From Rhodospirillales bacterium (GTDB lineage Bacteria; Pseudomonadota; Alphaproteobacteria; Rhodospirillales; Casp-alpha2): a DNA stretch of 41,052 bases. The notes beneath the pieces are model-generated. The model saw only the letters and a list, made by a program, of their open reading frames with translations, was not told the DNA's origin and made no database searches. Both the position numbers and the translations under genes were made by a program. This document shows, piece after piece, positions 1-41,052 of this stretch (its first letter is position 1; the number at the start of each line of letters is the position of its first letter). Where the stretch lies: NCBI GenBank assembly GCA_013203595.1, contig JABMNT010000153.1:1-41052 (forward strand), read 5' to 3'.

Positions 1-492
<492 letters not shown>

Positions 493-541
493 TTGTCGTT
501 CTCCATGAACTCTTCGAAATATTTGATTGATGCAGGGGCTG

Positions 542-568
542 TTAGCACTCTCCCCAAGTGAGTGCCAA
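542..568 (-). promoter_or_regulatory. CIRCE operator (HrcA binding site) of groESL
   Basis: TTAGCACTC, nine bases, then GAGTGCCAA forms the classical CIRCE inverted repeat, with one departure from the consensus right arm GAGTGCTAA. It lies about 50 bases upstream of the groES start and just downstream of the putative -10. HrcA would therefore block transcription initiation in the absence of heat stress. The hrcA gene is not in this window. Confidence 0.93.
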
Positions 569-569
569 G

Positions 570-598
570 GACTTAGTCGGGCAGGCCGATACTGTCAA
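570..598 (-). promoter_or_regulatory. Candidate groESL promoter
   Basis: Reading the minus strand, CTTGACA gives a perfect -35 hexamer (593-598). After a 17-base spacer comes TAAGTC (570-575), a poor -10. The CTTGA core also fits the -35 of alphaproteobacterial RpoH promoters, so the site could be read by the housekeeping or the heat-shock sigma factor. The CIRCE element follows immediately, which supports the placement. Confidence 0.6.
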
Positions 599-665
599 GC
601 GATGGCGGGCATTTTTTCCACGAAAAAGCCAATAACCGGGGTAAAATCAGCCCGATTTCCTGTAT

Positions 666-2309
666 TTAGCTGCGATTTCCAATTCCCGGATAGGCGATCA
701 TGGTTTGCGCATCCCAGATCACAATGACACTTTGCCGAAAGCGATAGACGGCAACCGGAATGGCCTGGCTTGGCACTTCGTCATAATAGGCGATAATCCG
801 GCCGCGCGGGTTATCGCGCAGAAATTCCTGCAGATCGGAACTGCGCTGACCCACCGTGGTGACCGGCTGGTGCAACCGGCCGAGAAACTGAAACTGGCCG
901 TGGTATTTGCCGAAATTGGCAATGGCAATTCCCTCATCCTGCCAGGCTTTCAACTGGATCGCTACAGGCTCCAGATCGTAACGATTGGCAAACACCGGCG
1001 CCAGCGCCAGATGCAGGGCAACCACAAGACCCACGGGCAGGACCGTCAGCCGGATCAGGGCTGGTGCGAGCGCTTTCGGTTGGCTAAAGCCAACCCAGCC
1101 CGCCAACCCGACAAGTCCCAGGCTCCACAGGCCGGCAACCTCCCCAGCCCAGTCCGGCATCCGCCCGGGTAAAAGCCCAAATGACAGCAACAGCAGGGCC
1201 AGACCAAGCCCGGCAAACAGCAGCGCAGGCCAGCGCATGGATGCCCGGCTCAGCACAAGCGGGCTGTCGGACTGCGATAAGGCCCGGGCTGCGAGCAGAG
1301 CCAATGCCGGGAATTCAGGCAGCAGGTAATGCAGTTGCTTGCCGCTGATCAGGGAGAATACAAAGAAAGCGGTCATAAACCAGATCAGACACAACAGACT
1401 CCCGCCATCCTGCCACAGGCGGCGGCCGTAGGCCCGCGCCGCCTGCCAAAGCGGTGGCCAGATAAACCAGGGCAGGACCAGTCCGGGGACGATTGCCGCA
1501 TACCACCAGAACGCCCGCTTGTGAGCAAAGGATTCAACCATCCGACCGGCCGCCTGCCCCCAGAAAATCGCATGCTGATAGTCATCTCCGCCGGCGATCC
1601 CCGCCGGCACCGCCCAGAGCAGAGCCAGGCCAATTCCCAGGGCGATGGCAATAACCAGCTGCCCGTACCAGGCGGCCCGGGGAACGTCCGTCAGATTTTC
1701 CCGTCCGGCCAGCCGCGGGCCCCACAGCGGCGCAGTCAGGGCGACCGGCAGCAAATGCAGCAGAATGGCCGGCCCCTTGCACAGAATGCCGAGCCCCACT
1801 GCCGCGGCCAGCAGAGCAAACCCTGTCAGCCGGCGGCCCTGCCAGGCCCGGATCATGCCCAGCAATCCGAGCAGGGCAAAAAACGCCAGCATCATGTCAA
1901 ACATCGTCAGGGTGACGAACAGCGTCCAGAACACGCATCCTGTCAACACCAGCAAGGCGAATTCCGGTGTCTGCTTGTCTGCGGGCCACAGGGCCCGTGC
2001 CAGGGCCCGGGTCAGGAACAGGCAGCCCAGACCAAACAGCGGTGCAATCAGGCGCGGCCACCAGTCGTTGACACCCAACAGGGCCCAGCCGGCATGCATC
2101 AGCCAGAACAGCAGCGGCGGCTTATGGCTGTAGGTTTCATCATTCAGATAGGGAACAAGAAAGTCGCCGCGCAGCCACATTTCCCAGGCGACGGCCAGAT
2201 AACGGGTCTCGTCAACCGGCAACGGCGGCCGCACCACAAGGGCGACGGCCATGAGCAACAGCCAGATGCCGGCTGTCATATATATTGTCGGAATCCGCAA
2301 CCCCATCAT
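666..2309 (-). CDS. ArnT-like GT-C glycosyltransferase (PMT/GT39 family)
   Basis: This 547-residue polytopic inner-membrane protein has the start typical of ArnT/PMT-type enzymes, which move a sugar from a polyprenyl-phosphate donor to a periplasmic acceptor. After the first membrane helix comes PVDETRY (residues 31-37, with the D33-E34 pair expected in the catalytic loop), then NDETYSHKPPLLFWL (56-70), the usual second conserved loop. Roughly ten to twelve hydrophobic helices follow, then a small soluble C-terminal region. The start overlaps the stop of the upstream VTT gene by one base, so translation is probably coupled. The donor is likely made by the GT2 gene two genes upstream. Whether the acceptor is lipid A, another lipid or a protein cannot be read from the sequence, nor can the sugar. 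Confidence 0.85.
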   Translation of the reverse strand: MMGLRIPTIYMTAGIWLLLMAVALVVRPPLPVDETRYLAVAWEMWLRGDFLVPYLNDETYSHKPPLLFWLMHAGWALLGVNDWWPRLIAPLFGLGCLFLTRALARALWPADKQTPEFALLVLTGCVFWTLFVTLTMFDMMLAFFALLGLLGMIRAWQGRRLTGFALLAAAVGLGILCKGPAILLHLLPVALTAPLWGPRLAGRENLTDVPRAAWYGQLVIAIALGIGLALLWAVPAGIAGGDDYQHAIFWGQAAGRMVESFAHKRAFWWYAAIVPGLVLPWFIWPPLWQAARAYGRRLWQDGGSLLCLIWFMTAFFVFSLISGKQLHYLLPEFPALALLAARALSQSDSPLVLSRASMRWPALLFAGLGLALLLLSFGLLPGRMPDWAGEVAGLWSLGLVGLAGWVGFSQPKALAPALIRLTVLPVGLVVALHLALAPVFANRYDLEPVAIQLKAWQDEGIAIANFGKYHGQFQFLGRLHQPVTTVGQRSSDLQEFLRDNPRGRIIAYYDEVPSQAIPVAVYRFRQSVIVIWDAQTMIAYPGIGNRS

Positions 2310-2998
2310 CAGTCTCCACCGCCGATTTGCTGCTCGAGGCGTTCGCCGATGGATTTTCCATGGCGGTACTTCCGGTACAGATAGACGCCCAGAACGCCCG
2401 ATGTCACAAACCCGACGACCCCCAGCATCAGCATGATCCTGTCATCCACATGGACGCCACTTCCGAGCAGGGCAAAGATGGCGGTTTGCGGAATATAGCC
2501 GATTGCGGAACCGGCAATAAAGGCGACGGCGGAGACGCTGGAAACACCGGCTGCCAGATTGGTCACCAGATTGCTGCCGATGGGCAGAAAGCGGATCAAC
2601 AGGGTCATTGAAAATGGGTTGTCATTGAGAAAATTATCGACCCGTTTGATGCGCCGTTCGAACCGCGCTTTGACAAAGTTCCGGCCCAGCAGGCGGGCGT
2701 AGAAAAACGCCATCACACAGCCGGTCACCGTCGCCATCAGGCCAAGCAGTGTGCCTTCAACAAAGCCGAAGGCATAGCCCGCCAGAAAAGACACACCCTG
2801 GCGCGGCAGGCCGACGGCAGCGAAGGCGCCGCCGATCAACACAAACAGAAGCTCGCCCCTGATGCCACTGTTGCGAATATCCGAATCGATCCAGGCTTCG
2901 CTGAATCCCGCATCAATCTGCAGATATTTTATCAGGAAACCGGCACAAACCAGGGAAACAAGAACGACAAACCCTTTTAACAGAGCGCCATAATTCAT
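2309..2998 (-). CDS. VTT-domain (TVP38/TMEM64, DedA superfamily) membrane protein
   Basis: The product is 229 residues with about five to six hydrophobic segments. The VTT-type core has the stretch AAVGLPRQGVSFLAGYAFGF and, later, RFLPIGSNLVTNLAAGVS, matching the two re-entrant-loop regions of the TVP38/DedA superfamily, some members of which translocate undecaprenyl phosphate or other lipids. I chose the ATG at 2998 because it overlaps the GT2 stop as ATGA. A longer in-frame start at 3088 would only add hydrophilic residues inside the GT2 gene. Its place between a donor-making GT2 and a GT-C transferase suggests that it moves the lipid carrier or sugar-lipid across the membrane. That role is an inference. 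Confidence 0.85.
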   Translation of the reverse strand: MNYGALLKGFVVLVSLVCAGFLIKYLQIDAGFSEAWIDSDIRNSGIRGELLFVLIGGAFAAVGLPRQGVSFLAGYAFGFVEGTLLGLMATVTGCVMAFFYARLLGRNFVKARFERRIKRVDNFLNDNPFSMTLLIRFLPIGSNLVTNLAAGVSSVSAVAFIAGSAIGYIPQTAIFALLGSGVHVDDRIMLMLGVVGFVTSGVLGVYLYRKYRHGKSIGERLEQQIGGGD

Positions 2999-3774
2999 GC
3001 GCCGGGCCTTTTCAGGTGCTCGACATGCGGGCGCAGCGGTCTGCGGATCAGCCACATGACACCACAAATATCGACAATCCCGACCCACAGGCGGTTCCAG
3101 ACACCATACTTCGAGGTTCCCCGCTCCCGTGGCCTGTGGTTGACATCGACGGAAATAACCCGGCCGCCGCCGCGCAGCATCAGAGCCGGCAGAAACCGGT
3201 GCATGTGGTTAAAATGCGGCATCGCCATAAAGGCGGCACGGGGGAAAACCTTAAGTCCGCAGCCCGTATCCGCCGTCTGGTCCCTGAGCAGGCGCGAGCG
3301 GATAAAATTGGCAACCCGCGATGACAGCCTTCGGACAACGGTATCGCGGCGTTTTGCCCGCAACCCGACAACCATGGTCCGGGCGATGTTTTCCGACGCG
3401 CGAATGGCTTTCAGCAAGGCGGGTATATCGGCCGGGTCATTCTGACCATCACCATCCAGTGTGGCAATCAGGGCGGCCTGCGCATTTTCAACACCTGTGC
3501 AAATCGCCACACTTTGCCCGCAACAGGTTTTATGGCGGAAAACGCGGAGTTCCGGATAGGGTCCGGTCAGTTCAACCAGCCGCTCGGCGGTTCTGTCGTC
3601 ACTGCCGTCATCCACATAAATGATTTCGAATGTCTCATCTCCGCGCAAGCTCGCAGCGATTTCCGAAATCAGAGGCTCGACGTTATCGACTTCATTTTTG
3701 ACAGGAACAACCACGGACAAAGCTGGCGCCTTGGCAATCGGTTCTGGTGTCTGCAGGGTGTCAGATGTCGTCAT
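2995..3774 (-). CDS. GT2 glycosyltransferase, polyprenyl-phosphate sugar synthase type
   Basis: This 259-residue protein has the GT-A fold signature of dolichol/undecaprenyl-phosphate glycosyltransferases (DPM1/ArnC-like). Visible motifs are SVVVPVKNE (20-28), IIYVDDGSDD (51-60) and the DxD-type metal site LDGDGQNDP (106-114). A late DTGCGLKVF and a GTSKYGVWNRL segment are typical of this branch. One hydrophobic helix lies near the C-terminus, so it is probably membrane-associated at the cytoplasmic face. It would transfer a sugar from a nucleotide donor to a polyprenyl phosphate. It is the first gene of the operon. No clear ribosome site is visible ahead of the ATG. Confidence 0.88.
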   Translation of the reverse strand: MTTSDTLQTPEPIAKAPALSVVVPVKNEVDNVEPLISEIAASLRGDETFEIIYVDDGSDDRTAERLVELTGPYPELRVFRHKTCCGQSVAICTGVENAQAALIATLDGDGQNDPADIPALLKAIRASENIARTMVVGLRAKRRDTVVRRLSSRVANFIRSRLLRDQTADTGCGLKVFPRAAFMAMPHFNHMHRFLPALMLRGGGRVISVDVNHRPRERGTSKYGVWNRLWVGIVDICGVMWLIRRPLRPHVEHLKRPGA

Positions 3775-4027
3775 GGGTGCAACGGGCTGGAAAAACCTGT
3801 GTTAAAATCAAGCGTACAAGGGCTTTTACACGTTGATTCCCGTCGATCAAAGCTCTTTCCGCGATGGCCTTCAAAACGGCGCTTCGCCGGGCCGTCGCGA
3901 CGCCGGCCATGGGCGTGGTTCACTGCCTGCCCTGGAAGGACGGTTGTGGTCCTGTACGGATGGTAATTTCGCATGCCCCGTGACATAGTGCGGGACCTTT
4001 CGTTTGCAGCCACTTGCGGATCTCACC

Positions 4028-4507
4028 ATGGTAAAACTGCCCGTTCTTCACCGCGAAACTGTCATCGACGATTGGGTCGACTACAACGGCCATCTGAACG
4101 TTGCCTATTACGTGCTGATTTTTGACCGGGCAACGGATGCCTTTCTGGAACAGGTGGGCCTTGATGAGGCTTACCGCGATTCGGTGGGGGGCTCGGTTTT
4201 TGTGGTTGAATCACATATTGTCTATGAACGCGAAGTGCTGCTGGGCACCGAAGTGGAGGTTGTCAGCCAACTGCTCAATGTTGACAACAAAAGACTGCAT
4301 TTGTTTCATTCCATGCAGATTGCAGGCAGCCGTCAACAGGCTGCAACAATCGAAATCATGATCCTGCATGTCGATTTGCAGAGCCGAAAATCCACACCTT
4401 TTGCCGGCGAGATAATAAGCCGCCTGCAAACCATCGCGGCCGCGCACGCGCAAATTTCCCCGCCGCCCCATGTCGGCCGTCGGATAGGTTTCAGAAACAC
4501 CCGTTAA
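4028..4507 (+). CDS. Hotdog-fold acyl-CoA thioesterase
   Basis: This roughly 159-residue single-domain hotdog protein has the thioesterase signature WVDYNGHLNVAYYV near the N-terminus, with the conserved Asp and the NGHLN turn of the 4-hydroxybenzoyl-CoA thioesterase group. Relatives with this motif occur in carnitine and betaine degradation clusters, but no such genes are nearby, so the substrate is open. I prefer the ATG at 4028 over an in-frame TTG at 4004, since the hotdog domain starts right after it. Neither start has a strong ribosome site. It stands alone, divergent from the GT2 operon and about 80 bases before the GGDEF gene. Confidence 0.8.
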   Translation: MVKLPVLHRETVIDDWVDYNGHLNVAYYVLIFDRATDAFLEQVGLDEAYRDSVGGSVFVVESHIVYEREVLLGTEVEVVSQLLNVDNKRLHLFHSMQIAGSRQQAATIEIMILHVDLQSRKSTPFAGEIISRLQTIAAAHAQISPPPHVGRRIGFRNTR

Positions 4508-4588
4508 CAGCCGCCATCGATTCGGGCATGGACAGGCTCCCTAAAACTGTATTCACTTGCACCAGCAGTGAAGTGGAGTTCCTGATTT

Positions 4589-5623
4589 ATGATTGAGGCG
4601 GCAGAGTTGACGACATTGGAAAACACGCCGCATGTGTTTGCAATATCAGTTATAAATGATTTGTCGGAACGCAATATAACGCCGACACCGGAAAACTATA
4701 CGGTCTGGTATTGTTTTATGAATGGCCAGCATACGGCCCTGCGAAAGGACATAAAGGCGCGGCTGAAATCAAACCCGAATATGGGTGACAGCGAAATTGC
4801 CAGCCTTTTTGAAACCTACTTTGGGGTTGCTGACCACAACAAGGCCATCGAATCAATTACCGAACATCTCATTGGCGAGTTAAAACATGTCCTCGATAAC
4901 CTGTCAGACGTCAATGGCATTTCCGGCTCCTACACAGAGTCGCTGGAAGCCCTTTCATCCGCCCTTTCCGGAGAAAACAACCAGGCTGATTTGCAGCCGG
5001 CCATCAATGCCGTCGCCCAGGCCACACGCAAAATGGCGGCTGAAAATTTGACGCTGGGCAGCCAACTGACGATCTCGACCTCGGAAATAACGCAGTTAAA
5101 AATCGACCTGGAAGAGATGCGCCTGCAGGCGATGACCGATGGCTTGACCGGTATTGCCAATCGGAAGTGTTTCGATATCGAGCTTGAAAACGCCATTCAG
5201 TTTTCTGAACAGGAAAAAGCGCCGGTCTGTCTGCTGATGCTGGATATTGATCATTTCAAGATATTCAACGACACCCATGGCCATCAAATCGGCGACCAGG
5301 TGCTCAAATTACTGGCTGATATTTTAACCGATTCCGTCAAAGGTCGGGACACACCGGCCCGCTATGGCGGTGAAGAATTCACCATCATCCTGCCGGAAAC
5401 CGAACTGGAAGGTGCAATCGGGCTGGCCGAAGCGTTGCGAAGCCGCATCGTCCGCCGGCCTCTGGTCAATAAACTGACAGGCCTATCGATGGGTAAAATC
5501 ACCATATCTGTGGGTGCGACCCAATTTATTCCCGCGGAATCCTCCGAAGATTTTATTGCCCGGGCAGACAAAGCCCTGTATGGGGCAAAAGCTGCAGGTC
5601 GCGACCAGGTCATCGCTGTCTGA
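4589..5623 (+). CDS. GGDEF diguanylate cyclase
   Basis: The product (344 residues) is soluble. An alpha-helical N-terminal region (about 1-170), including ENYTVWYCFMNGQ, leads by a coiled-coil-like helix into a GGDEF domain from about residue 180. The active-site loop is RYGGEEF (258-264), and LDIDHFKIFNDTHGH (218-232) supplies the metal and substrate residues, so it should make c-di-GMP from two GTP. The inhibitory-site position reads KGRD (251-254) where RxxD is usual, so product inhibition may be weak. A GTGGAG ribosome site precedes the ATG. It lies 43 bases ahead of phoR, probably in one transcript, linking c-di-GMP to phosphate sensing. Confidence 0.93.
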   Translation: MIEAAELTTLENTPHVFAISVINDLSERNITPTPENYTVWYCFMNGQHTALRKDIKARLKSNPNMGDSEIASLFETYFGVADHNKAIESITEHLIGELKHVLDNLSDVNGISGSYTESLEALSSALSGENNQADLQPAINAVAQATRKMAAENLTLGSQLTISTSEITQLKIDLEEMRLQAMTDGLTGIANRKCFDIELENAIQFSEQEKAPVCLLMLDIDHFKIFNDTHGHQIGDQVLKLLADILTDSVKGRDTPARYGGEEFTIILPETELEGAIGLAEALRSRIVRRPLVNKLTGLSMGKITISVGATQFIPAESSEDFIARADKALYGAKAAGRDQVIAV

Positions 5624-5666
5624 ACAGCAGCGATGTATCTTCACACCGGAGAGGCCGCCCGTTTTG

Positions 5667-6728
5667 ATGGATAACCTGTTTTCCATTGTCTTCCAGCATT
5701 TACCGAACCCGACGCTGATCATTGCCAGCGACCGGACGATTACATATGCAAATACGGCGGCAAAATCTGTTTTCGACTCGATTTTCATCGGCAAGGACCT
5801 GGCGTTAACCCTGCGCCACCCCGAAGTCCTGAATGCCGTCGACAGGTCGATCGCCGACGGCACCTCCGAGGAGGGCGAATTTTCCATTCCCGGCCCATTA
5901 TCGCTGGTGTTCGAATTGCATACGGTCCCGATACCCGACACCCAGTCACCAGGTTCTGGGCTGTCTTTCGTCCTGTTATCCCTGTTGGACAAAACCAAAA
6001 TAGCCCGCGCCGAGGAAATGCGGGCGGATTTTGTCGCCAACGCATCCCATGAACTGCGCTCGCCGCTGACCGCCATACTCGGGTTTATCGAGACCTTACA
6101 AGGCCCTGCCAGCAACGATGCGACGGCACGGGTCCGGTTTCTCGGGATTATGGACCGGGAAGCGGAACGCATGAACCGGCTGATCGACGATTTGCTGCGC
6201 CTGTCGCGTGTTGAAATCGACGAACATGTGCGTCCCCGGGGACAGGTCGATGTGATTGCCTGTATCCGCAATGTCTTTGAATTGCTGGAGCCACGCGCCA
6301 AGGCGAAAAACATGAGCCTGACGCTGATCGCTGATCATCACCCGGGCCCGATCAACGGCGATTCTGACCAGCTCATCCAGGTGTTTCGTAACCTGATTGA
6401 AAACGCCGTTCATTATGGCGATGAAGGCACTGAAGTTCGGGTCGTGGTCGAGGAACGGATTGACCGTCCAAATATTCCCGAAAACGGCATTGCCGTTCAT
6501 GTTCAGGATAAGGGAAGGGGCATCGCCAAACAGCATATTCCCCGTCTGACCGAACGCTTCTATCGCGTTGACGGGGCCCGTACCCGCCATAATTCAAGTG
6601 CCTCCATCAGCACAGGCCTGGGGTTAGCCATCGTCAAACATATCGTCAATCGGCATCGCGGCCGCCTGAAAATCGAAAGCGAAGTGAACAGCGGCAGCAC
6701 CTTCAGTGTCTTCCTGCCAACGGAATAA
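5667..6728 (+). CDS. phoR: PhoR-type phosphate-regulon histidine kinase, no visible membrane anchor
   Basis: The 353-residue kinase contains a PAS-like domain (about 5-110), a HisKA domain with the phospho-accepting histidine in NASHELRSPLTAI (His128) and an HATPase domain with N box NLIENAVHYG, G1 DKGRGI and G2 STGLGLAIV. It would phosphorylate PhoB, encoded about 6.7 kb downstream, when phosphate is low. I chose the ATG at 5667, which has GGAGAGG ten bases ahead. Longer in-frame reading would overlap the GGDEF gene without adding a hydrophobic segment. Most PhoR proteins carry an N-terminal membrane helix, and none is seen here. Assignment as PhoR rather than another PAS kinase rests on the pho cluster context. 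Confidence 0.88.
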   Translation: MDNLFSIVFQHLPNPTLIIASDRTITYANTAAKSVFDSIFIGKDLALTLRHPEVLNAVDRSIADGTSEEGEFSIPGPLSLVFELHTVPIPDTQSPGSGLSFVLLSLLDKTKIARAEEMRADFVANASHELRSPLTAILGFIETLQGPASNDATARVRFLGIMDREAERMNRLIDDLLRLSRVEIDEHVRPRGQVDVIACIRNVFELLEPRAKAKNMSLTLIADHHPGPINGDSDQLIQVFRNLIENAVHYGDEGTEVRVVVEERIDRPNIPENGIAVHVQDKGRGIAKQHIPRLTERFYRVDGARTRHNSSASISTGLGLAIVKHIVNRHRGRLKIESEVNSGSTFSVFLPTE

Positions 6729-6745
6729 ACAGCCATGAATTTCAA

Positions 6746-6774
6746 CTATCATTAAACTGCAACACTTGTGTCAT
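6746..6774 (+). promoter_or_regulatory. Pho box (PhoB site) ahead of the PiT gene
   Basis: Three 7-base half-sites spaced by 4 bases are visible: CTATCAT, TAAA, CTGCAAC, ACTT, GTGTCAT. The 11-base periodicity and the CTGTCAT-like units match the PhoB recognition pattern. It lies in the 92-base gap between phoR and the PiT transporter gene, about 46 bases before its start, so the transporter should be induced by phosphate starvation independently of phoR. Confidence 0.8.
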
Positions 6775-6820
6775 ATAAGCCCTCAACAAACATCAGTACC
6801 GCCGGTTAGGAGAAACATCC

Positions 6821-8308
6821 GTGTACAAAGAAACATTAAGCAAAGATCTTGGCAAACTTGTCAAAATCGAATCGGCAGCGTCCGAAACGGCACGCAGTTT
6901 TCTCAAATACGGCATAGCCATCGTTTTTCTGGCCATTGTCTGGTTCGTCGCCAATAGCGTCACCGCAGGTATCGACAACCCCACCTACATTATCATCGCC
7001 GGCGTTATTGGCGGCTATATGGCCCTGAATATTGGTGCCAATGATGTTGCAAATAATGTGGGCCCTGCGGTCGGCGCCAAGTCGCTGACCATGGTCGGTG
7101 CCATTTTAATTGCCATCGTATGCGAGGCGAGTGGGGCCCTGATTGCCGGCGGCGATGTGGTTTCAACCATTGCCAAAGGCATCATCGACCCCGGCAAGCT
7201 GCCTGATCCGTCGTTGTTTATTCCGGCGATGATGTCGGCACTGTTAGCCGCCGCCTTATGGATCAACATCGCAACCTGGGTCGGCGCACCGGTCTCGACC
7301 ACCCATTCGATTGTCGGCGGCGTAATGGGTGCCGGCATCGCGGTCGCCGGATTCAGCGTCGTCAATTGGCCGGCGATGGCAAAGATTGCCGCCAGCTGGG
7401 TGATCTCGCCGGTGATGGGCGGCATCATTGCGGCGGCCTTTCTGGCCTTTATCAAAGCCCGGATCATCTATCGGGACGACAAACTTGCCGGTGCCCGGCG
7501 CTGGGTGCCGGTGCTGGTTGCCATCATGGCCGGCGTGTTTTCTGCTTATTTATGCATGAAGGGTCTGAAACAGATCTGGAAGCCGACTCCGCTTATTGTT
7601 GCAGCCATCGGAACCGCAATGTTTTTTATCACCTACGCGATCATGCGGCCGTTGGTCGCACGGCAATCAGCAGGCATGGAAAACCGCAATAAGTCAATCC
7701 GCGAACTGTTCCATATTCCGCTCATATTTGCCGCCGCCCTGCTGTCGTTCGCCCATGGCGCAAACGATGTGGCCAATGCTGTTGGCCCCCTGGCGGCAAT
7801 TGTTGACAGTGCGTCAACCGGAGTCGTATCTGCCAATAAAGTCGATATCCCGACCTGGGTTCTGTTTGTTGGCGCCGTGGGAATCAGTGTCGGTCTGGCC
7901 TTGTTCGGGCCAAAACTGATCAAAACCGTCGGTGCTCAGATTACCCGGCTGAACCCGATGCGGGCCTATTGCGTTGCTCTGTCTGCGGCAATTACGGTGA
8001 TTATTGCGACAACCATGGGACTGCCCGTAAGCTCAACCCACATTGCCGTCGGGGCGATCTTTGGCGTCGGTCTGTATCGGGAATGGAAGACCGCCAGGCA
8101 AACCCATATCAATCACGGGAAATTCACGGCTCCGGAAGCCAACGCGGATGTGCCCCAGGGGCTGGTTCGCCGCGACAAGGCCATGTACCGCAAACTTGTG
8201 CGGCGTCAGCATTTAATGACGATTGTTGCGGCCTGGGTCATCACCGTTCCCTTGTCCGCATTGCTGGCCGGGGCGATTCTGTTCCTGATGCGGACGTTTA
8301 TTCTGTAA
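6821..8308 (+). CDS. PiT-family inorganic phosphate transporter
   Basis: This 495-residue, roughly ten-helix membrane protein has the two inverted PiT signatures: IGANDVANNVGPAVG in the first half and HGANDVANAVGPL in the second, each followed later by a PVSTTHS-type or PVSSTH element. Family members import phosphate, often as a metal-phosphate complex, using a proton or sodium gradient. Translation starts at GTG 6821, with TAGGAGA seven bases ahead. About 70 extra N-terminal residues precede the first signature. A Pho box upstream places it in the Pho regulon. PiT is usually regarded as low-affinity and constitutive, so pairing it with pst under PhoB control is notable. Pit could also be sulfate-permeable in some relatives. 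Confidence 0.92.
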   Translation: MYKETLSKDLGKLVKIESAASETARSFLKYGIAIVFLAIVWFVANSVTAGIDNPTYIIIAGVIGGYMALNIGANDVANNVGPAVGAKSLTMVGAILIAIVCEASGALIAGGDVVSTIAKGIIDPGKLPDPSLFIPAMMSALLAAALWINIATWVGAPVSTTHSIVGGVMGAGIAVAGFSVVNWPAMAKIAASWVISPVMGGIIAAAFLAFIKARIIYRDDKLAGARRWVPVLVAIMAGVFSAYLCMKGLKQIWKPTPLIVAAIGTAMFFITYAIMRPLVARQSAGMENRNKSIRELFHIPLIFAAALLSFAHGANDVANAVGPLAAIVDSASTGVVSANKVDIPTWVLFVGAVGISVGLALFGPKLIKTVGAQITRLNPMRAYCVALSAAITVIIATTMGLPVSSTHIAVGAIFGVGLYREWKTARQTHINHGKFTAPEANADVPQGLVRRDKAMYRKLVRRQHLMTIVAAWVITVPLSALLAGAILFLMRTFIL

Positions 8309-8324
8309 AAATCAGCCGGAGATT

Positions 8325-8353
8325 ATGTCACTAAACTGTCACCCTTGCGTCAC
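8325..8353 (+). promoter_or_regulatory. Pho box (PhoB site) ahead of pstS
   Basis: ATGTCAC, TAAA, CTGTCAC, CCTT, GCGTCAC gives three near-identical TGTCAC/GTCAC half-sites at an exact 11-base period, closer to consensus than the upstream box. It lies 17 bases after the PiT stop and 80 bases before the pstS ATG. It should drive the strong phosphate-starvation promoter of the pst operon. I could not pick the -10 with confidence. Confidence 0.9.
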
Positions 8354-8433
8354 ATTTCGGAAACCACTTGTTCCTAGTTTAGCCACACCGATGAAAATGC
8401 ATCGGTCATGAATATAAATTTTAGGAGAGTTAC

Positions 8434-9477
8434 ATGTTTCGTTCAACTATCGCACTTGGAGCCGCGGTCGCACTGACTGCAAGCCTTGCCACTTCCGCCG
8501 CAAATGCGCGCGACCAAATCAGAATCGTTGGATCATCGACCGTATATCCATTTGCCACTGTCGTTGCCGAAAAATTTGGTAAATCCAGCCACTTCAAAAC
8601 ACCGGTAATCGAAAGCACGGGTTCCGGCGGCGGTTTCAAACTGTTCTGCGCCGGTCTTGGTGAGGGTCACCCGGACATCACCAACGCGTCCCGGGCGATC
8701 AAAAAATCCGAAGTCGAGAACTGCGCCAAGAACGGGATCAGGAATATCACCGAAGTCAAAATCGGTTATGACGGCATCGTTATTGCAAACTCCAGGGATG
8801 CGGAAGTTGCCAACTTGACCAAACGGCAAATCTTTCTGGCCCTGGCCAAGGATATCCCTGACGGAAAAGGCGGCTTTAAGGCCAACGACTATATCAAATG
8901 GAGCGATATCGACGCCAGCCTGCCAAACCGCAAGATCGAAGTCATGGGACCTCCCCCGACGTCCGGTACCCGCGATGCCTTTGTCGAACTGGCCATGGAA
9001 GGCGGCTGCGGCAAAATAAAGGAAATTGCGGCACTCAAGAAAACCGACAAGAACATACACAAGGCGGTTTGCCAGTCAATTCGTGAAGACGGCGCGTTTG
9101 TTGAAGCCGGCGAAAATGACGTCCTGATCGTCCGCAAGCTGGAAGCCAATCCGAATGCATTCGGCATCTTCGGCTTCAGCTTCCTCGACCAGAACGGCGA
9201 CAAGGTTCAGGGCAGCCTGATTGACGGCAAGTCGCCGACCTTTGAGAACATTGCATCCGGTGCCTATGGCGTATCCCGCCCTCTGTTCTTCTACGTGAAG
9301 AATGACCAGGCCAAAACGGTGCCCGGTATCCGTGAGTATCTGGCCGAGTTTGCCAGCGAGAATGCCTGGGGTGAAGAGGGATATCTCTCCGACAAGGGCC
9401 TGATCCCGATGCCCGCTGCCGAACGTAAAAAGTACATGTCCGATGCAAAAAACCTGACAACCAACATCATGATGTAA
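8434..9477 (+). CDS. pstS: PstS periplasmic phosphate-binding protein
   Basis: The 347-residue precursor has a signal peptide ending in the type I site ANA (cleavage after residue 25). The mature protein begins RDQIRIVGSSTVYPF, which is the phosphate-binding loop, and has TGSGGGFKLFC and PPPTSGTRDAF, the other two ligand loops of PstS. It captures phosphate in the periplasm for the PstCAB importer. The start has AGGAGAG at the right distance. A strong hairpin terminator follows, which probably lets PstS be made in excess over the membrane subunits. Four cysteines lie in the mature part, more than in enteric PstS, and could form disulfides. Confidence 0.96.
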   Translation: MFRSTIALGAAVALTASLATSAANARDQIRIVGSSTVYPFATVVAEKFGKSSHFKTPVIESTGSGGGFKLFCAGLGEGHPDITNASRAIKKSEVENCAKNGIRNITEVKIGYDGIVIANSRDAEVANLTKRQIFLALAKDIPDGKGGFKANDYIKWSDIDASLPNRKIEVMGPPPTSGTRDAFVELAMEGGCGKIKEIAALKKTDKNIHKAVCQSIREDGAFVEAGENDVLIVRKLEANPNAFGIFGFSFLDQNGDKVQGSLIDGKSPTFENIASGAYGVSRPLFFYVKNDQAKTVPGIREYLAEFASENAWGEEGYLSDKGLIPMPAAERKKYMSDAKNLTTNIMM

Positions 9478-9488
9478 CAGACCCATTG

Positions 9489-9525
9489 CGGGCCGGGTTC
9501 GAAACCAACCCGGCCCGTTTTTATT
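9489..9525 (+). terminator. Intrinsic terminator/attenuator between pstS and pstC
   Basis: An 11-base perfect stem, CGGGCCGGGTT (9489-9499) paired with AACCCGGCCCG (9507-9517), has a 7-base loop and is followed by TTTTTATT. It begins 11 bases after the pstS stop. As pstC, pstA and pstB have no obvious promoter of their own, partial read-through would set a high PstS to PstCAB ratio. Confidence 0.9.
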
Positions 9526-9548
9526 GGCTTATTAAATAAGAAACCCGA

Positions 9549-10595
9549 ATGTCCATTTCAGCCCTGTTTATCGTCTTTGCCCTGTTGATTTTAGCAGGCG
9601 CCCTGTTTCAGAAAACCGCACGGCGGGTACTGGCCGGATTTCTTCCAGGTGCCGGGCCCTACAGGGCGCAGTCTGTTCGAGCCAGAAAAATCAAGGAACG
9701 GATTGCCGTTGTTTTTCTCATTGGCTGTTCCTCTATCGCTGTTTTAACGACCATCGGCATCATCCTGTCGCTGGTCTTTGAATCGGCGCGGTTCTTCACC
9801 CTCATTCCCATAACCGACTTCCTTTTTGGCCTGCAATGGAGCCCGCAAACCGCCTTGCGGGCCGACCAGGTTGGCGCTTCGGGCCTGTTCGGGATGATCC
9901 CGTTATTTGCAGGAACCCTGCTCATTACCTGTATCGCCATGGCGATTGCCGCACCGGTCGGGCTGATGGCGGCAATTTACATGTCTGAATACGCCTCGCC
10001 CCGGGCGCGCGATATTATCAAGCCCTGTCTGGAAATGCTGGCCGGGATTCCAACTGTGGTTTACGGGTTTTTCGCGGCGCTGACGGTTGCCCCGTTTTTT
10101 CGCAATCTCGGCGACGCCAATGGCCTGGCAATCAGTTCGGAATCGGCGCTGGCGGCCGGTCTGGTGATGGGCATTATGATTATCCCTTTTGTTTCATCCC
10201 TGTCAGAAGACGTTATCTCGGCAGTTCCCCGCTCGCTTCGCGAAGGCTCCTACGGGCTGGGCGCAACCCAGTCGGAAACCATCAAACAGGTGATCCTGCC
10301 GGCCGCCCTGCCCGGTGTTATCGGTGCCCTGTTGCTGGCGACGTCCCGGGTGATCGGTGAAACCATGATTGTGGTTATGGCCGCAGGCCTGGCCGCCAAC
10401 CTGACCGCCAATCCCTTTGCTGCAGTAACCACCGTCACCGTGCAAATTGTCACCTTGCTGGTCGGTGACCAGGAATTCGACAGCGCCAAAACCCTGGCCG
10501 CCTTCGCGCTGGGTCTGGTGCTGTTTTTCATAACCCTGGCACTCAATGTCATCGCCCTGGTGATCGTCAATAAATACAGAGAACAATATGACTGA
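9549..10595 (+). CDS. pstC: PstC phosphate ABC transporter permease
   Basis: This 348-residue inner-membrane permease has about seven to eight helices. The type I ABC importer core is recognisable from ITCIAMAIAAPVGLMAAIYMS through the EAA-type loop YGLGATQSETIKQVILPAALPG, which contacts PstB. An N-terminal pair of helices with a basic loop between them (YRAQSVRARKIKERIA) precedes the core. The ribosome site is weak (AATAAGAAA). The gene follows the pstS terminator and overlaps pstA by eight bases, indicating coupled translation of the permease pair. Confidence 0.95.
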   Translation: MSISALFIVFALLILAGALFQKTARRVLAGFLPGAGPYRAQSVRARKIKERIAVVFLIGCSSIAVLTTIGIILSLVFESARFFTLIPITDFLFGLQWSPQTALRADQVGASGLFGMIPLFAGTLLITCIAMAIAAPVGLMAAIYMSEYASPRARDIIKPCLEMLAGIPTVVYGFFAALTVAPFFRNLGDANGLAISSESALAAGLVMGIMIIPFVSSLSEDVISAVPRSLREGSYGLGATQSETIKQVILPAALPGVIGALLLATSRVIGETMIVVMAAGLAANLTANPFAAVTTVTVQIVTLLVGDQEFDSAKTLAAFALGLVLFFITLALNVIALVIVNKYREQYD

Positions 10596-11868
10596 CTCGA
10601 TTTCCCTGCCAATCGCCGCATCGACAGCAAGCAAGGCACGCCTGGCGTCGCGTCATGCGGCGGAACGGCGATTTAGAATCTATGGACTGCTGGCGGTGCT
10701 GTTTGGCCTGTCCTGCATCCTCACCCTGTTCGTGACCATCCTGACCGGCGGCTATAACAGTTTTTCACAAACCGTCATCACCCTGGATTTTGAACTGGAT
10801 GCCGATAACATCGATGCCAGTGACATTCACGGTTCAAACTTCCGCACCATTGTCCGCCGTTCCACCTATGCCTTGTTTCCGGATGTAACGACGCGGCAGG
10901 ACAAGCGGACACTGGCGAATATTGTAAGCTCCGGTGCCGAATACCAGTTGCGGGATTTCGTGATCGCCCATCCGGACAGAATCGGACAAACCGTGACCCT
11001 GCAGGTGCCCATGTCCGACGACCTGGATCAGTTGTCAAAAGGGGTGATCCGTGCCGAACTGGATGAAAGCGAACGGCGGGTCAGCGACATCGAAATTTCC
11101 TGGTTCAACAGCCTCAGGGACCAGGGTAAAATCGAGACAGTTTTCAACGGGACCTTCTTTACGGCCAGTGACTCGCGCGAGCCCGAACTGGCCGGAATTC
11201 TGGGTGCGGCGCTGGGCTCCTTCTATACCTTGCTGGTCACTCTGGCCCTGTCATTCCCGATCGGTGTCGCCAGCGCCATCTATCTGGAAGAGTTCGCCCC
11301 CAAAAACCGCCTGACACAGATCATCGAAATCAACATCAACAACCTGGCCGCTGTTCCCTCCATCGTCTTCGGCCTGCTTGGTCTGGCGGTGTTTTTGAAC
11401 TTCTTTGGCCTGCCGCGCTCGGCGCCGCTGGTCGGCGGCATGGTTCTGGCGCTGATGACTTTACCGACGATTATTATTGCCGGCCGGGCCGCCTTGAAAT
11501 CCGTTCCTCCCTCGATCCGCCAGGCGGCGATCGGACTGGGTGCCTCGCCCATGCAGACGCTGATGGACCATACCCTGCCGCTCGCCATGCCCGGCATGAT
11601 GACCGGCACTATTTTAGGCATGGCGCAGGCGCTTGGCGAAACGGCGCCATTGCTGATGATCGGCATGGTCGCCTTCATCGTCGATATTCCGGGCGGCGTT
11701 ACCGACCCGGCAACCGTCATGCCGGTGCAGATCTATTTATGGTCAGACAGCCCCGAGCGGGCCTTTGTCGAACGCACCTCGGGCGCGATCTTGGTGCTGT
11801 TGGCCTTTCTGGTTACAATGAACGCCCTGGCGGTCATCCTGCGCAAGAAATTTGAAACGAAATGGTAG
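10588..11868 (+). CDS. pstA: PstA phosphate ABC transporter permease with N-terminal extension
   Basis: The 426-residue protein is the second permease of the Pst importer. After a first helix (about 30-55), it carries a roughly 150-residue soluble insert (about 60-200) of the DUF3333 type that is common in alphaproteobacterial PstA and absent from the enteric protein. The permease core follows, with an EAA-type loop [22 protein letters not shown]. The gene overlaps pstC by eight bases and pstB by seven. The function of the insert is not established. Its position after a single helix would place it outside the membrane core, possibly on the periplasmic face. Confidence 0.95.
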
Positions 11869-12701
11869 ACACACAAACAATGACTTCGAAGATCAATGAA
11901 CCGCAAAGCAAAACCAGCCGGATTGGCATTTCTGTTGCGGCTGCGGCGGCCAAATTCGTTTCCAGGAAGGTGACCGTGCACTACGGCGACAAGCAGGCGC
12001 TGTTTGATGTTGATCTGGATATACCGGAAAATCAGGTGACGGCCCTGATCGGACCATCCGGTTGCGGCAAATCCACCTATCTGCGCTGTCTGAACCGGAT
12101 GAATGATATCATCGACGGCTGCAAGGTCGGTGGCGAGATCCTGCTGGACGGCGAAAACATCACCGATCCAAAGATCGACGCGGTCCATCTGCGCGCCCGG
12201 GTTGGCATGGTATTTCAAAAACCAAACCCGTTTCCGAAATCAATTTATGACAATGTTTCCTATGGACCGAAAATTCATGGCACAGTCGCGACAAAAGCGG
12301 ATCTTGACGCGGTCGTCGAAAACAGTCTGCGCCGCGCCAGTTTGTGGGAAGAGGTGAAGGACCGGCTTGATGAACCGGGAACCGGACTTTCCGGTGGCCA
12401 GCAACAACGCCTGTGCATTGCCCGGGCGATCGCGGTCGAGCCCGAGGTTATTTTAATGGATGAACCCTGTTCGGCACTGGACCCCATCGCCACCGCCAAG
12501 ATTGAGGAACTGATCGATGAGCTGAGAAGGAAATACACCATTGTCATCGTTACCCATTCCATGCAGCAAGCCGCCCGGGTTTCACAGCGCACTGCCTTTT
12601 TTCATCTGGGGAAAGTTGTCGAAGTTGGCAATACGGAGCAGATTTTCACCAACCCGAAAGATGAACGTACTCAGGGATACATCACCGGACGCTTCGGTTA
12701 A
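11862..12701 (+). CDS. pstB: PstB phosphate ABC transporter ATPase
   Basis: This is the 279-residue ATPase of the phosphate importer. It has Walker [10 protein letters not shown], the Q loop VFQKPNPFP, the signature [14 protein letters not shown], Walker [14 protein letters not shown] and the switch histidine in [11 protein letters not shown]. The PstB-specific [13 protein letters not shown] is present. The N-terminus carries a roughly 30-residue low-conservation tail, and an in-frame ATG at 11880 (residue 7) is an alternative start. Together with PhoU it also relays phosphate status to PhoR. Confidence 0.96.
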
Positions 12702-12728
12702 CCGGGACCTATGAATAGGAACATATAG

Positions 12729-13466
12729 ATGCCGACAAATCACATCGTTAAGTCTTTTGACGAAGACCTGAAACGCCTCGACAACATCATCGCTGAAATG
12801 GGTGGAATGGCTGAAATGCTGTTGGCAAATGCCATGGAAGCCTTGCTGAAACGCGACAGTGAAAAGGCCAATCAGGTGATTGCCAACGACAAGCTGCTTG
12901 ATGCCCTGGAAGCGGAAGTCGACGAACTGGCGGTCCAGATGCTGGCCCTGCGCCAACCCATGGCCGAGGACCTGCGGGTCGTGATCACGGCGCTCAGAAC
13001 CGCCAGCATTATCGAGCGTATTGGTGATTATGCAAAAAATATCGCCAAGCGCACGGTTGCCATTTCACAGGCAGCCCCGGTCGGCCCGACAAAAACCATT
13101 GGCCGGATGGGCAAACAGGTTCAGAGCATGATCAAGAATGTGCTGGATGCCTATATTACACGCGATGCCGTCAAGGCGGAAGACGTGCGGGCCAGTGACG
13201 GCGAAGTGGATGCGCTCCATACCAGCCTGTTTAGGGAATTGCTGACCTATATGATGGAAGATCCTCGCAATATTACCGCCTGTACCCATTTGCTGTTTGT
13301 TGCCAAGAACATTGAGCGGATGGGTGACCATGCAACCAATATCGCCGAAAACGTGCATTTCCTTGTCAATGGCAATGCCCCCATCGAGGCCCGCACAAAA
13401 GAGGATGACTCCAGTTTTGTGGTTGTCGGGTCCGGGCATAAAACCGAAGGGAAGGACAACTCATGA
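12729..13466 (+). CDS. phoU: PhoU phosphate signalling protein
   Basis: PhoU (245 residues) is an all-helical protein made of two three-helix bundles, each carrying the metal-binding E/DxxxD motif. Here these read ERIGDYAKNIAKR in the first half and ERMGDHATNIAEN in the second. It connects the Pst transporter to PhoR and keeps the Pho regulon off when phosphate is plentiful. The last 25 residues are an extra acidic tail. It follows pstB by 27 bases with an AGGAACA ribosome site, and its stop overlaps the phoB start as ATGA. Confidence 0.96.
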   Translation: MPTNHIVKSFDEDLKRLDNIIAEMGGMAEMLLANAMEALLKRDSEKANQVIANDKLLDALEAEVDELAVQMLALRQPMAEDLRVVITALRTASIIERIGDYAKNIAKRTVAISQAAPVGPTKTIGRMGKQVQSMIKNVLDAYITRDAVKAEDVRASDGEVDALHTSLFRELLTYMMEDPRNITACTHLLFVAKNIERMGDHATNIAENVHFLVNGNAPIEARTKEDDSSFVVVGSGHKTEGKDNS

Positions 13467-14155
13467 AAGCCCATATTCTGATTGTTGAAGATGATCCGTC
13501 CCTGAGCGAACTGCTGCAGTACAATCTGGAAAACGCAGGATACAAGGCATCAGTTGTCAGTGAGGGCGACGAAGCGGTCAACGCGATCCTCACGGAAGAA
13601 CCGGACCTTGTCATTCTGGACTGGATGTTACCCAACCTGTCGGGCATCGAAATTTGCCGACAGATCCGCCAGAACAGCGAGACGAAGCGAATGCCGATCA
13701 TCATGCTGACGGCCAAGGGCGAAGAGTCTGAACGCATTCGCGGCCTGGAAACCGGTGCCGACGATTATGTCATCAAACCGTTTTCACCGACCGAACTGAT
13801 TGCCCGGATCAAGGCGGTGCTGCGGCGAAGCCATCCGGAAAAATCCATGGATGTGCTTGAGTTTGAGGATATTTCCATGAATCTGGAGGAACATCGGGTC
13901 AGCCGCAGCGGCACCAATATCCACCTGGGGCCAACGGAATACCGCCTGCTGCGGGTATTTCTGGAAAAGCCGGGGCGCGTGTTTTCCCGCGAACAATTGC
14001 TCGACCGGGTCTGGGGACGCGATATCTACGTCGAATCAAGAACCGTCGACGTCCATATCCGACGTCTGCGCAAGGCCATGCAATTGCCGGGAACGACAAA
14101 CCTGATCCGGACCGTTCGCGCTGCCGGCTATTCCATTGATGTTCCCCTGAACTAA
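13463..14155 (+). CDS. phoB: PhoB response regulator
   Basis: The 230-residue OmpR-family regulator has a receiver domain with acidic pocket EDD (9-11), phospho-acceptor Asp53 in VILDWMLP, Thr83 and Lys104 in YVIKPF. A winged-helix DNA-binding domain follows, with TVDVHIRRLRKAM as the recognition helix region. Phosphorylated by PhoR, it should bind the Pho boxes at 6746 and 8325. It is translationally coupled to phoU by a four-base overlap, the usual alphaproteobacterial order phoR...pstSCAB-phoU-phoB. Confidence 0.96.
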   Translation: MKAHILIVEDDPSLSELLQYNLENAGYKASVVSEGDEAVNAILTEEPDLVILDWMLPNLSGIEICRQIRQNSETKRMPIIMLTAKGEESERIRGLETGADDYVIKPFSPTELIARIKAVLRRSHPEKSMDVLEFEDISMNLEEHRVSRSGTNIHLGPTEYRLLRVFLEKPGRVFSREQLLDRVWGRDIYVESRTVDVHIRRLRKAMQLPGTTNLIRTVRAAGYSIDVPLN

Positions 14156-14231
14156 TTTCTGATTGCCGTACGAAGCTGTTTCATAAAGGTTTTCTTCACC
14201 GATCTAATCTACCATACTAGCTCGGTGAATC

Positions 14232-16007
14232 ATGAAAAAGCCTAGCCTTACCTATTCGCGAATTTTGATTTCGCTGCGGCGCCTGCTCAGAAACGACCAT
14301 ATGGTGCTTTCTGCCCTGGGGCTGACTGTTGGCGCACTCACGGGGGCGGCGGTTGTCGGCTTTCGCGAACTGATTTCCACCATCCAACTGGCACTCTTTC
14401 ATTCCGGCTCGGAACGCCTGTTCCAGCATGCCCAGGAATTGCCCTGGTGGCAGATTATCCTGGTACCGGCCGGTGCCGGGCTGGTGGTTGGTCTGTTTAT
14501 CTACCACTTTATGCCGAACCGGCGGCCACAGGGGGTTGCCGATGTGATCGAGGCGAATGCCCTGCGCGGTGCCCGCATGTCTGCCAAAGCCGGTTTCGGT
14601 GCGGCGCTGGCAAGCGCCATTTCAATCGGTGCCGGGGCCTCGGTCGGCCGCGAAGGCCCGGCCGTGCATATCGGCGCGACCCTCGGTGCATGGATCAGCC
14701 AGCGCCTGCATCTCACGCGATCCCTGCGCCGTACGCTGCTGGGCTGTGGCGTTGGTGCCGCCGTTGCCGCCTCGTTTAACGCACCCATAGCCGGCGCGCT
14801 TTTCGCCAGCGAGGTGGTGGTCGGCCATTACGCGCTCAAGGCATTTGCCCCGATCGTCATCGCCAGTGTCGCGTCAACCGCCCTGTCACGGACTTTCTTT
14901 GGCGATTTTCCGGCCTTTGCCCTGGAATCAAAAATCATCGCTTCTTTCTGGGAATTTCCCGCATTTGTCCTGTTGGGAATTGTTGCCGGCGTTGCCTCCA
15001 TTGTCTTCATGCGCTCGATTTTTCTGGCGCAGGATCTGGCCGACAAAACCAAACTGCCGATATGGATCCGCCCCATGTTCGCCGGATTGCTGGTCGGCCT
15101 GATCGCTCTGTTTTACCCGCAGGTGTTAGGGGTCGGTTACGGGACCACGGAATCCGCCCTGCTTTTGCAGTTTGGTTTCTATACCATGGTCGTCATTGGC
15201 CTCGCCAAGATAGCCGCCACTGCGGCCTGCATCGGCTGGGGTTTTGGTGGCGGGGTTTTCAGCCCGTCCCTGGTGATCGGGGCCATGGTCGGCGGCTCCT
15301 TCGGCATTGTCGCCACCCATTTCTTTCCAGAGCTGTCTTCCGGACCTGGCGCCTATACCATCGTCGGTATGGGCGCTGTCGCCGCCGCCGTCATGGGAGC
15401 ACCGATTTCAACAACCCTGATTATCTTCGAGATGACCAGCAACTATGCCCTGACCCTGGGCGTGATGCTTGCCGTGGTGGCCTCGTCGGAAATAACCCAC
15501 CATTTCTTCGGCCGCTCGTTTTTCAACAATCAACTGAAGCGACGCGGAATCGATGTCAAGGAAGGCTTCGAGACCGAGATCATGAAGTCAATCCGGATCT
15601 CCGAGGTCTATTCCAATGACGGGGAATCGATCCAGATGAGCGAATGTTTGCAGGATCTGCGGATCAAACTGCAGAAATCACCGCTCGGAGAAATATTTGT
15701 GCTGCGCGATTCAGGCCAACTGTATGGGACCGTTACCTTTGCCGATTTGAGCGAGTCGGCTTTTGACCATGGCTTTGATGATCTGATCACGGCCAGCGAT
15801 GTGGCGCGCCTGCATCCGCCGGTTTTGACCGTGGCTGACGATCTCGAAACCGCCCTGTCGGTGATGCGGGATTCCGGCGAGGAACATATTGCCGTTGTCG
15901 ACGACACCGCATCGATGACCTTCAAAGGCTGTGTTCATCATCGCGAGGTGATGGCTGCCTACAACAAACTGTTGTTGCAGACCCGCCACGAAGAACACGG
16001 CGAATAG
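14232..16007 (+). CDS. ClC-family chloride channel/transporter with CBS pair
   Basis: This 591-residue protein has a ClC membrane core (about 20-435) and two C-terminal CBS domains (about 455-585). The gating glutamate is present (Glu141 in GREGP, 139-143), as is the third anion-site motif GGGVFSPSL. The first motif, normally GSGIP, is replaced by PQGVAD (99-104). At the proton-glutamate position of antiporters, the sequence reads LFASEVVV, placing Val195 there, as in vertebrate ClC channels. It is thus more likely a passive anion channel than a chloride/proton exchanger, by analogy. It starts 76 bases after phoB with no clear Pho box, so co-expression with the pho genes is only suggested by position. 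Confidence 0.9.
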   Translation: MKKPSLTYSRILISLRRLLRNDHMVLSALGLTVGALTGAAVVGFRELISTIQLALFHSGSERLFQHAQELPWWQIILVPAGAGLVVGLFIYHFMPNRRPQGVADVIEANALRGARMSAKAGFGAALASAISIGAGASVGREGPAVHIGATLGAWISQRLHLTRSLRRTLLGCGVGAAVAASFNAPIAGALFASEVVVGHYALKAFAPIVIASVASTALSRTFFGDFPAFALESKIIASFWEFPAFVLLGIVAGVASIVFMRSIFLAQDLADKTKLPIWIRPMFAGLLVGLIALFYPQVLGVGYGTTESALLLQFGFYTMVVIGLAKIAATAACIGWGFGGGVFSPSLVIGAMVGGSFGIVATHFFPELSSGPGAYTIVGMGAVAAAVMGAPISTTLIIFEMTSNYALTLGVMLAVVASSEITHHFFGRSFFNNQLKRRGIDVKEGFETEIMKSIRISEVYSNDGESIQMSECLQDLRIKLQKSPLGEIFVLRDSGQLYGTVTFADLSESAFDHGFDDLITASDVARLHPPVLTVADDLETALSVMRDSGEEHIAVVDDTASMTFKGCVHHREVMAAYNKLLLQTRHEEHGE

Positions 16008-16049
16008 GCACGCCGGGCTATCGCAACAGGCAAGGCGGCCGATGCCGCT

Positions 16050-17066
16050 TCAATGCGATTGTGGCTTGCTCAGCCAGTCGTGACGGTCCTCGGATGTTAC
16101 CGTTACTTTTTTAATTTCAAGCGACCCCACGCCGTGCGGCAGCAGGTCAATATCGATGGCCGCGCCGGCCGTGCCGCTGTCGCGGACGCGCTGATAGAAA
16201 TCGACCATGTCTGAAACCCGCCTGCCGCCAACCCCCATGACAATGTCGCCGGCTTTGATCCCGGCTCTCTGCCCGGGCCCGGCATCGGCAACCCGTGTCA
16301 CAATCACCCGGCCGCCCTGGGCATCTGTATAAATACCAAGCCAGGGCGGGGACGCCTGTGTGCGCCGGCCATTGGCCAGCAGATCGGCCAGTATCGGTTT
16401 CAGCAGATCCGTCGGCACGAACATATTGCCCGGTGTGAGGGCATCCGAACCCATCGCATCGCTGACAAACAGGGAGCCGATACCAACCAGTTGTCCCTGG
16501 TCATTGATTAACGCGGCACCGCCAAACTCCCGATGCGCAGGCATGGTATAAATGGCCCGCTCCAGCAGGTATTCCCAGCTCCCGGCAAAGGCCCGGCGGG
16601 ATACCACCTGCACCGGCGTGACCGGCCGTGATTCACCCAGCGACATGATCAGGGCAATCGACTTTTCCGACATCGCCGCCGATGACCCCAGTGTCAGCGG
16701 TCCGACGCCGAGCGGTGCAAGGGCCCGCACCAATCCGAAGCCGCTGGTGTGATCGTAGGCAACAGGGGTTGCCGGGATGGTGTTGCCCAGAGCCGTCACC
16801 ACCGAGGTTTGATCGGCTTCCATAACCAGATAACCAATGGTCAGAATCAGGCCTTTGTCATCGATCACCACACCGCTTCCCTGGCGCGTCGTTCCCAGCC
16901 TGTCGGCGGTCCGCGCTGCCGACGGTACCTGGGCCTGCACCATAACCACCGATTTGAGAACTTCCTTGAAATCAACCGCGGCCCTGAGCGGAGCGACAAC
17001 GCATATACCGAGAAAAACCGACAGGATCAGGGTCTGAAATGTATGGGTCAACCATCTGCGCAGCAT
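16050..17066 (-). CDS. HtrA/DegP-like secreted protein without catalytic triad (pseudoprotease)
   Basis: The 338-residue protein has a signal peptide (about 1-30, ending PLRA), a trypsin-like domain (about 35-230) and one PDZ domain (about 242-322, with WLGIYTDA and AGIKAGDIVMGVGG). The domain layout is that of HtrA/DegQ proteases. However, the three catalytic places read differently: ILTIGYLVMEA has Tyr79 for His, HTSGFGLVRA has Gly109 for Asp, and REFGGAALIN has Phe181 for Ser. It should therefore bind but not cleave. I chose ATG 17066, five bases after AGGAGG, over the GTG three bases earlier. It is divergent from uvrD and convergent with the ClC gene. Confidence 0.85.
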   Translation of the reverse strand: MLRRWLTHTFQTLILSVFLGICVVAPLRAAVDFKEVLKSVVMVQAQVPSAARTADRLGTTRQGSGVVIDDKGLILTIGYLVMEADQTSVVTALGNTIPATPVAYDHTSGFGLVRALAPLGVGPLTLGSSAAMSEKSIALIMSLGESRPVTPVQVVSRRAFAGSWEYLLERAIYTMPAHREFGGAALINDQGQLVGIGSLFVSDAMGSDALTPGNMFVPTDLLKPILADLLANGRRTQASPPWLGIYTDAQGGRVIVTRVADAGPGQRAGIKAGDIVMGVGGRRVSDMVDFYQRVRDSGTAGAAIDIDLLPHGVGSLEIKKVTVTSEDRHDWLSKPQSH

Positions 17067-17253
17067 CACGACCTCCTTACGGCCTCATTTTCAAGCAGCG
17101 AAGTATATCACAAGCAGATCGCGGCGTTGGTAAACTTGCAGTGAATGGGTGGGAATTTCAGGCCATGCGGACAACTGGCGATTTCTTACCTGCCTGCTCA
17201 TTTATCTGCATCTGTTGATGGCTCATCCGGGCGGGCATGCTATAAAACGTTCC

Positions 17254-19563
17254 ATGTCCGACCCTTTTGATTTAGCCGCCCCGTCCGAAGCCGCCCCTGA
17301 TCCGCATCCCGCGGCCCCCGCACCTATGGCTGGCGGCACTGCATCCATGGACTATTTGCAGAACCTGAACGAGACCCAGCTCGAAGCCGTGCAAACCGTG
17401 GACGGACCGCTGCTTGTCTTGGCCGGTGCGGGGACCGGGAAAACCCGGGTCCTGACCACCCGCTTGGCCCATATCCTGCTGCAGGGCAAGGCCCGGCCCT
17501 GGGAAGTGCTGGCGGTCACCTTTACCAACAAGGCGGCCCGGGAAATGAAAGAGCGCGTCGCGTCGCTGATCCACCGCCCCGTCGAAGGCTGGTGGGTCGG
17601 CACGTTTCATGCCGTTGGTGCGCGGATGCTGCGGGCCAATGCGGAAGCCGCCGGGCTCAGATCCAACTTCACGATCCTCGATACGGATGACCAGATCCGG
17701 CTGATCAAACAACTGATCGACGTCCATGAGATTGATGAAAAGCGCTGGCCGGCCCGGGTTATTGCCGGCACCATCCAGCGCTGGAAAGATCGTGGGCTGA
17801 TGCCGGACAAAGTGACGCCGGGTGAAGGCAGCGATGCCGACGAGGGCCGCATCCTGTCTCTGTATGGCGAATACCAGCAGCGGCTTGCGGTTTTGAATGC
17901 GGCCGATTTCGGCGATTTACTGCTGCTTTGTCTGAAACTGTTTCAGGACCATCCGCAGATTCTTGCCGACTACCAGAACCAGTTCCGCTACGTCCTGGTC
18001 GACGAATACCAGGATACCAACGTCGCCCAGTACCTGTGGCTGCGGTTGTTGGCGCAAAAGCACAAGAACATCTGCTGCGTCGGTGATGATGATCAGTCGA
18101 TCTATTCCTGGCGCGGTGCCGAGGTCGGCAATATCCTGCGCTTCGACGAGGATTTTTCTGATGCCGCCATTGTCCGCCTGGAACGCAACTACCGCTCAAC
18201 CCCGCATATTCTGGCGGCCGCATCAGGTCTGATTTCCCATAACGAGGGACGGCTCGGCAAGACGCTGTGGACCGACGCCAACGACGGCGAGCCGGTTCAG
18301 GTGCGCGGTGTCTGGGACGGGGAGGAAGAGGCCCGCGTGGTCGGTGATGCGATCGAGACCCTGCACCGCAAGGACCATGCGCTTAACGAAATCGCTATCC
18401 TGGTGCGCGCCAGCTTCCAGACCCGCGAATTTGAAGAATGCATGATTACGCTCGGTGTTCCCTACCGGATCATCGGCGGGGCACGCTTTTATGAGCGTCA
18501 GGAAATCCGCGACGCGATCGCTTATCTGCGGGTAACCGTGCAGCCCGATGATGATCTGGCCTTTGAACGGATCATCAATCTGCCCAAGCGTGGCATTGGT
18601 AAGGCGGCCATGCAGACCATTCATCAGTTTGCCCGCGCCGAGGGCATATCACTGACCCGGGCGGTGCTGCGGCTGGTTGAAACCGACGAGTTCAGACCGA
18701 AGGTGCGCGCTACCCTGGCCGCCCTGATGAATGACTTCGAGCGCTGGCGCAAACTGGTATCGGTGATGCATCATCCGGAACTGGTCGGCACCATCCTGGA
18801 CGAGAGCGGTTACACCGCCATGTGGCGCGAAAACAAAGCCACCGACGCACCGGGCCGTCTCGACAACCTGAAAGAACTGGTTGTCGCTCTGGAGGACTTC
18901 GAAAACATCGGCGGCTTTCTCGAACACGTCAGTCTGGTGATGGAAAACGAAGAATCCCAGGAACTGGACAAGGTCACCATGATGACCCTGCACGGGGCCA
19001 AGGGGCTGGAGTTTGAAACCGTATTTCTGCCGGGCTGGGAAGACGGCCTGTTCCCGCACCAGCGCTCGCTCGATGACAGCGGCGCGTCAGGTCTGGAAGA
19101 AGAACGCAGGCTGGCCTATGTCGGCCTGACCCGGGCCCGCAAGCGGGCAACCATTCTCTATGCCTCCAATCGCCGGATCTACGGCAAATGGCAAAGCGCC
19201 TATCCGTCGCGGTTCATCGACGAGCTGCCGGTCGAACATATCGCGCATACCGCCAACCCCGGCCTCGGCGATACCGGGCGCTCGGTTGAACCGTCGTTCG
19301 GCTTTGATGCCCCGGCTGAATTTCGCCAGTCCACCTGGGCCGCCCGGCGCGCCGCCGCCCAGCCAAAACGGCGGACGGAGAATCTGTCCTGGGCGGACAG
19401 CAGCGGGTCCGACAACGGCCCGGCCTTTACCCTGAACGAGCGTATTTTTCACCAGAAATTCGGTTACGGAAAAATCATCGCCATTGACGGCAACAAGCTG
19501 GAAGTGGCCTTCGAGAAAGCCGGCACCAAAAAAGTCGTCGACAGTTTTGTAGAACGGACCTGA
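17254..19563 (+). CDS. uvrD: UvrD/PcrA-type DNA helicase II
   Basis: The product (769 residues from this start) is a superfamily 1A 3'-5' helicase acting in nucleotide excision and mismatch repair. It has Walker A AGAGTGKT (57-64), motif Ia TFTNKAAREMKERV, motif II VDEYQDTN, motif III DDDQSIYSWRGA, motif V MTLHGAKGLEF and motif VI YVGLTRARKR. The C-terminal Tudor-like module ends IFHQKFGYGKIIAIDGNKLE, the part that contacts RNA polymerase in relatives. I chose the ATG opening MSDPFDLA because alphaproteobacterial UvrD proteins start that way. The in-frame region before it has no sign of coding. The ribosome site is weak. prmA follows seven bases later. Confidence 0.95.
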   Translation: MSDPFDLAAPSEAAPDPHPAAPAPMAGGTASMDYLQNLNETQLEAVQTVDGPLLVLAGAGTGKTRVLTTRLAHILLQGKARPWEVLAVTFTNKAAREMKERVASLIHRPVEGWWVGTFHAVGARMLRANAEAAGLRSNFTILDTDDQIRLIKQLIDVHEIDEKRWPARVIAGTIQRWKDRGLMPDKVTPGEGSDADEGRILSLYGEYQQRLAVLNAADFGDLLLLCLKLFQDHPQILADYQNQFRYVLVDEYQDTNVAQYLWLRLLAQKHKNICCVGDDDQSIYSWRGAEVGNILRFDEDFSDAAIVRLERNYRSTPHILAAASGLISHNEGRLGKTLWTDANDGEPVQVRGVWDGEEEARVVGDAIETLHRKDHALNEIAILVRASFQTREFEECMITLGVPYRIIGGARFYERQEIRDAIAYLRVTVQPDDDLAFERIINLPKRGIGKAAMQTIHQFARAEGISLTRAVLRLVETDEFRPKVRATLAALMNDFERWRKLVSVMHHPELVGTILDESGYTAMWRENKATDAPGRLDNLKELVVALEDFENIGGFLEHVSLVMENEESQELDKVTMMTLHGAKGLEFETVFLPGWEDGLFPHQRSLDDSGASGLEEERRLAYVGLTRARKRATILYASNRRIYGKWQSAYPSRFIDELPVEHIAHTANPGLGDTGRSVEPSFGFDAPAEFRQSTWAARRAAAQPKRRTENLSWADSSGSDNGPAFTLNERIFHQKFGYGKIIAIDGNKLEVAFEKAGTKKVVDSFVERT

Positions 19564-19570
19564 CCCCCCC

Positions 19571-20461
19571 ATGACCATGCCCAGCTTCCTGCGGCGAATT
19601 GATTTTCGCGTGCCCAAAGATCACCACGATGCCTTCGAAGATTTGCTTGAACCCTGGTGCCTGGCCCTGACCTCTTTCGAAGATCAGAAAACCGGGGACT
19701 GGAAAATCGAGGGCTACACGGCCGCCGAGCCTGATTCCCAGGGGATCAGCGCCAAGCTCAACCTGCTGGCAAAGGCCCGCCAGATTGCGATGCCGAAAGT
19801 CTATTTTGATCTGGTGCCACCGAAAAACTGGCTCGCCGAAAACCTCATGGATTTTCCGCCGCTCCGGGTCGGGCGCTACTACATCCATGGCACCCATATC
19901 CAGAACAAACCGGTCGGCGGGCTGATCGAACTGGTGCTTGATTCCGGCTCCGCCTTCGGTTCCGGCGAGCACGCCACCACCGAAGGCTGCCTCCGGGTCA
20001 TGGAAGCCCTGGCCCGGCGCTACCGGTTCAACCGGATTCTCGATATGGGATGCGGGTCCGGCATCCTCGCCATGGCAGCGGCAAAAACCTGGGCACGCCC
20101 GGTGATCGCCAGCGACATCGATGACGAAGCAACCCGCGTGACCATTGAAAATGCCAGACAGAACGGGCTGAAGAAACTGATCCGCGCCACGGCGGGCGAT
20201 GGCTACGCCTCGAACCTGGTCCGCCATAACGGCCCTTATGATCTGATCGTCTGCAATATTCTGGCAAACCCGCTGGTCAGCATGGCCGGCGATCTGTACC
20301 GCAACCTCAGGCGCAATCCAAAGCGCCGCCAGTTCGCCATCCTGTCAGGCCTGCTCGAGCGCGACGCCAACCGGGTGATCGCCGCACATAGGGCGCGCGG
20401 GCTGCGGCTTTACAGAAAGCTGGTGATCAATGGCTGGGTGATTCTGGTGATGTTCCGCTAG
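19571..20461 (+). CDS. prmA: Ribosomal protein L11 methyltransferase
   Basis: PrmA (296 residues) uses S-adenosylmethionine to methylate L11. The substrate-recognition N-terminal domain is about 1-110. The Rossmann methyltransferase domain follows, with SGSAFGSGEHATTEGC (the variant of the usual GxAFGTGxHxTT), SAM loop LDMGCGSGILAMAAA and catalytic-site motif NILANPL. The length fits the alphaproteobacterial form. It follows uvrD by seven bases without a good ribosome site of its own, so coupled translation is likely. An in-frame ATG six bases downstream is an alternative start. Confidence 0.93.
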   Translation: MTMPSFLRRIDFRVPKDHHDAFEDLLEPWCLALTSFEDQKTGDWKIEGYTAAEPDSQGISAKLNLLAKARQIAMPKVYFDLVPPKNWLAENLMDFPPLRVGRYYIHGTHIQNKPVGGLIELVLDSGSAFGSGEHATTEGCLRVMEALARRYRFNRILDMGCGSGILAMAAAKTWARPVIASDIDDEATRVTIENARQNGLKKLIRATAGDGYASNLVRHNGPYDLIVCNILANPLVSMAGDLYRNLRRNPKRRQFAILSGLLERDANRVIAAHRARGLRLYRKLVINGWVILVMFR

Positions 20462-20567
20462 GCACTGAGGATTGAACCCGGCCCCTGGCGGGCAGCCTGA
20501 TCATCGCGGCTTAGTCTGCGCATCAGGTTCACCGGGCTGGCAGGTCCTGTTCGGCGACGGCGAAAGA

Positions 20568-22481
20568 CTAGCTCTTTTTACCCGGCTGAAAACTCTGGGA
20601 GTACGGCGACTGCTGGCCCGGGTCCGACAGCTTCTTCTGTCCCCGGGGTGCGATTTTATGGACGATGTCATCGAGCATGGATTGCAGGTATTCAGACTGC
20701 GACAACAGCTTGTTGGTCGCTTCCAGGGCCTGGGTGGAGGCGGTGGCGCCAATTTCGTCGGCCATGGCGGTCACGTTCTGCATGGATATGCGGATCGCCT
20801 GTACGGTGCGTTCGGCGCGTTCGGTGATATCACGGATCGCATCAAAACGCTGGGCCAGGCCGTGATCGACAAACGGGCCTTCCGCGTGTCGCCGGCCTTC
20901 TTCGTTGAAGGGAATCAGGTTTTCCGTATCCATCGGACGGCCGTCGCGGCTGGTCGTATGGAAGGCCAGCAGGTTGGTCTGATCGCGCACCGAGGTGACC
21001 AGACCGCCCAGGTTTTCGAGCTGCCCGGTGGCCTCCTGCAACGACATGATCAATTGCTCGGTGCGCTCAACATCGGCGGCTGCGGCCGTGACATATTCGC
21101 TGAAATGAGCGAGCTGCTGGCTGACCGAGGAGATCGGGCCCATGCCCACATTGGGGGCCAGGGGTGAGGGAATATAACGCGGCTCATAACCGGCCACTTC
21201 CTCCGGCTCCGGCTCCCGTTCCGGCGCCGGTTCGCGTTCCGGAATTGGCTCGGGCGGCAGTTCCGGGGCTGGCATATAGGCTTCCGGTGGTTCCGGTTCG
21301 GCGGCAATATCGGCGATGAACGCCGCTTTCGCCGTTGCAACCGCCGTCGCCGCGCGCACATCTGACTCGGCAATGACCGATTTGAGTTTGCGCTGGGTTT
21401 GATCCAGTTCCTGGCGCAATTGATCGAGCAGGTTCAAATCATCCGCCCAGCGATCGAGCGCCCGGGCCGCCTGTCCGACCGCGTCAATATTGCCGCGCCC
21501 CGGTACAATCACATTGCGTTCGCCCGCGGCAATGCGCTGGGCCGAGATCGCCAGCGCGCGAATTCCGTTCGACATGCTGCGCATCAGCAGCAGACCGACA
21601 AAAATCAGCCACAGCAGAATTGCGGCGCTGCCGCCGGCGATGGTGTAGCGGGCAAAGGCCTGGATTTTCTCAAGAGCCCGGGTTGCCGAAACGGTCTGAT
21701 CCCGGGAAAAGCTGCCCAGCCGCTCAAGGCTGGGGGCCACATAGGCCAGGATATCGTTAAACCGCTCGGTTTCACTATCAAGGGCAAAGCGCTGGTTGAT
21801 CAACGTCAACATGTCGGTTTCATGGGATTTCAACAGATCCGTCATGTCCGCCTTGGGCCGGGGCGCAATTTCCGCGGATTCGAGAAATGCATGCAGGGTT
21901 GCATAGCGGTTTTGAATTTCATCAACGCCCTGGCGAAAGCCCGACGACAGGGTTTCCTTGCCCTGGCTGTTGATCCGGGAGATCTGATCGGCCAGATTGG
22001 CATGTCCGGCCTGGCGAAACCGGATTTGCAGGGTTTGGGTTGTTTCCTGCAAACGGGCACTGATCCCCGATTCATCGGCGATGCCAAGGACCCGTTCAGC
22101 CCTTACCACATCGACAAACTGTTCGTCATACTGGACCAGACCATCGCGCAGGGTGGCGATGGTCTGGCGAACCGGCATGCTTTCCGGCAGTCTGTACAGT
22201 TTGTCCAAAGCCTTCGAGACATCGTTGATGTCCTGATCAAAAGCCTCCGCCGCGGTCACATCCTTGCTGAGCAGGAATTGTTTTTCCTGGCTGTTGATCT
22301 TGGCGACGCCCGTTTCAATGCGCCCGACCAGTTCCGCCACGTTCTGGGAGTTGCGCCAGACGGTCAGCGTCCGGTCGACCCGCTGGTCCACATAAATATA
22401 CATACCGGCAAAAACCACCAGGGCGGCAAAACTGAAAATCAGGTATATATTGATACGCGTCGACAACCGCATACCACCCAT
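20568..22481 (-). CDS. MCP-like membrane receptor with degenerate signalling tip
   Basis: This 637-residue protein has membrane helices at about 11-32 and 279-300 that flank a helical periplasmic domain of about 245 residues, resembling HBM-type sensor domains. A HAMP-like region (about 301-350), a Pro/Glu-rich linker (about 395-435) and a methyl-accepting-like coiled coil follow. The coiled coil keeps DQTNLLAF at the hairpin tip (about 500-507). The return strand, however, lacks the canonical alanine-rich helix and has TENLIPFNEE instead, so normal CheA/CheW docking is doubtful. The start is uncertain: a perfect TATAAT at 22600 overlaps the longest ATG (22601), so I chose the later ATG at 22481. 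ATG 22472 is another option. Confidence 0.75.
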   Translation of the reverse strand: MGGMRLSTRINIYLIFSFAALVVFAGMYIYVDQRVDRTLTVWRNSQNVAELVGRIETGVAKINSQEKQFLLSKDVTAAEAFDQDINDVSKALDKLYRLPESMPVRQTIATLRDGLVQYDEQFVDVVRAERVLGIADESGISARLQETTQTLQIRFRQAGHANLADQISRINSQGKETLSSGFRQGVDEIQNRYATLHAFLESAEIAPRPKADMTDLLKSHETDMLTLINQRFALDSETERFNDILAYVAPSLERLGSFSRDQTVSATRALEKIQAFARYTIAGGSAAILLWLIFVGLLLMRSMSNGIRALAISAQRIAAGERNVIVPGRGNIDAVGQAARALDRWADDLNLLDQLRQELDQTQRKLKSVIAESDVRAATAVATAKAAFIADIAAEPEPPEAYMPAPELPPEPIPEREPAPEREPEPEEVAGYEPRYIPSPLAPNVGMGPISSVSQQLAHFSEYVTAAAADVERTEQLIMSLQEATGQLENLGGLVTSVRDQTNLLAFHTTSRDGRPMDTENLIPFNEEGRRHAEGPFVDHGLAQRFDAIRDITERAERTVQAIRISMQNVTAMADEIGATASTQALEATNKLLSQSEYLQSMLDDIVHKIAPRGQKKLSDPGQQSPYSQSFQPGKKS

Positions 22482-22598
22482 ATGGATGCGGTCGGCAAAA
22501 GGGCCGTTGCCGAGATCCAGAAAATTGTGTTCCGTATCGGCATTACGCCCCTGCTGACGTGGCGTTTGTTCTCGCGTTTTGGGCACAACTCTAACCCC

Positions 22599-22624
22599 CA
22601 TTATAACTGGGGGAAAGTTATAAC
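22599..22624 (-). promoter_or_regulatory. Candidate promoter region of the MCP-like gene
   Basis: On the minus strand a perfect TATAAT (22600-22605) lies ahead of the MCP-like gene. The heptamer TTATAAC occurs twice (22601-22607 and 22618-22624), 17 bases apart. A CCCCCA/TGGGGG inverted repeat brackets the first copy. No good -35 hexamer is visible at the expected distance, so an activator may be needed. This is the 285-base divergent gap before the small gene at 22767. Confidence 0.4.
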
Positions 22625-22766
22625 ACCTTGAGACTCAACAGAAAACAACTGATTTCAGGGGCTGGCGGCAGGGGCCGGGATTGTTTATGCTGATCGAAAT
22701 CAGACCCGAGTCGGCGGCCTGATGGGCGTAGAGATTCCGTTAACCTTTATGGGCTAAATTGCATCC

Positions 22767-22997
22767 ATGGAAACAAACCTGAATAATCTTATTGCCGGAA
22801 GACCCGCCAGCGTCGGCCGCGGATCGGGCTACCAGGGCGACACGGTTCGCGATGTGAAAGCCCGCGCCAGTACGGCGGAGCCGTCTCAGTCGGAGCAGGA
22901 GAAACGGGGCCTGCGACGGCTCAATTCCGTTCTCAACAATAACGAGCCGTTGCGCGATGATGTTCCGCGCGGCTATTATTTAAACATTAACGTTTAA
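22767..22997 (+). CDS. Small conserved-looking protein of unknown function (76 aa)
   Basis: I do not recognise a named family. The 76-residue product is hydrophilic and has no membrane segment or signal peptide. The N-terminal half is rich in Gly, Arg and Ser, with a helix-prone EQEKRGLRRLNSVLNN in the middle. The C-terminus PLRDDVPRGYYLNINV looks like a conserved short tail, of a kind I associate with small alphaproteobacterial proteins. The ribosome site is weak. It lies divergent from the MCP-like gene and 33 bases ahead of the DUF2141 gene. A palindromic AT-rich element overlaps its last codons. Confidence 0.6.
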   Translation: METNLNNLIAGRPASVGRGSGYQGDTVRDVKARASTAEPSQSEQEKRGLRRLNSVLNNNEPLRDDVPRGYYLNINV

Positions 22998-22998
22998 A
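22979..22998. repeat. AT-rich inverted repeat with three TTAA units
   Basis: TTTAAAC, six bases, then GTTTAAA forms a perfect 7-base inverted repeat across the stop codon of the 76-residue gene and 32 bases before the DUF2141 gene. The motif TTAA recurs at exact 7-base steps inside it (22980, 22987, 22994). In a GC-rich setting this may be an operator for the downstream gene. A terminator is unlikely, as no T-run follows. Confidence 0.45.
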
Positions 22999-23030
22999 AC
23001 TCCCTGCCCAGACACACACGCGGACGTTTT

Positions 23031-23459
23031 ATGGTGCGAATTCTCGTTGTTTTCGGTGCATTGGCCCTGCTGATTTTGTCGGCAACCTGTTCGGCGGCTA
23101 CCCTTGAGGTGGTGATCCGTGGTTTGCAGGATAACAAGGGTGACGTGCATATCGCCCTGTTCAACAAGGCTGACCACTTCCCCTATCAGGAAGGGGTTTT
23201 CAAAGAAGAAAAAGTTCGCATCGGCAACAACAGGGCGGAGCTGCGTTTCGAAGCCATTGCCCCGGGTGATTACGCAATTGCCGTCTATCACGATGCCAAC
23301 GCCAATCACGAATTTGATCAGATCATTTTCGGCATCCCGCTGGAAAGTTTCGGGTTTTCAAATAATGCCGGGGTGTTTTTCGGCCCGCCCTCCTTCGATG
23401 ACGCCAGATTCCCGGTCACCGGGCCGTTAACCGCCATCGAGATCGATCTGCGCAAATAG
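23031..23459 (+). CDS. DUF2141-family secreted protein
   Basis: The 142-residue protein starts with a signal peptide (about 1-22, ending CSA). The mature part is a beta-rich single domain with VVIRGLQDNKGDVHIALFN, APGDYAIAVYHDANANHEFD and a final PLTAIEIDLRK. The YHDxNxNxxxD segment, acidic and Asn-rich, is the hallmark of DUF2141 and could bind metal. The family has no established function and is periplasmic or exported. It probably shares a transcript with the small gene upstream and converges on the lipoprotein gene four bases later. Confidence 0.85.
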   Translation: MVRILVVFGALALLILSATCSAATLEVVIRGLQDNKGDVHIALFNKADHFPYQEGVFKEEKVRIGNNRAELRFEAIAPGDYAIAVYHDANANHEFDQIIFGIPLESFGFSNNAGVFFGPPSFDDARFPVTGPLTAIEIDLRK

Positions 23460-23463
23460 ACGA

Positions 23464-24228
23464 TTAGCAATTGGGCAGTAACCGGCAATCGTTGCCACGA
23501 TTGAAATGCCGCACGGAGGTATAGGGAAACCGGCTGTTGCCCCGGGTTCCGCCAGCATCTCCACGGACCCGCGCCAACAGCTCCTGCTGGCTGGGCTCCG
23601 CTGTCAGCCTGGGAACCTGAACCGCCTGCTCCAGCCGGTTGGCGGTAATCCCGCGCACCCCGATCGTGCCGATAAACGCTGTGATGAAATCTGCCGACAA
23701 GGGTGCCCGACCGGCTTCACAATAATAGCCGAACAGCGCCTTCGAGGCGCGCAGGTCATCGCCAGGCATGTCCCAACGCCCGGCAAAAGCGGCACAGGAC
23801 TTTCCGGAATTTGGCAGTTGATAGGGCTTGGCCCAGTAGCGGATGTTTCGGGCCGTTGTTTTGAAGGCCTCGCCCTGGACCGGTTTTTCCACCTGATTTT
23901 GACGGAAACTGGCGAGCACTTCGTCCAGACCCAAAAACTGGTCAATGACCAGATTGGTCAGATGCAGATGCCGGGTTGTAATATAGATAATTTCAGACTG
24001 GCGATTGTCCGCGTTAAAAAGCGCATATTCCTCCCGTTCAATCGAGCTGGCATAGATGATCCTTTGCTCGGCGCCCTGATCAAACGGAGGCGTCTCAATG
24101 ACCACGGCTCCATCCGTCTCGCTCAGCGCCCGCAATCCCGTATGCGCCCCGTCCTGTATCGCACAGGCCGACACAAAGAATACCGCAGCAAAACCAACAG
24201 GAACTGTCTTCATAAGAAATCGAATCAT
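23464..24228 (-). CDS. Putative lipoprotein of unknown function
   Basis: The 254-residue product has a lipoprotein signal peptide: MIRFLMKTVPVGFAAVFFVSAC, with lipobox VSAC and the lipidated cysteine at residue 22, followed by Ala-Ile, so export to the outer membrane is plausible. The rest is soluble, with several cysteines (SCAAF, GYYCEAG, NDCRLLPNC) that could form disulfides in the periplasm. I do not recognise the family. An in-frame ATG at residue 6 is another start. The gene lies 66 bases after the DUF924 gene on the same strand and may be co-transcribed with it. Confidence 0.75.
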   Translation of the reverse strand: MIRFLMKTVPVGFAAVFFVSACAIQDGAHTGLRALSETDGAVVIETPPFDQGAEQRIIYASSIEREEYALFNADNRQSEIIYITTRHLHLTNLVIDQFLGLDEVLASFRQNQVEKPVQGEAFKTTARNIRYWAKPYQLPNSGKSCAAFAGRWDMPGDDLRASKALFGYYCEAGRAPLSADFITAFIGTIGVRGITANRLEQAVQVPRLTAEPSQQELLARVRGDAGGTRGNSRFPYTSVRHFNRGNDCRLLPNC

Positions 24229-24294
24229 GTTACCTATCCACTCCTGACTGAATTATACCAGAAATATAGGCGTCCTGTTTTCACTTGCCAGTGA

Positions 24295-24843
24295 TCAGAA
24301 GGCATTAAATGTTTTCATGAACTCGATTTCCGCGTCGCTCGACTGCCGCCCCAATACCACATTGCGATGGGGAAACCGGCCGAACCGGGCGATCACATCG
24401 CGATGGGCAATCGCGTATTTCAGATAATCCGCATCTCCCAGCCCGGTGCACAGTTCAACCGCCCGCTCCTGATCCACCAGGTCTTCGCTATGTTCGAACG
24501 GCAGATAGAAAAAAATCCGCTGGAAGGGCGTCAGCCCGGCATCATGGCCTTGGGCAATGGCCGCTTTGGCCACCGCCAGCGCCTTGCCATCGGCGGCAAA
24601 AGTCTGCGGATCATTGCGGTATATATTGCGCGGAAACTGATCGAGCAGGATCAACAAGGCCAGTGCCCCCTCTGCACTGTCAGCCAGACCATCATGCTGC
24701 CCGGCGGCTGCCCGCTCGACATCTGTGCCAAAGCGATGGCGAATTTCGTCATCAAAGGCCGGGTCTTTTACAAACCAGGCTTTTCGCTTCTCATGGATAT
24801 TTCCCGCATACCAGAAATCCAATACCCGTTCGACTAGATCCAT
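24295..24843 (-). CDS. DUF924-family protein
   Basis: This 182-residue soluble protein matches the DUF924 family along its full length. It begins VLDFWYAG, continues with KAWFVKDPAFDDEIR, has the highly conserved LLILLDQFPRNIYR, then FFYLPFEHSEDL and ends with the RFGRFPHRNVVLGR block. The fold is an all-helical, TPR-like bundle. No biochemical activity is established. It is divergent from the small amidase-linked gene across a 66-base gap. Confidence 0.92.
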   Translation of the reverse strand: MDLVERVLDFWYAGNIHEKRKAWFVKDPAFDDEIRHRFGTDVERAAAGQHDGLADSAEGALALLILLDQFPRNIYRNDPQTFAADGKALAVAKAAIAQGHDAGLTPFQRIFFYLPFEHSEDLVDQERAVELCTGLGDADYLKYAIAHRDVIARFGRFPHRNVVLGRQSSDAEIEFMKTFNAF

Positions 24844-24909
24844 TTTACACTTCCCATTTCAATCAATCCCAACTACACCCATACCTATAACAAAACAGGG
24901 ATCAATCAC

Positions 24910-25122
24910 ATGCAAAATGAAAAGACCGAGGCAGTATCGGGCTGGCTGAAACGCTACCAGGGGGTTGAACGCACTGAAGACCGGTTGACCCCGACGGCAC
25001 AGACCGCTGATGTCTTTTGCGCAGCTTCGGCAACGGCGTCGATCGATGCGGCTTTTGAGCGCGAACCCAGCCAGTTCTTTGCCCTGCTGCATGCCCTGGC
25101 GCCGGATGAGTTGAAAAAATGA
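24910..25122 (+). CDS. Small protein translationally coupled to an amidase (70 aa)
   Basis: No family is recognised. The 70-residue protein is mainly helical, with WLKRYQGVERTEDRLTP and FEREPSQFFALLHALAPDE as the clearest segments, and has no signal peptide or membrane helix. It has an AGGGA ribosome site, and its TGA overlaps the ATG of the amidase (ATGA), so both are made together. The arrangement recalls GatC ahead of GatA and AtzG ahead of AtzE, where a small helical partner supports an amidase-signature enzyme. I could not confirm sequence similarity to either, so a partner role is an inference from position. Confidence 0.65.
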   Translation: MQNEKTEAVSGWLKRYQGVERTEDRLTPTAQTADVFCAASATASIDAAFEREPSQFFALLHALAPDELKK

Positions 25123-26534
25123 GTACCGAAATCACATCCCTGAGCCTGCATGATGTTGCCGCCGCCCTGGCAAAACGCCAGCTATCTGCGGTCGAGGTCA
25201 CCGATGCCTGCCTGAGCCGCATGCAGACATTGAACCCGGTCCTTGACTGCGCCGCCGAAATTATGGCCGTGCAGGCACGCAAGGATGCCCGGGCCGCCGA
25301 CGCATTGCGGGACACGACCGATAACCCGCCGCCGCTGCTGGGTGTGCCGCTGGCCCATAAGGACATGTACTACCGGGCCGGGCGGATCAGTGGCTGCGGA
25401 TCAAAAATTCGCGCTTCCTTTGTTCCCGACCACACATCAACAGCCCTGAGCCGGCTCGATGCCGCCGGTGCCCTGGACATCGCGCGCCTCAACATGGTCG
25501 AATTTGCGCTTGGCGTCACCGGCCACAACGATGTCATGCCGACACCGAAAAACCCCTGGAACCGGGACCACATGACCGGCGGCTCATCCAGCGGTTCCGG
25601 CGTGTCGGTGGCCGCGCGCATTGTCTATGGCGCCCTGGGCTCCGACACCGGCGGTTCGATCCGCCTGCCGGCGGCGGCCTGCGGTCTGGTCGGCATGAAG
25701 CCCACCTATGGACGGGTCAGCCGTTATGGAGCCATGCCGCTGTCCCATTCCCTCGATACGGTCGGGCCCCTGACACGCACGATCAAGGACAACGCCCTGA
25801 TGATGCGGGCTATTTCCGGACGCGACGAAAAAGACCCGACGTCGTCGCCCCTGCCGGTGCCGGATTATCTGGACGGTATCGATACCGGCATCCGGGGCCT
25901 GCGCATCGGCATCCCGGAAACCTATTTTTACGACGATATGGACCCGGCAATCGAAGCCATCGTCCGCGCCAGTTTAGATGTGCTGGAATCCCTGGGCGGC
26001 ATTCTGGTGCCCGTCAAATTGCCCAGCTCCATTGCCGTCACCAACGCACTCTGCGGCCTGATGACCACAACCGAAGGCGTTGCCCTGCATAAGGACTGGT
26101 TAAAAAACCGCTGGGATGACTATGGCAAACAAACCCGCAACCGCTTTTCAGCCGGTTTGCTGATGCCGGCCAGCGGTTATCTGGAGGCCCTCAACGGACG
26201 TGCCCGGATACTGGCTGATTTCGCCGCCGCGGTGTTCGAGACAGCCGACGTCCTGCACACCCCGGTCATTCCCATACCGATCCCCACAACCGCCCAGTCC
26301 AGCGATGCCTCAAGCGCCAATTTCTTTGCCCTGACCAATCTGATCGGCCGCTGCACCCGACCGGTAAACTATCTCGGTCTGCCGGGCCTGAACGTGCCCT
26401 GCGGATTTACCGGACCGAACTTGCCGGTGTCCTTTCAGCTGGTTGGCCGTCCCTTTGACGAAAAGACCCTGTACCGGGTTGGCCAGGCCTACGAGACGGC
26501 AACCGACTGGCATGCACAAAGCCCGAACATCTAG
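25119..26534 (+). CDS. Amidase-signature hydrolase
   Basis: The 471-residue enzyme belongs to the amidase-signature family. The Ser-cisSer-Lys triad is visible: Lys81 in PLAHKDMY, Ser157 in GGSSSGSG and nucleophile Ser180 in DTGGSIRLPA. GLVGMKPTYGRVSRYGAMPLSHSLDTVGPLTRT is the conserved block after it. It hydrolyses a carboxamide or similar bond, with the substrate unknown. GatA is unlikely, since no gatB or true gatC is adjacent. It is coupled to the 70-residue gene upstream and ends tail-to-tail with a second amidase, sharing a CTAG. Confidence 0.93.
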   Translation: MSTEITSLSLHDVAAALAKRQLSAVEVTDACLSRMQTLNPVLDCAAEIMAVQARKDARAADALRDTTDNPPPLLGVPLAHKDMYYRAGRISGCGSKIRASFVPDHTSTALSRLDAAGALDIARLNMVEFALGVTGHNDVMPTPKNPWNRDHMTGGSSSGSGVSVAARIVYGALGSDTGGSIRLPAAACGLVGMKPTYGRVSRYGAMPLSHSLDTVGPLTRTIKDNALMMRAISGRDEKDPTSSPLPVPDYLDGIDTGIRGLRIGIPETYFYDDMDPAIEAIVRASLDVLESLGGILVPVKLPSSIAVTNALCGLMTTTEGVALHKDWLKNRWDDYGKQTRNRFSAGLLMPASGYLEALNGRARILADFAAAVFETADVLHTPVIPIPIPTTAQSSDASSANFFALTNLIGRCTRPVNYLGLPGLNVPCGFTGPNLPVSFQLVGRPFDEKTLYRVGQAYETATDWHAQSPNI

Positions 26535-27955
26535 AAACTGATCGGGTTTAGGGGCATTTTGAAAGGCCGCACGGCTTCGAAGGCGGCGGCGGCCCGCATC
26601 ACCAGTGGATCGCCGTGCATAGGCCCGACAATCTGCAGTCCTGCCGGCAACCCGGCCCGGGTAAACCCGCAGGGCACCGAGCAGGCAGGCTGTCCGGTCA
26701 GGTTGAAGGGATAGGAAAACGGGGTCCAGTCGGGCCAGCGCGATTGACTGGCCGGGTCGGACAGTTCCTGGCCCGCTTCAAAGGCCGGAATCGGCAGGGT
26801 TGGTGTCAGTAACAGATCATAGGTGTCGTGGAACCGGTTCATGGTCAGGCCGAGGGCCGCGCGTTCATCGACTGCATCCATATAGGCCGGCAAAGTGAAA
26901 TGCGAAGCCGTCTCGACGATTTCCAGCAGTCCCGGATCCATAACTTTCTGCTGCGCTGCGGAAAAACGGGTCACCAGACGCCGAGCACCGGTATACCAGT
27001 GCGTGTTAAAACAATCGAGCGGGTTATCGAAACCCGGATCAACGGCCTCGACCTCGGCACCCAGTTCGGCAAATACGGCCGCCGCATCGCTCACCAGTTG
27101 GGCAATTTCCGGATCAACATCGGCATAACCCAGATTGGCGCTAAAGCCGATCCGCAACCGCTTGACGCCCAGTTCCAGGCCCGTTTGATAGTTCCAGGGG
27201 TCGTAGGGCAGTGCCGTCCAGTCGCGGGCATCGGGCTCGGCCAGAACGTTCATCATCAGGGCCGCATCGGCCACTGTCCGGGTCATCGGGCCAATATGGG
27301 CGAGCGTCCCGAAGGGGCTTGCCGGATAGGCCGGAACCCGGCCATAACTGGGTTTCAGGCCGAAAGTACCGGTAAATCCCGAGGGAATCCGCACCGAGCC
27401 GCCGCCGTCAGTGCCGATATGCAACGCCCCCATGCCCAGCGCCGCGGCAACAGAAGCGCCACCGGAGGACCCGCCCGGAGTCTTTGATATGTCCCAGGGG
27501 TTGCGGGTGATCCCACTGAGCGGGCTGTCGGTAACACCCTTCCAGCCAAATTCGGGGGTCGCGGTGCGGCCAATAAAGACGGCCCCATGTTCGCGCAGGC
27601 GTGCCACACAGGGCGCATCTTCGTCGTGCGCTTGATCGTCCGGGATCGCGCGCGATCCACGCAGGGTCGGCCAGTCCTTATGGAGGACGATATCCTTGAC
27701 CGAAACCGGGATGCCATCAAGGAGGCCCTTGGCTTCGCCCCGGCTCCAGCGCGCTTCCGACTGGCGTGCCGCTTCCATTGCCAGTTCCTCGGTCAGAAGC
27801 GTAAAGGCATTGACCGTATCATTGACGGCGTGAATGCGTGCGAACACGGCTTTGGCGACGTCGACCGGAGAAACCGTCTTCCAGGCATAGAGATCCAGCA
27901 GCTGGGTTGCCGGCATATAACAGAGGTCATGGGTTTTTTCGGTCATTTCGGACAT
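26531..27955 (-). CDS. Second amidase-signature hydrolase
   Basis: The 474-residue product has the same fold and triad: Lys87 in VSVKDIV, Ser164 in GGSSGGASVA and nucleophile Ser187 in GTDGGGSVRIP. FTGTFGLKPSYGRVPAYP follows. The sequence differs enough from its convergent neighbour that the two are not a recent duplication. A long C-terminal block (SRWPDWTPFSYPFNLTGQPA) is typical of broad-specificity amidases that act on small amides. AGGAGA lies nine bases ahead of the ATG. It is divergent from the PLP-enzyme gene across 81 bases, so the two may share a control region. Confidence 0.93.
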   Translation of the reverse strand: MSEMTEKTHDLCYMPATQLLDLYAWKTVSPVDVAKAVFARIHAVNDTVNAFTLLTEELAMEAARQSEARWSRGEAKGLLDGIPVSVKDIVLHKDWPTLRGSRAIPDDQAHDEDAPCVARLREHGAVFIGRTATPEFGWKGVTDSPLSGITRNPWDISKTPGGSSGGASVAAALGMGALHIGTDGGGSVRIPSGFTGTFGLKPSYGRVPAYPASPFGTLAHIGPMTRTVADAALMMNVLAEPDARDWTALPYDPWNYQTGLELGVKRLRIGFSANLGYADVDPEIAQLVSDAAAVFAELGAEVEAVDPGFDNPLDCFNTHWYTGARRLVTRFSAAQQKVMDPGLLEIVETASHFTLPAYMDAVDERAALGLTMNRFHDTYDLLLTPTLPIPAFEAGQELSDPASQSRWPDWTPFSYPFNLTGQPACSVPCGFTRAGLPAGLQIVGPMHGDPLVMRAAAAFEAVRPFKMPLNPISF

Positions 27956-28036
27956 GCGGCTCTTTCTCCTTCAATCAACTAATGCCATCATAACAGCCGT
28001 GTCGGTATGGAAAACCCATTTTCGGAGAAGCCAGCG

Positions 28037-29047
28037 ATGGATATATCAGATTTTCCGAGACTCCCCCTCGCCCATCTGCCGACCCCCCTGGAACCGCTGG
28101 ATAATCTGAGCCGGCTGCTGGCCGGGCCACGCATTTATGTGAAGCGCGATGACTGCACGGGCCTGGCCACGGGTGGCAACAAAACCCGAAAGCTCGAATT
28201 TCTGGTTGCCGAGGCATTGGCCCGGAAGGCTGACACCCTGGTAACCGTAGGTGCCGTTCAGTCCAACCATGTGCGGCAAACCGTTGCGGCAGCGGCCAAA
28301 ACGGGCTTGCGATGTGAGGTCCTGTTGCAGCGCGAAGTTATCAGAGACCTGGATTACGCAACCAACGGCAATCTATTGCTCGATCAGTTAATGGGCGTAA
28401 AGCTGCATTACTGCGATCACAGCGCGGACCTGAACGGCGACGGGCAAAAGCTGGCCGATGCGTTAGGCAGGGCCGGGGCGAAGACCTTTTTCATTCCCGC
28501 CGGCGGATCAAACCCGCTCGGTGCTTTGGGCTATGTGGATTGCGCATTTGAGCTTTTGCGTCAAACCACGGATCGCCAAATTGAAATGACCGCCATTATC
28601 CACGCCACGGGCAGCCAGGGCACACAGGCTGGCCTGCTGCTGGGACTGGCACTGCAGGACAGGGTAATTCCCGTTCATGGCATCACCGTCAGCCGCCCCG
28701 GCAGGGAGCAGGCGATAAAAGTCCTGGATCTGGTGCGCCAGACGGAACAGCTATTAGGTACCGGCCCGCTTGTCGCCGACAACCAGGTCCACTGTGACGG
28801 GGGATTTTACGGGCCGGGATATGGCCAGCCCAATGCCCAGATGATCGAAGCCGTCAGCTTATGCGCCCGCCACGAGGGCCTGCTTCTCGACCCGGTCTAT
28901 ACCGGCAAGGCCATGGCCGGGCTGATCGCCCATATCCGCAATGGCACCTTTAACCGGGACGATACACTTGTTTTTCTGCATACCGGAGGTCAGGCGGCAC
29001 TGAGTGCCTATCGATCCGCCTTTGGTGCGCAGGATCTGGGGGAATAA
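28037..29047 (+). CDS. D-cysteine desulfhydrase / ACC deaminase-family PLP enzyme
   Basis: This 336-residue fold-type II PLP enzyme carries VKRDDCTGLATGGNKTRKLEFLVAE, with PLP-binding Lys49 in GGNK, then VTVGAVQSNHVRQTVAA and a phosphate-binding-type HATGSQGTQAGLLLG. The family includes D-cysteine desulfhydrase (DcyD), L-cysteate sulfo-lyase (CuyA) and ACC deaminase. The overall sequence looks nearest DcyD or CuyA, but the sequence alone does not settle the substrate. I chose ATG 28037, with CGGAGAAG six bases ahead, over an in-frame ATG at 28007. It is seven bases ahead of the cyclase gene, so the two form an operon. Confidence 0.85.
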   Translation: MDISDFPRLPLAHLPTPLEPLDNLSRLLAGPRIYVKRDDCTGLATGGNKTRKLEFLVAEALARKADTLVTVGAVQSNHVRQTVAAAAKTGLRCEVLLQREVIRDLDYATNGNLLLDQLMGVKLHYCDHSADLNGDGQKLADALGRAGAKTFFIPAGGSNPLGALGYVDCAFELLRQTTDRQIEMTAIIHATGSQGTQAGLLLGLALQDRVIPVHGITVSRPGREQAIKVLDLVRQTEQLLGTGPLVADNQVHCDGGFYGPGYGQPNAQMIEAVSLCARHEGLLLDPVYTGKAMAGLIAHIRNGTFNRDDTLVFLHTGGQAALSAYRSAFGAQDLGE

Positions 29048-29054
29048 ATCACGC

Positions 29055-32000
29055 ATGGACTGTACACATTGCAACAAATCCAATCCGGATGGCCATAAAT
29101 TCTGCGGTCATTGCGGACAGGCCCTGAGCCTTCTGTGCCGGGCCTGCGGGTTTGCCAACGAACCGGGCCATAAGTTCTGCGGCGACTGTGGGGCAAGCCT
29201 GACGGAACTGCCGGTGCAACCGCCGAAAAAACAGGTCTCCGAAGCCGAGCGCCGGCAACTGACCGTGATGTTTTGCGATCTCGTGGGCTCGACAGCCATG
29301 AGCGAAATCATGGACCCGGAGGATTTGAGCGAGATTCTGTCAACCTACCAGGAAAGCTGCAAACGCCACATCAGCCGCTACGGCGGATATATTGCGCGTT
29401 ATATGGGCGATGGATTGCTGGTTTATTTCGGCTATCCGCATGCCCATGAACGCGACCCCGAACGCGCCGTTCGCGCCGGGCTCGATATTGTCGCCGATAT
29501 CGGTAACCAGACCCTGCCCGACGGAACCCCGCTGTTTGTACGGATCGGGATTGCCACGGGACAGGTGGTTGTTGGTGACCTGATTGGCGAAGGGGCGTCA
29601 GAAGAGCGCGCGGTTCTGGGTGAAACACCGAATTTAGCGGCCCGCCTGCAGGCCCTTGCTGAGCCCGGCACGGTGGTTGTTTCCGAAGCCACCCGGGGTC
29701 TGCTGGCGGGAGCGCTGGCCTTTGACGATCTGGGACCGCAAACCCTGAAAGGAATTTCCGGCGCCGTCCATGCCTATCGGGCCGCGGGCGAAATCACGGA
29801 CCAGTCAAGAACCGCCCATTTAGCGCAGCCGGTTAGCGTGGTCGGACGGCAGGATGAGCTGGCGCAATTGCAGAGCTTGTGGCAACGCGCGGTGCGGGGG
29901 CATGGCCAGGTTGTCACGGTCATCGGCGACACCGGTTTCGGCAAAACCCATTTGGTCGCCGCGTTCCGGCAGTTGCTGGCGGACCCCGAGATCCCGATCA
30001 TCGAAATCAGGGCATCGGAATTTCATCCCGACAGCGCCCTCCGACCGGTTCGCCAAATGCTGGAAGCCAGCCTGAAGGCCTTCGATGCAGGCTACAGCGA
30101 AAATCCATCCGGCGTTTTACACAGATGGCTGACGTCGTTTCCGGCTTTGATGGCGGATGTGCCGGTTATTCTGCACGATTTTCTCGGAATTGCCGCCGAC
30201 CCCGCGGTTGCCCACAATCTGGATGCTGCCGCCTTAAAAGCCAGACTATTGGAGACGCTGCTGCAACTGCATGAGGAAATGGCGGCGCGGCGTCCGCAGG
30301 TGATGGTCTTTGAAGACGTGCAATGGCTGGACCCATCGACGTCAGAGTTCATGAGCCGGCTGGTCAGTCATTGTGCACATATGTCAACATTGCTGATCAT
30401 CACCTTCCACCCTTCGTTTTCTGCGGACTGGAAGGAAGCAACCGACATCCACAAAATCATCCTTGGCCGCCTGTCCGGAGATGACGCGGCACAGATGATC
30501 GATACCGTTGCCGGATCCTCCGCTCTGTCGGCGAGCGTTCGCAGATCCCTGATCGAGCATGCCGACGGGATCCCCCTGTATGTGGAGGAATTGACCCGGT
30601 CTGTCGTCGAATCAGGTGCCGGCTCTTCCGACGGTTCCGACATAGCCGTGCCGACCAGCCTGCAGGATTCGCTGATGGCCCGGCTCGACCGGCTGGGACC
30701 GACAAAACTGACTGCCCAGAAAGCCGCCGTCATCGGCCGGTTTCTCGATCAAAACGTGCTGCACGCCCTGTCACAAACGGACGGCACAAACAGCGAGCGC
30801 GGGTTGCTGGATTTGCTGAGCGCCGGTCTTCTGATTCCCCGTACCGATCTGGGCGAAGGTCTGTTCGAGTTTCGCCATGCCCTGGTCCGCGATATCGCCT
30901 ATCAGTCATTGCTGATCCGTCGCCGCAAGGAGATCCACAACGACATCGCCGAAGCGGTTTTGCGCCTGCACCCGGCGACAGAAACAATGGAGCCGGAAAC
31001 CCTGGCCTTTCATTTCGGCGAAGCCGGCAGGCCGGAACGGGCCCTCCCCCTCTGGCGCGCCGCTGCCAGCAAGGCAACGGCCCGATGGGCCAACGTCGAA
31101 GCCATCTCGTATTACAGAAAAGCCCTGGCCGCGCTGGCGAAATCAGTTCCCGATGATAGCCGCCAGACTGTAGAGCTGTTGCTCGGAATGACCGGATGCA
31201 TGCGCATCGTCGACCGCTTTGACGAGGCCTTTGCGGCCCTTGAACAGGCCGAGGCCCTGGCCACGACCCATGGCTTTGAGGATTTGCTGACCCGTCTGTA
31301 TGCCCTGCACGGTAATTTGTGCTTTCCCATCGGCGACTTGCAGAACGGTGTTAAATACCACACCCGATCCCGCGATCTGGCGCGCAAGCTGGGTGCCGCC
31401 TTTGACGAGGCAAAGGCCGAAAGCGGATTGGGCGACGCCGGATTGTTCATGGCCCGGTTCCAGTCTTCGGAAGACCATTACAATACCTGCATCGAAATTG
31501 CCCGGCGCGAGAAGCTGCCGGATATTGAAATGGCCAACCTGTCGGTCCGCGGTCACATCCGGCTCTATCTGAACAAGTTTGCCGATGCCCAGGCAGATTG
31601 CCTGAGCGCAACTGATCTCGCGGCCAAAGCCAAAAACCGCCGAGCTGAAATGATCGCCCGCGGCAGTTGCCTGGCAAAAGTCACCTATGAACTGGGCGAC
31701 TGGCAGCAAACCGATGAGCAGGCGGCCCGCGCCCTGGAGATTGCCGAAAGCCTGGGCGCCCGGCGCTATATTCCCATGTATATCTGCTTTCGCGCCAAGG
31801 CCGCGATCGGGTCAGGCCAGAGCGATCGGGCCCTGGACTATGCGTCGCGGGCGGTCGAGATCAACCGGCAAACCGACTTCATGTATTCGGGCCCGATGAC
31901 ACTGGGCACGCTGGCGCGGGCGCACGACAGGCCCGCCGATGCCAGAAAAATCCTCGATGAGGGGGAAGCCCTGCTGCAACGGGGTTCGCTGGCCCACAAC

Positions 32001-32327
32001 CACTTCTGGTACCGCCTCGACGCCATGGAACTGGGTTTGAAATGGCGTGAATCTCAATTGGTCGCCGATCACGCGGCGGCTCTCGAGGCCTATACGGCGA
32101 GCGAGCCGGCCGCTTGGGCGACGTTCCATATTCAGCGCTGCCGGCTATTGGCCCGCATCGCCGACGGCTCCGCCGATGACACCGTTTATGCGGGGATAAA
32201 AGCTTTGCTCGTGGAAGCCACCGGACGCAAACAAAAACCGGCGGCGGATGATTTAAAGCGGGCCTTAGAGCAGCGCCAGATGGCGGATGCCAATAATCGC
32301 CAGCAAGGTCAGGGTGGTCAGCAATAA
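29055..32327 (+). CDS. Class III nucleotidyl cyclase with zinc ribbons, AAA-type ATPase and TPR tail
   Basis: The protein is 1090 residues and soluble. Two zinc ribbons come first (C3/C6/C17/C20 and C28/C31/C42/C45). A class III cyclase domain (about 65-240) follows, with metal ligands Asp75 in FCDLVGST and Asp119 in YMGDG, and transition-state Asn193/Arg197 in NLAARLQ. A STAND-like ATPase has P-loop GDTGFGKT (291-298) and Walker-B-like VMVFEDVQWLD. TPR-type helical repeats fill the C-terminal third. The purine-selecting lysine is Arg115 and the partner Asp is Thr191, a class IIIb-like pattern, so cAMP or cGMP is not settled. The last 63 bases overlap the convergent membrane-protein gene. The sensory input is unknown. 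Confidence 0.9.
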   Translation: MDCTHCNKSNPDGHKFCGHCGQALSLLCRACGFANEPGHKFCGDCGASLTELPVQPPKKQVSEAERRQLTVMFCDLVGSTAMSEIMDPEDLSEILSTYQESCKRHISRYGGYIARYMGDGLLVYFGYPHAHERDPERAVRAGLDIVADIGNQTLPDGTPLFVRIGIATGQVVVGDLIGEGASEERAVLGETPNLAARLQALAEPGTVVVSEATRGLLAGALAFDDLGPQTLKGISGAVHAYRAAGEITDQSRTAHLAQPVSVVGRQDELAQLQSLWQRAVRGHGQVVTVIGDTGFGKTHLVAAFRQLLADPEIPIIEIRASEFHPDSALRPVRQMLEASLKAFDAGYSENPSGVLHRWLTSFPALMADVPVILHDFLGIAADPAVAHNLDAAALKARLLETLLQLHEEMAARRPQVMVFEDVQWLDPSTSEFMSRLVSHCAHMSTLLIITFHPSFSADWKEATDIHKIILGRLSGDDAAQMIDTVAGSSALSASVRRSLIEHADGIPLYVEELTRSVVESGAGSSDGSDIAVPTSLQDSLMARLDRLGPTKLTAQKAAVIGRFLDQNVLHALSQTDGTNSERGLLDLLSAGLLIPRTDLGEGLFEFRHALVRDIAYQSLLIRRRKEIHNDIAEAVLRLHPATETMEPETLAFHFGEAGRPERALPLWRAAASKATARWANVEAISYYRKALAALAKSVPDDSRQTVELLLGMTGCMRIVDRFDEAFAALEQAEALATTHGFEDLLTRLYALHGNLCFPIGDLQNGVKYHTRSRDLARKLGAAFDEAKAESGLGDAGLFMARFQSSEDHYNTCIEIARREKLPDIEMANLSVRGHIRLYLNKFADAQADCLSATDLAAKAKNRRAEMIARGSCLAKVTYELGDWQQTDEQAARALEIAESLGARRYIPMYICFRAKAAIGSGQSDRALDYASRAVEINRQTDFMYSGPMTLGTLARAHDRPADARKILDEGEALLQRGSLAHNHFWYRLDAMELGLKWRESQLVADHAAALEAYTASEPAAWATFHIQRCRLLARIADGSADDTVYAGIKALLVEATGRKQKPAADDLKRALEQRQMADANNRQQGQGGQQ

Positions 32328-33623
32328 CGTCACAGGCGGATGCCAGCGCCAGGCGATGGTGAAGGCCGACAGGCCGGTGGCCCGGGCCAGGTAAAGGGTA
32401 GTGCCGGAATAGGGATTTACCAGGGTGCTCAGGCCCCAGATCCCTAGCAGCGAAACGCCCAGAACCCAGTCGTCGACGCCCATCACTTCCGGTGGCAGCA
32501 CTTCGCCGACCAGGATCACGGCAATCACCGCATGCAGCCCGAACGCGCCGATTGCCAGGATGCTATAGACCAGCAGCGCCAGGCGCAGATCGACATAGGG
32601 CACATAGGTATCGAGCCACTGGGTCAGATCCGCCGACGGGATCAGCGACGAGACGCCAACCCCAAACACGGTGGCGCCTACAAAGATAAAGGCTTCGTTG
32701 CGCAGCCCGGGAATTGCGCCCAGCACCTGGCTGACAATCTGCCCGGCCCGCGCCCCGGCATCATCACCGTGCTGCGGGTTCATGGCATACCAGATAATTG
32801 CGTAGGGCGGCGCGATCAGGGCCAGGGCAACGGGGATGGAAACGCCGGCCCATTCGACAAAGCCGATCACCAGAACGATCAGCGACACCAGGATGGTCGC
32901 CACCTGCAGCCGTTCCCGGGCCGGCAGCGGCACCGGCACCACCGGATCACTGTTGCCACGGGCATGGCGCCATTCGAAGCGGTCATACATCCAGCCGATG
33001 GCAATCGCCAGCACCGCCAGGCCGATCCCCCAGCCGGCAACATCAAGCCACTCCAGTGACGGCACCGCCAGCAGGACCACAACCATGGCCACATAAAAGG
33101 GCGACCAGGACGAGGCGCTGACGAAGCCGATCATCAGCGCCGTCAGCATGCGCCGGCGCAGGATCGGATCGCGCTGGCGTTCGACCATGGTCGAGAGCAG
33201 GCTGAGCCCGGCCAGATTGAGCACCGACCCCAACACATGCACACCGGTTGCCAGATACAGATAGCGACGGCCCGGCGGCTGGTTGATGATCATCCGCCGC
33301 GCCGCCCGGATTGACGGGCTGTCAGATGCCGGCATGCGCAGCCAGGTGACAGCAAAAAACAGCATCAGAAAGGTTTTGGCCCGGGCAAAGCCATCGATCA
33401 GCATGGCGGGATCGGCGCCGCTGACATAGACCGACAGACATCCCGCCCCAATCAGGCCAAGGCCGACCGCCGCCTGCGGCCGCGGCGCGTTGCGGACTTC
33501 AATGGCCAGAAACGCGATGATCAGCGATGCCGTGACCGGGCTCACGTGTGGCACTCCAACCAGGGCATCGACGATACCAAGGGCGATAATGGCTAAATAA
33601 ATGGCCGTGGAAAGCGCTGCCAC
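32265..33623 (-). CDS. Polytopic membrane protein, possible ion-transporter-superfamily carrier
   Basis: This 452-residue inner-membrane protein has about twelve hydrophobic segments in two halves. Each half contains a short loop with a Ser/Pro-rich element, SSWSPFYVAMV in the first and LVNPYSGTTLYLARATG in the second, the pattern seen in arsenite, citrate and dicarboxylate carriers of the ion-transporter superfamily. I cannot name a family or substrate. Translation starts at a GTG that overlaps the EamA stop by one base (TAGTG). The 3' end overlaps the cyclase gene by 63 bases on the other strand. Confidence 0.7.
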   Translation of the reverse strand: MAALSTAIYLAIIALGIVDALVGVPHVSPVTASLIIAFLAIEVRNAPRPQAAVGLGLIGAGCLSVYVSGADPAMLIDGFARAKTFLMLFFAVTWLRMPASDSPSIRAARRMIINQPPGRRYLYLATGVHVLGSVLNLAGLSLLSTMVERQRDPILRRRMLTALMIGFVSASSWSPFYVAMVVVLLAVPSLEWLDVAGWGIGLAVLAIAIGWMYDRFEWRHARGNSDPVVPVPLPARERLQVATILVSLIVLVIGFVEWAGVSIPVALALIAPPYAIIWYAMNPQHGDDAGARAGQIVSQVLGAIPGLRNEAFIFVGATVFGVGVSSLIPSADLTQWLDTYVPYVDLRLALLVYSILAIGAFGLHAVIAVILVGEVLPPEVMGVDDWVLGVSLLGIWGLSTLVNPYSGTTLYLARATGLSAFTIAWRWHPPVTLLLTTLTLLAIIGIRHLALL

Positions 33624-34474
33624 TAGCCGAAAACCTGTAAAATGAAGATGCCGGCGGTGATCAGCAGGGCGCAGACAATGCGCCGCCAGCCGAAGCCTTC
33701 CTTGAGAACGAGGGCGCCGATCAGAGTGGCGAACAGGACCGAGGTTTCACGCAACGCCGAGACATGGGCCATGGCCCCTTCGTTGAGGGCATAGAGCGCC
33801 GCCGCATAGGCCAGCAACGCCAGGCTGCCGCCCAGCACACCGGGTTTCCAGCTGGAAACCAGAAAGGGTTTGATATCAGGGGTCCGGCGGCTCAGCGCCC
33901 ACAGGGTGATGGGCACCCCTTCAAGAAAATTCAGCCAGGCGATATAAGGCCAGGGACTGGCGCCGGAGCGAATGCCGAGACCGTCGATGACCGTATAGCT
34001 GGCGATCAGGGTGCCGGTTATGAGCGCCAGGCCGATCGGCTTCATGCCGGCCCGGCTGATCCTGCCCTTGGCGAAGGTCAGGCTGACGATGCCAACGGAA
34101 ACCAGTGCAATCCCGGCCATGGCCCCCGCCGTCGGCACTTCGCCGGCCAGCACCATGGCCAGAGCGACCACCAGCAACGGCGATGAGCCGCGGGCGATCG
34201 GATAGACCTCGCTCAGGTCACCGACCCGGTAGCTGAGCAGTAAAAACAGATAATAGAAATTGTGAACGACCACCGAAATCAGCAAATAGGGCCAGACCGC
34301 CGGGTCCGGCAGACCGACAAAAAAGATCGCAACACCGCCGATCATGGCGCCGGTGAAATGGATCAGGGTCATGGTCAGAACCCGGTCGCCGGCACTTTTC
34401 ACCACCGCATTCCAGAACGCGTGGATCAGGGCAGCCAGGAGAACGAGAAGGACCAGATGAAATTGCAGGATCAT
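33623..34474 (-). CDS. EamA/DMT-family exporter
   Basis: The 283-residue product has ten predicted membrane helices in two EamA repeats. It starts MILQFHLVLLVLLAALIHAFWN, has YPIARGSSPLLVVALAMVLAGE at the end of the first repeat and LRETSVLFATLIGALVLKEGFGWRR at the matching place in the second. Family members export amino acids and other metabolites. The ligand is unknown here. It is followed with a one-base overlap by the polytopic membrane protein, so the two transporters are made together. No strong ribosome site is visible. Confidence 0.9.
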   Translation of the reverse strand: MILQFHLVLLVLLAALIHAFWNAVVKSAGDRVLTMTLIHFTGAMIGGVAIFFVGLPDPAVWPYLLISVVVHNFYYLFLLLSYRVGDLSEVYPIARGSSPLLVVALAMVLAGEVPTAGAMAGIALVSVGIVSLTFAKGRISRAGMKPIGLALITGTLIASYTVIDGLGIRSGASPWPYIAWLNFLEGVPITLWALSRRTPDIKPFLVSSWKPGVLGGSLALLAYAAALYALNEGAMAHVSALRETSVLFATLIGALVLKEGFGWRRIVCALLITAGIFILQVFG

Positions 34475-34805
34475 GGCAACCGAATAAGAAAGGGTGATGT
34501 TCGGCGCGAATGTCCAAACCAGTGGCGCCTATGTTAAGAGCCTGCGCCCGATAAAGCAAAGCCGGCAGGGCGCAGGTGCGATGGCCGGCACTTGGCCTCC
34601 GGACGCAGGTGGTTTGCCATGGCAAATGACAAAATCACCAGCCGGACTTCAGATCCCGCCCAACAACATTTGCATTTTGGGCGTGCAGACGCTACGCAGG
34701 ACAGTATTCGAACTCGACACAGAATTTCCCGCAGGCAATCCGGTCAATTTCGAGCTCGCTGGCAAACCCTCTTGTCAGGTTTTCTGCAGGTCACGGCGGT
34801 ACGGT
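34475..34805. other. 331-base divergent intergenic region between two EamA genes
   Basis: No gene is supported here. A 9-base perfect inverted repeat, CCTGCGCCC (34541-34549) with GGGCGCAGG (34568-34576), encloses an 18-base loop and is not followed by a T-run, so it may be an operator or a leader hairpin. The region must hold promoters for both EamA genes, but I cannot pick convincing -35/-10 pairs. In-frame extensions of the rightward gene into this region look non-coding. Confidence 0.5.
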
Positions 34806-35675
34806 ATGTCCAAAAACAAAGCCCTTCTCGGCATTCTGCTGATGGTCCTCGGATCAGCCATTCTGTCGAGCAAGGACGGGATTGTCAAAACCGTGGTCGA
34901 TCAGGTCGGGCCCTTTCAAATTCTCTGGATCCAGTTTGCCGGCTCGTTTCTGGTGATGGCCCTGGTCTCGCTGCCGAGCCATGGCTGGAAAGTCATCCTG
35001 CCCAGTTCGCCCGGCGCCCAGTTCGTGCGCGGCGCCCTCAATGTGGGCGCGGTTTCGGCCTTTTTCTTTGCCCTGAAATACATTCCGCTGGCCGATGCGA
35101 CCGCCTTGCTGTTGTTTGCACCGGTGGTCGCAACCGTGCTGTCGCCCTTTGTTCTGGGCGAAAAAATAGGGCTGTTGCGGATCACCGCCGCCGCCTTCGG
35201 GTTCTGCGGGGTTATCGTCATGCTGCGTCCGGGTTTTGCCGGAGACCCGACCGGCTATTATATTGGCCTGACGGCGGGCATCCTGCTGGGCTGTTATTTC
35301 ATGGCCAACCGGCGGCTGGCCGGCTCGCAGCACTTCCTGCTGAATATTACCCACAACACGCTGATGGGCGCACTGGCGCTGACACCGGTGATGCTGTTTG
35401 TCTGGGAGCCGGTCCCGGCTGCGGTCTATTGGGAGTTTGCGTTTATTATTGGCCTTGGCGTGATCGGCCAGGGCTGCCTGATATCGTCCTTCAAATACGG
35501 ACCCGCCGCTGTCATCTCACCCTATTCCTACACCATGCTGCTGTTTTCCGCATTGATCGGCTATCTGGTATTCGATACCGTGCCCGACGCGATCAGCTGG
35601 CTTGGCATTGTCCTGATTGTCGGCTCCGGCGTCTATATTGCGCACCGCGAACGGCAACTGGCGAAGGGTCAATAG
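34806..35675 (+). CDS. EamA/DMT-family transporter
   Basis: The 289-residue membrane protein has ten helices and two EamA repeats, with ALKYIPLADATALLLFAPVVATVLSPFVLGEKIG closing the first and FKYGPAAVISPYSYTMLLFSALIGYLVFDTVPD closing the second. The ending HRERQLAKG is a normal basic cytosolic tail. It belongs to a different DMT branch from the divergent EamA gene, nearer the RhaT/SAM-transporter-like exporters. I chose the ATG at 34806 because the first helix (LLGILLMVLGSAILSSKDGI) begins right after it. The ribosome site is weak. Confidence 0.9.
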   Translation: MSKNKALLGILLMVLGSAILSSKDGIVKTVVDQVGPFQILWIQFAGSFLVMALVSLPSHGWKVILPSSPGAQFVRGALNVGAVSAFFFALKYIPLADATALLLFAPVVATVLSPFVLGEKIGLLRITAAAFGFCGVIVMLRPGFAGDPTGYYIGLTAGILLGCYFMANRRLAGSQHFLLNITHNTLMGALALTPVMLFVWEPVPAAVYWEFAFIIGLGVIGQGCLISSFKYGPAAVISPYSYTMLLFSALIGYLVFDTVPDAISWLGIVLIVGSGVYIAHRERQLAKGQ

Positions 35676-35725
35676 GCCAGCAAAACCAGGGCCCCTGCGG
35701 CGATTCGGCGGACCCTGAAAACGCG

Positions 35726-36661
35726 CTAGGCTTCCAGGCCCATCAGCGAGCGGGCAAAGGCTTTCGCCTCGAACGGGCGCAAATCGTCAATGGCTTCACC
35801 GACGCCAACCGCATGCACGGGCAGCCCGAACTTTTCAGCCAGAGCGACCACCACCCCACCCTTCGCCGAGCCATCCAGTTTGGTCATCACCAGGCCGGAA
35901 ACCTCGACCATGTTCCTGAAGGTTTCGACCTGGCTGTGGGCGTTCTGGCCGATCGTCGCATCCATCACCAGCAGCACCGTATGGGGTGCGGTTGCATCGA
36001 TTTTGCGCACCACGCGGACCACCTTGCTCAGTTCCTCCATCAAATCCTTGCGGTTCTGCAGACGTCCGGCGGTATCGATCATCAGGATATCGGTGTTTTC
36101 CGCCTGCGCTTCTTTGAAGGCATCGAAGGCCAGTCCGGCGGCATCGGCGCCGGGGTCCCGGGTAATCACCCGGCAATCGGCGCGCTGGCCCCAGATCTGC
36201 AACTGTTCGACGGCGGCGGCGCGAAAGGTGTCACCGGCGGCGAGCAGCACCGAGCGCCCCTGGTCGCGAAACTGCCGCGCCATTTTACCGATGGTGGTTG
36301 TCTTGCCGCTGCCGTTGACCCCGCAGACCAGAATCACATGTGGTTTGCGCGCCGGATCAATCACCAGCGGCCGCGCCACCGGTTCCAGAATGCTGGCGAT
36401 TTCGTCGGCCAGGGCGGTTCTGATTTCTTCCGCTGTCACTTCCTGATCAAAGCGGGTTTTTTTCAGAGAGTCGGCCAGCCGGGTGGCAGTCGCCACACCC
36501 AGATCGCCCTGAATAAGCAGTTCTTCCAGATCCTGCAGGGCTTCCGCATCGAGTTTGCGTTTGGTGAACAGATCGGTGATACCGGTGCTGATCTTTTCGG
36601 ATGAACGCTGCAGACCGGCTTTCAGGCGGCCGAACCAGCCGCCCTTGTTTTCTTCGCTCAT
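35726..36661 (-). CDS. ftsY: FtsY signal recognition particle receptor
   Basis: FtsY (311 residues) is the SRP receptor GTPase that docks ribosome-nascent chain complexes at the membrane. An N-terminal helical region (about 1-95, MSEENKGGWFGRLKAGLQ) carries the lipid-binding amphipathic start. The NG domain follows, with G1 GVNGSGKTTTIGK, the DTFRAAAVEQL insertion-box motif, G3 DTAGRLQNR and G4 TKLDGSAKGG. The acidic A domain of enteric FtsY is absent, as is common in alphaproteobacteria. The ATG directly abuts the mtaB stop (TAAATG), so translation is linked. The cognate ffh starts at 41034. Confidence 0.96.
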   Translation of the reverse strand: MSEENKGGWFGRLKAGLQRSSEKISTGITDLFTKRKLDAEALQDLEELLIQGDLGVATATRLADSLKKTRFDQEVTAEEIRTALADEIASILEPVARPLVIDPARKPHVILVCGVNGSGKTTTIGKMARQFRDQGRSVLLAAGDTFRAAAVEQLQIWGQRADCRVITRDPGADAAGLAFDAFKEAQAENTDILMIDTAGRLQNRKDLMEELSKVVRVVRKIDATAPHTVLLVMDATIGQNAHSQVETFRNMVEVSGLVMTKLDGSAKGGVVVALAEKFGLPVHAVGVGEAIDDLRPFEAKAFARSLMGLEA

Positions 36662-37900
36662 TTACTCAGGGCTCCCCGTCAGTTCACCCGCAACCAGTCC
36701 GCTTATCCGCACATCAACCAGGGCGCCGGCCGGGTGATCGCCGCTCAGGCGGACTGGGGCAAAATAGGGATTGAGGCCGCGGTTGCCTTTTTCGACCAGA
36801 ACCTGAGAGGTGGTACCGATTTGACCGCTCATATAGATGGCCGAGATCTGATCGCCCCGTTGGCGCAGACGCGAAGCCCGCTGTTTGCGGATATCAGGCG
36901 CCACGGCCGGCATGCGGACGGCAGGCGTGCCCTGCCGCTCGGAATAGGGGAACACGTGCAAATGCAGCAGTTGCAGCTCATCGACGGCATCCAGGGTATT
37001 TTCGAACATGGCATCGGTCTCGGTCGGGAAACCGGCAATCAGATCGGCCCCGAACACCACATCAGGGCGCAATTCGCGGGCGCGCCGGGCCAGGGCAATG
37101 GCCTGGCTGCGGCTGTGCCGGCGTTTCATGCGCTTGAGGACCATATCATCCATGGCCTGCAGGCTGAGATGCAAATGCGGCATCAGGCGCGGGTTGCTGG
37201 CCAGAACATCCAGCAAAGCGTCATCGACAAAGGCCGGATCCAGCGAACTGAGGCGCAGGCGCGGCAGTTCGGGCACGGCTTTCAACAAGCGCCGGACCAG
37301 ATCGCCCAACCGCGGCTGGCCCGCCAGGTCACTGCCGTAGGAACAGATATCAACGCCGGTGAAGACCACTTCCTTGTAGCCGTTTTCCACCAGCCTGCGG
37401 ACCTGATCAACAATTACGCCGGGCGCCAGCGAGCGGTTATTGCCACGGGCGAAGGGAATGATGCAGAAGGTGCAGCGGTGATCGCAGCCCTGCTGGATCT
37501 GCACGAAGGCGCGGGTCTGGTCATCGAACCCCTGAATCAGATGCGGCGCGGTTTCGCGGACTTCCATGATGTCGGCAACAACAACGGCGTCAGTGCCCAG
37601 ATAACTTTCCAGCTCAAGCTTTTCGGCATTGCCCATGACCCGGTCAACCTCGGCCATGGCGGCATAGGCCTGTGGATTCAACTGGGCCGCACGGCCGGTG
37701 ACGATAATCTGGGCGGTGGGGTTTTGCTTGCGCGCACGGCGAATGCTTTTGCGGGTCGAGCGTTCGGCTTCAGCGGTGACCGCACAGGTATTGATGATCA
37801 CGGTATTTTTTAACCCTGCGGTCTGGCTGTGGCCGCGCATGATCTCGGACTCAAAGGCATTGAGCCGGCATCCCAGGGTAATGACCTGTGCCTCTGTCAT
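36662..37900 (-). CDS. mtaB: tRNA t6A37 methylthiotransferase, one cluster cysteine replaced
   Basis: This 412-residue radical-SAM methylthiotransferase converts t6A37 to ms2t6A37 in tRNAs. It has the N-terminal UPF0004 domain, the radical-SAM motif CDHRCTFC (Cys139, 143, 146), SSLDPAFVD and GADLIAGFPTETD. The auxiliary 4Fe-4S cluster normally uses three N-terminal cysteines. Cys11 (LGCRLN) and Cys39 (INTCAVT) are present, but the third site reads VTGRAAQ, with Arg70 (codon CGT) for Cys. That is one base from TGT. It lies one base after the dapF stop and abuts ftsY, the usual alphaproteobacterial operon. The C-terminal TRAM-like end is short. Confidence 0.9.
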   Translation of the reverse strand: MTEAQVITLGCRLNAFESEIMRGHSQTAGLKNTVIINTCAVTAEAERSTRKSIRRARKQNPTAQIIVTGRAAQLNPQAYAAMAEVDRVMGNAEKLELESYLGTDAVVVADIMEVRETAPHLIQGFDDQTRAFVQIQQGCDHRCTFCIIPFARGNNRSLAPGVIVDQVRRLVENGYKEVVFTGVDICSYGSDLAGQPRLGDLVRRLLKAVPELPRLRLSSLDPAFVDDALLDVLASNPRLMPHLHLSLQAMDDMVLKRMKRRHSRSQAIALARRARELRPDVVFGADLIAGFPTETDAMFENTLDAVDELQLLHLHVFPYSERQGTPAVRMPAVAPDIRKQRASRLRQRGDQISAIYMSGQIGTTSQVLVEKGNRGLNPYFAPVRLSGDHPAGALVDVRISGLVAGELTGSPE

Positions 37901-37901
37901 G

Positions 37902-38756
37902 TCAGTTGGCCTGCGCCGCTGGTGATTTCAGCAGGGACGGGTTGAGATGACCGTGAAAACTGGTGGCAACCGGACCGGTCATCAGCACATGGCCATCATC
38001 GCGCCATTCAATCTGCAAAGAGCCGCCATCCAGCACCACCTCGACCCGGCGGCCGGTCAGGCCGCGCCGGTGGGCGGCGACGCCGGCCGCACAGGCGCCG
38101 GAGCCGCAGGCCTCGGTAATGCCGGCGGCCCGTTCCCAGACCCGCATGCGCAGGCGGTCGGGGCCGATCAGCTGGACAATTTCAATATTGGCCTGTTCAG
38201 GGAACAGCTCATCATGCTCAAGCAGCGGACCAACCCCCGCCAGATCAATGGCCGCCACATCGTCGACAAAAAACACCGCATGGGGGTTGCCCATATTGAC
38301 CCCGACGGGATCCGCCAGTCCATTGCCGGCGATGCCCATATGCAGGGTGTCGACGTCGCGCGACAGGGGGATCTGCCGCCATTCCAGCCCGGCCGGACCC
38401 ATGTCGACGCTGACCCGGCCATCACTGTGACGGGTTGACGCCAGCAGCCCGGCGACGGTCTCAACCGTGACCTGATCGCGGCCCAGTTCATCCATGACCA
38501 GCGCTGCCACACAGCGGGTTCCGTTGCCGCAGGCTTGGGCCTCGCTGCCATCGGGGTTGCGGATGCGCATGAACACGTCGGCCTGATCCGAGCGCGGTTG
38601 TTCGAGGATCAACAGCTGATCAAAACCAACGCCGGCGCGGCGGTTGGCGATGGCCCGGGCCGCCTGTGGCCCGAGCGCCAGGGCACCGTCGCGATCATCA
38701 ATCACGACAAAATCATTGCCCAACCCGTGCATCTTTATGAATTCGATATGGCTCAT
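37902..38756 (-). CDS. dapF: Diaminopimelate epimerase
   Basis: DapF (284 residues) interconverts LL- and meso-diaminopimelate for lysine and peptidoglycan synthesis. The two catalytic cysteines are visible: Cys76 in QACGNGTRC and Cys217 in EACGSGACAAGVA. The N-terminus reads FIKMHGLGNDFVVID, a family hallmark. GNPHAVFFVDD is the other conserved loop. It leads the dapF-mtaB-ftsY operon. No good ribosome site precedes the ATG. Confidence 0.96.
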   Translation of the reverse strand: MSHIEFIKMHGLGNDFVVIDDRDGALALGPQAARAIANRRAGVGFDQLLILEQPRSDQADVFMRIRNPDGSEAQACGNGTRCVAALVMDELGRDQVTVETVAGLLASTRHSDGRVSVDMGPAGLEWRQIPLSRDVDTLHMGIAGNGLADPVGVNMGNPHAVFFVDDVAAIDLAGVGPLLEHDELFPEQANIEIVQLIGPDRLRMRVWERAAGITEACGSGACAAGVAAHRRGLTGRRVEVVLDGGSLQIEWRDDGHVLMTGPVATSFHGHLNPSLLKSPAAQAN

Positions 38757-38803
38757 AGGGGGTAAATAAGGTCACAGGGGTGGCGATGTCCACTCAAAAC
38801 CGC

Positions 38804-39484
38804 TTATTTGCCCGACCCGGACTGACTGTCGATAAATTTTTCCATATGAAAACCGGCCTGGTCCGGCCCATAGGCGAAGTCCTGGCCAACCGGGCAGGCA
38901 TGGCGGGCCAGGCATCCATGGCTGCGGCAGCGGGGCGCCGGATCGCTGGCAACGTGGGAGACGCAGGCCGGCACGTCGTAGCCGCCGGGCTGAAAGGCGC
39001 CAACCGGGCAGGCGCTGAGACAGGGTTTATCGATACAGCTCTGGCAGGGTGACGCCAGGCGTTCGGGACGCGGGAAATCGATGGCATGATCGATGACCAG
39101 AGCGCCCCGGTAGGCATGCCACAGGCCATAGCGGGGATGCAGCAACGGCCCGATGGGTGACGGCACCACCGGCTCTGCCCGCATCGCCCATTGCTGAAAC
39201 GGATGATAGGGCGGGCCATCGAAGGGATAGAGCGCTGATGCCCCGAACTGTCCGGCCACCGCATCCAGCGACCGGCGGGTCCAGCGATCCAGCGGATCGG
39301 CACCGGCGCTGCGGCTGTCGGCTTCCGGCGACGCCCGGAACGCCTGCCACATTGCCGGCCCGGCATTGCCGACCAGCACCAGCCAGCCGCGGTGCCCCGG
39401 GATATCGGTTTGTGCAAGTCGGAAGCCACCCCGGCAGTTCATGCCAAGGCAGGCGAGTGCGCGGTCTATATCTGCATAGGTCAT
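38804..39484 (-). CDS. 4Fe-4S dicluster protein, family not identified
   Basis: The 226-residue protein has a roughly 140-residue N-terminal region of unknown fold, then two iron-sulfur motifs. The first is canonical, CxxCx4Cx3CP (Cys147, 150, 155, 159 in CQSCIDKPCLSACP). The second is irregular (Cys174, 186, 191, 197, ending CLARHACP). The order resembles the C-terminal cluster part of queuosine-reductase or dehalogenase-type proteins, but the rest does not match. It is probably a soluble electron carrier or enzyme. It lies 47 bases ahead of dapF and 55 bases after the XRE gene, with a hairpin directly before its start. Confidence 0.8.
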   Translation of the reverse strand: MTYADIDRALACLGMNCRGGFRLAQTDIPGHRGWLVLVGNAGPAMWQAFRASPEADSRSAGADPLDRWTRRSLDAVAGQFGASALYPFDGPPYHPFQQWAMRAEPVVPSPIGPLLHPRYGLWHAYRGALVIDHAIDFPRPERLASPCQSCIDKPCLSACPVGAFQPGGYDVPACVSHVASDPAPRCRSHGCLARHACPVGQDFAYGPDQAGFHMEKFIDSQSGSGK

Positions 39485-39496
39485 GGTTTAAAGAGT

Positions 39497-39516
39497 ACCC
39501 CGACGCCGGTCGGGGT
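39497..39516 (-). promoter_or_regulatory. Hairpin overlapping the ribosome site of the 4Fe-4S gene
   Basis: ACCCCGAC, four bases, GTCGGGGT forms a perfect 8-base stem that ends 12 bases upstream of the ATG at 39484. The only purine-rich stretch near the start (GGGGT) is in the 3' arm, so the hairpin could hide the ribosome site. A weak T-run (CTCTTT) follows, so it might instead act as a terminator after the XRE gene. Confidence 0.5.
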
Positions 39517-39539
39517 CAAGGCCCGTCTGCGGGTTTGCG

Positions 39540-39959
39540 TCAGGCTGTTAACGGGTCGGACGGCTGGGGCTTGCGGTAGCTGGCGCTGTCGGCAACGGAA
39601 CGCATCAGGGACAGGATTTCCCGGCGGGCGTCGACGTTTTCAATGGCCCCATAGGCTTTGACAATCGCCTCCACGTCAGCCACCTCAACCCCGGAAGGGG
39701 GCGGCACATAAGCCACATCGACGGCCGGAGCACCGACAAAAAAAGCATCGACGGACAGATCCATAAATTCCGCCAGGCGCACCAGGGTCACACAGTCCAG
39801 CCGTTTTTCGCCGCGTTCAATCCGCGATACCGTGCCGCCGGACAAGGCCAGTGCCGCATCCATTTCACGCAGGGTCATGCGCAGGCGAAGGCGACAGGCA
39901 CGGACCTGTTTCGACAGGTATCCGTTGATCTCAGTTAAATCATTTACTTTTAAAACCAT
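39540..39959 (-). CDS. XRE-family helix-turn-helix regulator
   Basis: The 139-residue protein has a Cro/CI-type helix-turn-helix at about 15-75, with LRMTLREMDAALALSGGTVSRIERGEKRL as the core. A short helical C-terminal domain (about 85-130, VEAIVKAYGAIENVDARREILSLMRSV) probably dimerises. No ligand domain is recognised. I prefer ATG 39959 over a GTG four codons earlier. It faces the 161-residue gene across a roughly 300-base gap that holds a repeated operator-like sequence, so it is a candidate regulator of that gene. Confidence 0.85.
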   Translation of the reverse strand: MVLKVNDLTEINGYLSKQVRACRLRLRMTLREMDAALALSGGTVSRIERGEKRLDCVTLVRLAEFMDLSVDAFFVGAPAVDVAYVPPPSGVEVADVEAIVKAYGAIENVDARREILSLMRSVADSASYRKPQPSDPLTA

Positions 39960-40172
39960 GGCCCCGCCCACCGGGTTTCGCTATTCACGTGGAGGTAGAT
40001 TTCTTATTTCTTTTATTCCTATTGATCTACCACGGCCCCATAGCTTTGCCAATAGGAGCAACTGGCGCAACGGCACAAACCAGTGCCGCCAGACCTGTCG
40101 CCATCAGCCGCCGCCGGCCGGTGCTGTGCCGTTCCGGCAGACAATTGAAACCTGTGTGCAGGAAAATATCCA

Positions 40173-40204
40173 GGTTCTTATTTGTTGCGAATGGTTCTTA
40201 ATTG
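40173..40204 (+). repeat. Tandem direct repeat, operator-like, with Fur-like sequence
   Basis: GGTTCTTATTTG (40173-40184) is followed by GGTTCTTAATTG (40193-40204), one mismatch in 12 bases. The start-to-start distance is 20 bases, about two helical turns, as expected for a dimer or tandem regulator bound to one DNA face. The second copy lies inside GCGAATGGTTCTTAATTGC (40187-40205), which resembles a proteobacterial Fur box. The sites lie immediately upstream of the putative -35. Confidence 0.6.
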
Positions 40205-40206
40205 CA

Positions 40207-40235
40207 TTTACAACCAAAACCTTTGCCGCTATATA
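40207..40235 (+). promoter_or_regulatory. Candidate promoter of the 161-residue gene
   Basis: TTTACA (40207-40212), a 17-base spacer and TATATA (40230-40235) give a good housekeeping-type promoter 31 bases ahead of the ATG. The operator-like repeat ends three bases before the -35. The rest of the gap from 39960 to 40172 holds no gene that I can support, and it must contain the promoter of the XRE gene. Confidence 0.6.
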
Positions 40236-40266
40236 TGTCTCCACAACCCACTGACGGAGACCTTTC

Positions 40267-40752
40267 ATGAACGCCATTCAACGCCGCCCGCTGGCCGCTG
40301 TACGCACCCCCTTTTACCGCCTGGCACCGAGCCAGCGCCAATTGGTCTCGGCCATGCGCCGCTGGACGGAAGGGACAGCCGGCCGGCCCGATGTCATCGA
40401 ATCTCTGTTCAGCCTGTTCGGCATTTATTACATCGAGGCCACCCTTGAAGCCTTCGATACTGTGATGTTTGCCCTGGCCGACAACCCCGCCAACCCGGTC
40501 GGGCTCTATCCCGCAGGCTGCTCGCGGGTGAGCGCCGGCGAACTGGCAACGCTGAAACTGATCACCGCCTTCCAGGCCAACGATCTGGGCATCACCCAAT
40601 CGCTGGCCCGCGAACTGGCCGGCCCGGAAGGTGCGCCGGAACTGCTGGCCGCATGCTCGGTCATTGCCGAAGCCCTGGACGCCCGGCGCATCCTGTTCAC
40701 CCTCAGGGAATACAAGCCGCTGGCCCTGATGGTGGTCGCCGGACAGGGGTAA
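40267..40752 (+). CDS. Protein of unknown function (161 aa)
   Basis: I do not recognise the family. The 161-residue protein is soluble and mostly helical, with no signal peptide or membrane helix. Its N-terminus is basic (MNAIQRRPLAAVRTPFYRL). The middle contains FSLFGIYYIEATLEAFDTVMFAL and the C-terminal half LATLKLITAFQANDLGITQSLARELAG. ACGGAGACC serves as ribosome site. It has its own promoter with a repeated operator ahead of it and stands alone between the divergent XRE gene and ffh. A target of the XRE regulator or of an iron-responsive regulator is possible. Confidence 0.7.
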   Translation: MNAIQRRPLAAVRTPFYRLAPSQRQLVSAMRRWTEGTAGRPDVIESLFSLFGIYYIEATLEAFDTVMFALADNPANPVGLYPAGCSRVSAGELATLKLITAFQANDLGITQSLARELAGPEGAPELLAACSVIAEALDARRILFTLREYKPLALMVVAGQG

Positions 40753-40865
40753 GCCAGACCGGCACGGCCAGAGGCGACGGCACAGTCATTCGCTCCGGCA
40801 CGTCCCCGCACAGGACAGCTTTCTGCAAACCCATCCCCGGCATCGCAGCACTCCCCACGCGCTGC

Positions 40866-40894
40866 TTGACTTCCCTCCCCCTGCCCCCTATGTT
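40866..40894 (+). promoter_or_regulatory. Candidate ffh promoter
   Basis: TTGACT (40866-40871), a 17-base C-rich spacer and TATGTT (40889-40894) make a good promoter. The transcript would start near 40901 and have a leader of about 133 bases before the ffh ATG. The leader is GC-rich with several possible short hairpins, including one in GCGAGTTTCGCGC, but I cannot name a known riboswitch or protein-binding site. The 281-base gap after the 161-residue gene holds no other gene. Confidence 0.6.
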
Positions 40895-41033
40895 CCGCGC
40901 GAATTCAGGGAAATTGTAAACCCTACGCCTTGAGGGGCGCCGCCAATCCGCGAGTTTCGCGCACTGGCGCGTTTGTCGTTGTGCGCAGGTGTTGACCCGG
41001 ACCCGCAACGTTTGAAGACAAAACAGAGAAGCC

Positions 41034-41052
41034 ATGTTTGACAGTTTAACAG
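41034..41052 (+). CDS. ffh: Signal recognition particle protein Ffh, first codons only
   Basis: Only ATGTTTGACAGTTTAACAG is in the window, giving MFDSLT, the standard opening of alphaproteobacterial Ffh (the SRP54 GTPase). A purine-rich GAGAAG ribosome site lies three bases ahead. Recognition from six residues alone would be thin, but the gene order with dapF, mtaB and ftsY nearby fits. It is probably the head of an ffh-rpsP-type operon running out of the window. Confidence 0.7.

Follow-up and report, generated by a model that had tools for sequence, protein, structure and literature searches.

The sequence analyzed here, referred to as the window, is a 41,052-nucleotide stretch of a Rhodospirillales genome (contig JABMNT010000153.1). 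Positions 16050 to 17066 of its reverse strand encode a predicted HtrA-like pseudoprotease of 338 amino acids, with the ATG start codon at 17064 to 17066 and the stop codon at 16050 to 16052. Direct reading of the sequence places a Shine-Dalgarno motif, AAGGAGG, at 17072 to 17078 on the same strand, 5 nt before the ATG. The open reading frame lister begins at a GTG one codon upstream, and its residue numbers are one higher than those used in a preliminary description of this DNA. A promoter scan at the gene found no site, and terminator-like sites there were no commoner than in shuffled sequences. The encoded protein has three parts, all on the reverse strand. A signal peptide covers residues 1 to about 29 (16980 to 17066) by hydropathy, with the cleavage site placed by eye; its best 12-residue mean hydropathy was 3.09. 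A trypsin-like domain without a catalytic triad is indicated by Pfam, HMM alignment, and the predicted structure, the Trypsin_2 match spanning residues 63 to 196 (16479 to 16880). A PDZ domain (residues 242 to 305; 16152 to 16343) was assigned by Pfam and starts with a conserved P-W-x-G, of which P242, W243, and G245 (339 numbering) are at least 95% conserved in 108 family members. The Trypsin_2 (51.8 bits) and PDZ_2 (32.5 bits) scores both exceed the Pfam cut-offs. Thus, the signal peptide and PDZ domain that the preliminary description called intact are both present.

The gene is flanked by two forward-strand genes whose context is conserved in the clade: one for a PcrA/UvrD-type helicase (17149 to 19563), transcribed divergently, and one for a ClC chloride channel (14232 to 16007), transcribed convergently. 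Between 11862 and 20461 the order is pstB, phoU, phoB, the ClC channel gene, the pseudoprotease gene, pcrA/uvrD, and prmA, and this order is partly kept in several genera of the order. Further along, a reverse-strand 677-amino-acid open reading frame (20568 to 22601) had no Pfam match at 0.001 and a weak match to the MtrB histidine kinase (19.6 bits); a 677-amino-acid frame occupies the same place in a relative of the same genus (L075).

Structure prediction, which the preliminary description had proposed as a check, gave a confident predicted HtrA fold composed of a chymotrypsin-like domain and a PDZ domain. The single-chain AlphaFold2 model of the window protein had a pLDDT of 92 and a pTM of 0.86, with a low-confidence helix (pLDDT 60 to 66) at residues 3 to 21. 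The best structural match was DegP24 (Z score of 26.1, rmsd of 8.2 Å over 274 residues, 23% identity). Scores of many other HtrAs lay within 1 Z unit of this value, in effect a tie, and Foldseek agreed. A difference in how the two domains are positioned probably explains the large rmsd. The best 50 Foldseek rows and the best 50 VIA rows were HtrA/Deg proteins except Rv3671c, another trypsin-like protease. DegP, DegQ, and DegS belong to MEROPS family S1C, and DegP and DegQ carry two PDZ domains. The window protein resembles these three in having a signal peptide, a chymotrypsin-like domain, and a PDZ domain, of which it carries one; it differs from them in lacking the catalytic His, Asp, and Ser and the oxyanion Gly. 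Against the Do-family model TIGR02037 it scores 64.3 bits, compared with a cut-off of 416.2.

Two alignments, one made with MAFFT to HtrAs of the source genome and one made by HMM to solved HtrAs, agree on the register of the active-site segments. In the window protein, TNNHVV of HtrA is replaced by TIGYLV, TDLA by SGFG, and GNSGG by EFGGA. Both alignments confirm two replacements reported in the preliminary description, Tyr79 (16830 to 16832) at the catalytic His position and Gly109 (16740 to 16742) at the catalytic Asp position. The third had been given as Phe181, which is one residue off. In the MAFFT and profile alignments, Phe181 (16524 to 16526) aligns with the Asn of GNSGG and Gly182 (16521 to 16523) with the catalytic Ser, an assignment also favored because 34 of 108 relatives keep Ser in exactly that column. 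The claim that the whole triad has been replaced therefore stands as Tyr/Gly/Gly. The oxyanion-hole Gly193 is lost as well, its position being occupied by Glu180 (16527 to 16529). An intact triad elsewhere in the alignment had been named as counterevidence; neither His nor Lys occurs among the 41 positions that reach 95% conservation in the 108 members, which leaves no room for a conserved Ser-Lys dyad or for a conserved triad that has migrated, and a migrated triad was rejected. Judged by its residues, the window protein, like the rest of its family, is predicted to be unable to hydrolyze peptides as a serine protease.

The same replacements were found throughout a family of 108 nonredundant members. 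Tyr occupies the His position in 107 members and Cys in 1, with His in none, and Gly occupies the Asp position in all 108. The Ser position holds Gly in 67, Ser in 34, Ala in 6, and Val in 1. The preceding residue is always aromatic or His (Trp in 58, His in 27, Phe in 13, and Tyr in 10), 25 of the 34 Ser-keeping members having a His-Ser dipeptide, and a residue other than Gly stands at the oxyanion position in 105 of 108. Four extra members outside the 108 (L013, L023, L031, and L033) carry the same His and Asp replacements. Since these changes are common to all 108 members and to 4 more, they lie beyond chance, and they are not private decay of the window gene. The set comprises the window protein, 36 members from a beta-rich scan of named genome contigs, 39 more, 29 from a search of 398 genomes, and 3 others; because 36 of the 108 come from that scan, the proportions of Ser, Gly, and Ala reflect sampling. 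Fifteen positions are at least 95% conserved in the family yet absent from four aligned HtrAs, and 11 of these adjoin, in the sequence, the former active-site segments, those that line the cleft.

Members were found in the source genome, in its relatives, and well beyond them. The source genome encodes intact HtrAs and also a second family copy with 41% identity to the window protein and the same Tyr and Gly. Matches at an E value of 1e-20 or lower occurred in 42 of 61 genomes (the source and 60 relatives), and the nearest relative of the window protein is 73% identical over the domain. The scan of named genome contigs returned 39 loci, many of them betaproteobacterial, of which one (L074) encodes a standard HtrA and two others are duplicates of G-handle loci. 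When a profile of 45 members was run against 398 Pseudomonadota genomes, 35 genomes, the source among them, scored 364 bits or more and the next match scored 122; the absence of anything between these values marks a discrete family. The count of 35 in 398 is a lower bound, because the best five candidates per genome were scored. Twenty-six plasmid records also matched (Neorhizobium, 8; Rhizobium, 8; Azospirillum, 7; Phyllobacterium, 2; Pararhizobium, 1), and the relatives from the four rhizobial genera (all but Azospirillum) are 40 to 46% identical to the window protein. The gene is named in 6 of the 26 records, five times as an S1C family serine protease and once as a signal protein PDZ, the rest being unannotated at the match. 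The two plasmid entries that were examined have the Tyr and Gly, start right before the domain, and lack a signal peptide. A very small complete genome from the same class (G417, one contig of 1.2 Mb) encodes one divergent, signal-bearing member (L145) with Tyr/Gly/Ala; it also carries one DegP-family protease above the cut-off.

In a tree, 30 sampled members formed one group on a long stem, set apart with 100/100 support from 26 HtrA rows that have an intact triad. The 26 rows, which represent 25 different proteins picked mostly as near matches, all have His, Asp, and Ser. Most simply, His and Asp were lost once on the family stem, before the family spread. Ser states changed at least 13 times on a 91-row tree built without the triad columns. 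A Ser-bearing row stands at the base of the trees but differs between them (L143 in one, L092 in the tree of 30 members and 26 HtrAs), with weak support; for this reason, the later loss of Ser, on several occasions, is likely rather than proven. Nei-Gojobori dN/dS ratios were 0.046 to 0.223 in 21 nonoverlapping pairs of relatives at 80 to 98.5% identity, a 22nd close pair being saturated; these pairs do not include the window gene, as no fetched relative exceeds 80% identity to it. The preliminary description argued for a selected loss of proteolysis, and at the level of the family such a loss, as predicted from sequence, is well supported by replacements fixed in 108 members, the low dN/dS range, and the fully supported split. 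Homology, lost catalytic residues, and selection (in relatives' pairs), which together form the general criterion for an HtrA-derived pseudoprotease, were thus all found.

The compartment of these proteins was approached with a crude screen for a hydrophobic 12-mer between the upstream in-frame stop and the domain. Of the 108 members, 39 have a signal-like stretch, 59 do not, and 10 are unclear; the value for the window protein was the second highest of the screen. Inspection by eye showed that two members (L057 and L122) were counted as signal bearing because of a stretch lying far upstream and that L123, scored as lacking a signal, seems to have one. Just 18 to 23 residues separate the upstream stop from the domain in L138, L140, and L144. 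Signal state changed five times on a tree of 81 scored rows. The model of the signal-less L061 (pLDDT 93.5) arranges its strands and helices in almost the same order as the window model. The second copy in the source genome (L107, 8410 to 9378, reverse strand, contig C286) has no signal peptide, so this genome encodes one predicted exported copy and one signal-less copy. Nine base pairs downstream of that second copy, on the same strand, lies an alkB-type 2OG-Fe(II) oxygenase gene. The envelope role put forward in the preliminary description does not hold when extended to the whole family: because about half of the relatives lack a signal peptide on this crude screen, an envelope chaperone cannot cover them all. 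The window copy, which is predicted to be exported, may possibly act as an envelope scaffold or chaperone or as a competitor of DegP.

Gene neighborhoods were compared across the family, with neighbor clusters named by the Pfam hits of one representative each. Among the 23 loci of the window's clade (clade A), pcrA/uvrD is present in 21 and divergent within 500 bp in 17, and the ClC channel gene is present in 18 and convergent within 200 bp in 16. In a second clade, alkB is present in 9 of 18 loci, and in 8 it starts no more than 200 bp after the family gene in the same orientation; a 19th locus of this clade, L104, was missed by clustering. In 11 betaproteobacterial loci, ilvD lies just before the gene, and a gene for a DUF255 thioredoxin-like protein follows in 8, as the next open reading frame in 7 and the next but one in 1. 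The ilvD-adjacent members (L041, L042, L044 to L050, L054, and L055) keep Ser, as HSGAAL, and lack a signal peptide. Twenty further loci mostly have no shared neighbors. A DUF1800 gene adjoins the family gene in L088, L091, L094, and L102, which span both main clades, and a DUF1501 gene is also there in three of the four. Gene order is kept within clades but points to no pathway, and a shared gene partner was rejected, since the neighbors change from clade to clade.

The cutting machinery has long been lost and the fold and PDZ domain have been kept, so the family probably acts by binding and not by cutting. On balance, these features make it probable that this is an old, selected family of HtrA-derived pseudoproteases kept for binding, acting as a noncatalytic adaptor or holdase. 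The PDZ domain would capture C-terminal or exposed segments, and the remodeled dead cleft would hold or seat a polypeptide without cutting it. The window copy would act in the periplasm, and the signal-less copies, including the second copy of the source genome, would act in the cytoplasm. Three points weigh against binding. Fixation would also be expected if the role were purely structural or regulatory, Ser is kept by one third of the 108 members (a proportion affected by sampling), and gene context differs between clades.

A regulatory role would have the dead subunit mix into trimers with, compete with, or activate a DegP/DegQ-type protease. There are precedents for this: MamO is reported to activate MamE-dependent proteolysis, and the MamE family is reported to have lost function after duplication three times (PMC4794232), and an inactive domain of plant Deg7 is reported to be involved in trimerization (PMC3473262). 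The second domain of Deg7 and Deg16 resemble the family described here in that genomes have retained them as Deg/HtrA domains despite mutated triads; these proteins differ in being eukaryotic and in having single residues changed or domains within larger proteins, and they are likened by description (PMC3473262). A DegP-family protease scored above the curated cut-off in all 10 member genomes tested, including the 1.2-Mb genome, where it is present in one copy. This co-occurrence permits a paired role, short of showing it, and says little because all 14 control genomes have matches, although only 4 of the 14 pass the cut-off. An intact DegP-like gene with TNNHV/GNSGG motifs is located some 4.6 kb downstream, in the same orientation, in L057 (6968 to 8347, forward) and L058 (11536 to 12897, forward), and an HtrA with TNAHV/GGSGG motifs lies about 4.7 kb upstream in L101 (508 to 1497, reverse). 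However, among 127 partly overlapping loci, no more than these 3 have an intact-motif HtrA within the mapped stretch, and opposite-strand genes intervene in L057 and L058. The signal-less members would also be in the wrong compartment for DegP. Regulation of an active HtrA is rather unlikely.

The dead cleft could instead have become a ligand or metal site, as has been reported for MamO, whose dead trypsin fold binds metal (passages of PMC4794232). In favor of this, the family-specific conserved residues cluster, by sequence, around the former active site. For MamO, it was also argued from structure that a non-Gly residue at position 193 blocks the oxyanion hole (PMC4794232). The window protein resembles MamO in its HtrA derivation, its degenerate triad, and Glu at 193, corresponding to MamO E223. 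In loop L1 the two agree in part: each has a bulky aromatic residue there, but it is Trp at 192 in MamO and stands at 194 in the family (Trp, His, Phe, or Tyr in 108 of 108 members). The window protein departs from MamO in ending after the PDZ domain, with no counterpart of the C-terminal TauE domain. MamO H148, the His before the Asp position, has no counterpart either (Thr in 81 and Ser in 28 of 109 rows, the window being counted twice), and no His is conserved at 95% in the 108 members. In the NCBIfam MamO search, the window protein had no match at 1e-3, and 5 of 45 members matched weakly (best, 1.2e-4). No MamE above the cut-off was found in the source genome or in 14 control genomes, a set without a magnetotactic genome, and the window neighbors tested (pcrA/uvrD, ClC, phoB, phoU, pstB, and prmA) gave no magnetosome context. 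Membership in MamO was rejected on the tested motifs, the MamO-model search, and the absence of a MamE match. By analogy with MamO, a metal or ligand site is conceivable, and we regard it as improbable.

Residual activity as a hydrolase or esterase, through some unusual mechanism, would draw on the 34 members in which the catalytic Ser is retained (as His-Ser in 25); with Gly there in 67 members including the window protein, the oxyanion Gly gone from 105 of 108, and no conserved His, Lys, or Asp partner at the old positions, such activity is very improbable. A decaying gene without function, which might be suspected because 19 of the 61 genomes have no match at the threshold used and some have only the second type, is scarcely credible given the intact frame, the strong Shine-Dalgarno sequence, and a dN/dS well below 1 in 21 relatives' pairs, and it was rejected on those ratios and the deep conservation of the family.

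HtrA pseudoproteases are a known kind of protein. In a 2008 survey of 247 prokaryotic trypsin-like proteins, 2 were counted as inactive homologues (PMC2605481). Among the matches listed in a search of the open-access literature, this family was not found described, nor was any other of such breadth that combines a near-invariant Tyr and an invariant Gly with Ser-keeping members and with exported and signal-less forms. Tentatively, these features may be drawn together. The family, discrete and widespread (about 9% of the Pseudomonadota genomes that were sampled), may descend from one ancestral loss of His and Asp and have divided into exported and cytoplasmic forms, serving as a general nonproteolytic reader of C termini or unfolded segments that left the envelope, with the Ser-bearing members as surviving intermediates. 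If the pseudoprotease interpretation is correct, about 1 in 12 of the Pseudomonadota genomes sampled (34 of 397, the source not counted) carry a noncatalytic HtrA that is easily counted as a protease, as in five of the six named plasmid entries, which call such proteins serine proteases. The family would then offer natural stages of triad loss, from Tyr/Gly/Ser to Tyr/Gly/Gly, and the pairing of exported and signal-less copies in one genome would make it possible to ask what the HtrA fold does without cutting.
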